A stretch of DNA of 64,000 nt from Ectocarpus siliculosus. Its lineage: Eukaryota > Sar > Phaeophyceae > Ectocarpales > Ectocarpaceae. The stretch lies in the NCBI GenBank assembly GCA_000310025.1, contig FN649735.1, forward strand, positions 1,550,222 through 1,614,221, in the 5' to 3' direction. The notes under the pieces are model-generated. The model was not told where the DNA came from and did not search any database. It was given only the letters and a program-made list of their open reading frames with translations. Shown here in pieces: positions 1 through 64,000 of this stretch. The position numbers and the translations under genes were made by a program. The stretch's first letter is position 1, and each line of letters opens with the position of its first letter.

Positions 1-107
1 GGGGGGGGGGGGGGGGGGGTTACGCACAGCAGCTATGGCAGTTTAGCTCACAGGGGTGCCACCGAGATAGCGAATGCCATCGAAAAGGCCGAGGCAACAG
101 CGGCAAC

Positions 108-165
108 AGCAGCAGTAACAACAACAACAACAGCAACAACAGCAACCGACATCAACATTAACAGC

Positions 166-196
<31 letters not shown>

Positions 197-215
197 GCAA
201 CAGCAACATCCACAA
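108..215. repeat. CAA/CAG trinucleotide microsatellite
   Basis: Imperfect run of CAA and CAG triplets with occasional GTAACA or GACATC interruptions. It is low-complexity sequence immediately downstream (in the minus direction) of the last visible exon of the sulfotransferase-like gene. The window itself opens with about 19 G residues, which may be an assembly edge artefact. Confidence 0.8.
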
Positions 216-251
216 CATCGACGACAACGCCGACATCCAAATGCAACGCAC

Positions 252-1738
252 CGCCGTCCCCTCGGAGGGAAAGTCTCCCTCGGGAAAGTCGTAGCCCCGA
301 AAGTCCTTGCCCCTGCCCCCCCCGCCGCCGGCGCTCACGCCTCTCCGCGCCACCTTCGCGAAGAGCTTGTCGCCCGGCCTTGGGTCGTGGATGTGGAACA
401 CCTTTTTCGGAATTGGTACGGGTAACGGTACGGTACGATCATTCCACGGGGCGAAGCGTGGTGAGCGAGAACCCCACAACAACGAAAAATCCGACTGTCG
501 TGGTAATATCTCGAACGGGTAGTCTTTCTTTGATTGTATTCATTTTCTTGATAAACGATCGGCTTGTGTGTGTTCCACGGTACGTGCGTCCCAGGGTGTG
601 CTCGGATTGGTTTACGGTTTACGGTTTACGTTCCGTGAGGTACTTGACGCGTCGGGTACGGGTACACACTAGCACGTACGTGCAGTACCCGCCGGACCGC
701 CGGGCGTCATGATTAGATGGCGATGTGAGGCACTGGCTGCCCTTAAGAACCAATTCGTTCTCGTTTTTCCATTCCGTGGGATGGCGGGATGTTCCGCGAG
801 CAAGAACCGGACAACCCAAAGAAACGAGCTTAAAAAATATGGAGGGCAGCACCACGACAACCACAAACGTTCTACCGAAATGAAAACCCCACCGCCCCTC
901 CCTAACGTACGTCCCTGGCAAAAAAAACAGCGCGTCAATGCTCTCTGACCGGCATCAATCACATCGCAGGTGACGGCACGAAAGTTATCAGTATCTGACG
1001 TCAACCGGTTGCACTGCTCAGACACGTCATCAGTGCCCCAGGGGGAGTGGCGGGGCCGGGGGGGGGGGGGGGCGAATTACACTTCGCGGCGGTACCGACC
1101 AGTCCGTCCACATGCAGGACACGGCTCGTGAGTTGTTTGAGTACATCTACGCTCGCCAGTTGTGTCCATCGATCAATCCAAAAAAGTGCACCTCTCATCC
1201 TACCTACACTGCCAGCAAAGTTGGTCAACGTGGCGCTGCGGTGCACGCTACACAGCTGTCGGCCCCGCCAGGCTTACTCACACCGTGCTCTCTCGCCCTA
1301 CCAACTCTTCGGGCGCAATTTCCGGTGCAGTAGCCGACCCTGGCTGACATCAACACACCAAACGACCCCATCCACCCCCGAACGTACAGCGTACGTTCCA
1401 CAAGCACCTCTAGCACGGCACTTCCACGTACGTCTACACGACACACAGCCTCCCCTCAACTCCTGCTCAACCCCTTTTGTCCACCAAGTTTCCCTGAATC
1501 GCCGTCTCACCTCCTTCACCATCCCCTTGCCCCGCTCGCTCAGCCAACCCCCGAGCATCTTGCTCCCGCTACCCCCGAACGACACAACGTAGTACGTCCT
1601 TGGCTTCGCGTCCAGCGTAAACCCGCCTCTGGGACCGGACCACCCATTCCCAGCCCCCGCTGCGTGTGACACCGCCGCCGCCGCCGCCGCCGCCGCCTCG
1701 ACGCCATCCATCGACCCGTCCCTCGCCGCCCGGTGCAT
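252..1738 (-). CDS. Possible sulfotransferase-like protein, two visible exons, 3' end off the window
   Basis: Two exons fit together in phase 0. Exon 1738..1511 begins at ATG 1738 and ends at a GAG|GTGAGA donor. Exon 401..252 begins after an AAAAAG acceptor and may end at a GCG|GTGCGT donor, so the gene probably continues left of the window. The first exon carries an Ala-rich stretch and then YYVVSFGGSGSKMLGGWL, a hydrophobic strand followed by a Gly/Ser loop like the 5'-phosphosulfate-binding loop of PAPS-dependent sulfotransferases. The second exon starts VFHIHDPRPGDKL and continues through a Gly-rich linker. A glycine loop followed by an H-x-H-D-P strand is reminiscent of algal sulfotransferase-like proteins, but this is recognition by pattern only. 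The first exon may not be the true N-terminus. The intron between them (402-1510) holds a run of about 14 G near 1058-1072 and nothing else recognised. Confidence 0.42.
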
Positions 1739-1829
1739 GAGGACCGCGAACCCGCCGCCGTTTCTTTTGTCACCGCTGCGGTTGCCTACCGCCCCGTCCC
1801 ACGGAGCCCAGCAGCATTCGCAGTATTTT

Positions 1830-1925
1830 TTTTCGTTGAAGCAAACATGTTGGGAAAAGCATGCAATAGGGGAAGTTGGGTTAGGGTTTAGGGGTAGGGT
1901 CTGCGTTACCCCCCCCCCGTTCTGT
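1830..1925 (+). repeat. Telomere-like dispersed element, copy 1
   Basis: About 95 bases containing AGCAAACATGTTGG, then GCAATAGGGGAAGTTG, then tandem GGGTTAGGGTTTAGGGG and AGGGTCTGCGT followed by a C run. The same order of blocks recurs at about 9548-9643 on this strand and 59440-59525 on the opposite strand, so it is a dispersed repeat and not a chance telomere-like word. Confidence 0.7.
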
Positions 1926-1952
1926 TTCCCCGTAAACTGAATTTATCGCGAA

Positions 1953-2834
1953 GGCGATCCCCCCTCCCCCCCCTGGTACCGCCTCCTTACCGCTGCCGCT
2001 CGAATGGCCGTCTCCGCCGCCGCCCCCCAGAGGGAGCATCACGTGCGTGCATTCCTGGTAGAGGTTGCACGCGCGAGCAGCTCGCTCGCAGCGCTCGAGG
2101 CCGCCGCCGCCGCCACCGCCCGCCGGGGCACCGCCTATCGGTGTCACGGCCACTCCCCCTCCCCCGATCCGGTCTTCCGGCCCCCGGGCCTCAACCAGTT
2201 GTCTCGCGCCCGAAGCGGTCGAGGAGGAGGAGGAGGGCGGAGAGCAGGACACCACGCACGGCCCGCTGGTGGACCACGGTTTCAACCTCTGCTTGCGAGC
2301 GGCGGCGGCGTTGCTGCCGCCGCCGCCACCGCGGTGCCCCGGGCCGGGGGCGTCGTCCGCTTCCGTCAATGAGCAAGGGAAGTGGCCGACGGCCGACTCC
2401 GCCTCCGAAACGCCACCGATACTCCCGCCGCTGCCAGCACCCACATCAGAAGGCCACCGCCAGCTGTTCATTCCCGTGCCGCTGCTTCCGCCACCAGCCT
2501 CGTTAGCTGGCCGCAGGACTGCCACCTGCAACGGAGCGTCTCGCCCCAGGGGGGTTGGTGGTTGCGATGGCGTAGGTGGCGTTGGCGGCGTCGGCGGGGA
2601 CAGGGGGCGTACCGGACCCGTGGTCTTGTTCGTCCACTTCCAGCCCCCGCTCCCGACCATGGTCTCTTCGCCCGCACCCCCTCCGCTACGACCATCGCCA
2701 CCACCAACAGCACCACCAACAGCATCAGGTCTCTTGGTACCGCTAGCGTCAACGTTGCCGCCCGGCCGCCCAACAGAGGCGACATATATATCCGGCCCTG
2801 CCCCGCCCTCGCTTCCGCCCGTACGCTCCGACAC
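1953..2834 (-). other. GC-rich open frame of doubtful coding status
   Basis: A long open frame runs on the minus strand but has no ATG at its 5' end, and the composition is extremely Gly/Pro/Ala rich with several frames open at once. It contains a short Cys-bearing stretch (CERAARACNLYQECTHV). It could be a 5' exon of the sulfotransferase-like gene to its left or simply GC-biased non-coding DNA. No domain is recognised. Confidence 0.18.
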
Positions 2835-3149
2835 TTTGCCCTGTGGAGCGGGGGGGCGAAGGCTGTGTTCCGGTAGTCCGTTGTCGTCGTCGGAGGTGTG
2901 GAGGACTCCCCCATGAGCGAGTTGAAACTACGAAGAAGCAGGGGATGGGGGGCAGGGAGCCAGCCAAAGTAGTTACATACAAAGCACGCTTGCTGTCTTT
3001 TGAGTCAACACAGCAACTCGAGGTCAATATATCTTACGCCATTTTTTGTCGTCAACTCTCGGGAGTGTGTTTCTGTATCTAGACCACAGCGGCCCCGCCT
3101 CTATCGTCACTTATTGTTAACAAACAACTGTAGCTCCCACCCTCCATCA

Positions 3150-3485
3150 ATGATGATGGTGATGGCCTACGGTGGGACTGAGTCATCATTGATACACAAT
3201 TGTATGGAGGACGCAGGGAATCCTGATGTGCCAATTCAATGTACAAATGATACTGCTGTGCTTCGTAAGCTGGGTTTTAAGGAAATATGCATACAATCAA
3301 AGAAAGACCATCCGTTCAAGATCAAACCACACGGCAGCGAAGGGGATGTGTTCCAGTCATTGCAGTTGAAGCTGGATTTGCACTCCCTAATGCGAGAGAA
3401 GGTGCGGAGGAACCCGGGAAAACATGTCCAACACATCATAACTGGCGGGGTGACTTACAAAGTCTACACGTGGATTCACGCTTGA
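3150..3485 (+). CDS. Hypothetical protein fragment
   Basis: Open frame of about 111 codons from the first ATG of a cluster at 3150. The upstream frame is also open to about 3000, so this may be an internal or terminal exon. Residue use looks protein-like, mixed charged and hydrophobic, with segments such as NDTAVLRKLGFKEICIQSKK and LMREKVRRNPGKHVQHIITG, unlike the low-complexity frames around it. No signal peptide, membrane segment or known motif is visible. It could be a remnant of a transposable-element protein. Confidence 0.3.
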   Translation: MMMVMAYGGTESSLIHNCMEDAGNPDVPIQCTNDTAVLRKLGFKEICIQSKKDHPFKIKPHGSEGDVFQSLQLKLDLHSLMREKVRRNPGKHVQHIITGGVTYKVYTWIHA

Positions 3486-4904
3486 AGTACGAACTCACGA
3501 AGTCGATGCAGGCAAGCTGCTCAACCGCGACAGCACTGCATGCCATCCCATCGCCATGGGCTGGTACTGCTGTGCGGTGACACCGAGACTAGCCTCATCT
3601 TGCGGGCGCCTTGAAATGAGGGGAAAAAAGAACCGTCCGTCCTCAAATAAATATCTTTGTCCGCAACAAAACAGAAACTGTTCAAGATCACAACGCCCAG
3701 CTCTCTCTCTTTGTGTCTTGAGGTTCTCGGCGTTGACCCTTACGATGTACTCCGCTGCTGCGGTCCGTACAAAACAAACAAACCTTGGCTCGACGTTCGC
3801 TGTAGGTGCAGACGTTGACGATGGTCAACACCAAGAGAGTCGCGACGCCTAGAACCTCCCACGTGCACAGCGGGTGGGATCGGGGCGTCTGCGGCTGGCG
3901 GCCTCGCCGTCCGGTCGAGGAGCTTGGCGGCAGCGACCGTCGTTGCTGCATCACAGACAGATGACAGACGTTGCCGCGCTATGCACTTTGTACACAGCAG
4001 CACCAAGGCAGCAAGGTTCCAGGTTCCAAGCCCAGCCAAGTCAACCCAAGGGCCACTGGGGGGGACTGCGATTGGGACCTGGGGGGTCCGCACATTGTGA
4101 TGCACGCGCGCTGCACGATCCTGTTCGTTGCGTACCGAACGCGAACCGTGAGCTTTTATACCACGGTAGGTAGACTTTCTCCAGAAGGCTTCCAGAGGCT
4201 GAGAACTCTTGCCAACTTCGTTTGATGTCGAGGGACATCCACATTTTGTTCGTGTGTACACAGGGAGCGACCATGATTGATTTCCAGATTTCCACAAGAT
4301 ATGGTCTAGATGAAATATGTGTTTTGATCCCAACTCGTGCACAGAAATGTTTGCGCGACACGAACAGTTCAACGGCCGCTAGGTATCAACCAGGGGAACC
4401 ACACGGCACTTGTGTACTGCGTTTCTGGGCCCTCATTCCCATAGAATGGGTCTTGATGGTGCTGCTTATTGTGTAGGTGGTGGCGTGTCAAGCTGCGGTA
4501 GCATACCTGAGGCAGGCATGGGGCAGGCATGAGGCCGGCATGAGGCCGGCAGCCTCGACGCGTCGATGGATACGAAATGCGGTTCCGCTCTGCGTGCTCT
4601 CGCCACTCTGTTCGACGTCTCTACCACGTTGTCGTCGAACGTGTTTCCGCCCCCTCTCCTGGGGCGGCCGCCTCCGTTCTCCTCTTTGTTTGTGCTCGTC
4701 GTGAAGTGGAAGCAACCATTCGCTCCTTGTTGTGCACGCTGGAGCCCTGGAATGCTACATCGTAAACGAAGTACTACGTACGCTGTACATAGCTGCGCAT
4801 GCATCATGCATACATACATACATACAAGATATCCTGCATTTCTTTTCAATTTGTATGATTGGTTGGTGAAAAGGGGGGAACAAAAACCGTCACCCATAAA
4901 CGGT

Positions 4905-4931
4905 TTTTAATGTGAAGACAACAACAACAAC
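4905..4931 (+). repeat. TTTAATGTGAAG-(CAA)n tail, copy 1
   Basis: The word TTTTAATGTGAAGACAAC is followed by CAA repeats. The same junction recurs at 9863, 13838 and 17569. A constant word joined to a simple-sequence tail is typical of the 3' end of a non-LTR-type retroelement or SINE. Confidence 0.6.
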
Positions 4932-7102
4932 ATAAACAGTGAGTCGGTCCTGGTGTCGTGGTGTGCAATCATTCTAAGATATTTCCCAAAACCAGGAGCA
5001 CGTGTCGTTCGTTCCTTCTTCGTGGGTCACACACCGCCAAGAGGACCAAACACGCGCTGAGTCGACCACAAGAAGACTCGATCCATCTCCGCCCGAAAAA
5101 GCACAGGTTGTGGTCAGCTAGCTCCCCATACCCCTCACACATTTCGCTGCTACCTTCTGATGTCCTCAGAACAGAAGGCCAGGCGGTAGAAACTGACGAC
5201 AATAATTTCCCTCCAGAATACACTACAGATTGAGGGCTCCATGATGAGGGGATGAGGGGGCCTACGGGTAAATTATGGGGGTCGGAGTTTACATGTAGAT
5301 CTAGACGCCGAGAGTGAGTCACAACGGAGTGTCGAACCAACCCACCCAGCAAGAGGTCTCACGAGTGATATTTATTGACGTCTACTCTTTCTTGTGCACG
5401 GTTACAATGAATACTGAATGCAGTGATGGTAATCCAAGTGACACGATATGTAGAGCTGGCGGTAGTAGTGCAAGAAGTGGTGCGGTAAAAGTATAAACAA
5501 ACGCTGTATTCACGTGCGAAACGATAGATAGATTAGTCAGTCAACGGCTAGTCGCCGATCCTAGGGCACGCTGATAGACAAGAAATGGTTGTACTTGTTC
5601 ATAATATTGTGTTGCCTATTTTTATGCAGATTATTGGCTATTGGCGGCTTGGTGGACTTTTGTCACCGTCGGTCAAGTTGAGGGGGTAAAGCATTTTGGT
5701 GCGGGCATCGTTCGTGGTAGTAGCACTTGTCATCTGGCAACAAGCCTGCGTATATATACTGCTTTGAGGATTATCATTTGTTCATTTGTTGTTGTCCTAG
5801 CAGCGGGTTTGTTGGATTCATTCGTTCATATAGAGGGATCGAGGCTACAGCATATGGTGCTTCTTGGCGAAGGTGTCCTGTGTCCTCGACATTTTTGTTC
5901 CCCAATACGTTCTTGGGCTTATGAGTTTGATTGCGGTTATTTCTCTTGTGTGACGGTGTTTCGTACGAAGGATTGACATATTTTGATATGTCATGGTTGA
6001 AGCCTAAGAAAGTAATAGAGTTGAAAAAATATGTTCTGAGTTTTGTTCGTAATGCCCTCCCCCGGTCAGCTTCGGTGCGGTTCTGGCAGGACAGCCGTGA
6101 TACACCAGGGCGGGTTGAGACTCGAAATTAACTCGTGCCCAAATAAATACTGATGGAAAGTTCCCATGGCAGCTCAACACGAACGTGTGGCGGGAGCTAT
6201 CACTGCACTGCATGCAATGCTCCCAACTGCTGTCACAATACGATACACTGTATAGTCTATGCACCACGTGATCAACCTTTGATCATTCCGTGGTATCTAT
6301 CGGAAGCGTATCGAACGTGGTCGACACCGTCCGTTGATATCCTTCGTCAAGAGCGGTACCACCCTTGTCATCATGTAAACTTGACTCACAGTTAGGCTGA
6401 CGCGCACTGAATAATTCATGTGCAAATACTACGTGCTCCTCCGATTAAGAACTGGCGAACGTGCTTACGTACAAACCTCATGGGGGGCAACCCTTGCGTG
6501 CATTCGCTGAGGACGCCCCGATTCTCTTGCTTCAATCCTCCTCTCTTTCCTCCCTGTTTATACCCAACTTCAAGCATCTACGATGCAAAATAGTACCAGG
6601 ACGTCCTGAGGAAGGATCAAGTATCACCATGGCGTGCCAAAAGCAAGAGTACTGCGTTCTACAATCAACCTATCACATGTAACTTCACAAACGATGAGTA
6701 CTCTCGGGAATACGGAGGCGTAGACATATCGCAGCCTAAAAACACCTCTCTACGCGACTGCCAAGACACCAAGAACACTACTCTATACGGGAGAAGCGAG
6801 GGCACAAGCCGCGTCACCCGTGGCCTACAGGAAGAGTCCTGCGTTCTACACCAGAGCAAAAACTGTAGTTACGCCCCCCTTTCGACTACGCCTGATTGGG
6901 GGGAGTGTGATGAGTGTACGATCATCGAATCCGGCGAGCGACAACAGACAAAAAAGTAAGAATAAATATATGGTGAAAACAAATCGGATGACAACACGAG
7001 TGGGAGACGAAGATTTCACCTCAACAACAACAGAAAAACAACAAATACAAAAACAGCATACCAGTGAACAAGGAGTTTCCAAAACCCCGCTCGCCAACTG
7101 CA

Positions 7103-7167
7103 CGCGTGCCCAAATACTCTTTCAAGAACGCGTGCCCAAACAATTCTACCAAGACGCGTGCCCAAGT
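7103..7167 (+). repeat. Short tandem GCGTGCCCAA repeat
   Basis: Three copies of CGCGTGCCCAA spaced about 28 to 30 bases apart, each followed by an A/T-rich segment and often TTTCAAGA. It is probably a minisatellite downstream of the minus-strand gene at 7449-8916. Confidence 0.5.
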
Positions 7168-7448
7168 AATACACTTTCAAGAGCCTCAGGTTCCAACGCT
7201 CACCTGCCGGTCTCTGCTATCGCTGTTGCCAACAAGAAACACGGAGGAACATTTCATCGAACCAGCGCGGGGCCTCTTTGACAAGAACGCCAACAACGTA
7301 CTCACAAAAAAAAAAATGTTTATGTGCCACCAAACGTTTCTCCGTGCGTTATTGTCTGTCGACGACACGCAGGAAACGTTCTTCCTCCGGACACAGACAG
7401 CAGTGCACTGCCACAACACACACACAAACACAAGCGCGTGGTCACTTT

Positions 7449-8916
7449 CTACTTTGCAGCAGCATGCCTCGCCGCCAGGAAAAGGGTGACGCCAAGGGTA
7501 ACAACCGCGCGGGGCACGGCCGTTGCTGTGGACCAAGCAACGCGAGCGGCGCCGTCCCCCGCCTCCTCCGCAGCCCCGTCGAAGTCGCCCCCGCCCGACG
7601 AGGTGCCTGCCGAGTTGAAGCCGCTACCAGCACCAATGCCGCCGCTTCCAGTGTCGTCGTTGCCCGCCACCGGCGATCGAGTCGCCGCCGGAGCCTCGCC
7701 GCCGTCACCGTCTGCTGAAGCGATCGGAGCAGCGGGCGTTGGGCTAGCGGTCCCCGCCAAGGACGAACTTCGATCGAATGCCGTAGGCGCGCCGGTGGGG
7801 GAGGCGGTGAAGACGCTTTTCATCTCACCTCCGGGACCGAACTGCACGGGCGCAGTCGTCGCCGCCTCTGTGGGAGACGGGCTGGGGACGGGTTGGGTCT
7901 GCGCGGCGCTCGAGTTGCCGCTGTAGCACGGCATGTCTTCCAGAGAGCAGCCGAAAGCGGGGCCGGTGAGGACGCACTATTTTTTTGTTGGGAGGGGGGG
8001 GGGAGGGGGAAGGGAGAGGGGGGATGAGCTTCGAAATACCAAGCGGAACGTTGCTATGCAATGCTAAAATTTTTGTGGCCGAGCAAAACATCCCGTTCAC
8101 TCCAACAAGTCCCCTTCGACTGTGGTATTATCTCGAATGGGCACACCAGTCTTTCTTTGATTGCACGTATACTTTCTAGAGACAGCCGACTTAGGTTTGC
8201 GGGCGGGTGACCTCGATCGCCCGAATAACAAGCATAGCCTGAGAGCCACACGGGAGCCACGCCCTCCGCTCATGATCACCCCCCCCCCGCTCGAAAACGT
8301 TGGGCGCGCTCACCTCCCAGTAGAGGGCCGTGGGCTCGTTGCCCAGGCAGCGCTGGGCCGTGGAGGCGTCTCCGTAGTAACAGCAGAACGTGGCAGCGAG
8401 CTGCTCGCACGCGCTGCTATTGCCGCTCGCGGCGGCCGCGGGGTAGGCCTCCCGGCACGTCAAGCTCCCGCCGGAGGTGGTGAGGGACTGACACTCTTGG
8501 CAGAGGTCGTCCGTTCCGCACCAGGCGTCGCCGCTGTCGCAGTAGTCGTAGGTGGACGTGTCGGAGTAGCTGGTGTCGGTGCTGTTGCTGAAGAGGAAAG
8601 CTTCGTCGTCGTGGCCCAAGGCCTCGCCATCGTCGTCGTTGTACGCGATGGCGGCGCTGCGCCTGACGGGGAACGGTTCGGGGAACGGTTCCGGCTCGTC
8701 GTCGTCGTTCCCCAGGGCGTCGCCGTCGTCGTCGTTGTACGCGATGGCGGACTTCGTCAGCATTGTTGGCGGAACATCCGAAGAAGAAGAAGAAGAGGCT
8801 TCGGTGGTGGTTCCTTGAACGGCCGATTGGGCCAAGCTCATGGTGGGGCGTGTGGTCAGCAGAAGCGTCAGGAGGAGGAGGTGGAGGAGGAGGAGGGAAT
8901 CCGCCCCTCGCCACAT
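7449..8916 (-). CDS. Secreted Cys-rich protein with C-terminal hydrophobic tail (two exons)
   Basis: Exon 1 is 8916..8314 (ATG at 8916) and exon 2 is 7976..7449. The donor GAG|GTGAGC and the acceptor AAATAG join in phase 0, giving about 376 residues. The longer open frame upstream starts with GTG, so the ATG before MWRGADSLLLLHLLLL was chosen. This N-terminus is a strong signal peptide. Next comes a duplicated acidic unit (AIAYNDDDGDALGNDDDEPE, then AIAYNDDDGEALGHDDEAF). After it is a Cys-rich region of about 80 residues with C-x5-C, C-x2-C, two CC-type and other spaced cysteines, continuing across the splice (TGPAFGCSLEDMPCY). A Pro/Thr/Ser/Gly-rich stalk follows, and a C-terminal hydrophobic stretch (VVTLGVTLFLAARHAAA) suits a membrane or GPI-type anchor. 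It is probably exported to the cell surface or matrix; no family was recognised. Confidence 0.68.
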
Positions 8917-9997
8917 GCTTTTTGCTGCTGCTGCTGCTGGCCCCCACGAACGCTGCTGATGTGTCACGATTGTTGTTGTGCTCCGCTCCGCTCCCGACCC
9001 TATTGCTGGTCGCTCTGCTTCAATCCCCCGAGACCTGCGGAAACAAAAAGTATTATTCGCACGTGCAGCACCCGCAATGCAATACGTTGAAGTCTTCGCC
9101 GAATATTTGAATCGTGCACACGGGATTCACTGTTGTTGGAATTTCGGAGTTTCCGAAACAAATATGTGCGTTGCACGTACAAACATCGCTTCCTGCACCT
9201 CCCGGGATACATGGTCGGATTCTGAAGATCGACACAACCAGCTTGTCTTCTCCCGCCCGTCACCCACAGGGGATCTCATGTTGTGTTAGGATTATTGAAG
9301 CTTGAAACTTCGGCAGTATGGTATATGCGTGCGTTGTTGTCCTTGTCGTCTTCGCATTTTAACCGGTCTCCCCTCAGTACCCTATAGTATCCGTGATGGT
9401 CTAACTGACGCGAACGCCTTGCTTCCGTGCTCGCAAGCCAACTACTCAAAGAGCGCATACACACACTCGTAAAAAAAGTTTGTCACTTCTTCTGCCCTAT
9501 CCTGAATATTTCGTTTCTGTCTTATCACAAACAGTAGCCTACGCAGAGCACAAAATGATTAATTAAGCAAACACATGGGATAAAGTATTCAATCTGTTCT
9601 TTAGGGTTAGGGATGGGGTTAGGGAGAGGGTCTGCGTGCCCCCTCGCTATTCTTTTTCTAGATACTCTTCAATCCTGCGTAGGCCGTCCATCACAAAACA
9701 CGGTACCGTCCGAAATGGATTCTGGTGAGCCTGCCAGAGGGTATACGGTCTGATTCAGCACATCGGAGTCATCACCGCGGGTTGTGCGAGGATTTGGAAG
9801 GATTGGGAAGGAAAAACTACAGCAGTAGTAGACTAGAGGTTGACATCGCTTCTGTACAAGAATTTAATGTGAAGCCAACAACAACAAGAAGGATATTATG
9901 CACAGATTTATATTGTTTGCCTGATGTTTCGTTTCGTTTGGCAACACATAAAATACAAAAATACCCGAGCTTCTTAGGTATTTAGGCCATCTAGGAG
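8917..9997. other. Upstream region and telomere-like element copy 2
   Basis: This is the 5' flank of the minus-strand gene. A second copy of the telomere-like element lies at about 9548-9643: AGCAAACACATGGG, then TTTAGGGTTAGGG and AGGGTCTGCGTGCCCC. A short TTTAATGTGAAG-(CAA)n tail is at 9863-9889. No coding region is supported. Confidence 0.6.
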
Positions 9998-10315
9998 GCC
10001 GGTCGCCCCGGTGGCCTAGTTGGTATCCTCGAAACCTTCTAGAGGTCAGGTCAGGGGTTTGAATCCCGGCGTAAGCGAGCTTTTCGTGCAACGTGAGTTT
10101 TTCTCTCGCTTCCGCTCCTGGCCTAGTGGATAGCGCTAGTTCGTGTGTACACAGAGGGAAGAGAGTGCTGAACTCTTCTCGCATTAAAAACCGAAGGCAA
10201 CGTACCGCAGGAGAGGAGGGTAGAGAAGGGCCCTTCTGTGTGACCACGGGTTGGAGTAAACGGCACTAGTGCTGTGAGCGCTGATTTGAAGTGAAGACAA
10301 AAAAAAAAAAATCTG
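9998..10315 (+). mobile_element. SINE-like element with two tRNA-type heads and an A tail
   Basis: The left part contains TGGCCTAGTTGG, an RNA polymerase III A-box type word, followed about 43 bases later by GGTTTGAATCC, a B-box type word, in tRNA-like spacing. The acceptor arms do not pair, so it is not an intact tRNA. A second A-box-like word, TGGCCTAGTGGATAGCGC, follows at about 10119. The segment ends TGAAGTGAAGAC plus about 13 A. tRNA-derived head, unrelated body and A-rich tail is the usual SINE plan. No target-site duplication was established. Confidence 0.5.
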
Positions 10316-11569
10316 CTGTGTGGAATCGTTCGTCGAGAGAGGCGCCCTGCACGACAATACCGCTCCAAATTCGGAAGAAAATTCAAAGGTCGTCTGTCAT
10401 GCCACTCTTCCAATATAGAATCAATCCCCAGTGTTAAAGGCGGTCGGTGCCGGTGTGATGGGAAGAAGACGGCCTCAAACTAGCTGTAGCCAGACGTTTC
10501 AAGGCGCCAAAGAGCGCTGTCACGCTTGGAATTACGATGCTATCGCTCCAACTACTACACCAATAAGCCGAGCAGCACGTGGCCTACTCTAAGAGTGAGA
10601 GAGAACGTAATGCTGTGCGCAGCAGTACATCTACTGTATGTCTATGTATGTATATGCTACAACGAACAATAGTTTCCCGTCTGTGGAGCAACGTGTTTGG
10701 CAACCAATTTCGATACGGCAGTACCGTGTCTGTGAGTCGTCGGCATACGTTGTTGTTGGTGGCTATCTTCTCTTCCACAATTATGTCGGAAGCCTGAGAC
10801 GCAAGAGTTCAACCATTGTTGCACTCTAAAAGCAAGGCGTTTTTTTTCGGTGCATCAGTTCGCGGTCGCCTTGAGGCTGTTTTTGTCGCCGGCTGTTGCC
10901 CGCTGCAGCGGGCTAGTCTCTGGATCACAGCGCCCCTGTCCAAAGGCGGGTAGAGTTACAGCACGGTGAATGCACGCAACCACTATTATTTCAGTCATTG
11001 AGCTAGACGTTGCGGTGTGGTAAATCGGTTTTAATTGTTTTTAAATGGGGTTTAAACATTTTCTTCGGCCGTCTTCGCCGACGTGGGCGTGCCACTCTCA
11101 CGATCACAGCGCCCCTGTCGCGAGCTCTAGACTCCAAGGGCGAGCCGAGTTACAGCACCGTGAAGTACGACTAAATCTCCTGCATCCGGGGGCGTCTACG
11201 GTAGGGACTGTCACCTCAAAGAATCACGAAGCTCATTGGACGAGATTTGGGAGAACGCCAACTCATAAACCATGACCGACCACCACGCACCACGCACGTT
11301 GTTGTTAATAGATGTAGCACCGACGGCGGATTTTACTGTAATTGTGCCGCTTGGTGTCAACTAGATATCGACAGACTGCGGTCGTCACCTTCTCTAGCGT
11401 AAGCAACGCTAACTACTTGTAAAGTAATTACGTCACAGTCCGTGCATCGTGTATCTTGACGCACGTGCACACGGCAACGTATACATGCATGCCTGAGATA
11501 CACACACACCCGCCAAGTGGCAAGTACAGGTCTACAGCTGCTGCTGTAGGAAGGAAATGAACAGGGTTA
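10316..11569. other. Non-coding stretch with a short duplicated element
   Basis: No gene is seen. The words GATCACAGCGCCCCTGTC and GAGTTACAGCAC(C/G)GTGAA occur in the same order at 10923-10970 and 11102-11165, about 180 bases apart, with diverged sequence between them. This is a local duplication. Confidence 0.5.
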
Positions 11570-12245
11570 GTTAATTTTATTGTTGTGGTACGCCATCAAA
11601 GCTGGCTTGTGCTTTGAGTTCTCGAACACGCATGCACATCTCACGGAAAATTGCAAGTTTGTTTGTCTTCTGTAATACTGTCAACGACGCTGTACAGTAA
11701 AGTAGTATTGAAGATGCTACCGTAGCCTATACACTCTATCTACTCCCGTATACAGGTGAACGGTAGAGAGTTTACGTACGTTTGTTGTGCAGTGTGCCAC
11801 AACAAGTATACATAATACCCCTGCCTGTCTTTCACAGGTAAACGGTAGATATATACAAATAGATCATGTTTTAGTCGTCATACCACAATGTACAGTATGT
11901 CGGGATGCTCATTTCGTGGATACCATAACAAGCATTTAGTGGAATATTTCCTGGAAGTTAGTCAGAAGTTAGTCGGTATAGAGCGTGAAAGCGTGACCTT
12001 TTTGGGGTTGCTTTTTTATTGTTTGTTTGTTGTTGTACGCCACAGCTTCGTAATCTAAAATAATTTCGCTTGTGCTTAGAGTTTTCGAACAGGACATTAC
12101 ATACATGCATTGCATGCACATCGTGAACTGCAAGTAAGTTTGTTTCTGTCGTCTTCTGTAATACTGCCAACGACATGCTGTGGTTTGAAGGTGCTGCTGT
12201 AGCCTCTACACTACAGTACCATATACAGACAGACAGGTGAACGTC
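11570..12245 (+). repeat. Degenerate direct duplication of about 200 to 230 bases
   Basis: The block at about 11575-11762 and the block at about 12015-12241 share, in order, TTGT..GTACGCCA, GCTTGTGCTT.GAGTT, TGCAAGT..GTTTGT, GTCTTCTGTAATACTG, CAACGAC, TGTAGCCT..ACACT and CAGGTGAACG. They are diverged copies in direct orientation separated by about 250 unrelated bases. No coding capacity. Confidence 0.65.
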
Positions 12246-12305
12246 TTTTCCAGCTTCGTGCCCTTGGTATGCTGTGCCCAGTCTTCCCCCACCACCCTTT
12301 CCTTT

Positions 12306-12596
12306 CAGCGTAATACTGAGCGGCGCCTGGCGCCCGGGCCCCGAGACCTTGTTTTACTACGAAGACGATCCGACACGACCACATTACCCTGGCATGCGGC
12401 GGTGCTGCAGGGAGCTGAGAGGTTCATGACCTCCTGGCACGAGAAGGAAGAAGAGGCCAGCCGACAACGAGCGCTCAAACGAAACCGCAAGCCAACAACC
12501 AATGGGGCGGGAGGGGGGCAGGAGACGGACGAGACGGCGAGGGAAGAAAGCAAACGAGAAGAGACGGACCGAGTGGCACGATACGTGCCGGATTGA
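12306..12596 (+). other. Possible coding fragment, frame unclear
   Basis: One frame reads GAWRPGPETLFYYEDDP over about 12315-12370 and looks protein-like but stops at about 12430. A second frame reads SWHEKEEEASRQRALKRNRK further right and stops at 12596. The longer open frame has no ATG start. This may be a frameshifted gene remnant or two exons. No family was recognised. Confidence 0.2.
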
Positions 12597-12624
12597 ATTT
12601 CTTTTAGCCAATTCCCCCCCCCCC

Positions 12625-13842
12625 AACGCTGCACCATTGAACCAACTCCCCAGTAGTGATGACGTACCATTACAATGTATCGCTGGTTGGTGGCCATGTT
12701 CGCGTGTTTGCTTGTTCGTTAGTGGTCTCTCCACCGTGTGCCTTGTTCTGCCTCCTATTTCTTGTTATTTTCGGCCTGGTCCCTGTTTGTCCTCGCTCTT
12801 TTTCATTTTTTTTTCATTTTTTTTTCTCTTCTTCTTACTGGTTCCATTTTTTTTTATTTTTTCTCTCTCTTTTTCTGTGCCAGATGGCCTTGTCTCTGCT
12901 TGCGTTGTGAAGTACCAAGATTGAAACAAGGGGGTGTACCTCTTTCTATCCGGCCCATGATAGATAGTGACTCCTAGTTTCAGTNNNNNNNNNNNNNNNN
13001 NNNNNNNNNNNNNNNNNNNNNNNNNNNNNNNNNNNNNNNNNNNNNNNNNNNNNNNNNNNNNNNNNNNNNNNNNNNNNNNNNNNNTGTTAAATTAGGGGAC
13101 CCATGGGAGCAATTTTTTCAACTTCTCCTTCTTTAGGGTAATTTCAACTGACATCATGGTATTGGTGCGCTTCGACTTCTCGATCAGTTGGTGTTTTGGA
13201 TATCTTCTCAGGTAACAGTTCCGACCTCTCTCTACGCAGTACCTTCGTATGTCCGTACTGATCCAACACTCGACGCGGTCGATTCCCGTGGTCACTGGTT
13301 AACTTACCCTAAAAAGGTACACTCAAATAAACTGGCCCCGAGGGGTCCGCAAGTCAATAGAAATCAACGACAGATAGATATTCTGGAATCCTCCACTCCC
13401 TCTGCGCGCTATGCGAGGTATCAACTGAGACTAGGAGTCACTATCATGGGCCGGATAGAAAGAGGTACACCCCCTTGTTTCAATCTTGGTACTTCACAAC
13501 GCAAGCAGAGACAAGGCTATCTGGCACAGAAAAAGAGGGAAAGAAAGAGAGAAAAAGAGAGAAAAAAAAAAAATGGAAACAGTAAGAAGAAGAGAAAATA
13601 AAATGAAAATAAAACGAAAAAGAGCGAGGACAAAAAGGGACCAGGCCGAAAATAACAAGAAATAGGAGGCAGAAACAGGCACACGGTGGAGAGACCACTA
13701 ACGAACAAGCAAACACGCAAACATGGCCACCAACCAGCGATACATTGTAAATGGTACGTCATCACTACTGGGGGGTTGGTGCAATGGTGCAGTACGGACA
13801 TACGAAGGTACTGGGTAGAGAGAGATCGGAACGGTTCTTAAT
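12625..13842. repeat. Large inverted repeat flanking an assembly gap
   Basis: The left arm (about 12638-12984) and right arm (about 13428-13780) are reverse complements with modest divergence. Both carry AGTAGTGATGACGTACCAT, the T/TC-rich tract and TCCGGCCCATGATAG (or its complement). A second inverted pair lies inside: 13213-13258 and 13794-13840 share TCTCTCTAC.CAGTACC and TTCGTATGTCCGTAC. The 100-N gap (12985-13084) sits in the loop. It is consistent with a palindromic or back-to-back inserted mobile element that the assembler could not span. Confidence 0.7.
12985..13084. other. Assembly gap (100 N)
   Basis: A run of exactly 100 N, a conventional size for a gap of unknown length, located in the loop of the inverted repeat. 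Confidence 0.99.
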
Positions 13843-13879
13843 TTGAAGACAACAACAACAACAACAACAACAACAACAC
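13836..13879 (+). repeat. TTAATTTGAAGAC-(CAA)n tail
   Basis: CTTAATTTGAAGACAAC followed by about ten CAA units. It lies directly against the outer end of the inverted repeat, suggesting it is the 3' tail of the same inserted element. Confidence 0.6.
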
Positions 13880-15169
13880 AGAGTAGGCGACACTTTCGTT
13901 GAAAAAACATCTCGAAAAGCCACTCGCAGACGGTTTGTGTGGACAGAGATGCAGGGCGGTGAGCCGCACACGGCTCATAATGTTGTGCGGGGGGCGAAAC
14001 ATCTAGCGCGTAATTTGCCCCTGCCAGCTACTGCTGTAGGTGCGGGGCTGCAAATGGACACACACGACCAGCACACCGAAAAATAGACCAACGGCGACTT
14101 TGCATACAGCAATAGGTGACGCTGGACGATATTCAGCTGTCGTGGTACAAAGCTGCAAAGATCCTGGAAAATGCTTGACCCCACCGTTGTTGACTCTCTT
14201 ACAACATCACGTTAGCACGGCCGAGTGAAGGGCTAAAGAGGTGAAGTTCACTCACGGCCGGTGCTACCGACCGCAGCCACGACGAGGCAGGCTTTCCCCG
14301 CGAAATTCGCACAAACACGACACATGATGCACCTTTCCTTCTTTCCAACAACAGCTGTGTGGCCTGCGACAGAGCCTGGGCAGCGTGCGTCGTATGCAAA
14401 CGAAATTCAGTGGCAACGGTGTGCCACATGATGAGCCGCTGGATTTAGCAACCTTCCGTACGAGCTCTCCTGCACATACATGTGCCCACGGCAGCTAAGA
14501 TACGACTATTAATAAAATGCAATACACAGAGGCACGACCAATGACCGCCAACGGCTATTCGTTCGGTGTTGCACCAAGCGGCAGCTGAAGCGACATCAAC
14601 GGCAGTTCGCCGCAAACGCTGAGCGGTGTTCTCACCTCACAGTTTCTCTCCAGCCACAGAAGAAAGGATATCTACGCACAGCAGCTGAGGCCCGAAAGTA
14701 ACCGGATCCCGCGCAGCAGTTATTTTGGTACATGGCTCCGCAAACACCCCCGGCCCAAGTTGACGGGTCTCTCAAGAGACAATTTCCTGATGGGGGACAG
14801 ATGGTGATGCGGACCACGGATCGATGCGTAAAGCAGACCTTGCGCCAGATGACGGAACGGAGCTTGTGTGTGCGGAGACGCTGAGAATCTCAAACTCGTT
14901 CGTGAGAACGTTGCTCCAGCTGGTGGATCGGAACCGTTGTGTATATGATTCCCACATGAGTGGTCCACCTTGTGCTGAAGCGTCTCTTCCAATCGCACGC
15001 CTCGCGGAAGCGCGGTCGTAGGAGACAAGAGAGGTGATGAGCGCAGCAGCGGCAGCAGCATCACCTGATTTTTCGACAACGGGAGATATCGAACAGAGTA
15101 GTGTTATTGTTCTTCATTCGAGCCTTGGTTACACATTGATAGTAACTCTCTTGGACTAGCCGATGTTTA
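13880..15169. other. Gene-poor stretch
   Basis: Several short frames are open on both strands but none has a convincing start, domain or splice structure. Nothing further was recognised. Confidence 0.5.
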
Positions 15170-15266
15170 ACGTAGCAAGGCTAGGTTCTTCACGCAAGCA
15201 AGGCTAGGTTGCTCACCCCACATCTACCCTAGCCCTAACCCTAACCTTCACCCTAACCCTCACCCA
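15170..15266 (-). repeat. Interstitial telomere-like tract
   Basis: Two copies of AGCAAGGCTAGGTT are followed by CCCTAGCCCTAACCCTAACC and CACCCTAACCCTCACCC, i.e. degenerate TTAGGG-type repeats read on the minus strand. The flanks lack the blocks shared by the dispersed element at 1830, 9548 and 59440, so this is a separate interstitial tract. Confidence 0.7.
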
Positions 15267-17567
15267 CGGCCAAAGCACGGCCTAGCGCCGCGTGCTCGGA
15301 ATGCGGAACGGGGAGAGGGCGCTGGAGAGGAATCGGCCGCCAGAACAGAACCAACGCCGAACAACACCCGACCAATCAGAACGCGTTAGTCCTAAGGATC
15401 TACCATCAATTGACATGTTGAAAGAATACGCACGCCTGTGTTGAGACTTCGTATGTGGTTGGGATGTGTTTCAAGAGAGAGGCAGAGCGACCCCACTCAG
15501 CGAGATCCTATTTTCCCTCTCTCCCAGGCTTGGGCAGCTGGCTGAAATATCGCATGCATGCATGATGAACAGGATGATGAACACATCAACAGACAGCTAC
15601 GGCTCGCTGCCAACACAAAGCACACACACCAGACACGCACACCCTAGCCACTCATGCCCCAGTCATTTAACCATGCACCTTTCAGGAGGGCACTCTCACG
15701 GTCGATGGTTACGATGTATGCATACTTATGTCACCAACCGGAGAAGAGCCTTTGGAAAGAAAAACCACACCACAACCGATTCTTGAGCGACGACAGCAAA
15801 GCATCGATGCATAACTGGATGAGAGATTCATGAAGCTACGTCAAAGCTCTGGGGGTGCAGGTCTAGGTTTTGTGTCCGTCCTCTGGCGTTCTTTGCGTCT
15901 GACCGAGAGTGCCAGCTGCGAATACCTGGAGGGAGCGGCTGATGGGCGGAGCCGTTGGGTTCTTCAAGACGAGTTGCGGTGTTTTTTTGTTGCGGATGTG
16001 CTTTTGTAGAAAAAGAGGGTGTTGAATGCATAGACGAGGAGTGATGCACCATCTGTGATACATCTCAAGCAGGAGGACGGAGGGGTGGAACGGCTTCTGA
16101 GTTAGAAGCCACGCTGGCTAGCAAGCTTGCACGGTGGTAGCTGTTCGAGGTAGCAGTCGGTGTCCGTGCGGTTGTTTGCGTCGTGCGAGCTGTCCCTCCC
16201 TTCTGTCACGGGCGGAGGTACAAAAATCTAAAGATCCTTCCTGAAGAAATTTGTATTCGGGCCAACAGTACCCTTCTTCCCCTCGCTGCCTCGGCAAGGT
16301 TTTGCTTAGGCATGGCCCAAAGCGAGGGGGGGGGTCTTTCTAGCGAGCAGGGCTAGACTCATCCTCAAGGGACCGACACCTTCTTGCTACGGCGCACCCG
16401 CCGCAAGGCGTGCGTAGTGGTGGAGTTGGGTCGGCACTGGTGCGTCAAGTACAAAGGTGCAGATGCGCGGGCCTCGAGGCCGTCGGTGCAGGCAGCAATG
16501 CCCATCTCATCTTTGTGCGCGGAGGCAGACGCCATCAGAAAGGTGGACGGGCACTATGTACACGGCCCTATGCTTGCTAGAGGGAGCTGTACTGTCTCAG
16601 TAACCTGGTTTTGCCATAAAATGAGGAGGGGACAGGTGGTGACGAGCTGACTGGGCTGGTTGACCCTTCGGCGCGAGAATTTTCAGACCAAGAACCCTAA
16701 GTGCAACGAGGGAGAAAGCGAGGAACCGACTGGGAAGGACAGCAACGAGAGCGTGTACGAAGCGGAGCGGGTCGAATTTGGTCGTGCTAGGACTGGCCAC
16801 AGCGACACCGGAGAAGCGGCACCGGAGCAGCGGCACCGGAGCAGCAGCGAAACCGGAGCATGCGGACGGCATCGAACCGTGTCGCACGGACAAACATCTA
16901 TCTCTTGTGTTGTCAATTATTTTCCGTTTTTTTTTTCCTGAATATAGGTATTAGGTGTGTGTAATGACGTCACTGGTTTTGTAGAGAGACGCGGCAGAGA
17001 TGGCGCGGATAACCCTGGTGCCTTAATTGTAAACCTGCATCGTTGAAGACCCCTTCAATGTGGAACGATTCCTAGTCAGTGCCGATGTTTACACTGCTGT
17101 GTCTAACACAGATGATCTGGATAGATTCGGGCGATTGTCAATTGCAATGATGGCTTTGGTTGGTTGTTCTTCTTCATTGTATGTCCACGGGACCATTCTG
17201 ACAGCACTTCAGACAGCAGCTGCATGCCCCGAGCTTGTTGTGCTGCACCATACACCATGGTGTTATTTTGTACAGACAGCACTTCAGACAGCAGACGCTG
17301 TAGTCGACAAACATTCATTTTGGTGAAGTGCGGGACAAGGGGGGTGATGCCGCCTGCTGTAGTCGAATTGTAGTGTGTGGGCGTGTAGTTCAGTTGTGAG
17401 CACGCAAACGTGCTGCAGGGATTGTAGGTGTACCTCCTCGGGCTTGTGTATACCCTTTTCTTGCTAATAGTGTGCGTGTTCTTTAGATCTTCTGATGGCT
17501 TTAGCATTTTTGTGACGACGGGCCGAGTCTTCGCTAGATTTTGGGATTAGCAACTGACACGAACGAG
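15267..17567. other. Gene-poor stretch
   Basis: No gene supported. A pair of direct repeats, ACAGCACTTCAGACAGCAG, occurs near 17201 and 17276. A small GGAGCAGCGGCACC duplication is at about 16820-16850. Confidence 0.45.
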
Positions 17568-17740
17568 TTTAATGTGAAGAAAAACAACAACAACAACAAC
17601 CCCTTATTCGGGAAAAAAGATCCAGCCCGAATTCCCGACCCATGGTTCGGGAATATCTGCGCGGTATTTCAAACTCAAATTCCCGGGAATCTCGACAATC
17701 CAGTCAACTAATCCAGGAATCTCGAGCTTGAAATATGTCA
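17568..17740. repeat. (CAA)n-tailed fragment and adjacent imperfect palindrome
   Basis: GTTTAATGTGAAGAAAAACA plus CAA repeats ends at 17600. Immediately right, TATTTCAAACTCAAATTCC (about 17667) is matched in inverted orientation by GGAATCTCGAGCTTGAAATA (about 17716), with GGGAATCTCGA words in the loop. It could form a hairpin. No coding capacity. Confidence 0.5.
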
Positions 17741-18362
17741 AATGTGTAGACACACTCCGAGCGAAGAGTGCGTGACCACGTGACCGCTGGCTTTGGGAGA
17801 TTTAAAAAAAAAAAACAAAAGAGCGGACTAACTTTAGCACAATGATGAAGAGGGTCACCCAGCCCTGCATTCTTCTTTCTCCTCTTACACAAAACAACAC
17901 ACCCCCACCTCACGCCTTCGGAGACACCTGAAGAACACTCCTGAAAAGCTCCACACAGCCAGCACAGCAGGGGTTCGTTGGCAAAGGACCCGGATACGGG
18001 TGAGACGAATGTAGGACACACGGTAGCAGTAATCGAGATAGCGCTTGTGCGATGCGATGCACAGCACTTAAACAGTCAGTGGTCATCACGACACAGGTTT
18101 GCTGTTGCATGATGTTGTCGTTTTGATAGATCTAGCTGCTCTATCGGCCGTGTCGGGGTAGGTGGGGACAGGACTAGAGAAGCAACTCTCGAGAATGACA
18201 GTGCCGGTCGTGTTTGGCGCGGTAACCGCGGACGGTTAGGATAGGGGCGTCGCGGGTTTGCTGCTCTCCCTCTCTCAGGAAACAACAACGGCAATTTATT
18301 TCCTGCCAGACATCAGGGTCCTGTAGCGCGCCAAACTGACTTGTGTGCAACAGGCTGGGCCG

Positions 18363-18365
<3 letters not shown>

Positions 18366-18460
<95 letters not shown>

Positions 18461-18461
18461 C
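18366..18461. repeat. CT dinucleotide microsatellite
   Basis: An almost perfect (CT)n run of about 95 bases with one TTTC interruption near 18437. The flanking 60 bases are unrelated. The open frames through it are artefacts of the repeat. Confidence 0.95.
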
Positions 18462-20862
18462 ACCAAGACAGACACGCGACCGATCATAGGCAGTCGAGTT
18501 GTTGAGTTGCTACATCAGGGGTGCGTGCAACTGCATGGTCTGATGTTCGGCGCGCTCTCTCCCTCTCTCTTGCGAGAAGGGGTTGCGGCACCAAAAAGTC
18601 GGAATCATCTCCCATATATCTGTGGGAAAGAGAGGGGTACGGCAGTACAACATGCAACAGCAACGCGAGCATGCCAACACGCTCCTATCACGCACACACA
18701 CACCGCCTCTGGTACGCCATGTAGTTTGCCCAACACCTGCGCGCATTGGTAAAATCGTTTTTGTGGGGCGTATGCGATTTCCCGAGATCCGTCGTCGTTG
18801 ACGTTGGTCGAGAACCAATTCTTCTTTAGGCACGAAAGGCTCCACAGCTGTTCCCCAAGCTGGCGTTTTCGCGCGCTCTCGTCAACACTCGTCGCCGCTG
18901 CTTCGTTTTGCCACCGCTGCGGCGGCTAGCCTTTGCCACGATGGCATGTCATTACCATTTTTGCTGTTTTTAGTGCCGTACTCCATTCTCATTCCTCCCC
19001 ATGCGTCTCCCGGTTGTGATCTTTATTCGTTGTCTCCATGGCCGACGCGAGAGGAATTTTGTTCGCTTTTGTCTTCAATATTGCAATAATATTTGCGAAC
19101 GGGCAAATAGAAAAAGGAAGAAAAGAAAAAAAGCAACCGTGCTGCTGGCCTCGCCGGAGGAGAGTAGTTTTCACTCGAGCCCCCCATCATGCCACCAATC
19201 CTATTCCCAAACATTTTTTCTCAAGGCGTCAACCGGTGGCATGCTATGCTCTTCGAGAAGAAGCTTGAATCGTGAAATCAATCGCAAGTTGTTTTTTCTT
19301 TCAGAGGCAAAACACGCCAGCAGCGGCGGTCGTGCCAACGACACCCTTTTAAAGCACCTGTGTCCCGACCGCTGCTGTTCTGGTGCAGCAGTTTGCTCCC
19401 GGTAGCTAGCCCGGCCACGGCAAGCGCCTCGACCAATGCGGTGCTGTTAGGAGAAACTTGGCAGAGTTCGGAATGATCCGAATCCTATGTCTGTGGGCCG
19501 TTAAGTTAAATCCGTCGTCTACTTGTATGCATACGAGTACGGTCACCATGTTGCAGTTGTCGCGCGATAAAATCCTTCTATTTAGGCTGGTCTAAAGACT
19601 CCTAAATACCAAAAATAAATACCGTTTTTTGTGTATTTTTGGCTTCATTGCTCCTCCTGAAGGAAGAGGGTGGTGTCTCAAGTACCGCCGGTGACCTATT
19701 CACGGTGTTTTCGTGAACGGGAGCTGTGTGTGGCCCGCCAGATTCTCCATGACAAGTTCGGAGCAGCAGCGACATACTTCGTAGATTGTAGTGTAATAGA
19801 GTATGTGAAAAATACTACTGCCGCTGTACGGCGCACACGGATGCATGGAAAATATCTGGAAAAAATGAAGAACTCGGATAGTAAGAAGACAGATGGTCCG
19901 AAAACAAACGTGTTTGAAAATCTCGTTGCCCTGTTGATACATGGCTTTCGCAGAAGTTTCGCGAAAAATGACACGTGGCGCGTGGGAGCATGCTGACAAG
20001 CTCTATGTACCTTTCACCGCCAACAGGTTTTTTTCCAGTGATTGATGCAGAATGAAACTCTCATATTTGTATCAACGGACGGGTGCATGGTCCAAACTCC
20101 GCGAACGACAACACAGGTTCGCTGGTTCTTGTAATTTGTGTGGGCCGGATTACGGTACCGCGATAGAGCGCCTCAAAGACATGACGCTAAGTTGCTATAG
20201 ACGGTGAATGCACTCAGAATCCGGTGTCATGTTATCAAGGCTACCTCCACCGACGATGACAATCTGTCCTTCTCCCAATGTATCCTTTCTTCGGATGGGA
20301 GGGAGCACTTCGAGGCCCGGAGAGCGGTGTCGGAAGAAGGGCCAACTCAGATGATATACAAATAACACCGCCGACGTTCTCCGGATGCCGTTGCTCCCCC
20401 CCACAATTTTGGGAATTTAGCAACTAGGAAGGGTACGTAAATTCAAAGACAGAATACCGTTTCACCCCTGTTTATCTCTTGAGGCGGCGCGGCGCACCAC
20501 CTCCCAGCGCGAGGAGCGGTTCTGTTATTACCACGACCGCGATAATTCCTTGGTTCTTTACGCGGAATTATGTTTTATGACGGCATCATTGCGCCAAATG
20601 ACCGCCAGCATTCTAAGACGCCCATCATGCTCCCCACCCCCGCCATTGTCTCGGCCTTGCCTCAACTCCGACGCTCTTCCACTCCCGACTTTCCTCCGTC
20701 GTTCGGCTGCGTTGCTTTGCTCTCTCCGGGCTGTGCGGTCTGTGGGCGCTACACTATAGTCTCCTGACCAACGGTTTCAGGCCGCACGCAGCAAGGAAGA
20801 GAGAAAGAAAGCACCAATAATATACTCGAGACAGCAGCAGCAGCGTCGAGTCGAAACAAACC
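18462..20862. other. Gene-poor stretch upstream of the large surface-protein gene
   Basis: No firm gene. One protein-like open frame, about 19715-19990 on the plus strand, contains ELCVARQILHDKFGAAATYF and DGPKTNVFENLVALLIHGF but lacks an ATG at its left end and matches no family I can name. The 200 bases just left of 20863 are CAGCAG- and AGAGAAAG-rich and probably form the 5' untranslated region of the next gene. Confidence 0.4.
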
Positions 20863-23800
20863 ATGGTGCTTACTTCTTCGCTTAAGGTGATGGGTATGGC
20901 GGGCCTCCTCGCCGCCGCCAACCTCGCGACCCCGGCTAACGCCTTCGACGGTGAGTAGAAACACGGGGTGGATGTTGTCGGTTCCCCGCGGTCCCGTTTC
21001 TGTCGTAACGCCTCTCCTTGGAATACTTGTTTCACGATCGTACTTTGCGTCGCCGGTGTGTTTCTTTGTGCGTACAGCGTGATTATCAGAAAGACCCCTA
21101 CAAATCTTGAATTCCGCCCCCCCTTCCTCCTCGTGAGTAGGTTCCACCCTATGGTGGAATTGCAATAGGTCAACTGCAGGAGTGTCGTGCTTGGGTGGGC
21201 GACGAACGACTGTGTTGCTCGACCGGTGTTGACGTGTTGAATCCTCGTGGTCCTTAGACACGACCCTCTGTGCCCCCCGCTTGACATTTGCTTGCTGTGC
21301 GTTGTGATAGCTCGTGTGCAGTAATTACGTAGTTTTGTCGAGAGCACGGCGGCAGCATTCGTGCGGTTTCATGCGGAGAAAAAATAATGCAAAGAGTAGC
21401 ACTTGCCCCACTGGGAGTCGAGTATTACTTTCCTATTGGTGCTTGTTGCTGCTGGGTGACGTTTTCGGTTGAGTATCCTTGGGAAATGTTGTATACAGAT
21501 ATTATTTAACCTGTAGCTTGCTTTTTGGGGACGGAAAGGTGCCGCTGATCGAGAGCTTGACTCATCCAACGAATCCCACGATATTTCTGCGCTTCCCCTA
21601 TCGCTCTCGGCTGTTGGTGCTACCATTCTTTTCTCTCGCTCGTTCTCTCAGGGCGCAAGGGTCTGCGGGGGCACCGCAGTCTGCAACGTAAGTACCCTAA
21701 GACCAAGTGGCCCCGTGAATGCAGCTGTTTACATTCATTTCCTCAGCAGAAGGCGTTCTTTACAGCAGCGCTTTCTTGTTTGGCTGGTATTGTCGCGAGG
21801 ACGGTTAATTTCCGCGATCGACTCGTTGTGGAATGGTAACAGTGGTACGCAGCCCCGTTTGAGCCGTGACGGCAGCGGGCGAGAGATCGATGTAACCGCT
21901 CCCCCGTCCCGGCAGCAGTGTTTCTTCGTGTCGCCCACCATGTCTGCGTAGACGGTCTCACATATTATCGCGGCATTCTTCGTAAGGCGCACCAGCAACC
22001 TCCTGCGTTCGACTCGTGTCGTCAACTGTTTGCGCGTTTGCGGCGCCGAGGCAAGTGGCGTCCCCGCAAACACATGGAACGTCTCGTCTACTTGTTGGAG
22101 AACAGGCAACCGTGCTGAATATCCCGCCCCGTCCCTCTCTCCCCGTTTGGGTCCTGCCTTCCACCAGAGGTTTGCAGCAACAGCATGAACGGCATCGAAG
22201 GCATCAACGAGAACGGCGTCGTCTGTTGCACCGCTGAGTGCGGCCAGTGCGGTGGGGAGGGCTGCGGGTCCGTGCCGGGCTTGGACAACACCAACTGCTG
22301 CATCAACGGCGTCCTGAACAACCAGGAACTTTGCTCCGTCGCCGGCGCCGCCCCTTGCGTGATCGACAGCGGCGACGGTAAGTATTTTCGCGGTGTTCTT
22401 TTTTTCTGCTCCGGAGCATTTTCGTGCCGAACGGCCTCCGCCGTTGACCGAAGTCTTTTTTTGCCCTGATTTTTACGCCCAACCCATGATTTTTTATTGT
22501 TCCGGGGTGACTGCAGCCGATATCCTCTTCGCCTCGCTCCCGCCTGTTCGTTGTTTGTTGTGCAGGTGTCACCGGCCCAACCCCGGTCGCCGCCACTACC
22601 CCGGCTCCCGTGGGAGGTGACCTCTTATTTTGCCGTTCTTGCCTCGCAATTTGACTGAGCCGACTTGTGCGTAGACTCGTGACACCACCAAAACTTGGAG
22701 CGAACGAACAGCAGAAGGACGGCCTATTTTTCTGGTTGTCGGGTCTTGGTCGTTGTACCTGTTGTGGTCAGTTGTTCCCACTCCTAACCTAAGCCCAGGC
22801 CACGTGTACACCTATACCTACCTCGAAAGTAGCATCTGTAGTTTCTGTCGGACAACCACGCCCCCAAAGCTCGCAGCGAACAACCAAGCAAGCACCACGT
22901 TCTTCGCCGTCCTGTGTGTGTTGGTCGTGCGATTGTTCCTGTCTTCCATCAGTTGCTCCTACTCCCGAGCCTGTCGCGGAAACCCCCGAGCCCACCGTTG
23001 CTGGCGGCGGAGGCACAGTTGACGCGGGTGGCGCGACGCCGTCTCCCACCGCGGCCGACGGCGACCGCGAGATCGAAATCACGCCTGCTCCCAGCGCGGC
23101 CGCTGGTGGCGGCGGCGCTACCGGCGGTGACACTACCCCGGCTCCTGCCGCTGGTGGCGGCGGCACTACCGGCGGTGACACCACCCCGGCTCCCACTGAG
23201 GTCGGCGCTGGTGGCGGTGGTGCTACGGGCGGTGACACGACCCCGGCTCCCAGTGAGGTCGGCGCTGGTGGCGGTGGCGCCACCGGCGGCGACACTACCC
23301 CGGCCCCGACTGAAGCTGGCGCTGGTGGCGGCGGCGCTACCGGCGGCGAAACCACCCCGGCTCCCAGTGAGGTCGGCGCTGGTGGCGGTGGTGCTACCGG
23401 CGGCGACACTACCCCGGCCCCCACTGAAGCTGGCGCTGGTGGCGGTGGCGCTACCGGCGGCGAAACCACCCCGGCCCCCACTGAAGCTGGCGCTGGTGGT
23501 GGCGGCACTACCGGCGGCGAAACCACCCCGGCCCCCACTGAAGCTGGCGCTGGTGGCGGCGGCGCTACCGGCGGCGAAACCACCCCGGCTCCCAGTGAGG
23601 TCGGCGCTGGTGGCGGTGGTGCCACCGGCGGCGACACTACCCCGGCCCCCACTGAAGCTGGCGCTGGTGGCGGCGGCGCTACCGGCGGCGACACCACCCC
23701 GGCTCCCAGTGAGGTCGGCGCTGGTGGCGGTGGTGCTACCGGCGGCGACACTACCCCGGCCCCCACTGAAGCTGGCGCTGGTGGCGGCGGCGCTACCGGC

Positions 23801-26800
23801 GGCGACGCCACCCCGGCTCCCAGTGAGGTCGGCGCTGGTGGCGGTGGTGCTACCGGCGGCGACACTACCCCGGCCCCCACTGAAGCGGGCGGTACCCGCG
23901 ATGCCGGCGGCGACATTACCCCCGCCCCTACTGAGGCAGGCGCCGGTGGCGGTGGCGCTACCGACGGTGACACCACCCCCGCCCCCACCGAAGCTGGCGG
24001 TGCCGCCGGTGGCGACGTTACCCCGGCTCCCACCGTGGCAGGCAGTGGCGCGGGTACCGTTGGCGGCGGTACCACCGCTCCGACTGTGACCGGCGGTGCC
24101 GACACTACCCCGGCTCCGGGAGACGTGAACGGGGACGGGCTGGTGAACTCGGCCGACACCGGCATCGAGGGCGACACCAACGGCGACGGCATCGTGGACG
24201 ACGCGGACACCGGGCTTGTCGGTGACACCAACGGTGAGTTTAGCCGATGCGCCTGGTGACGTCTGTCCCGACTTTTTGAAGGTTTTGCTGTTGGACGGCA
24301 GTGGTGGTCCGAAATGGTTACATGGTGGGCAACGAAAACGCTTTGCACGGTGGGCGTAGCCACCGATGGCGTGTACCCAGCGCCTCGAGAGGACAATCGG
24401 GCGTGAAGACAAGAATCGATCGCAGCTGTCCGAACGCGGCGAATGAGTGTACACGGGGTTTCGTTGTGGTCGTACATGCAGCACGCAGAGTTCCGCCTGT
24501 CTCCTTGGTAGGGTCATTGGTTGTTGATATCGAAGAATCTGTTTTTTGAACGCCCTCCCCTAGCGCCCGGTGCCTCAACCGCGTTACGCCTCTTGGTTAT
24601 ATCTCGTTGCAGGCGACGGCGTGGTCGACTCGTCGGACCCCATTGTCGGTGACATGAACGGAGATGGGCTGGTTAACTCCGCCGACACCGGCATCGTTGG
24701 CGACACCAACGGCGACGGAGTGGTGGATGACTTGGACACCGGGATGGTCGGTGACACCAACGGTGAGTCGTTTGTTTTGCTGATGACCAACCGTTTCTTC
24801 GGCGCTTCCTGTGCAATGAGCGCGCCGCTTCCGCAGCACTAGTCTTGTTGCTTGGTTTTCGTGCTTGGGTTTCGACTGCCTCTTCACCTTTTGCCGTACA
24901 CATGACCGTAACTCTAAAACCCTATCCCTGTTGTCCAGGTGATGGTGTTGTGGACGACTTGGACCTGGAGGACGTGAACAGGGACGGGTTCATCAACTCC
25001 GCCGACACCGGCGTCGTCGGAGACACGAACGGCGACGGCGTGGTGGACGAATTTGACACCGGGCTTGTCGGTGACACTAACGGTGAGTCCGTGCGCGTTA
25101 ACCGATGCCCTGTCATCTGGAGCATTTTTTTTTTTTTGCATACAGTGGACGGAGGTTGACACGGCAAAGTCCGTTGTAGAGAACAATCGGCATGAGATCA
25201 GCCATGTGTTTGCTTTCCTCCTGTCAACTGGACTCTCGTCCCCTCCCGACGCATACCCTGATGCGAACGCCCCCTTCGCCGTCCTGTTTCTTGCAGGCGA
25301 CGGCGTGGTGGACTCCATGGATGGACTCGTCGGGGACTTGAACGGAGACGGCCTTGTGAACTCGGCCGATACCAACATCATCGGCGACACCAACGGTGAC
25401 GGAGTGGTGGACGACGAGGACACCGGGCTTGTCGGCGACACCAACGGTGAGTACATCTTGGTTGCCGCCGCTACCGCTTGCTCCCGTGGTAGATACCATG
25501 CTGCCGCTGGCACTTACCTCTCAGCGAGGAAGGCACCTCGTTGGTGGCTTGACCCGGTGTTCGAATACCGTCGTACCGTCATGGTTGTCCTTACCGCCCT
25601 GCCTCATTCGCTGTATTTGTCTACTTCCAGGCGATGGCGTGGTTGACTCCCTTGACGACATTGTCGGAGACGTCAACGGAGACGGGCGGGTCAACTCCGC
25701 CGACACCAACATCATTGGAGACACGAACGGGGACGGAGTGGTGGACGACGAGGACACCGGGCTTGTCGGTGACACCAACGGTGAGTCTGTGACCGTTTTG
25801 CCGAAAACGGTTCTTCCATGGCCCGTACTTGTTCTTCTGCTGGCACTTGACACTTCAAGGGGAATACGCGGCAATTCTGTCTCGACGCCTTAGTGGTAAG
25901 CCGAAAACCTCTCCGTGTTCCCCGTATCTCTTGTTTAACTGTACAATGGCGGCTACGTTTTAAGATAGGGTCGTGACAAGTCGGGTCAAGCAAGTTTCAG
26001 TTTTGCGAATCGGCACCTTTTCTTAAATAGTCTCTCTTGAACCGTAGCCGCTATTGTGCTGGTTACGAACACGGCGATGGTAACCCGAACACCCTTTCTC
26101 ATTCCCTTACCTCGAAAAATCCTCTTTAAACAAGGCGACGGTGTGGTGGACGACCAGGACGTGGAGGTTGGAGACGTTAACGGAGACGGTATCATCAACT
26201 CGGCCGACACTAACATCGTTGGAGACACGAACGGTGACGGGGTTGTCGACGACGAGGACACCGGGCTTGTCGGCGACACCAACGGTACGCCGGTGGTGAT
26301 CGGTTGCCGCTAATTTGTTTTGTTGGCCGGTATGAAATCAAGACAAAAAAGTATTTATCTATGTCCTGTACAATGCCGCTACCCCTATTGAACAATATTC
26401 TTGCCAAAGGAAGGCAAAGTGATTTATCCAGACACAGTAGATGCTTGTAGTCGCGTTTCAGACAGGGCATAGGCGCAGATTTTGCGTTGGGTTTCACGGA
26501 AAATGTCACCACGGCCCTGTAAATCTCAACACTGCGTGTCCCGGCAGTTCCCGCGAGCTCCTTTCATAACATCTGAACCCGCCTGCATCATCTGTTCTAC
26601 CTACCCCAGGCGACGGTGTGGTGGACTCCCTGGACGAAATTGTCGGGGACTTGAACGGAGACGGGCTTGTCAACTCCGCCGACACCGGCATCGTTGGCGA
26701 CACCAACGGTGACGGAGTTGTTGACGACCTCGACACCGGGCTTGTCGGTGACACCAACGGTAAGTCGGTGGTTATCGTTTGCCGCTAACTGTGTTGGGTG

Positions 26801-29800
26801 ATCGATACACTACAGGCATACATGCTCCACTTGTCTTGATCATGATTGACTGTCGAACATGACCGCTGTACCCCCCCCCTCGTTGTGTCGCTGTACCCCT
26901 TCCAGGCGACGGTGTGGTTGACTCCCTGGACGAGATCGTCGGAGACATGAACGGCGACGGACTCGTCAACTCCGCCGACACCGGCATCGTTGGAGACACC
27001 AACGGTGACGGAGTGGTGGACGATCTGGACACCGGGCTTGTCGGTGACACTAACGGTAAGTCGTTTTTCTGTTCACCGCTTCTGAGCCGCAATAGTAGTA
27101 TGCCCAGCCAAAGGTGGATAAGAAACCTGCGTGCGTGAATGTTCGTGGTGGTTTAGTCGGAACGTATTCCGAGGTCCCTATATTTTATCTGAACCCGCCC
27201 TCTCCGCCACTTTAGGCGACGGTGCGGTGGACTCCCTGGACGAGATCGTCGGAGACATGAACGGCGACGGACTTGTCAACTCCGCCGACACCGGCATCGT
27301 TGGCGACACCAACGGTGACGGTGTGGTGGACGAGGAGGACACCGGGCTTATCGGTGACACCAACGGTGAGTCGTTCTTCTGTTCGCCGCTGCCGTTGCTG
27401 CCAGCCTTAGCATGCCAAGCGGATACGGGTATGAGTGAGTGATAATCCGCGTGGTTTTGTCGGAAAGTATGTCGAGGTACTTCTCGTTGTACGTGAACCC
27501 GCCCGACCTGCCGTCCTCGTCCCTGCTTCTCCAGGCGACGGTGTGGTGGACTCCCTGGACGAGCTCGTGGCAGACACCAACGGAGACGGACTGGTCAACT
27601 CCGCAGACACGAACATCGTCGGAGACACCAACGGGGACGGAGTTGTGGACGACGAGGACACCGGGCTTGTCGGTGACACCAACGGTGAGTGGTGACGGGT
27701 CGTCTCCGAAACCAGCTTGTTAGCTTGTCAGGTACACAAATTTAGATTTCGGCAGGGCCTGTCTAGGAGCTCTAATTAACTTTGTCGTTGTCCGCTTGGC
27801 GACCCGCGTGAAGTGTCGCAGCAAAAAATATCGTGACTATTTTGAAGCCTCCACGTTGTAATTCTTGACCGCTGCTGTCCCTTCCAGGCGACGGTGTGGT
27901 TGACTCCCTGGACGAGATTGTCGGAGACATGAACGGAGACGGATTGGTCAACTCCGCAGACACGAACATCGTCGGAGACACCAACGGCGACGGAGTTGTG
28001 GACGACGAGGACACCGGGCTTGTGGGTGACACTAACGGTAAGTCGTAGGGGTTAGTTTTGCCGCTCTACCTCTGCGGTAAGCATGCGGTCAACAAGGGCA
28101 ATGATAAGAACAATGGACGAATGTTTGCGGTAGCGATTATTGAGCATTCAACAGCAGAGTCTTTCGCTAGTTGTATGGAATATCTTGTAGACTACTAAAT
28201 ATGACCTCCGATCACAAGTACCTCCTTCGCTGCTCTGCTGTCCCTTGCAGGTGATGGTGTGGTGGACTCCCTGGACGAGATGGTCGGAGACATCAACGGA
28301 GACGGACTGGTAAACTCCGCAGACACGAATATTGTTGGAGACACCAACGGCGACGGAGTTGTGGACGACGAGGACACCGGGCTTGTCGGTGACACCAACG
28401 GTGAGCCGTGGGTGTGCTTATGTTTGCCGCGACAGCTGTTGCCGTAACACGTGTTCAGTTGCATTGTTGCCACCTCCACTGCTAGATATGAACTACAGGG
28501 ATAACCCTTGGCGAGTGTCCCAAGCTGACGTCGAGCTCCTTGATGGTTGTTCGACAAGTTGACCTCATTCACTGCTCTGCTGTCCCTTCCAGGCGACGGT
28601 GTGGTGGACTCCCTGGACGAGATGGTCGGGGACATGAACGGAGACGGGCTTGTCAACTCCGCCGACACCGGCATCGTTGGCGACACCAACGGCGACGGAG
28701 TGGTGGACGACGAGGACACCGGGCTTGTCGGTGACACCAACGGTGAGTCGTATGTTTTGCTGATCACCGCTTCTTCGGCGCTCCTTGTGCAATGAGCATG
28801 CCGCTTCCGCAGCTTTCGTCTTGTGGTTGGTTTTTCGATCTTGGGTTCCGACTGCCCCTCCACCTTACCGTACATCTGATCATTACCCTAACCCCAAACC
28901 CTGTTGTCCAGGTGACGGGGTTGTGGACGACTTGGACCTGCAAGACGTTAACGGGGACGGGTTCATCAACTCCGCCGACACCGGCATCGTCGGAGACACG
29001 AACGGCGACGGAGTTGTGGACGACCTGGACACAGGGCTTGTCGGTGACACCAACGGTAAGTCGGTCTTTGTTTTTTCGCTTCACATCTTTCGATGACGTT
29101 TTGTCAGGTGGACATTTGGTAAGAGCAAACTCGCGCTGGCTTGTTTGATTAGAGCTGATTCTATCCTTGCCCCTCCGTTGGCGATGCAGGGCCTACGGTA
29201 AAGTGCTAGGAGTCAAGCAAGACGTACTTGTGTCCCTTACCCCCCTCCAAGAATCAGAGAGTTGCTGGCCTTTTTGCTTTATCTTGAAGGTCATCCGGCA
29301 CAGCCACCTCCCGGGTTTGTTGCTCCCCTTGCCTGATTTCAACACCCGCCTTTGGTGATGCGCTAGCCTAGCCCGGATAAAAACTGCAGCTCCTTCCCGG
29401 CTTTGAAGGGATGCGCGGTCGGTCAATGGTCTAACGACTACGTCATGCACGGCTGTGAGTATAAGGAGCCCCTCACCCCCCCCACCCCCTCTCATCTTGC
29501 GTCCCCCCTACAGGCGACGGCGTGGTGGATTCCACGGACGAGGTCGTCGGAGCTACCCCTGCCCCGAGCGCCAGCATCGACGGCTCTCGCGGCATCGACG
29601 GCGGTCGCACCCTCTCCCCCGCTGCAGAGTTTGGCGACACTCTCTCCCCCACCTCCGCCCCGACCACCGCCGCGGAGGCTCTGGACAGCTCGGCCGCCCC
29701 GACGTCAGCGGTGGACGCGAGCGAGGAGTGCCCCGAGGGGATGGTGCCGAACGAGAGCACCTCGACTAACCTGCGGTGTGTTAGCGGCGCGGCGGGTTTG

Positions 29801-29887
29801 TTCTCCGGCGGCCGCGCGTACTCCGGCGTGGTGTACGCGGGCGTTCTGGGCCTCGCACTCGCCGCCGGCGGCGCGCTTGTTCTGTGA
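20863..29887 (+). CDS. Secreted multi-domain protein: Cys module, Thr/Pro/Gly repeat stalk, 42 dockerin/TSP3-type calcium loops, C-terminal hydrophobic tail (19 exons)
   Basis: Exons: 20863-20950, 21652-21687, 22168-22377, 22566-22616, 22953-24233, 24613-24762, 24939-25082, 25297-25446, 25631-25780, 26135-26284, 26610-26759, 26906-27055, 27216-27365, 27535-27684, 27888-28037, 28251-28400, 28593-28742, 28912-29055, 29514-29887. Every intron is GT-AG and phase 1; the coding sum is 3978 bases, 1325 residues. The ATG sits in ACCATGG. Order of parts: signal peptide (MVLTSSLKVMGMAGLLAAAN), 10-Cys module in exon 3, 19-residue repeat stalk in exon 5, calcium loops D-x-N-x-D-G-x-x-N/D-x-x-D every 16-17 residues, a second Thr/Pro/Ser-rich stretch, the motif CPEGMVPNESTSTNLRC and a final hydrophobic segment (VVYAGVLGLALAAGGALVL). 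Loop spacing is shorter than an EF-hand pair and resembles dockerin or thrombospondin-3 arrays. It is probably a calcium-binding cell-surface or matrix protein; the function is inferred. Exon 2 is the least certain. Confidence 0.85.
22168..22377 (+). other. Exon 3 of the large gene: 10-Cys extracellular module
   Basis: The exon encodes about 70 residues with ten cysteines in the pattern VC...VVCC-x3-C-x2-CGGEGC...NCC...LC...PC. A CC...CG-x-CGG-x-GC...NCC spacing recurs in secreted proteins of stramenopiles as I recall them, but no named family is asserted. All cysteines lie outside the repeat stalk and probably form disulfides. The exon is symmetric (phase 1 to phase 1), so it could be shuffled as a unit. 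Confidence 0.65.
23095..24045 (+). repeat. 57-base coding minisatellite (19-residue Thr/Pro/Gly stalk) in exon 5
   Basis: About 15 tandem units of the 19-residue sequence GGGGATGGDTTPAPTEAGA. Two alternating variants, PTEAG and PSEVG, and D/E exchange before TTPAP define subfamilies. The last three units are shorter or diverged. The repeat is so GC-rich that two other frames are also open across it. Pro/Thr/Ser density suggests heavy O-glycosylation, i.e. an extended stalk. Confidence 0.85.
24613..29055 (+). repeat. Array of 13 symmetric calcium-loop exons
   Basis: Eleven exons are 150 bases and two (24939-25082, 28912-29055) are 144 bases. Each encodes the second half of one calcium loop, two full loops and the first half of the next. 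Every intron interrupts the glycine codon inside a loop (DTNG split after the first G base), so loops are completed only by splicing. Variants include DTGIVGD versus DTNIVGD and DDLD versus DDED. Introns are 146 to 379 bases within the array (458 for the last). Neighbouring introns retain similarity, showing that exon plus intron units were duplicated. Confidence 0.85.
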
Positions 29888-29916
29888 TAAGGACAGGGAT
29901 GTTGTGCGACCGGAAC

Positions 29917-30045
29917 AAGATGTTCTTTATCGGAATGAACAAGAAGTTCTTTATCGGAATGAACAAGATGTTCTTTATTGGAATGAACAAGATGTTCGGC
30001 AAGGAACAAGATGTCCCGTATTCGGAACACTTGCAAGATGTTCTG
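29917..30045 (+). repeat. 24-base tandem repeat downstream of the large gene
   Basis: About five units related to GGAATGAACAAGATGTTCTT, the first three nearly perfect and the later ones decayed. It starts about 30 bases after the stop codon and so probably lies in the 3' untranslated region. Confidence 0.75.
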
Positions 30046-31898
30046 TAATTGGCACAAAACGAGACGTAACAATAACAGGACAGGCATCGGTGTGGCGACT
30101 GGCTACAGCAGGGCTTGATTTTTCAGAGGAACATGAACGCTTCGTTACAAATTGAACTAACATGACTAATTTCGTACGGGTTTGGCTTAAACGCTTAAAC
30201 TAACATGACTAATTTCGTAAGGCTTTGGCTTGGGAATCAACAGTGCAATGACGGAGGGGGCAGCAATACTGCTTTTATCGTGTGTTGGTTTTCCGTCGGT
30301 TGGGTGGGGGGGGCTGCTTTCTCGCGGTCTATTTTCTGTTATTGATGCTGTTCAGTGTAGAAATGTTAACTGGTGGGCGGCAGCGGGCGGTGGTAATGCG
30401 GAGGGAGGCTCGGCTGGACTGTGTCATTAGGAGGGGATGTGTCTTGCACGTGGAAGGATTGATGTGTAGATCACCGCGAAAACCTGTCCGTACATGTTCT
30501 ACAGTACTCCCCCCCCCTCTGGACCCCTGGCGAGCCCCTTGAGCGTTGGACAATACCTTGAGTTTCTTCCTCGCTCGGCGACAGGTTAGATTTGTAATTT
30601 TTCTCTTGAGAACGAAAATTACCTCGGATTTATTTTTTTCGGTTTACGACTTTGGCAGAGGTGCTGTACTTCATTGACTGCGGCTCTTTTCGGTTTGACG
30701 GGCAATCTGATTAGCGTGTGCTGTTTGTGTCTAGTACGCATCTCGTGTGTTTAAATTTTTTTGATTTTAGAAGATGACGGCTCCAAACCGTCTCGGCTTG
30801 CGGCCAGGCTATCCTTTTTTGACGTGTCCTTTTTCGACATGCCTGGGAAGTTGCAAAATACAGTTGTAAAGGGGTTGGGGGGGGGATCGTGCCAGGTGCG
30901 TGGTTGGTTGCTTTTCGCCGTCGGACGGCACCACCGCGAAGGAAAGCACGGGGCCGAGATGTGGGTACCGCCGCTTTTCATGGAACGGTCCGCGTTCTGC
31001 GGAACGGTTCGCGTTCTGCGGGGGAACTTTCCAAGCGCCGAACATGGCGGCGCTCAAACATTTGCCAGATGTTTTCGGGGGCAAGCCGCGAGGTGGCCGT
31101 TTATCCCCTTTTTAAACAGCAGCGATAGCGTTGTTGTGTGGCATGTTTAGATTGGTTTCAATGAACTGAGCTATGGTTCGGTTTTTCCTTAATTGTCCCA
31201 TATGATGTCGTGTCGCCATTTTTTTCTTGGTATTGTAGTGCCTCAGCGGTAGCAGCAGATTTGTAGCTACAGCAGTCAGTGGCGGTGAGGAGAGGTGGGT
31301 GCGCGCAGCAGTTTTAAGAGCACGGGAGCGCTCGTTGAAAAGAAGAAGCCCCGTGTATGTTAAGGGGTTGTGTCGTCTGTCTGCGGAAAGATCGCCGTGC
31401 CTCCCTGCACTCACTCACTCACCTTTTTTCTATATTTCGGACGTTCCTTGTGTAGTTCTGCGTGCGCATTCGGAAATAATGCAGAACGTTCATCCACCCT
31501 TTCGTGTCGATCGCAACGATTCATCTCACCACAACAAGCTTTGAAGTTGTTTGGAACACTTGTTCTGGGCGGTTAGGAGCGTGAAGACTGGCGTCCAGAA
31601 TGAAAAGAACGACACATTCAAACGCGAGCCTTTCTCTCTATGCGTCTGGTACCGTTACCGTCTTCACTCCGAAGAATGGGCCATCCTCTACTACCACGCC
31701 GTCCTCTCCCAGATCATGGCGTTCAGGACCGTCTTTGCTTGGACTCTGAGATTGGGGTCCGTTTTCACGGGCCATCCGGATGTAGCGTTGTCGATGAAAG
31801 CAATCAGTCATACGAAAGGAATCTACGTGCCGCTCTACTACATGCAGACTATTACGAGATATATATGTCTTCTTCCAGGAGGAGCTCCTCGACTTCTT
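30046..31898. other. Gene-poor stretch
   Basis: A short direct repeat, AACTAACATGACTAATTTCGTA, flanks about 42 bases at 30155 and 30197. One frame near 31770-31880 (VVDESNQSYERNLRAALLHA) looks protein-like but is short and runs into the MITE. No gene is supported. Confidence 0.45.
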
Positions 31899-32101
31899 TA
31901 CAGTCGAGGCCCCGGTTTAGCGGTCCATATGTCACAAGATGTTACACCCGCTATCGAGGGCATCACCGCTAAAAAACCGGATTGGGTAGTTGTTTAGCTG
32001 GTAGTTGCACTACCGAGGTGCAGCCGTGCCACGAAATTTTGGGACCGCTATTCAGGGCGTCCCGCTATAAACAGAGAACCTAAACCGGGACCACGACTGT
32101 A
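31899..32101. mobile_element. MITE with TA-CAGTCG terminal inverted repeats
   Basis: A 203-base segment beginning TACAGTCGAGGCCCCGGTTT and ending AAACCGGGACCACGACTGTA. The ends are inverted repeats of about 22 bases with few mismatches, flanked by or ending in TA. It encodes no protein. TA target sites and CAGT-type ends are characteristic of Tc1/mariner-derived MITEs. Confidence 0.7.
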
Positions 32102-34637
32102 GTACGCCTTTGTCAAAAGCCAAGCCAGCTGAATCAAACGGCGAAACCTTCGTGCGGTCTTCCTCGCTCGGTGTCCATTCGTCGAGCCGACCCCATTTGA
32201 CCGTATTAATTGTCTACTCCTGTGGTTGTCAGGGCTTCAGAGACACTTTACTTTTTTTCTCTTTTCGTCCATCCTTCGCGATGGTCGGCCACGCACGGTA
32301 CATTCACTGCCCCCGACCCGCTCGTGGGAACACTGCAATACTGATAATAGCCTTCAGGACGGTGGCTCGTCATCGGGGCCCTTTGCTATTTTCCACGCAT
32401 ACCTAAGCAAGCACTGCACGCAGAGAAATTAGCATAGAGGAGGCCGCTGTTTAACCCTGCGTAGGCTACTGCCCTTGTAACGTGAGGGATGACGTGGTGA
32501 GTGTCTGGCGCATGCATACCTATACATACATCGTGCACTTGAATGGACAATCCATCCATACATATATATGCATACGGGAGTGAAAAATACCCAACTTCTG
32601 CAAACAACCGAAAATTGAACGCAGAACAACCCATCGCTTAGTTGTTGCGATTGGCGTGCTCCGGCGTCGACACCATGCTACCGCGTCCCACTCATATTCG
32701 GTAGCTCGTTCAGGTCTACCGGGAGCATCGATCGCGAGACACCAAATGGACTATGCGGACAAAGGCGTCCGTCCTTGATTTTGAGAGCTGGCGGGCCGAA
32801 AAAAAAAAAGAGGTGTGTCACCGTTGTTGACGTGTGGCATGAACGTGAAGTCCGCAGGAGGTGGTGAGGTTGTCGGCAGGAGGACTCGATCAACATGTTT
32901 GCAATAAAAAAAACTTCTGATCATTCATAAGTATCATTAAATAATGAGCACATGACGATTATACCGACACTCCAGTATTCCAACAAATGTTGGACAAAAC
33001 GGGACGCGTACCGCGCTACAAGAAATATTAGCCAATCCTTGCTTGCCGCGGATTCTGCGCTGCTACTGCTTCGACTACCTACTCGACACCCCGGCGAAAC
33101 ACGACGGCAAACAACCTTCTTTCCTTCCACGTCCAAGAATGAAGTCAGTCCACGAACGAACATCGAGACAGAGGGAGAGAGATAGCAAGCACCCAAGGAT
33201 ACTCGCACCCCCCTTTTTTTGTTGCCGGCGCACGACTCATCACACCCAAACACTTGACTCCCGTCCCCTTTTTCTACGCATTAGAAGACCAAGTAGCTCA
33301 GCAAAACAACAACACGGAAGGAGGTGAGATCATCCCCATCGCGGCTTGGCTTTCAACGACGGGAGGGAGCGCCGTCTGCTTGTCGACCCAGCCCCTAACG
33401 ACAGCCCGTCGCTTCAGTGTGTTTCTCGACTCTGTACAGGGAAAACAGACCAGCAACGCGTCCGAGCGCGCGCCATGCCGCCGGTTGACAATCTGGGGTC
33501 GGTTTGCCGTAGCATTCTCAACGAAACGAAAGAGAGCGCTCGAAAAAGACAGTTACCAACTTTTTTTTGTCGGGCTCTATTTTATCGCCCAGCGCTCCTC
33601 CTCCTCCTCTTCTCTCTCCTCCTCAAGGGAGGAGACTTCACGACAAAAAAACTTTCGGACCGAGAAGAACCAATCACATGGTTTATCTTGTCCGAATACG
33701 TACGTACGTACAGATTTCCCAACAACCCAGCAGAGGCAAAACTCCCCAAGAACACGCTATACCCGCCCACGAAGCGAACGACCATTCTGTTCTCTGATTT
33801 CTCAGACGGCTTCCTCGCCAGGTTGTTGCCAGTTACATCTCCAACCAAGCTTCAGGGAAGACTGGGCCCAGGGCATCTGTCTGTCGCTGGAAGTTTTTAC
33901 TGCTACTGCAAACGAGGAGGACAAGACAGGGAAACCCCGCAACAAGGCGGGGCCAAAACCATTGAAGAAAAATGTGCATTACGACAAAACACAACCTACC
34001 CCCTCCGTCCCTCGTCCGATTCTGCGGAAACAACCCGAAGCGACCAATAGCGAGAGACGCTTGTGCCGCTTTCACTTCCAAAATGCGAAAAACGCACCGT
34101 CTACAACTTCTCCCACGCTACCGAGTCTGGACGTGACGTACCTGATTACGGTAACATGCACCTCACAAAGAGCACTTGCCCAAGGTCAAACACCCGACCA
34201 GAACCGAACCTCCTCGCCCCCCGCGTAGAAAGAACCAGCAGGCCGAACGGTGTTTAGCGGGCGAGCATCAAAACCAAGACCAAGAATTGCCGAAGCTACG
34301 AGATGTCCATGATGCCTCTTGTCTGAAGTATCTATCGTTGGCCAACCGCATGTGCAATTCGTTTACCTGTTTCTACGCCTCCACTTCTACAGGTCTACTA
34401 CGCAGCCGATCGCGACCGCCGCAACAGTATCACCCGCCCATGCGGCGCTCATTGGCGGAGCCACGGCGGGGAAAAGGCAGGTTTCGGCCACACCAACAAA
34501 CCCACTGGCCTTCGCTTCGAATAAAAAAAAAAATCACGGCGTTCCTTCAAGAACGTCGTTCCTAACCGTTCCTGCGCGAGGAGTCCGTTCGTTCGCCCCA
34601 GCTAACTGAATAACCCGCCGCTGCCGCCGCTCTTTCA
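32102..34637. other. Gene-poor stretch
   Basis: Two overlapping long frames on the plus strand (about 33254-34228) are open, but their composition is neither uniform nor domain-like. A Cys/His-poor, Ser-rich segment and a lack of recognisable start or splice sites make a gene doubtful. The right part may be the 3' untranslated region of the minus-strand gene ending at 34638. Confidence 0.4.
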
Positions 34638-35291
34638 TCACGCGGCGAGCACGGCGGCCGCGAGGAGCGCCGCGGACGCGGCGGCCAGCACCGCCGCCGC
34701 GGAGGAGCGAGCGTGCCCCAGCCCGGGGGCCCCGTCCGCGTCCCCCTCGGCCCCCGCCTCCGTGTCGCCGTCCTCACTGGTCGGCGCCGGCGTCGCCGGG
34801 ACGGCGTCCGCTCCTTCGTCGTCCGTAGACGACGCGGGGGACGGCGCCGGGGTCTCGTCGCCGTCAGTCGGCGTCACCTCCCGGTCCGCGCTGGTGCCGG
34901 TCCCCGCGGAGGAGGGAGTCACCGTCGGCACGGGAGTGTCGGCGGTCGCCTCCTCGCCGGACGTCGGCGTCGGAAGAGCGTCGTCATAGCCGCGGCGGTC
35001 GGGGCGGCGCCGTCTTNNNNNNNNNNNNNNNNNNNCGATGGTGATGCAGCGGACGCTGACGGTCGGGGACGGGGTTTCATTGTCGACGACGGGGATGGTG
35101 CCGTCCCCGCACCCGTCGTCGGACGCCGCGCCGTAGTAGTAGGTCGCGCTAGGGGGCCCCGCGTCCGTCACTCCGCCGGTGGTGTCGGCCACATAGGAGT
35201 CTGACGTAGCGTCGGTGGCGGCCAAGGCCAGGGCGACGGCCGCGAGACCGAGCATTATCCTGGTTGTTGTTGCTGAAGTCGGGGCCATCAT
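34638..35291 (-). CDS. Small secreted Thr/Pro-rich protein with C-terminal hydrophobic tail
   Basis: Single open frame of about 217 codons from a double ATG at 35291. The N-terminus TRIMLGLAAVALALAATDAT is a clear signal peptide. After a short Tyr-containing segment comes CGDGTIPVVDNETP...VSVRC, a two-Cys motif like the one near the C-terminus of the large gene at 29.7 kb. A Thr/Pro/Asp/Glu-rich stalk follows (PTPTSGEEATADTPVPTVTP and similar), then an Ala-rich hydrophobic C-terminus (AAAVLAAASAALLAAAVLAA), suggesting a membrane or GPI-type anchor. A 19-N gap (35017-35035) interrupts the frame. The 19 N are not a multiple of three plus known sequence, so the true length and frame across the gap are uncertain. 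Confidence 0.6.
   Translation of the reverse strand: MMAPTSATTTRIMLGLAAVALALAATDATSDSYVADTTGGVTDAGPPSATYYYGAASDDGCGDGTIPVVDNETPSPTVSVRCITIXXXXXXXRRRRPDRRGYDDALPTPTSGEEATADTPVPTVTPSSAGTGTSADREVTPTDGDETPAPSPASSTDDEGADAVPATPAPTSEDGDTEAGAEGDADGAPGLGHARSSAAAVLAAASAALLAAAVLAA
35017..35035. other. Assembly gap (19 N) inside a coding region
   Basis: Nineteen N between two coding halves of the small secreted protein. The apparent frame continuity depends on this number being real. Confidence 0.98.
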
Positions 35292-36693
35292 TTGCTGCCG
35301 CTGGGTTATATGATGTGTCGTGGGTTGTAGTTAGAAATGATCTGCCGGGCGAGCCTGTTGGAAAATGGCTTAGAACGTAGAACACGCGCCTGCAGAGGGA
35401 AAAGAGCATGGAGAGAAGTGCGGGGTGGGGGGGGTGGGGGGGTGATGGGGGTAAAGTCGGGGGAACAACCGAGGCCTCAAAACGCCGGGCAGCAGGAATG
35501 AAAAAGAACGTTGCCAATGTTTGCCAACCAATCGGCTATGTACATAGAACCGACTGCTTCATCTCGGAGGCTTAAAAATCTTGCCGCGTCCGCGTGCAAT
35601 CAATCTTTGCCAACGAACTCTATGTTTCACGCGGCGATTTGATCTGAACTGCTGTGTTCGGCTTGTATCCAACAGGCAGCACGCACGCGCGCGATTGGAC
35701 CGGAAAAGTGCACCAGCGTGTCGCCCGACCCATTGGACATAACCGCGCTATTACCGCCGTCGTGTGGGCGGCGCGGGCGGGGGGGCTACGCGGGTTTCGA
35801 GGATTCGACTCTCTTCGTGCCTTCACGGGGGAACAGCTCACACCCGTATGTACATAGCTGTTGGTTGGGTGTACCGATGAAAGCCCGAAAGATGGTGGGA
35901 AAATATTAGTGAAGTAGTGGTGGTAAATAAAACATTTCTAAGGAAGGATGAAAACACTCCGAGACGAACGCGTGTTCAAAGTAGTAAGCCTTGGCAGTCA
36001 CGTAGTTCTCCTCTCTGTTGCTACCATTTCTGTCTTTTATGCTGAGAGTAGCTCAGCCTCCTCCATGACACCCTCTCACGGCCTTGAGAAACAAATATTT
36101 TCTGTTTTTGACCGCACTGAGCCTGACGTCTTTTGGTTGGCCAGTCGTTTTTCTTGCTTCTGAAGGTTTGGTCTTCTCTCTAGCTTTTTATCGAAGGAAA
36201 AGGGGAGCTCGTTATCTTCTTCACCCGTTATTTAGGTTGCATCTGCTTTTGTATGCTCATGTAAGGAGTACTACATCCATCCATGTTTTACCTCCAAATG
36301 TACATCGGGTGCGTGCATGAGCGTCTTTCTTTCGCTGTCGAGGGGTGCCTTTGAGGTTGCCTGAATAGTGCTACGGCCTTCTTATATAATAATTTGATAG
36401 CGAGGTGAACTTTTATCGGGCAACGCAGTCTAAGGTTGAAAGGCAGGAGCAACGTTTCACTAGCGAGTGCTTGCGCTGAGGTGGGAAGAGAACAACTGCT
36501 GTGCAACAAACCTATCTGGTCAATCAAGTTAATTTTAATGTGACCAATGCCGTGTTTTCGACAGTCCAAGAGCCTCACGAACCTTAATGAAGCCCGCCCA
36601 CGTGGCCCACCTCACGATTGATCCAAATGCCGTTCGTTTGGCACTCTGTCAGCCCCGCAAAGCGCAAGCCCTGCACTTTGAATTCGAACAGTC
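35292..36693. other. Non-coding stretch
   Basis: The first 100-150 bases are the 5' flank of the minus-strand gene. GGGGTGGGGGG tracts occur near 35424-35445. No other gene is seen. Confidence 0.5.
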
Positions 36694-36983
36694 CTGAATG
36701 GTGCCAAGCCGGCACTATACAGGGATTTTCAGGCCCTGAATAGTGAGTGCCGGTTTGGCACTATAACTATATAGGCATAATTCTGAATAGTGCCGGTGCC
36801 CGGTATAACTATATAGGCATAATTATGAATGGTGCCAAGCCGGCACTATAGAGGGATTTTCAGGCCCTGAAAAGTGCCGGTTTGGCACTATATAGGCATA
36901 ATTCTGAATAGTGCCGGTGCCCGGTATAGTGCCGGTCAAATCGCCTGGACACATACCGGCACTATATCGGGACACCTACTGTA
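36694..36983. mobile_element. Palindrome-rich 131-base tandem repeat with a MITE-like right end
   Basis: Two tandem copies (starting at about 36694 and 36825) share GGTGCCAAGCCGGCACTATA, GGGATTTTCAGGCCCTGAA, GTGCCGGTTTGGCACTATA and ATAGGCATAATT. Each copy can fold on itself through GCCGGCAC/GTGCCGGT. The right end reads GCACTATATCGGGACACCTA then CTGTA, the same TA-CAGT terminus as the other MITEs in this window. A matching left terminus was not found, so the element may be truncated. Confidence 0.6.
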
Positions 36984-39900
36984 CTCTTCTTTGACGTAAC
37001 AGCAGTGCCGCCCGTGTTCCTATATTCACCCCCCCCTCTATGCTTCGTTTGACATCGTTAGCGACTCTCTCTCTCTCTCGGCCACCACACATCCACCCAT
37101 CTGTTTATTTGCTCCGCCTCTGGAACGTTATCCATGTATGGTTTTGGTCAGCGTATATAAAGTCAACCAAGCTGCTTGCACTCAACCAATTCAACCATGA
37201 AGCGTGTGTAGGATCTGGGCCGTTCCGAGGAGGGGAACGTTTTTGTGGTTCTTTGGTGGCATCGAAGCGATTCCTAGAGAAGCAGGAAGATAAAACTACT
37301 GATAGAAGGGTGTCGTCCCCCGTTTTCTATCAGGGCAGCGTACAGCAGTTTAAGTGGCCGCGTCAGGGTATATCATACGCCCACCCCAGGCGTCGTCATG
37401 TCAAGCGAAATTGAAGAATGTAATTCACTTGCAACCCGAGTTGCAGGGTTTGACTGCTGTGTCGTGTTGTATCATAGGTCGCCAGCAGTTTTCCCTCGAG
37501 TTCCTAAAAATCCTCCTGTGCATACAACATCCAAAGTCAAGTCGAACAGCAGTCATAAGCAGCGTCGTATGGACTGCAAGACACGTTCTAGACTATAATA
37601 CTACTGCTGACGCATCAATCTCTGCTGTGAAGAACCAACCGTTCGGAAAATGAGCACCCTGAGCACCGCAGAGGTCGAACAGAGGCGTGAGACTTGCTGT
37701 GAGTGAGCAAATACTGCTGTGGTTTACTTGTTGCGGTGTCGATGTGTAGTCGAATGTACCGGGTACGTCCTCTGTAGTCTAGTTGCTGTAGAAATAAAGG
37801 TATGCCGTAGAGCTTGTGAGGATGGCCGTTCGTTTCCGTTCTTTGTTTCCCATCGAACTGCAGTGGCGATCGCCCCGTCGCCCCCGTTGGTGAGACGTCT
37901 ACTAAATGTACATTACATGTGCTGTAGGTCAGATCACAGAACGAGTCGACCTACAAACTGCAACCAAAGGCTATGTGTACCCTCCCCACAAATTCCTTCC
38001 CAGAGGGAGAAGTGTTCACAGAACGACAGCACGCGGCGAGCAAGATCAACAAATATTCGAATTTACATCGATGGTACGTGAAGCGGTATGTAAGTACATT
38101 TTAAAGAACGAGACCAAGCTGGGGGGGCGGGGAAACATTCCAACTAGTGCTGTGTGTAGTAGGCTCTTCGGCAGGGCGCTGGGTGCGATGTTGAAGCTGT
38201 CTATGCGTAGAACCGAAGCGATTTCGAGCGCAGACGGAGGTAGAGGTGACAGCGCTGCAAGCGTGCACCTCGGCCGTGCCCGTCGTGCGATACCTCGCGA
38301 GTGGAGCGCGTGCTATCCGTATCCAGTGTTGTACCAAGCGAAGCCAACCGTCTACACAAGCATGTTACACACAGCCGCGGGCTTGAGAGGCTGCAGCTGT
38401 TGGTACAGCAGCAGCAGCAGCCGCAGTTGTGGGCAAGAAACGGAGAGACACGAATCGCCACTCGGCGGGAGCACCGGAGTTGCCATACGAGTGGTGCGTG
38501 GGAGCGTGCTGTATATAGCCAAGCCAGGACACCGTGTGGTCGTTTGATTTGTCACTTCCTACCCGCTCTCTCCCTGTTCCAGCCTTTCTGCGCCATCGCC
38601 CAGACCAAAGAGGGGCCAGGACGGTGCGCTATACACATGCATACACACACCGAGGGATCACGGGGTACCGTGTTACCACCGACGTCCCCCAATGCGTCCT
38701 TTGTGCACTGCTAGTCACAGCTGGCTCCGCTACGTGGTGTTTTCTGTCTTATGTAGAACAACGAACAACACCCCCACCGTTGTGTTCAGAACAACGGAAA
38801 AGCACCGTTCATCTACAGGAACGGACCAAAAATGGGAACGGCTGCTGCTGTATCTACATTTAGCATTTCAAGCCACCGGGAGCAGCCACAACAACAGCAC
38901 CGCAAAACTTCTCACCTCTCTCGTTCTCGGACTCGATATCCCCTGGAGCAAGTACCCTCAATTGACAAGTCGGAGGCTGCTCTCACTTCCTGTGCTGGCT
39001 GGGAGGTGTGTGCGCAGCTGCAGTTGTCGAAAAACCTAAAAGTTCATCTTTTTTTTTATTGTTCTGCTGTCGTGCCTTCGCCGCTTGCCTCGGAACTTCG
39101 AGTTTCTGTTGATTGGTTGGGACGGTGTGGTACAACAGTCCCGTGATCCACAACAACTCGATTTGGATCCAGCGCCGCCACGCTACTAATATTACTTGTA
39201 CATGTCCAGCGTACTTCGAAGTACACAACAGTGCAGGACGCCTGTGTGATGATCTCACAGCGAAGTCACCTTGAGTCACCCCTGCTGTGAGCCTACTGCT
39301 ATTTATGCCTTTGCGATGTGGAATGCAAATCCTCCGAAAGTGATTTCCTTGTCTTGCCCACAGCCAGCCGCATATTACAACATGCCTCTCCGCGCCCCCG
39401 CAGGTCGATCACTCTAGACTTTTACTGCCGTACATGTACGAGCGTCATCCACTCCATGGATGGGTCCTCGCCAAACATTATATCTGTCGTGAGGTACTGC
39501 AACCGAACGTATGTTTCGACGGTAATGCGTAGACTACAGCAGTACTGCACACTGTGTAGTCGAGTCTACTGTCGCCAATGTGAAGAACCAGCATGCTGTA
39601 TATGCATGTTGCCCTCCAGAAGAAGTCGAACGACCTTCGTTGGAGGTACGTAGTTAGCAACGTAGACGCGCAGACTACATACTGGATTGTATAGCTGTTG
39701 CTCGCATAAAACTCATGCACTGCGAGCACCTTCGCTGGTACTCGGTTCGTTTGACCCCGTAGCGCAGAAAGCCATGCAGGTGATGCGCTACAGTAGCGGC
39801 CGACAGCGCGGTTTAGGCTGCTCGACGGACGGTCTGTACCGTGGTGCATACAGAAGCAGCCAGCAGGCTGGTGTAGTATTATATTACTTCTTGCCAAGTG

Positions 39901-40902
39901 TATGGGCCTACCATGTTATGGATACGTTTTTCTGCACCATCTTTGACGTCAGTCACGGGTAACGACTCTGGTCGTGGAAACAGTGATATTGATTGGGCAA
40001 CCTGGCATTGCCAGCAGTAATCTCTCTCTACGTCCCGTATTCCGCCTTTGTTCTCTATTGAACTACTGCTGTAGTCATAAACCGTCGTTCTAGTGGCCCC
40101 GTGTCGGTTTCACAAAGCCATGAGTGAACCAAAAACCTATTCTCTCGACTTAATAGTAGTACCCTCTACATCCACCACCGGACCCCAATTCGCAAGAACT
40201 TCACTCAATCATATGTTAATAATGCTCTGCATCCGTCCGAACCTTCGAACACATAAAAAAAATAGAGCTTTCATGTTCTGTCTTCTCTGTTGCTTCCGGC
40301 ACGCCCGACCATGAATCTACAACTGCTGTTACACGTTCTGTGATGTGATACGAAGACAAAACTATACAACAGGGAGCCTCGATACAACAAAGAGAATCGT
40401 CCCACACCAATCATCGCGGTTCGACCGATAAAGGTCCTCACTCTTCCGGCCAGTGTCAATCGTGCCAACGACGGAATCGCCATTGGTACCAAACAATCTA
40501 TATACCTCCCTTTCTACTCCCCTCCATCTAGGTTACCACAAGTGGTATGCTTCATCTCGAAATACGTCAGACAATGCTGACCTCTACATCCATGTATCCC
40601 GCTCTTAACATGCGAACCCACCTTTCAAGCACCCACCGCTATCCCCCGCCCGACACCTACATTCGATTCTATAGTTGGAATCCCACCGCCGTGTTTCCCC
40701 CGATCCTACAAGGCTGTCTCTAGATTACATTTAGCTATTTTCCAAGGCACGCTTTTGCAGCGACAACATGACCACTCCCGAGCTTCAACCACGGTCCCTC
40801 CAGAATCCACCTCTCGCAAGTATTCCGACGACCACTAATCCCGCAGACAATAGGCGTCCCCCGCTTGCCGGTGGCGAACCACACCCGTCAAGCGAAACGC
40901 CA
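36984..40902. other. Gene-poor stretch
   Basis: Open frames such as 37906-38547 (plus) are composition-driven and show no domain. The stretch is relatively rich in the words ACTGCTGT and ACAGCAGT. Nothing further is supported. Confidence 0.4.
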
Positions 40903-41771
40903 TCATCTCGATCGACCAATAATCACATAGATCGAGAGCTTCCTGGCCGACCCTATTCTCAAAGAAGCGAACCACGCGTGCGTGGTCGATTCCAGCGTGG
41001 AATGTGCCTGTTCATTCTCAGCATCTTCCGCCTCACGCGAAATGCGGAGCGAACAATCGTTCCACCCGTGCTCGGTGGAGTTGTGGCAGTAACTACATCT
41101 GCCACGGTTGTTTCGGTCGGTGTCCTGGCCCATCTTCGACCTCCGGAGGCTTGGCTTCCGCGAATTTTCCCGCGTATGGCATTTCCCGCGTTGCCCTCTC
41201 CTTGCGAGGTTCCGCCGACGTTGTTGATGTTGTTGTTGTGCCCGGAATCGGTGGTATCGATGTACACCCTTGTGTTCTCGGTGGGCAAGTTCTTGTCCAC
41301 GGCACGAAAACCGTTGGTGTACGCGACCAGCTCCTCATCCTGTGTCGCTGCAGGTGGGCCCTTGTCCTGCTCGTAGAAGGCAGCAGGCTCCTCGGTTTCC
41401 TCTGCTGTGGCAGCCGCAATCGGCACCTGCATGGGGACCGAACGCTCCCACAACAGTAGCGTCGATGTGGCAGATGCAGCCAGCACCTGCCCGACAGTGG
41501 CATCGGACGCCTCCTCAGGGGTCAATGCAGCAGGCGCAAACGGCACCTGCTCGGGTTCGCCAATGGCGATGTCGAATGATTGCAGCAGCGTGAGGTCTAC
41601 CTCATCGCGCTCGTGCGTGAGCCACGCCTGTGTCGTGGCTTCCGCGGTCGTATTGACCTGTTGCTGTTGTTGTTGTTGTTGTTGCTGCTGCTCACGTTTC
41701 GAAAACCGTGTGGCAATGGAGGCGCGAAGCGGGGAGTTTGTCCACGTGTGTTCTGTAGAATTGTGACACAA
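40903..41771 (-). pseudogene. Duplicated zinc-knuckle-like module with polyglutamine insertion (possible gag remnant)
   Basis: Two related segments are encoded on the minus strand. The first (about 41771-41600) reads CHNSTEHTWTNSPLR, then a run of 11 Gln, then TTAEATTQAWL. The second (about 41100-40960), in a different frame, reads CSYCHNSTEHGWNDCSLR, then acidic residues, then STLESTTHAWF. The second has C-x2-C-x5-H-x4-C, close to the CCHC zinc knuckle of retroelement Gag proteins; the first has lost the first and last Cys. About 160 residues of Ala/Glu/Thr-rich sequence separate them. No ATG begins the long frame and a frame change is needed, so this is probably a decayed gene or an exon pair. 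The Gag link is inference. Confidence 0.4.
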
Positions 41772-42119
41772 CCGCTCACCGAATAACTACAACAATTCAA
41801 GGCGAAAAGTACTCAGAGTGGAAATTGAGCGAGTACGTCCTGCGTACGTACGTCCTGCTATCTATGCAGCTCACTCCGCACTACACACACTACATCCGAA
41901 TATAAAAGGAGCACTGGAACATGAAAATGCGCCTCATTCGTCTCCAACAATTTCGAGACTCGACATACGCAGGAAGCGTTCCGCGTGGCAAGTATCGCAA
42001 CCATCTTTCATACTGCTGTAAGAGGGGGGACGGACTACGTGGAAGTTGTGCGTGCCGCAGCTGTACATATATGTGGAGCACTTGCATAATGTACTGATGT
42101 ACTGGCCCACTCATCCTGC

Positions 42120-43990
42120 TCATAAGGACCATTGTCGAAAGCAATTGAAACCAACGGCGCCAAGACCGTGGTCGAAAGTAGGTGAAGGTGTGCGAAGGAA
42201 GGCGCCATGAATGGGAGTGAAAGGACGCAAAATAAAGCCGAGGTCGCGAAGGAAGCAATTGCATTGGAACCAAGGGCGCGAACACCATGGTTGAAAGGAG
42301 GTGACAAGAAGGTGTGCGAAAGGACAGATACAATGCGAGGGCGCCAAGACCACTGTCGAAGCAGAGGTGACAAGAGGGTGTGGGAAGGAATCGAGATGAA
42401 CGGCGCCAAGGCCATTGTCGAAAGCAGGTAACACGGTGAGGTGGGAAGCAAGAAAATGAGACCAAGGGCGCCATGACCGTTTCCTATAGCCGGTGACCCG
42501 GAGGTGTGCGAAGGAAGATCTTGAAACCAAGGGCGCCAAAAATAGAAGCAGTGAAACAAAGGACGCCATGATGAACGACAAAGGTCGCGAAGGAAGCAGT
42601 TCACACCACGGACGGACCCCTCACTGTCGGAAGCAAGTGACACGGAGGTTGCCACGGATTCCGAGCAATTGAGTCCAACGGCGCCATGCAACGTGAAAAC
42701 GGCGACGCCAATGACAAGCGAAACCAAGGCCGCGAAGTATGCAATTCAAGTCAAGGGCGCCAAGCCCATTGGTGAATGCAGGTGACACTGAGATGTGTGA
42801 AAGGGCAATCGAATCCAAGAACGCCTTGAATGCAATCCAAGGGCACCAAGAATGTAAGTGAAATGCCGCGACGTACGCTAATGAAGCCAAGGGCGACTAT
42901 TATTGGAAGCAGGTACCAGGGAGATGTCAGATATCCGAAGGAGGAAAATGGATCCAACGACGTCAAGAACAGAGTCGAAATCAGATGACACGAATGTGTT
43001 CGAAAGAGGAAAAATAATTCAAGGGCGCCATGACCATTGTTGAAAGCAAATCACACGGACGTGGGCGAAGCGAACCATTGGAACCAAGGGCGGCATGAAT
43101 GCGAGTGAAATTAAGGACGCCAAGAATGAAATGAAACCAAGGTCGCGAAGGAAGCCATTGAAAATAGTGACGCCAAGGACATCGACGAAAGCAGGTCATG
43201 CGAAGGGAACAATTAAACCAAGACCGCCATGAATGCAAGCTAAATGAAGGATCCAAGAATGAAAGTGAAAGGTCGCGAACGAAAGTATCTGAAACCAAGA
43301 GCGACAAGACAATGGTCGAAAGCAGGTGAGAAGAATGATTGTGAAAGAAACAATTGAAACCAAGGGCGCCATGAATGCGAGTGAAATGCCAAGAATAAGA
43401 AGAGTGAAACCAAGGTCGCGAAGGAAAGTAACTGCAATTAAGGGCGCCAGAACTATATTGTGGGAAGCAGATGGCACGAAGGTGTAAGAAGGAAGCAATT
43501 GAAGCCAAGGGCGCGAAGACCGTTGCCGAAAGCAGGTGACACGACGGTGTGAGAGGGAAGCAAATGAAACGAACAAAGTCGCGAATGAAGAGTTATTGAT
43601 CACCGGCACCCAAAATGCAAGTGAAAACAAGGGTGCAAGTGATACAAAGGGCGGTAAATTTAAGCCAGCGTGCGAAAACCACTGTCCACAAAGCAAGTGG
43701 CACGAAGGTCGTGAAGGACACAGTTTTCCAAGGGCGCCAAGTATGAAAGTGAAACCAAGGGTCCCAGCAACACAAGTGATACCAACGGCGGCAAGTTTGA
43801 ACGAAGGGTGTCTAGATCGCTGTTAAAAGCCGCGACACGAACATCGCGAAGGACGCAACTTACCAAGGGCGAAAGGGATAGAAGTGAAACCAAGGGCACA
43901 AAGAACGGAAGCGATACGAAGGGCGCTAAATATTCACCAACGGTGCCAGACCATTGTCGAAAGCAGGTGGTACGAAGGTCGCGATTAAAA
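42120..43990 (+). repeat. Degenerate AAGGGCGCC satellite, left block
   Basis: Nearly 1.9 kb made of recurring words: GAAACCAAGGGCGCC, AAGACCATTGTCGAAAGCAG, GTGACACGAAGGTGTG, AAGGTCGCGAAGGAAGCAAT and AAGAATGCAAGTGAAA. Word order is loosely periodic at roughly 60 to 140 bases and copies are strongly diverged. The strand is purine-rich throughout. Frames up to 230 codons are open on the minus strand but are repeat-derived and carry no domain. Confidence 0.85.
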
Positions 43991-44920
43991 GAATTCTGCA
44001 GCAGAATGGGGGGTTACAGTACAGTTATTAGGCTGAAAAACGTACCTGCAGTGGGCTAGTGCGTGCGCCCGTCCGTTTTGGGGCCCTGGGAGGCGCCGGT
44101 GATTCATTCAAGGAGGTGGTCTTCAGTCCGAAAAAATATAGAATGACTCACGCTTTGCCCCTCTGAACTCGTTCGTTTTGCTTTGAGGCAACCTAACAGC
44201 ACGTAATGGGTGACCACACTAACTACTAGGGTCATTTCGCACACGAAGATATATACCCTCACACCCAAGTATAGAGAGGTGTACATCTTTACATGCATCG
44301 TCAATCGTGGTGTCAATATCAGCGTGTTGGTGTGATGCCTCTCGCCAAGGTCCGATCTCCTACGCTATTTGACAAATGTGTGCTCCTTCCATGGAAGCAG
44401 CCATTTACTTCCTCCATGGAAGTAGTGTTGACTTCCATGAAAGTAAAATGGCTACTACTATGGAAGCAGCTCGCAAATAACTACCATGGAAGTGTGGGCG
44501 ACTTCCGTGGCATTTCACATGGCGGGGGGTTCCCGAATGACTTCCATCGAGGGTTCAACGTCCATGCAAGTGCGAAACTGATGGACAGCAAAGAAAAGCG
44601 GTGAACTGAGACTCAACCAAACGTTTGTCTCCTGTCGCTTCCTCCGCCGATAGCTAACAGCAGTAGAAGAGGACACACCCTGCTCCCGTCTCGCTCTCGC
44701 TATGGCATGTGCCTCCATCCCCCATTATCCATGTTTAGCTCTGTGTGGTGTCTTGCATGAGAACCTACGTACCTTGGTTCCAAAAAAGAAATGACGCCTC
44801 CTTGTGGAGAGGGAAAATATTAATACCTATTCAAGTCCGTTGCAGATATTATCCTATCTCGAGGCGCCGACCACGGATTGAAAAGGCAGCCGATGGGAGC
44901 ACTAAGTTGCAAGGGGTATG
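43991..44920. other. Insertion between satellite blocks, with CTTCCATGGAAG palindromes
   Basis: About 930 bases without the satellite words. At 44385-44560 a cluster of CTTCCATGGAAG-related palindromes is repeated at least six times (CTTCCATGGAAGCAGCCAT, CCATGGAAGTAGTG, CTTCCATGAAAGTAAA and similar). The segment may have been inserted into the satellite. Confidence 0.55.
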
Positions 44921-46500
44921 AAGGGCGGCAATTTCAAACCAAGGGTGCCAAGACCATTGTCAAAGCAAGTGGTACCAACGTCGGGGGACGCGCACGACCA
45001 AGGGCGAAAAGGATGGAAGTGAAACCAAGGGTGCCAAGAATGCAAGCCATACGAGGGTCGCCAAATTCAAACCAACTGCAACAGACGGTTGACGAAAGCA
45101 GGTGGAACCAAGGTCGCAAATGCAGAAATTGAATCCGAGGATGCCGAGAATGGCAGTGAATCCAAGGGCACCAAGAACGCAAGCGATACGAAGGGCGTCA
45201 AATGCTCACGCACGTCGCCAAAACCATTGGTTGTCAAGAGCAGGCACCACTCATGACATTGTCAAAAGCAGGTCGCGAAGGAAGGAATTGGAGCCAGTGA
45301 CGCCAAGAATGGAATTGAAACCAAGCGCGGCGCTAAGAATGCAAATGAAGCCAAGGATGACGAGAGAGTATTTGAAAGCAAAGGGTGCCAAATTCATAGC
45401 AAGGGCGCCAAGATGATCGTCGAAAGCAAGTGACACGAACGTCGCGAAGTACACAAATTTCGAATGGCACTTAAACGGAAGTGAAACCAAGGGCGCCAAA
45501 TTCAAAGCAACTGTGCCACACACCTTGTCGAAAGCAGGTGGCACGAAGGTCGCGAATGAAGCAGTTATATCTAAATGTGTGAAGAGCAGAAGTTAATACA
45601 TGCGCGCCAAGAATGCAAGCGATGCGAAACGCGCCAAATGCTGCCCAAAGGGCGCCAAGACCATTGTCGAAAGCAGGTGGCACGAGTTCGCGAAGGAAGC
45701 AGTATTTTCAAACCGAACACAAAACGGAAGTGAAAGCAAAGGCACCGAGAACGCAAGTGATACGGGGAGTAAATTCAAACCAAGGGTGCGAAGACCATTG
45801 TCCAAAGCAAGTGGCACGAAGGTCGCGAAGAATGCACTTGCCTAAGGGCGCCAAGGACGGCCGTGAAACCAAGGGCGTCAGGAACACATGTGAGCCGATT
45901 GGCTCCAATTTTTCACCAAGGGTGCCAACACCATGATCAAAGAAGATGGCCCCAAGGTCGCGAAGGACGCAGTTAATACCAAGGGCGAGTGAACCTTAGG
46001 ACGCCGAGAGGGCAAGTGAAGCAGTCGCCGCCAAACAGAGACCAAGGGCGCTAAGACCATTCATTGTCGAAAGCAGGAAATACGAAGGTCGTGAAGGAAG
46101 CACTTGAAACCAATGGCGCGAAGAATGAAATTGGAACCGCCGAGAGCAGGCGGCACGAAGGTGTGCCAAGGAAGCACATAAAACCAAGGGCCCCACGACC
46201 ATTGTCGAAAGAAGGTGGCACGAAGGTGTGTGAAGGAAGCAATATATACCAACGACGCCAAGATCATTGTCAACACAGGTTACACCGAAGGCACCAAGAA
46301 TTCAGTAGAAACCAAGGGCGCCAAGAAGCAATTGAAACAGCGCCATATTGAAACCAAGAACGCCAAGGCCATTGTCAAAAGCAAGTCAGATCAAGGTCGC
46401 CAAGAATGCAATTGAAACCAACGTCGCCAAATTGAGTGCAACGGCGGCCAAGAGAGCAAGGGAACCAACGCGCCAAGACCATCGTCGAAACTACTGTAGG
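44921..46500 (+). repeat. Degenerate AAGGGCGCC satellite, right block
   Basis: Same vocabulary as the left block but with a clearer higher-order unit of roughly 115 to 190 bases, marked by (A)CCATTGTCGAAAGCAGGTGG at about 44951, 45091, 45222, 45415, 45528, 45660, 45795, 45933 and 46062. Between marks come GGTCGCGAAGGAAGCAGTT, several AACCAAGGGCGCCAAG copies and GCAAGTGATACGAAGGGCG. The array ends near 46490. Confidence 0.85.
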
Positions 46501-48908
46501 TTGCGTCCGGTGCAAATGCATCATCAACACGTGCACCCTCAGCCTGTAGCCTCCTGTTTCGGGGTTGATAGGTAATTACTTGGATAGTATTCCTTGACTA
46601 CGCTACGATACGATAGGTGTCAGGCCCAGGTCAGGCCCAGGCCACCGACAAGCGATCCTCCCAAACCGCGATCCTCCCAAACCAGAATTTTGCTACTTCT
46701 ACCAGAGTGTACAACACCGTGAAATTGCAATCTTGCCGCTTTTTTCGGCAATCAAAACGTCGTTGATGGCTCTGGTAGCTGTTCATACGCGCGGGCCTCG
46801 CAAAACATACATGGTAGTACCACGTGGCATGAGGACATATCGCCCTACACGTACTTGCGAAACGACTCGAAGGGGCGCAGTAGTCCCTGTTTGATGTCAT
46901 AATGCTCATCAGGCAGTCTATCTACAGTATGCTACTGCTGTGTACCTGAATTTTCTGAAATGTTCGGCAGAAACATACAGCAGAGAACCTGCCGAGAGAC
47001 GAGAGAACCCAGGGGGCGACGCACATGGTACTGATCCCGGAGGTGTGCGGTGGGCGGAGAGCATGCCAATCATTGCTTGACACAGACACCTGACAAGTGT
47101 CTAGTTGTCCCGGTGTCAAACCAGGTCTTGCAGAGATTAGAGCACCAGCCGAAGTAAATACCCTCTGTATCCCCTCTCTTGTCCTCTCGTCGTCTCGGCA
47201 GCCGCTCTCCTTCCTCCTGCAGCTGATTGTTTCTGAGCAAAAAGCCAAGCCAGATAGGCTGCAACCAAGACCAGAGTTGGAGGCGGTATGGAGCAGGCCC
47301 AGCCAGGCGAGTGTTCAGTGTCTCGGAGTGTTATTACAGTACCCAATTTTGGCCTGGCCGACTCCCACAGCAGTGGTCCGCCCCTGCCGTCTTTAACATT
47401 TCGTAGGAGCAGTACAGCAATTCAATGAACAATGCCGTGGTACGTATATCTGTCCGGACTCGTGTGGGGGACCGGAACCACAAGCCTACCGCTGGGTTTT
47501 CAGCAGATTCGCTGCTCGAAAGGGCCAACGTTGCCTCCGCCAACGATGGATTCGTGTTTTTGTGTGTGTGTTTGTTCGTGCCATCTATTTCGGGCGGCAG
47601 TCAACTTCGGGCCGGTATGTTTGACGCAGCAGACAGGTATCCATGACAGGAAAAAATATCCGGCCTTTTTTCTTCTTTCTTTTTATTTCTCCTTTTTCAG
47701 CACTCCCTCTCCTCTGACTATGCGCGAATCGCTTGTAACCTCGTTCACTCCCGCGAGAGATTCTAACTCGCCACCTGCTGTCAGTACGGGTTCTTGCCAA
47801 TGCGTTTCAATCTCGCCTGATCCCGAAAATGAACAGCAGTAAGTAATCACACACGAGACACGACAAGTCGGGAAATATTGCGCAACAAACTATCCGGTTT
47901 GAAGTGGATGTCACACAGAGCAGCGGTCGGGGCTTGCCTGCAACAGCGCGTACGTAGTTGTCCTCCACACACCGCATCTCAATCCCAGGCGAAACTTCAA
48001 GAAGCCTTTTCAAGACGGTACAGGCCACACAGCGGGTGCTCAGATAATTGTGTTGCGAAGGCCCGACGTGGATATATATTCGTCAAGAGGAGATCATGGA
48101 GCCGCGCGTTGGGTCCATGCCATGCACGATCCACTGCTGTCAGCACCGTCGCAGACCCAATCCCCCGAACCGCGCTTCGTCCCAGGTAGCTATGCATAGG
48201 TTGGTGGGAGGTACTGACTGCTGTAGACCAGCAGTTGGGGGTTTGCGTCTGTGTCGGCGCGTACAGTAGTGGATCGTGAATGATATTGGTCTACGGATTT
48301 TTTGGACCGCAGCTGCAGCAATCGACGGCACGGCGATAGCGCGGCCCCAGCAACAGATCGTTATGATCCCCTCGACAGGAATACATGTTCAAACTCAAGC
48401 GGCCACAAGCCGGAAGGTCGTTTTGGATTTTTACTCGCCTTGGATAGAGGTTGCGTATTTTGAACTGAACACCAGGGTTGGCACGAGTGCTAAGGCGGTA
48501 TCCTAACCATGTCGACCACCGGAGCTACCAGCTCTAATTGGCCAGTCAAGTGGCAAGTCCTTACACTTTCAACAGAATACAGTTGCTTACAACGCAGTGA
48601 TGCCCGCCGGACAACACCTCCCTATATGTGCCATATGACAGTGGAAAATTTGTTGGTCATCCCCTTCAAGTCTCCGCTGAGTCAAAGAAAACAATTGCGG
48701 GAGAAGCCTTCCGTTAGTTGTGTTGTGTGCGATTGAATTTCCTTCCGCACCGGAACACATCGTAGGGTCTTTTGGCAACTTGGTGAAGAAATTGTTGTTC
48801 TTAGAGTCCGACAAACGTTATTGAGAATCGTGACCACTCGCTGTCAAACAATGATTGCAGACCCGACGATGAAGTTTTTTTTGCCCCAAGTCAATGATAT
48901 CGTTGAGA
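46501..48908. other. Gene-poor stretch
   Basis: No gene is supported on either strand. A CTGACTATG-containing pyrimidine-rich stretch and ordinary short frames are all that is visible. Confidence 0.4.
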
Positions 48909-49065
48909 TACAGTCGTGGCTCGGTTATAAGAGGGTGGTGTGATAACGGCTCTCCACCCTCTTGTATCGGAGCCCCCTCTTGTATCGGTATAAGAGGGTT
49001 ACCCTCTTGTATGAGGGTGCTCCATAGTAGCGTACCCCTCTTACAAAGGGAAAATCGGGAAATCT
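48909..49065. mobile_element. Truncated MITE with TACAGTCGTGGCTC left end
   Basis: It begins TACAGTCGTGGCTCGGTTAT and AAGAGGGT, the exact counterpart of the right end of the element at 50072-50232. Inside, CCCTCTTGTATCGGAGCCC is repeated and ATAAGAGGGTTACCCTCTT is palindromic. No intact right terminus was found, so the boundary at 49065 is approximate. Confidence 0.6.
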
Positions 49066-50071
49066 CGAGCAACAAAGGCACTTTGACTAAGGCACAGCGC
49101 ACCAGTATGCCGTGTAGGTGTGTAAGCATGTAGTAGTGTGGTGGAGTGTAAGCACGTGTGGTTGGCTCTGATTGCCCGAATTCACGCGCCCAAAGCAAGC
49201 CGGGTGATTGTGATCGTATCGGCAACGCTTTCCAACGCTTTCCGTTTTGTATTCAGGAGTGGAAGCATCTGCAGAGATTAGTTGCCTCGCAGCCAAGTTG
49301 ACGCAGCCGTTTGACTAGGAGGTAAAGTGCATGTTCACGCGCATGGTCTACAGAGTCAAACAACATACAATTCCTTGACACCTCTCCGACCATGAGAAAC
49401 TTCCATGTACAACGGTACAAGTAAATGTTGTATTGCACCAACAAACGGTCTACCTCCCCCTGGCCCCTGGCGCACACAAACATACACAACACTTTGCCCA
49501 CATTTAGTTTAGAGGAGAACTACCAACTGTGAACTAAGGTTTGCTGCGCTGCAGGTTTTGAACCGTATGCTAAAGGAACGAAATTCTAGCCTAGCACAAA
49601 CAGCCCCCCTGCTTCTACTTAGCGCCGCGATGTGTGTGTGTTCGTGTGTGTCTTGTTGTGCCTTTATTATTTGCATCGACCGCGCTAACCGGCTAACCAA
49701 TGAAAACACGTCAGTCTCAGTGCGGCTAACACAGAAAGTGCTTCGAAAGGCCAAGATCTGGGACCCCATGAGGGGGCGCAATGAGGGGGGGCCAAGCTAC
49801 TCTCCAGATTATGACAAGTAGAGAGCTGCACGTGTTTACCCAAGGCTGCTACTTTGCACATACATGTGTTCGTTTCGGATTGCTTTCATCATCTTTGCGC
49901 ATCATCCTCCTTGCATTTGCCACCAGTTTCACCAAAACTGCACTATTCCTTGACAGCTCCTCTCTGGCCTATTCTTCCTGCGCCGTTTGTTGTGAGGAAC
50001 GTGTGTTATTTTGTGAGTGAAAGGCGACAGTCCCTAACTTAGAAGCCTCCTATGGTGCGGTAGCCCCCCTC

Positions 50072-50232
50072 TACAGTGGGGTGACCGGACTACTGAAAAA
50101 AAGGAGCCGGACTCTGTATAATAAGAGGGTAGCCCTACTATAGCGAGTCGAGTCCGTGACAACCGATTTCGACCCTCTTATATCGGAGCCCCCTCTTGTA
50201 AGGTACCCTCTTATAACGGAGCCACGACTGTA
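50072..50232. mobile_element. MITE with TA-CAGT ends, same family as 48909
   Basis: The right end is ACCCTCTTATAACGGAGCCA then CGACTGTA, the reverse complement of the 48909 left end. The left end begins TACAGTGGGGTGACCGG and is less well matched because of an insertion before ATAAGAGGGT. The interior repeats CCCTCTTATATCGGAGCCCC. No coding capacity. Confidence 0.65.
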
Positions 50233-51352
50233 GTGTAATACTACACACACACCTGCACCAATCGAAAGTCTTCCCTTGGGGCGGTACGCTTGAAAGAACA
50301 GGAAGCCGGAACTGTTCCCGAACATCGTTGAACGTGCTCAGCGTTCACCAGAATCTGCCAATTGAGTGTGTGCCACCTTCTCTCCGTCTTCATTGCTGAA
50401 ATGGGTAAAAGAAGTTTGGCCGTTATCTTTATTCGCACGTGACACGAACGGAGAGAAATTTGTAGTCTATTTCGCCTCGAAGAAATACACCAGCGCTATC
50501 CACCGTACCGCACGACGCAAGCGACCGCCCATTGGAGCAATCTCGCGAACAAGACATCCACCACCCTTCGGTATCCGTGGGCGGTGTCAAGAAGGGCCAC
50601 GCTTGTGCACACCATGAATCCGAACAAGGAAGTATTTGGGGTGTAGTGCAGGTCGATAGTTGTCCTCTCCACTGAAATTATTTTTCGCTCATTTCAACAT
50701 ATGCTCTATCTCGCCGCAAGTGTTTTCTACTGTTTGGGGCTGACTAGTTCACCTTTCGTTTTTAATTATTCCCTCTGAACCTTGTTTAGGCAGCAGCGTG
50801 GAAAGTGTGTGTGACGCAAACCCTCGAACCGAACGAAACAGCAGCTCCCTCCACACGTTACTGGTTTCTAACTCATTTCCGATCGTCCACATTCGGAGGT
50901 CGGTGAGCATGATGACACGCCCAAAAGGAAAATTCCTTTGGTGGAGTTTTGGTGTTTCGCGCACATTTTGTTGTGCTCGCTTGCCCACGGAAACTCCCAA
51001 TCGCCGTCGCACCTTCGTCCCGCACCACAAGCACATTCAAGGCTCACAGCCGCTCTTCTTTGAATGGTGTATCGCGCGATGTCCGGACTCGTACGGATGG
51101 GCGGGCGATTCATGAAGGCAACATGCCTCTAAGCTGTCTGTGTTGTTGTTGGTGTTGTGTTCAGCGTCTCGTTCACCCGTTCTGACCTCGGCGGCGGCCA
51201 CGCGTTGTATCTGCCAAGAGAAAATAACCCTTCCCGAGAATATATCGAGCCTGTGACCTAGGCACCATGTGCAAGAAGGACGCTTGCGCTAGTAATGTAT
51301 ACGAAAACGTCTAATTCGTCACGCGTAATGTGGGGTTATTGATGGGCTTTCA
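50233..51352. other. Upstream region of the FNIP-like gene
   Basis: No separate gene is supported. A T-rich segment ending TTTTGTATTTTGTCAG at 51375-51390 looks like an intron acceptor, so a 5' exon of the FNIP-like gene may lie somewhere in this stretch. Confidence 0.4.
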
Positions 51353-52966
51353 ATGCAGAGATCTTTTGATGTGGGTTTTGTATTTTGTCAGGCTTGCCGC
51401 GCCGACACCAAGAACCGCAGCACCTTGCCAACACAGGCCCCAATTTTCGGCTTGCCCCGCATTTCGGCAGGCTCTAGCAGGTGCTTGGACGCTTTCGTTG
51501 TCGCCCTCAACGAAACCTGCCACGAGGGAAAATGCATCATGTCGACCACGGCGCTCCAGCTCGCGTCGCTGCAGTTCTGCGTGGCTTGCCGAAGTGCATC
51601 GACCGTTCGCCTCAGGATCGACACGGACACACCTAGACACTTGTGGGCCAAGGATTCTGGACCTCAGGCTCGACGCAGCGCGAGGGTTTGCCGTGCGTCT
51701 CGCGTGCCGGCCCTGCACGCGCGGGAGGTGCTGTGGATTCTACCAGCTTCGATGCTGAACGCCACGAGTGATTCTCTTAAACTGTCGAACTTGCAGCTCC
51801 TCAGCTTCGTCGGTGCCAACTTCAACGATAGCTTGAGCGGTGTGGCACTGCCGCGTGGCCTAAAGGGGATCATCATCGGTGGAAGGTTTAACCGCTCTGT
51901 GGAGAACGTGGCGTGGCCTTCATCGCTCCTCCAGCTGACCTTTGGCTATGAGTTCAACCAGCCAATTGACAACGTCACTTGGCCAAAGTCTCTGATGCAG
52001 TTGACCTTCGGCAACAGGTTTAACCGACCGCTTTCTTCGGTAAACTGGCCGGCATCTCTGCAGCAGGTGGCACTCGGCGACCACTTCGACCAACCGCTCC
52101 ACGGTGTTTCGTGGCCGCCAGATTTGCGCGTCTTGAGCTTCGGCCTCCTGTTTAACCACAGAGTCGACGCTGTGGCGTGGCCGACCTCTCTCCAGGAATT
52201 AGCCTTCGGGTGGTCATTCGATCATTCGGTTGACGAGGCAAAGTGGCCAGCTTCATTGCAGAAACTCTCCTTCGGCGGTGGTTTCAACAAGGGGCTTGAC
52301 AGAATGGTATGGCCGGCTTCGCTCCAGCAGCTCGTCACCGGCAGCGGCTTCGACCAGCAAATCGATCAAATTACGTGGCCGCTATCGGTGAAAGTGATTG
52401 TACTCGGGTCCAAATTCAATAGGTGCATCGACCGCGTTAGCTTCCCAACATTCTTGGAGGAACTAACATTTGGCCAACACTTCGACCAGGCACTCAACAG
52501 GGTAAAGTGGCCGTCATCGCTACAGCAACTCACCCTAGGGTGGAACTTCAACCAAGGTCTCCTCGCGGTGGTATGGCCCGTGGCCCTGAAGAAGTTGGTG
52601 CTAGGCGGTCGCTTCAACCAGCCCATCGCCGGCGTGCGGTGGCCCCCTTCTCTCCAGGAGCTGGTTTTCAGCCACATGTTCAACCAACCCGTCGACGTCC
52701 GTGCAGCTTGGCCTGCATCGTTGCGCAAGCTGACGTTTGGCCAAGACTTCAGCAAATCCATCCACGGCGTAGCCTGGCCCAAGTCATTGCAGTATCTGAG
52801 GTTCGGCCAAGCTTTCCCGATTCCAGCGGGCGACTTTTCGTGGCCTGCCTCTCTACGGCAGCTGACGTTCGTTTGCTACTCTGACGATGTGCTGCCGGCA
52901 GTGCCGGGCGTGGAGGTGTGCAGGGTGCAGCCTCGTGTTGGCCGTTGGCCTCTCTACGGCGGCTGA
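51353..52966 (+). CDS. FNIP-like repeat protein (16 repeats)
   Basis: Open frame of 537 codons from ATG 51353 to the stop at 52966. From about residue 140 to the end there are 16 consecutive repeats of about 23 residues with the core LxxLxFGxxFNQPIDxVxWPxSL, for example GYEFNQPIDNVTWPKSL and GDHFDQPLHGVSWPPDL. This is the FNIP-type repeat pattern, known as an expanded family in slime moulds and seen in brown algae. It forms a leucine-rich-repeat-like solenoid, generally taken to bind proteins. The first 130 residues are of uncertain coding status: TTTTGTCAG at 51382-51390 could be a splice acceptor, in which case the real start is in an upstream exon. The last residues are altered by a tandem duplication. 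No signal peptide or membrane segment. Confidence 0.75.
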   Translation: MQRSFDVGFVFCQACRADTKNRSTLPTQAPIFGLPRISAGSSRCLDAFVVALNETCHEGKCIMSTTALQLASLQFCVACRSASTVRLRIDTDTPRHLWAKDSGPQARRSARVCRASRVPALHAREVLWILPASMLNATSDSLKLSNLQLLSFVGANFNDSLSGVALPRGLKGIIIGGRFNRSVENVAWPSSLLQLTFGYEFNQPIDNVTWPKSLMQLTFGNRFNRPLSSVNWPASLQQVALGDHFDQPLHGVSWPPDLRVLSFGLLFNHRVDAVAWPTSLQELAFGWSFDHSVDEAKWPASLQKLSFGGGFNKGLDRMVWPASLQQLVTGSGFDQQIDQITWPLSVKVIVLGSKFNRCIDRVSFPTFLEELTFGQHFDQALNRVKWPSSLQQLTLGWNFNQGLLAVVWPVALKKLVLGGRFNQPIAGVRWPPSLQELVFSHMFNQPVDVRAAWPASLRKLTFGQDFSKSIHGVAWPKSLQYLRFGQAFPIPAGDFSWPASLRQLTFVCYSDDVLPAVPGVEVCRVQPRVGRWPLYGG

Positions 52967-53039
52967 CGTTCGCCTGCTACTCTGCCGGCAGTGCCGGGCG
53001 TGGAGGTGTCCGGGGTGCAGCCTCGTGTTGGCCGTTGGC
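52849..53039 (+). repeat. Tandem duplication of about 100 bases across the stop of the FNIP-like gene
   Basis: 52849-52948 and 52949-53039 are direct copies starting CCTCTCTACGGC and ending GTGTTGGCCGTTGG. The second copy has an 11-base deletion (ACGATGTGCTG missing) and a few substitutions. The present stop (TGA, 52964-52966) lies within the second copy. Without the duplication the frame would read through CGTTGGCGATGA and stop a few codons earlier. Confidence 0.85.
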
Positions 53040-55697
53040 GATGAGGTAGTAACGTAAAGGACGTTCGGGCTCACGTCCACCACCACTACCTTCGCAACGT
53101 CGCATGGCTGCAGTGCCTTCGCACCTCCGAGTAATAACACCACACAGTTTCTTGTGGGTGGTTACGAGATTCGTTTGGGCTTCGCCGGGGAGTACGTGTG
53201 GTCAAATAGGCGTAACCTGATGGTTGGGACAAAAAGTCAAAGGACGAGCTTGTTCCGGCAAAACAAGTTCATGAGTTGTCCATCCGGTTCCTGCCCAACC
53301 CATTTTTAACTTGTGTGCTGTAGGGGGAAAGCACTGCATGAGCGGCTTTCACTGTATGTACAGAACAGTCTTACAGAACAGTTTCTGGAGTGTTGGGTCT
53401 GCTGAAAAGCAGAGAGCGGGAGTGAGTCTTAGTTTCGGGTGTGTGGTACGGTAAATCGGAATCAATAGAAGAACCACCGCTGCCGCGAGTGCGGTTCATC
53501 AAGGCCGCTTGATTAAACGTGCGCGACAGGTGTACGTACAACCGCCTTCCGCTTGCCGGCCTGGGGTGACGCAGAAGATCATCACCCTGCCGTTGCGTGT
53601 CCTCGATATCGCGCGTGGTTTGAAATGTGGAACTGATGGTAGTAGCGGAAGAAGCAAGAACAGTCTGTCTGCCCGTGTGCATAAATTGACGTGAAAAATC
53701 ATATCGTCTACTCATGCACATGCCCGCAACGGCGATCGTGCGCGCCCTGACCTGCTCGATGCCCGTGCCGGCTTGCGACAAAGCATGCGGCATTTATATA
53801 TATACTTCAAGAAGTATATATCGACGGTACACCCGCCGGCAGGCGAACGGCGCATTTCAATACCCGATTTGGTTAATGGAAGTCGCTGCCACATGCGGTG
53901 GTGGCACTTTTGATCCTACAAAAAACTGGCTCAAATGGTGCATCTATCAATCTGTTCGTGACCCACCGTACTACAATAATAGGGGGTCTCCACAAGCACA
54001 AAATAACAATGTCCCCCAGCACTCCAACCCTCCCTTTCCCACCTGACCTCATGATGAAATCCTGTTGCTTTACACACCCGAATGACAACTAACCGTATGG
54101 GCTGCATGTGAAATAATAGGTCTACACACAGATGACATGTATTTGAAAGTGTCTGCATGTCTGGCAAAGGACAGCAGTTTTACCTTTTGTGCACACATTT
54201 TTACGAGGGCGAAGCGAACCGCTGAGATCCACTTCACTTGTACCGCGTGTGGACATGACACAACCGATTAGACGTTCAGAACAGCATGCTTTCCCCCGGG
54301 CCGGCAAGGAAAACCGACCTTTGCAACACCGCTAAGAAGCATCCATGATACGCGAGTACTTTATAAGATTTTCTTCGCGAAATACTTGCCGTCCCTGAAC
54401 CAAGCGCCTCGCTATTGAACTACCTGCGAGGAGCGCGCTGGTAAGAACAAGACGCGATCCAACTTCGTACACGCGCCTTCGCGGTAAGGCCACACGCACG
54501 CGTATCGGTTCTCACACTCAACTAACAAAGCATGGTTGTGCGAAACAGGAAATCACTCCCGTGTAGCTCTAACTCCCCCATTTCACTACCTCTCGGCCAG
54601 CCTGGCGTAGAGGCACACATTCAAAGAAACAGAAACATGGTGTGACAAAAAAAAACTGTATCACAGCAAGCAACATCAAAAGACGCAAGGACTGGTACCC
54701 ATACTCTGGGCCTGAGTGTGCTGAGCCTCTGTGAAGACACAAGGAATGTCACCGATTGCTAACATGAGGTGTGCTTCCAGTCAAGGGCCGTCACATCTGC
54801 CACGCTCCGCCTCAGTGCAGAGGCGTCGCCCAAGGCCAAACAAGCCGAGAAAAGCTTCACTTCGATCACGTGGACATTGGCTCTTGTGACGCTTCTCAAG
54901 ACGCGCTAGGGTACCCATATATCGCCGACGGGAACGGCGGCAAAAAAGGAAGGTTGTTCCTGGCGGGTGGAACTCTTCACCGTCGCCGAGAAAAATCAAT
55001 CCGCACCACAACGAGGGTTCAGCCAAGTCCCGTCCCCCCAACGTCCCCGGCAATCTGAAGCTCTGGGTGCATTTCCCATGTCAGGCAAACCCCCTGACCC
55101 TGAATAAGAACGGTCACGAGGACACAATGTGTCGGTGCTAGCATACATTGAGGGACCGAAAAGGGGGACGTGCACCCGAGGCCAAACACGTCCTGGTAGT
55201 TCTCCGCCCCCCCCGCATTTGCATCCCAAAGACGCGGGCCTCCCACTAAATTAACGCAAATATCTACAAGGCCCCACGCATCACCACTAATACGAAACAT
55301 CGCTACCGCCGTCATCGCCACGGCACCGTCGCACTGCGATGGCCAAAGCCACAAACAACCGGATTGTACGGGTTCCACCAACCAAGCAACAAACGCTCTA
55401 TCGGGGTCGGTCTGTTCTTGATCAGAGAGCTTCGAGCATCACCGCGCAGACGTCACACCGAATTCGTAAAAAAACAAACAAAAAAACACCAACATCACCC
55501 GTGCTTACAACTAACATCCATCACGGACACATTCATCCTTCGCGTGGCGGCCATCAAGACTCTCAGTCAGGCCCAGTAGCGGGGGGGCTAGCTCATCTTC
55601 GCCCGCGCTCGCCGAACCGCCATACTCCTGCCTCACTACCCCGCCCCCGCCACCTTCTGATAATTCTGCGAAAAGCCGGCCAAACACCGCAAAAACG
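53040..55697. other. Gene-poor stretch
   Basis: No gene is firmly supported. A minus-strand frame at about 55019-55330 (GLVDICVNLVGGPRLWDANA) is open and somewhat protein-like but has no domain or confident splice sites. A small palindrome (TATATATACTTCAAGAAGTATATA region) is at 53797-53820. The right end is probably the 3' flank of the TLC gene. Confidence 0.35.
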
Positions 55698-58600
55698 TTA
55701 CAGGAACTTTTTGTCTCGTGTCACGACGGCAGGGCGGCCGTAGCTCCTCACGAGCGCGCACGACCACCAGCCTTGGAAGATGCAGATTCCCACCCACGCG
55801 AGGTAGCTGCCGAGGAACATGGGAACCGGCCGATCTTCCTCCACAGCGAACCTCCACTCCACAAGCCGCTCGGGGTAGAGGGCCTTCAGGGTCTCCGGGA
55901 ACGTGCACATTGTGAAATAAAAGCCGAGGAACGGATACCTGCGACAACGGTAGCGAGCAGTGGGTAGAGGAGGCACAGAAAAAGAGGGTGTTGTCATGCA
56001 TGCCACAGCTGCCAGACCGGTAGGAAGCGAACTCTCTTTATCACCCTGACTGACCCTTCTTAGCACCAACTAACAATGAATGCGCCGGAGGACGGACCAG
56101 CATAGCGTGCACCGAGGTCGAGAAACCGGGGGAGGCGGGAAGGCCTGTTCTCGTGGTAGGTGCTTGCGTTCAAGTTTGGATTTTGTTCGTACATTTATTG
56201 TTCCTTCGATGGGACCATTAGTCATGAGAGTGGTAGCGCCAAGAGCAGCAATGCACCTCTCTGACGAAGGTTAACTCCGCCTCATCGCACGCAGGTTCGT
56301 TCAGATAGATCTATCCGTTGCTAAGAGCCAATCGTCTTCGATTTGGTCACACAACAACCTGCTGTCGTCCCTGCTCGCTCACCAAATTAATCTGAGCGCC
56401 ACCCACGACAACGCGAAGGGCACCTCCAGGAGACCTCCCCACGACACCCGACGCCGTAGGATAAGGAGGAACGTGTTGAACTCCACCAGCAGCGCGCACG
56501 CCGTGTAGAAGGCGTGCTGCGGCTGGAGCAGGGGGTCCACCAGCACCGAGAGGGTGGCCACGTGGTGACCCTATAAAACGTGCACGGAGCCGCGTGACGT
56601 TGCCCGGGCCGCGGGCGTCAATGGTCGGGATACGAATCACAACAAGGGTTTGGGTGCGGGGCCTGATCCATCATCAAAACGGGTGTTACCGGCCGCCACT
56701 TCGTTCTCTCTAGGGAAAGAGGTTCAGACCGTGTCCGGAGGGAGGGTACGAGAGGCTGCGAACGAAAAGAGGGTCATGGTTTTACGCAAAATTGCAGGGA
56801 CCCAGTGGCTCGTGCGCCTCCTCTGGGCGGGGCTACAATACGGCTTCTCCCGAGGATACCACGGAGGATCCCCAGCTCTCCTCTTTTTCTCGCTATCTTT
56901 TTCGTCTCCATGTTCGTATCGTCCCCCTCCTGCCCTTTTATCGGTTTCTGTCTCTCAGCCCTCCACCCAGGGTTGGCGACCCACGGCCCTACATCAAAGC
57001 GAATTACCCGCCCGTCCACTCGCTCTCGCCTCCGCATTACTCACAAGTACAGTTTTTGGCGACTTGACGCCCGAAGGGTTGCACAAGATCCAACACGCGT
57101 CCAGCACCATGTAACCCGCCGCGAATAATGTCAGCGCGTACTGGGTCCACCTGTCCCCCCTGCTCCACACACGGAACACCAGGGCAAAACGAAAAAAAAG
57201 TCGACGGGTGCATAGCCGTTGAGGAAGGAGAACGGGAAAAGGGCACGAAGGGTGTTGTGAGGAGGTTTTCTCGTTTTCTCAAATATCTTTCTTTACGACA
57301 AATGGTACTCTGAAGCACAATGATGGTTCTCCGTTGCGGGCGGCGGGCGGGTTGGGCGGCGAGGAGGGGCGTGCTACAAGACGTGGAAGGCAGCTAGAAT
57401 TTTCATACACTCGTTATTGCTCGTGCGCTGCCGTTTGTTGTTGGTGCAGGGCGAACCCCCAATTATCCCTTAAGCTTGTTCAACGCTGACAAAAAAACTG
57501 CGGCTACTCTGTTGCTGCTGCTTGAAGTGAAGTGATTCGTGAAACTACTCGCCAACGAATGATTCTGAACTGTCTGGACTGAGCAGATGATGTTGATGGC
57601 TCACCCCGCTGCAGAACAGCGGTAACACACAAACATCGAGATCTGACAGGTGGCCAAGCTAGGATTACCGCACAACTAGTCGCAGACATCATGGCACGCG
57701 TTGACTTCTCTGTGTACCACCAACCAACGAAGCTCAACATGATCAGTCTCCGTATCTGACATATCCACACCAACCAACACCACCAGCGTGCAAGGTAGGG
57801 CGTAGTAGATTCGCCTTCGCTGACCTAGGTAAGACATGAGCAGTTGTAGCCACGACGAAAGCGCCGGCACCAGTGTCCACCCCCCTGCGTCGCCGCAGCA
57901 GGAGGCTAGCATCGAAGACACATCTGATGCTACCGACGCGGCAGCTACAGGAACATATCGTTCGCACGTGTCCCGGGCGGGCACATCTCTCTCTCTTTAC
58001 CCTCGAAGACCTCCACTACATTCGCAAAAAGGCAGAAAATACAATATGTGCCGGAAAGGCATCGGGGAAAAACGACTCCGGTGTCCCATCAAACGACCGA
58101 AAGTCATTCGGCACAAATGCGGAAACTTACTCCCACATTGCCCAGGCGGCCATCAGCGCCATCCCCGCCAGCACCGCCAAGTTCATGTCGTCGTGGATGC
58201 GCGCCGCCAGCCCGTCAACGTACATGGACTTCTGCTTTGTCAGCACCGCGTGGGGATTCCGATTGCTACCGCCGCTACTGTTGTTGAAGTTGTAGTTGCA
58301 GTTGATGTTGCCGATGGCCGTCGTCGTCGTACATAACCGCCGAGATTTTTTTCCGAGGGTCAGCGTTCGACATCCGTAATGAAAACATAAATATAAACAA
58401 TAGCAGAAGAGGTGACAAACAAGCGGTAGCAGCAGCAGCAATAGCAGCGCTGGAGTTTGATGGATACAAGCTTGAGCGGAAAAACTGCAAGTTTTTGTCG
58501 GAACAAGCAGCAACTACACCACAGGTAATACATTTCTGAAGAAAGGACCTACTGGATTTCTGCAGAAACGCAAATGTACCGGGCCCAGCACCATGTAAAG

Positions 58601-58707
58601 CATCACGAAAGTCGCAACATTGTTCAGCATCTGCAGCCTATCCAAGCAGAGGTTCCAGGCGAAAAACGCGGGGATCGTGACAAAGAGAACACGGCCTCTT
58701 CCGTTGG
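55698..58707 (-). CDS. TLC-domain membrane protein (at least five exons)
   Basis: The last four exons join exactly: about 58275..58131, 57150..57045, 56570..56383 and 55938..55698 (stop). Donors are GA|GTAAGT, CTT|GTGAGT and TG|GTGAGC; acceptors are ACAG, TATAG and GCAG. The reading frame is WTQYALTLFAAGYMVLDACW, then KTVL|GHHVATLSVLVDPLLQ, LLVEFNTFLLILRR, then WYPFLGFYFTMC and FLGSYLAWVGICIFQGWW. Paired His at a membrane segment start followed by E-x-N/S-T-x-x-L-x-x-R is the TLC (TRAM-LAG1-CLN8) signature, closest in feel to TLCD/TMEM56-type proteins of the endomembrane system, linked to lipid sensing or synthesis. A further upstream exon (58707 to about 58580 or 58553) encodes NGRGRVLFVTIPAFFAWNLC and a second hydrophobic segment, but its junction to the next exon is not resolved. 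The start codon was not identified. Confidence 0.72.
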
Positions 58708-58974
58708 CTGCAGCGACGAGTTGTTTTCGTGAACCCAGTCCATGGGGAAAAAAATCGCCGGAAATAAAGTTTCATGAGGAACTAATAGCGCAAGATGGCT
58801 CGCGGAGCCGAACTTTGGAAGCATTGCCCCAAACTGGATTAAGGATCAGATCAGGGGGTGGGGGGGTAGGGGGGGGGGCTGTTATCTACCGTACATGGTG
58901 TTGCAACTAGGAGGTAGTGTTGCATACTATAACCTATACTATAGCATTTAGTATTATGAGTAGGCAGCAACTAT

Positions 58975-59176
58975 TACAGTTGGGGTCTCTCTATGTAGTG
59001 CGGGTTGCCGATATAGAGTGGGTGAAAATTGGCTGGCGCAAGATGATATATGATACTGGCATGTAATAAAGACTGACAGCGGTGAAGTAAGTTATTAAAT
59101 AGTGCAGGTGCCCACTGCTGTAGTGCGAGTCATTTCGCTTGGCACATACCCGCACCATAGAGGGACCCCTCGTGTA
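58975..59176. mobile_element. MITE, 202 bases, TA-CAGTTG ends
   Basis: The left end TACAGTTGGGGTCTCTCTAT then GTAGTGCGGG pairs with the right end CCCGCACCATAGAGGGACCC then CTCGTGTA. The interior shares ATAGTGC.GGTGCCC and GTCA.TTCGC.TGG.ACATACC with the element at 36.9 kb, so both belong to one family. No coding capacity. Confidence 0.7.
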
Positions 59177-60735
59177 GAGCAGTTTTTTTTTTTTTGTTGG
59201 TTATTCCCCATAATCCCATACGTTTAATGTATGTTGTAGTTTTTAATTCTATGCGATACAAAAAGGAAAAAATAGACCTTACGATACCCACACTAAATCC
59301 TTTACAATAATCGCCTTGAACAAACTGGATTAAGCTCCCGAAATAATGGGGGTAAGCGGGGGGGGAGGGGGGGGGTAGCCGTGCTTTCAGAATTCGGCTT
59401 CGCGAGCCCTCTTGACTACAAAAGCACAGGAACGGGGTACGCAGACCCTATTCCCTAACCCAACGCAACTTCCCCGATTGTATGCTTCATCCAACATGTT
59501 TGCTGAGTACAACAAGCCTGCGAAGGATCCTGGAAAAAAATCAGGCTCCATCCCCCCTTGTGTGTCTATGAAGCGACGAGCGAGAACAACTTCCAGAAGA
59601 AAGAACAACATGAAGGGGCGCCAAACACGTGGAACGCCCGCTCATTGTCTTGGGAAGCGGCTAAAAAACGGCGTCGGCGGAGGCGGTCTGAATGTCTACA
59701 AGTGCTGCACCTTCCGGTCGAACACGAAACCACAAATGACGAAGAGCTCGCAGGGCAAGGAGGGAGAAGGGGAAAGGCAGGAGTCGAGAGACTTCTGCCG
59801 CGCACAGGTTCCGCGAGGAGGGTGTGCGCGATAGCGACACGAAGACGCATCATGCCGGCAGCCTGCTCTATCTGCTGACTTTATTTGAAACCCATGTGCA
59901 GAAGCGGTTGTCCTTCCGGAGTTACAAAACAGCGATCCGTACGGAAAAAATATTCTTCGAGGTAGTCTCGCTTGATGCCGGTCCCGGAAAAACAAAGCTT
60001 TTGCACGCTTGTTGAACTGGTGGTTTGGTGTCCCAACCACGAAAGGTTGTCGGGCTTCTCTGCGGCCCTCTAGATGCATATATAGCAAGGTTACTGAAAC
60101 CCATGGGCGGGATTGGGATCGAACAAAACATTCAACCTCCGGTTGTCCGCACCACGGGGACGCTGGTCACGTCACCAAGAGCCCGTGAAACGTACAAGCA
60201 AAACGATTCGTGCACCCTCGATGTCCAGAATCCGCATCAGAGAGACTACGTTAGGTTTCGTCAGGCATGGTGACGGGAGGAGACGGAGCCGTGCTGCTGC
60301 TGGCTCTAAGCATGGGCTGGTATATCAAAGGGCCGTGCATCAAAGATGCGGCTATTTGTCGTTCTACGCTCTGGTACGTACATATGCATATACACTACTG
60401 CTGTATGTAATCGAAAGATAAGTGATCATGCCTTCACATGACAGCACAGAGCATACCGCCCTCAGTGCTGTTAACTGCACGGGCTGCTGTTGGGGTGTCA
60501 AAAAAGAAGGCCAAAACCATCAACTACGCATGCGTACGGAAGTCTTGCGGTCGATGCTCACGCACACTCACCTGGCCGCCTGCGGTGCCAAAGAAGCAAA
60601 GGGGCACTTCTGCCCCGTGAAGGCTTGGCCCCCGCCACCATGGGGATGCGTGCCGGCTGATACGGTCTTGTTATTGGGAGCCATAGAGAATCCAGAAGAT
60701 CACAACTGTGTGATTCCCACCACAGAGCCCGACAA
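59177..60735. other. Gene-poor stretch containing telomere-like element copy 3
   Basis: At about 59440-59525, on the minus strand, the blocks AGCAAACATGTTGG, GCATACAATCGGGGAAGTTG, GGGTTAGGG and AGGGTCTGCGTACCCC recur in the same order as at 1830. The flank left of it (59355-59380) is a G run. A B-box-like word (GTTCGATCCCAATCC, minus strand, about 60112-60126) is present without a matching tRNA. No gene is supported. Confidence 0.5.
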
Positions 60736-62567
60736 TTAGCCAACTATCGCGGACAGCAGTGACAACGTGACAACCCAGGCGCGCGCTGGCGCCGGCTTCC
60801 TGTAGGGGCTCCGCAGATATAGCATCAGCGACCCATGGTTATGCACTGTATGTTGTGGTTCTGTGTATCGGCAAGTTGCTGTCCAATGCATGAAACGGCT
60901 AGACTCTTTGCTGTGTCGAGGCTGCCGTTCCGCGGAGACGAAATGCGTTGTCGTACGCACACAGCGGCGGGACTGTCGCGCCTGACCTCCGCTCATCGCC
61001 CCCCTCACAACGTTCAACATGAACCATGCCCGGTTCTTCCGCGACATAGAGCTGTTCCACGGGTAAACCGCGTCTCTCGGCACGTGCCCGTCGGTCTCCG
61101 TTCACGTACATACACGTGCACCGTGACGACCTCGCAACTCCACGTGTTTGCTGACGTGACAGACTTTTCATTGTGGACGACCCCTCAACATAGTGGGCCA
61201 AACCGTCACCATCTTTCTACAAGCACGTGCTGCTGGTGCAAATCGTAGTTCGTCCAGCAGAGGATTGATTCCCAGCTATGTTGCGGAGGTGGTCAGGCCA
61301 GACCAGCAAAGTCGGTCCCGCACGGAAAGCCAGCATCAAAAATGTCCTGGCGGCGGACGCGGTCATTAACAATCAAGCGGAAGGGGCTGATGTCGACGGC
61401 CCTATCGGCGATCAGCAACCGCTCGGTGGGAGGAACCCCCTCTACAAGGACGGTGCCGCAGATGGAGAAGAAGGAGAAACGAAAGAAGAATCGGTGGGTG
61501 TCTGTAGAATGTTTCTGGTAGTCCAGCAGTCGCAGATGTACACATTCGTAGGCGCAGGTGCAATGCAAGCACGTGTTGTCGTGTACAGTAGTAGCCAACA
61601 AGCACCCAATTTGCTCATAACGGCACAATGCAATTGGAAATAAGAAGTGTGGGATGTAGACGTTGAACATGCTTCCAGCCAACGCGGGCATGATCAACCG
61701 GAGGTTCGCCGCCAAGAGTTTGCTTCGCAGTTTTCACGTACATGCAGTTCTCCAAGCACCCGTGTCTACTGCGCGCTCAATAGTAAACGCGCCATAATCG
61801 GGCAGTCTATCGAGACGGCAATTGAAACAACATCCCAACAATGTCTTTTTGATTGGATGCGTACTTCCCATGAGGAACGACGTCAACATACATAAGTGAC
61901 CTACCCCCCTTGAATAGGCGTTGCGAGATCTCGCGGAAGTCGTCAATGCCGAATCTCGAAGAAAGAGTACAACAACGAGAAAGTCCTTGACGGACAATGA
62001 GCTCGAACAGGTACGCCATTCGGAATAGGGATTCCATATTAGAACTGGCAGCAGATCTCGGTCTACCGTAGGTTCGAACCAACTTGAGGGTATCGCTCCA
62101 AAGCTGGTCATGTGTCCATTCTATGTGTACTACTTGATGCAAGACTTCCGAATACTGCCCCCTAGTACATTTCCTACGTAGTCACAGCTAAACTACGAAG
62201 CCTCAGATTTCCGGGTTCGGTGGTAAGCTTATCTGGTTTATGTTACTGTATATGCAATTGAGTGTAACTTAGGGAAGGTCGAAGCGTCCTTCGTAGTCCC
62301 TCTGCTGTGCCAAATGCATCAACGGTGCGGGAGATGAAAACACAATCTATGACCACAGGCTCCAAGATAGTTTCGCCGGCAGTGTTTTGGTTTCGACGGC
62401 TTTTTGTTTTATACCCACAATCTCGATCTTGGATATTGGATCGGGCAAGGTTCTCGGCCACATCAAACCCCTCCCCGGCTCCAAAGAAGCGTTGTTCAAG
62501 CGTCGGATCTCAGCGTCTTCCGCAGGGGCGGCGGTGTTGGGTTCTTCCAAGGATCTCGGGATCGAAT
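60736..62567 (-). CDS. Unrecognised multi-exon gene, possibly a membrane protein
   Basis: Several minus-strand segments look coding and carry plausible splice sites. 62567..62419, acceptor TTTCTCAG and donor ATT|GTGGGT, encodes SIPRSLEEPNTAAPAEDAEI and PRTLPDPISKIEI. A segment from about 62101 to 61905, donor GGGG|GTAGGT, encodes NMESLFRMAYLFELIVRQGL and FGIDDFREISQRLFKG. One at about 61680-61620 encodes FNVYIPHFLFPIALC. One at about 61430-61295 encodes VPPTERLLIADRAVDISPFR. One at about 61075-60965 encodes YPWNSSMSRKNRAWFMLNVV. The last, about 60830-60736, encodes YRKPAPARAWVVTLSLLSAI and a stop. The hydrophobic segments suggest an integral membrane protein. The exon joints were not all resolved and no family was recognised. 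Confidence 0.35.
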
Positions 62568-62931
62568 CTGAGAAACATGTGAGCGGGGAGACGTAGTGAA
62601 GAATACTCGGTGTGGCTACTACAGCAGAGATTTCCGCCAATAGCAGAGAGACCACAGCAAAAATACGGGAAATTACTCCCGAACGAGCGAGACGTTATTG
62701 TGAGATTGACTATGTAAAGCGGGGTCGCGGGTGTGCAAGATAGATTCCATGACGAGCACAAGTCAGCCCCTGTATGGTGCCACCCGCCGTCGAGTTTAAC
62801 CCTCAGACGCTATTTGTCATCATGCTTTCATGATCCGCGTCCTCCGTGAGTGCGCAACTCCGCAGTCCACCTCTTCGCGGGTTGCCCCTAGCCAACACCT
62901 TTCCAAACTACGGCCCGCTTTGATTCCCCAG

Positions 62932-63021
62932 GAAGAGATGCAAAAGTTCATGGATCACATCAAGCAGCAGCCGAGGGCGACGTACGTGCCAATGGGCTGT
63001 GCGGAGAAGATCCTTGAGCAG
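62932..63021 (+). CDS. Exon of a gene that leaves the right edge
   Basis: Bounded by TTCCCCAG and CAG|GTGCAC, 90 bases in phase 0. It encodes EEMQKFMDHIKQQPRATYVP and MGCAEKILEQ. The amphipathic, charged composition is protein-like. The upstream segment 62830-62931 is also open in frame from an ATG at 62830 and could be a first exon without an intron. It probably belongs to the same gene as the exon at 63872. Confidence 0.4.
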
Positions 63022-63871
63022 GTGCACGCGCAGAAAAGTCATGTTTGAAGCACTCTGGACACTGTGGAACGTAGTGGGACCGCACATACATGCAGGTCGG
63101 TCGGAACCGACTGCTTGCCTTTCAGGCCCTCCCACCGCTGAATCCTCAGCATCGCCGATTAATTCTGTCCATCACCAGAACCCGCGACGATCGTTCCAAC
63201 CTGATAACCGGCGCTGCCAAGAATTGATTTCCTTCGATTTAGCTTGTAGCACCATCTCAAATAGAGTGGCCGCCCCTGAATTTCCCGGCGAAAGACAACG
63301 CTCTGCTAAGTGTCAGACAGAGTCTGGGCATCCGCGAAAACAATTTTTTCCCAGACTGTAGGAGAGCCAATTCGCGACCATACCAGCCCTTTGTGGAAAT
63401 TGCCTTACGTCCACACGTGGTGTTCGAAAGTACGAAAGGATTGAGCTGCTGGCCTCGGCAGGACGGCTTGGTTGACCTCGTCCAACCAAACAAGTCCATT
63501 TCCCTTGAGTGTTGTTGTTCGGTAACCTTGGTCGGCTGCGCGTGGTCGTTGTTGGCCACTCAGGCGGGGGCGACCGCCGAGGAGACCAAGACAAGGCACC
63601 AGAATGTTGTGGTGACTCTCGACGCCACGTACCGCGCGATCAACCAAAGAACAACGAGGTAGAGATGGAGAGGCCGGTGTTCCACGTTCATCATCGTGAA
63701 TCGCAGAAAGGTTTCTTAAGCGTGACGCACCTTCTGCAAAAACTGTACCGGCCCACTATTGCACCTTAGCGTATGGTGGGTTTGCTTCAACTACAGTGTT
63801 AGAGGTCGAGAGCACCGCAAAGAGCACCCCTCTGAATGGTCTGACCGTGTTCCGCATTCTCGTTTTGGTAG
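63022..63871. other. Probable intronic stretch
   Basis: Lies between two exon candidates of the right-edge gene. The phases of those exons do not match directly, so a further small exon may be hidden here. Open frames on both strands near 63400-63660 show no domain. Confidence 0.35.
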
Positions 63872-64000
63872 GCACTACGCCGACCTGATTCTGCGTCTTC
63901 AGCAGGAAATGCGAACGGAGCTCCGCCGGCTGGCGAAGGAGAGTAAGACGCAGGAAGAGCTAGTCGAGAATCTCAGGGACAAGATTGCCTCGCAGACGGT
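63872..64000 (+). CDS. Coiled-coil exon, runs off the right edge
   Basis: Follows a TTTTGGTAG acceptor and is open to the last base. It encodes HYADLILRLQQEMRTELRRL and AKESKTQEELVENLRDKIAS, a charged heptad-like helix typical of a coiled coil. The product was not identified. Confidence 0.5.

Follow-up and report, generated by a model that had tools for sequence, protein, structure and literature searches.

An Ectocarpus siliculosus gene with 42 calcium-type loops on symmetric phase-1 exons, possibly encoding a calcium-stiffened wall stalk

The window, a 64,000-nt stretch of the Ectocarpus siliculosus genome (contig FN649735.1), contains a gene of 19 exons on the plus strand (20863-29887), which we assembled by reading the sequence and which encodes 1325 aa without internal stop. 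A polyketide-synthase exon of the same genome agrees with 4B0N at 89 of 89 residues, as would be expected of Ectocarpus or a very close relative. All 18 introns, with splice sites likewise read from the sequence, are of the GT..AG type and lie in phase 1. The original prediction had described 14 phase-1 introns between 24234 and 29513; all of them were recovered, and the same phase extends to every intron of the gene. The protein comprises, in this order, a signal peptide, a Cys-rich domain, a Gly/Thr/Ala/Pro linker, a loop array of about 700 residues, a stem and a GPI-like tail (Table 1). Judged by eye from its N-terminal signal peptide, it is probably secreted, and the tail, which by eye looks GPI-like, probably serves for GPI anchoring; no Pfam row was obtained for the last 53 residues. 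The four additional phase-1 introns upstream of the array, the Cys-rich domain and the linker with its 57-nt repeat were missing from the earlier prediction, as was a paralog on contig C3.

Table 1. Features of the loop-array gene (positions in the window).
Feature	Coordinates	Strand	Basis
Exon 1: start codon and signal peptide MVLTSSLKVMGMAGLLAAANLATPANAFD, then phase-1 intron	20863..20950	+	signal peptide by eye
Exon 2, 36 nt, class 1-1	21652..21687	+	assembled gene
Exon 3, 210 nt, class 1-1, Cys-rich domain	22168..22377	+	gene assembly, genome-wide domain matches
Exon 4, 51 nt, class 1-1, Pro/Thr-rich	22566..22616	+	assembled gene
Exon 5: Gly/Thr/Ala/Pro linker, two complete loops, start of third	22953..24233	+	assembly, composition
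57-nt tandem repeat within exon 5, 15.3 copies, encoding GGGATGGDTTPAPTEAGA-like units	23149..24014	+	
First of 14 glycine-splitting phase-1 introns	24234..24612	+	
Array exon 6, 150 nt	24613..24762	+	assembled gene
Array exon 7, 144 nt, 14-residue spacing	24939..25082	+	assembled gene
Array exon 8, 150 nt	25297..25446	+	assembled gene
Array exon 9, 150 nt	25631..25780	+	assembled gene
Array exon 10, 150 nt	26135..26284	+	assembled gene
Array exon 11, 150 nt	26610..26759	+	assembled gene
Array exon 12, 150 nt; used for structure model	26906..27055	+	
Array exon 13, 150 nt	27216..27365	+	assembled gene
Array exon 14, 150 nt	27535..27684	+	assembled gene
Array exon 15, 150 nt	27888..28037	+	assembled gene
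Array exon 16, 150 nt	28251..28400	+	assembled gene
Array exon 17, 150 nt	28593..28742	+	assembled gene
Array exon 18, 144 nt	28912..29055	+	assembled gene, intron comparison
Last of 14 glycine-splitting phase-1 introns	29056..29513	+	
Exon 19: end of last loop, Ser/Thr/Pro-rich stem, GPI-like tail FSGGRAYSGVVYAGVLGLALAAGGALVL, stop	29514..29887	+	GPI by eye

The strict pattern D.[ND].DG..[DN]..D occurs exactly 42 times, in agreement with the predicted number of loops, and the 13 exons thought to carry the array were found between 24613 and 29055 (eleven of 150 nt and two of 144 nt). From start to start the loops are 16-17 residues apart, as had been proposed, save for a spacing of 14 at each of the 144-nt exons 7 and 18; the gap between neighbouring loops is about five residues. 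Loop position 12 is Asp in 42 of 42 loops, an Asp which the search pattern itself demands. The introns had also been claimed to interrupt one and the same glycine codon, and indeed all 14 array introns cut the Gly codon at loop position 4. No intron enters the remaining 28 of the 42 loops, one of which has Arg at this position. All 13 array exons consist of 3n bases with phase-1 introns on both sides, i.e. they are symmetric exon modules of class 1-1. Since the array introns all split the same loop glycine, any array exon can be joined to any other in frame.

Dockerin type I and thrombospondin type 3 (TSP3) had been named as families to which the loops could be compared by profile search. On a joined array part of 387 residues Dockerin_1 (PF00404) reached 52.4 bits, against a cut-off of 22.9. 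Its best stretch is confined to profile positions 2-14, corresponding to 13 of 57, and a single array exon scored 20.1 bits, which is under the cut-off. The solved relatives at E up to 0.01 were 2y3n_B, 3ul4_B, 6kg9_A and 4dh2_B only, all of them dockerin-bearing chains. A type I dockerin domain, which has two loop-helix motifs about 33 residues apart, was rejected, because the loops are 16-17 (twice 14) residues apart compared to 33 in 2y3n and 3ul4, as counted by eye from the alignments. In a structure model of exon 12 alone the loops are of calcium type, a helix of 3-4 residues comes after each of them, and strands are absent (mean pLDDT 64.7; the five models span 38.5-64.7, and confidence is modest); such short helices likewise do not fit the dockerin loop-helix motif. 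It is very improbable that the loops act as dockerins and dock a cohesin-like partner: Dockerin_1 is the top Pfam family and four of four solved relatives bear dockerins, but the low profile coverage, the short loop distance and the little space for dockerin helices argue against such a function. The best reading is that the array consists of dockerin-like loops and does not form a dockerin domain.

The TSP3 comparison gave no match. A TSP_3 row was absent with E limits of 1 and of 10, the latter in a search where HMMER filters drop most weak rows, and the array contains no Cys; a thrombospondin type 3 repeat was therefore rejected. EF-hands, in which loop position 12 is usually Glu, were rejected too, since a helix-loop-helix needs room for two helices and only about five residues lie between the loops. 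EF-hand_1 scored 7.2 bits on one array exon (cut-off 25.4) and EF-hand_5 scored 19.1 bits on three (E 0.0009, cut-off 25.9). The 5-fold beta-flower protein profile (PF21785) reached 48.2 bits on the 387-residue piece (cut-off 38), but dropped to 25.7 bits for three exons and to 11.8 bits for a single exon; the one-exon model contains no strand, and this score probably reflects loop composition. The NCBIfam search found nothing. An exon-by-exon genome search with Dockerin_1 gave no match, using a method that is weak for such loops (2 of 14 controls detected), and the genome-wide TSP_3 search was silent, as were its controls.

Pairwise identity among the eleven 150-nt exons is 74-94%. Variable sites at codon positions 1, 2 and 3 number 16, 10 and 38 (alignment columns 2-50), and the median dN/dS is 0.157 for 56 non-independent exon pairs, where gene conversion between exon copies would lower dN and dS alike. 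The calcium-ligand columns are invariant in 15 of 15 cases across the 13 exons, the remaining columns in 18 of 36 (Fisher p = 3.6e-4). This uniformity is not merely due to recent copying, because five of the 15 columns vary synonymously. Repeat arrays can persist without function, but a decaying or selectively neutral repeat instead of a working part is extremely improbable here, given 13 exons without stop or frameshift, introns that are all GT..AG, the codon-position bias and the invariant ligand columns.

Alternatively, the array could be a device for alternative splicing, which would yield stalks with varied loop number or drop single loops via internal G|GT donors, comparable to the leucine-rich repeat (LRR) exon arrays in candidate immune receptors of brown algae. 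All array exons are 3n and of class 1-1, as such a device would have them, and in 5 of the 28 unsplit loops the position-4 Gly is encoded by GGT, a candidate in-frame donor at the same glycine; given this number, there is no clear avoidance of cryptic donors. For the LRR exons of ROCO genes in brown algae, alternative splicing has been reported, but so has diversifying selection (PMC11378527, in excerpt), whereas the array exons look protein-constrained. We consider this explanation quite unlikely.

How did the array arise? Expansion by symmetric phase-1 exon units, as originally proposed, is supported by the gene structure, the phases, the near-interchangeable exons and a copied block. Intron 6 (before exon 7) is homologous end to end with intron 17 (before exon 18; 143 of 177 columns), and both are flanked by matching exon pairs (6/17 and 7/18), which means that a DNA block was copied. 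Thus, at least one exon-intron-exon block has been duplicated. Introns 12 and 13 show a weaker relationship (113 of 181 columns, 62%; the top shuffled value, with one shuffle per pair, was 55%). Many other array introns align no better than shuffled sequence, so that duplication together with introns is directly evident for few pairs only. The suggestion that exon copy number varies found no backing as far as recent change is concerned: identity reaches at most 94% among pairs of 150-nt exons and 81% among pairs of introns, the top intron pair coming from blocks eleven exon positions apart, so that none of the units has the look of a fresh copy. Polymorphism would be more likely in the 57-nt repeat of exon 5, which is in frame.

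A genome search with the array exon gave 14 matches in this gene, one at a locus on contig C3 and none elsewhere. The C3 paralog encodes Cys domains, a Pro/Thr-rich stretch and three array-like loops followed by a GPI-like tail. Two of its loops are intact and one is without two residues; in all three, a phase-1 intron splits that same Gly. The paralog has two internal loop exons of class 1-1, where the acceptor of the middle loop exon was picked so that the frame is kept. One of the three loops lies in a 51-nt one-loop exon of class 1-1, in which up to 45 of 51 nt are identical to array loops. This exon likely represents the ancestral kind of unit, and we infer the direction from one loop to three. 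A pattern for the acceptor region gave 18 matches in the genome (control 6): 11 were exact (10 in this gene, one on C3) and seven had one mismatch (one in this gene, one on C3 and five on contigs C182, C4, C16, C26 and C458). The match at C182:8462 reads as an isolated sequence resembling half a loop (GDGVVDSTAAA); the 7 kb scanned there contained no further loop. The donor pattern matched 12 times, always within this gene (control 0). A genome-wide acid pattern was useless, with 72 forward and 71 reverse matches compared to 81 and 67 in the control, and the phage records searched gave no match.

The Cys-rich domain of exon 3 belongs to a large family with at least 141 matches in the genome, without a Pfam row at E up to 1 or an NCBIfam row. 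Among 51 matches, donors are in phase 1 in 41 of 42 scored cases and acceptors in 31 of 41 (eight in phase 0, two in phase 2), with 9 of 51 lacking a donor and 10 of 51 an acceptor by the scoring rule. These counts refer to best-scoring candidate splice sites in loci hand-picked from the match list, some matches being partial and the copies being kin by descent, and the null of one third is rough. With this, the Cys-domain exons also look like class 1-1 exons. Some Cys domains in the C3 gene appear, by eye, to be split by further introns. Loop exons are found alongside Cys exons at two loci, each on a different contig, and five other Cys-bearing stretches scanned contain no loops; gene duplication alone could account for the pairing at the two loci.

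We propose, with a probability of about 0.6, that the gene encodes a calcium-stiffened, probably GPI-anchored stalk of the Ectocarpus wall, which grew by duplication of class 1-1 exons. We infer that the secreted protein would consist, from the membrane outwards, of a GPI anchor, a short stem, a rod of about 700 residues with 42 dockerin-type calcium loops, a flexible, perhaps O-glycosylated Gly/Thr/Ala/Pro linker of about 400 residues and a Cys-rich head. Seawater calcium would fill the loops, and the filled loops would offset about 190 net negative charges and stiffen the stalk, so that the number of exons would set its length. The array would have grown by duplication of DNA segments bearing class 1-1 exons with their introns.

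The array contains 170 Asp, 2 Arg and no Lys in 700 residues (net charge -189), a composition which also speaks for an acidic matrix protein that organises or stores calcium and seeds or tunes alginate cross-linking, and is not a length-setting stalk. In favour of this, alginates and fucans are the main constituents of Ectocarpus walls, and calcium is used to prepare alginate gels (PMC6736953, in excerpt); further, AGP epitopes and AGP-backbone genes are reported for brown algae (PMC8307928, in excerpt). However, the ordered ligand set and the near-fixed spacing exceed the needs of bulk acidity, and the order of head, linker and tail suggests a surface display protein. We regard such a calcium-organising matrix protein as rather unlikely and prefer the calcium-stiffened stalk. 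The gene offers a natural series of calcium loops, and loop number could be tied to stalk length; CRISPR-based removal of genes has been reported in brown algae (PMC12853178, in listing).

No published description of this loop array was found in the literature searched, mostly outside subscription papers. The loop sequence GDxNGDGxVNxxD is shared with type I dockerins, from which the array differs by having 42 loops instead of two, a spacing of 16-17 instead of 33 and, in the model, short helical turns. Thrombospondin type 3 repeats are also tandem calcium loops in extracellular protein; the Ectocarpus array differs by its lack of Cys and of a TSP_3 row. Bacterial Dx[DN]xDG arrays, too, line up many similar loops at short distances, with 21 loops, mostly 15 apart, in Labilibaculum and 53 in Beggiatoa, where the later ones are mostly 18 apart, mixed with distances of 24-26. 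These lie in one continuous frame and have other spacing and other flanks, and the similarity is likely convergent; convergent evolution of this motif has been described (PMC3123361, in excerpt).

With a COR-A profile, the search for ROCO genes in the genome gave one match (35.5 bits, cut-off 35.3). LRR exon arrays of brown algae were reportedly first described by Zambounis in 2012. Those of the ROCO genes share with our array the tandem repeat-unit exons, the single intron phase and the gain or loss of units in frame, but their exons have 72 nt, phase 2 and one LRR each, and belong to candidate immune GTPases under diversifying selection, whereas the exons described here have 150 nt, phase 1 and three calcium loops each, and belong to a probably secreted, constrained protein (PMC11378527, in excerpt, for ROCO). 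Similar in-frame arrays in brown algae are formed by the TPR exons of NB-ARC-TPR genes (as cited in the same excerpt).

Class 1-1 exon modules make up much of animal extracellular proteins, and a paper from 2021 raises the question of what restricts exon shuffling to Metazoa (PMC8001218, in excerpt); in brown algae, exon shuffling was already reported, with the phase-2 LRR exons (PMC11378527, in excerpt). The animal modules share with the Ectocarpus gene an extracellular-type protein, symmetric phase-1 exons, split Gly codons and an intron right after the signal peptide (PMC8001218, in excerpt); they differ in lineage and in the modules themselves. One may speculate, in a tentative proposal that falls a little short of an even bet, that brown algae independently evolved a class 1-1 exon-module system for extracellular proteins, parallel to the one regarded as peculiar to animals, with calcium-loop and Cys-domain exons as two interchangeable modules, which could spread despite an intron inside the loop because splice site and loop glycine codon coincide. 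Multicellularity of brown algae arose independently. With a probable wall-protein family that follows the animal phase rule, the origin of the phase-1 preference becomes testable: either signal peptides and Gly-rich linkers bring it about whatever the lineage, or another cause is needed. As in animals, proteins of the cell exterior may thus have been built in seaweeds by copying exons of one matching phase.

All 18 introns in our assembled reading of the calcium-loop gene are in phase 1. Exon 1 codes by eye for a putative signal peptide, exon 3 for a Cys-rich domain and exon 5 for most of a linker, which in residues 106-517 (412 in all) contains 129 G, 78 T, 77 A and 50 P as well as 47 TP/AP/SP dipeptides. 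Two antisense frames, 562 and 522 aa long, overlie the 57-nt repeat of exon 5, and they are likely by-products of this repeat. From residue 519 into exon 19 run 42 strict loops, followed by a hydrophobic C-terminus without cytoplasmic tail, which by eye resembles a GPI signal.

Features of the calcium-loop gene and other elements in the window
Feature	Position	Strand	Remarks
CT dinucleotide run	18366-18460		47.5 copies, ~2.4 kb upstream of the start codon
Calcium-loop gene	20863-29887	+	19 exons, 1325 aa, GT..AG introns, read from sequence
57-nt tandem repeat	23149-24014	+	15.3 copies, in exon 5, within the linker
24-nt tandem repeat	29913-29997		3.5 copies, 95% match, ~25 bases past the stop codon
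Open frame with strong FNIP repeats	51353-52966	+	537 aa, 174.7 bits, 13 stretches

The array exons (11 of 150 nt and two of 144 nt) are class 1-1, with a phase-1 intron on each side, and carry two whole loops and two part-loops apiece in the fixed order A (intron-cut, GDTN|GDGVVDSLDEIV), B (GDMNGDGLVNSADTGIV) and C (GDTNGDGVVDDEDTGLV). Each of the 14 array introns splits the Gly codon at loop position 4, while 28 loops are unsplit, one of them with Arg at this position. In the alignment of the 13 exons, all 15 ligand columns, i.e. those holding loop positions 1, 3, 5, 9 and 12 as assigned after an EF-hand-type loop described in PMC3123361, are invariant vs 18 of the 36 other columns (Fisher p = 3.6e-4). 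Synonymous codon changes were found in 5/15 ligand columns and in 16/18 other invariant columns. A stretch of 700 residues contains 170 Asp, no Lys and two Arg, with a net charge of -189.

Judged by profile and solved relatives, the loop sequence is dockerin-like. A dockerin domain is unlikely, since the loop spacing is 16-17 residues vs 33 and the helices are missing, and the profile search supported neither an EF-hand nor a TSP3 identity. An AlphaFold2 model with exon 12 as query and the other 12 array exons as alignment (mean pLDDT 64.7; five models 38.5-64.7) has a helix of 3-4 residues after each loop and no strands.

How the array grew can be partly read from its introns. Introns 6 and 17 are homologous end to end (143/177 identical columns), and the exons flanking them match as well, 6 with 17 and 7 with 18, down to the unusual length of 144 nt. 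A block was thus copied together with its intron, eleven exon positions away. For introns 12 and 13, kinship is at a lower level (113/181 columns). Among the eight pairs listed, 15/16, 8/16, 8/13, 14/16, 6/8 and 6/13 show 57-59% identity, the highest value in the control with one simple shuffle per pair being 55%; local alignment partly supported 10/11 and 15/16. Many remaining array intron pairs had no recognisable kinship on alignment. Between array exons, median dS is 0.47 and median dN 0.07 (56 pairs). The original prediction that copy number could vary between individuals may hold, but it is not indicated, since no exon pair appears recent and even the closest 150-nt pairs are 94% identical.

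The genome (189 Mb in 492 contigs) belongs to Ectocarpus or something very near to it, since a type III polyketide synthase exon on contig C15 agrees at 89 of 89 residues with PDB 4B0N, according to PMC6274091 the enzyme of Ectocarpus siliculosus. Searching this genome with one array exon gave 15 matches, of which 14 belong to the array gene and the other lies at position 5464849 of contig C3. This paralog has Cys-rich domains, a P/T-rich stretch, three similar loops and a GPI-like tail; a signal-peptide-like start was seen by eye upstream, the intervening exons being modelled only in part. The loops lie in exons of 51 nt (1-1) and 216 nt (1-1) and in the final exon, and the middle one is two residues short, given the acceptor chosen. 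Each is cut in phase 1 at the same Gly as in the array, and thus the intron in the loop glycine probably predates the array. The 51-nt exon, which holds a single B loop and agrees with the most similar array loops at 45 of its 51 nt, is the most straightforward candidate for a founding unit. Alternatively, the change may have gone in the reverse direction, or introns may have been lost in the array gene, instead of growth from a one-loop exon. Apart from four acceptor hits with one mismatch, the hits from searches with donor-side and acceptor-side patterns included no further convincing locus. Elsewhere on this contig, at C3:5556501-5566000, related Cys domains are located at 5562118 and 5564207, with no calcium loop within the stretch scanned.

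At least 141 matches to the Cys domain were found in the genome, and profile searches against Pfam and NCBIfam gave it no name. At least 26 form a tandem row at C4:5400496-5436870, often ~1 kb apart, which is either a single giant gene or a cluster of genes; seven of these, viewed closely, have phase-1 sites on either side. Best-scoring candidate sites were determined for 51 distinct matches, some of them partial. The donor is in phase 1 in 41/42 matches (nine of the 51 had none by the rule), and the acceptor in 31/41 (eight phase 0, two phase 2; ten of the 51 had none). Since the copies are related, binomial values overstate the significance. Even so, the calcium-loop array looks like one element of a broader class 1-1 exon system that serves probably secreted proteins in this alga.

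We propose, with a probability of roughly 0.6, a surface stalk that is stiffened by calcium and carries the Cys-rich head outward through the wall. That the loops fill with calcium, that the stalk is stiff and anchored, and what the head does are inferred. The number of exons would set the length of the stalk, and the phase rule would have eased growth of the array. Rival readings take the array for an organiser of alginate and calcium or for a device for alternative splicing.

No paper dealing with this gene, or with dockerin-like loops of Ectocarpus, came up among the search-result entries. Bacterial loop arrays look convergent with the algal one: a Labilibaculum locus has 21 Dx[DN]xDG loops in one frame, mostly 15 residues apart, and a Beggiatoa locus has 53, the later ones mostly 18 apart. 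Among the matches listed, 7 of 16 loci were without any frame of three such loops. A known precedent for exon arrays is provided by the brown algal ROCO genes with their phase-2, 72-nt LRR exons, as described in PMC11378527. For animals, PMC8001218 describes extracellular shuffled proteins dominated by class 1-1 modules, explains split glycine codons by AG/G proto-splice sites, and asks why exon shuffling should be confined to Metazoa. The algal gene departs from this proto-splice pattern, since its array exon ends read AACG and not AG. Nevertheless, it unites the exon arrays of brown algae with the class 1-1 modules of animals.
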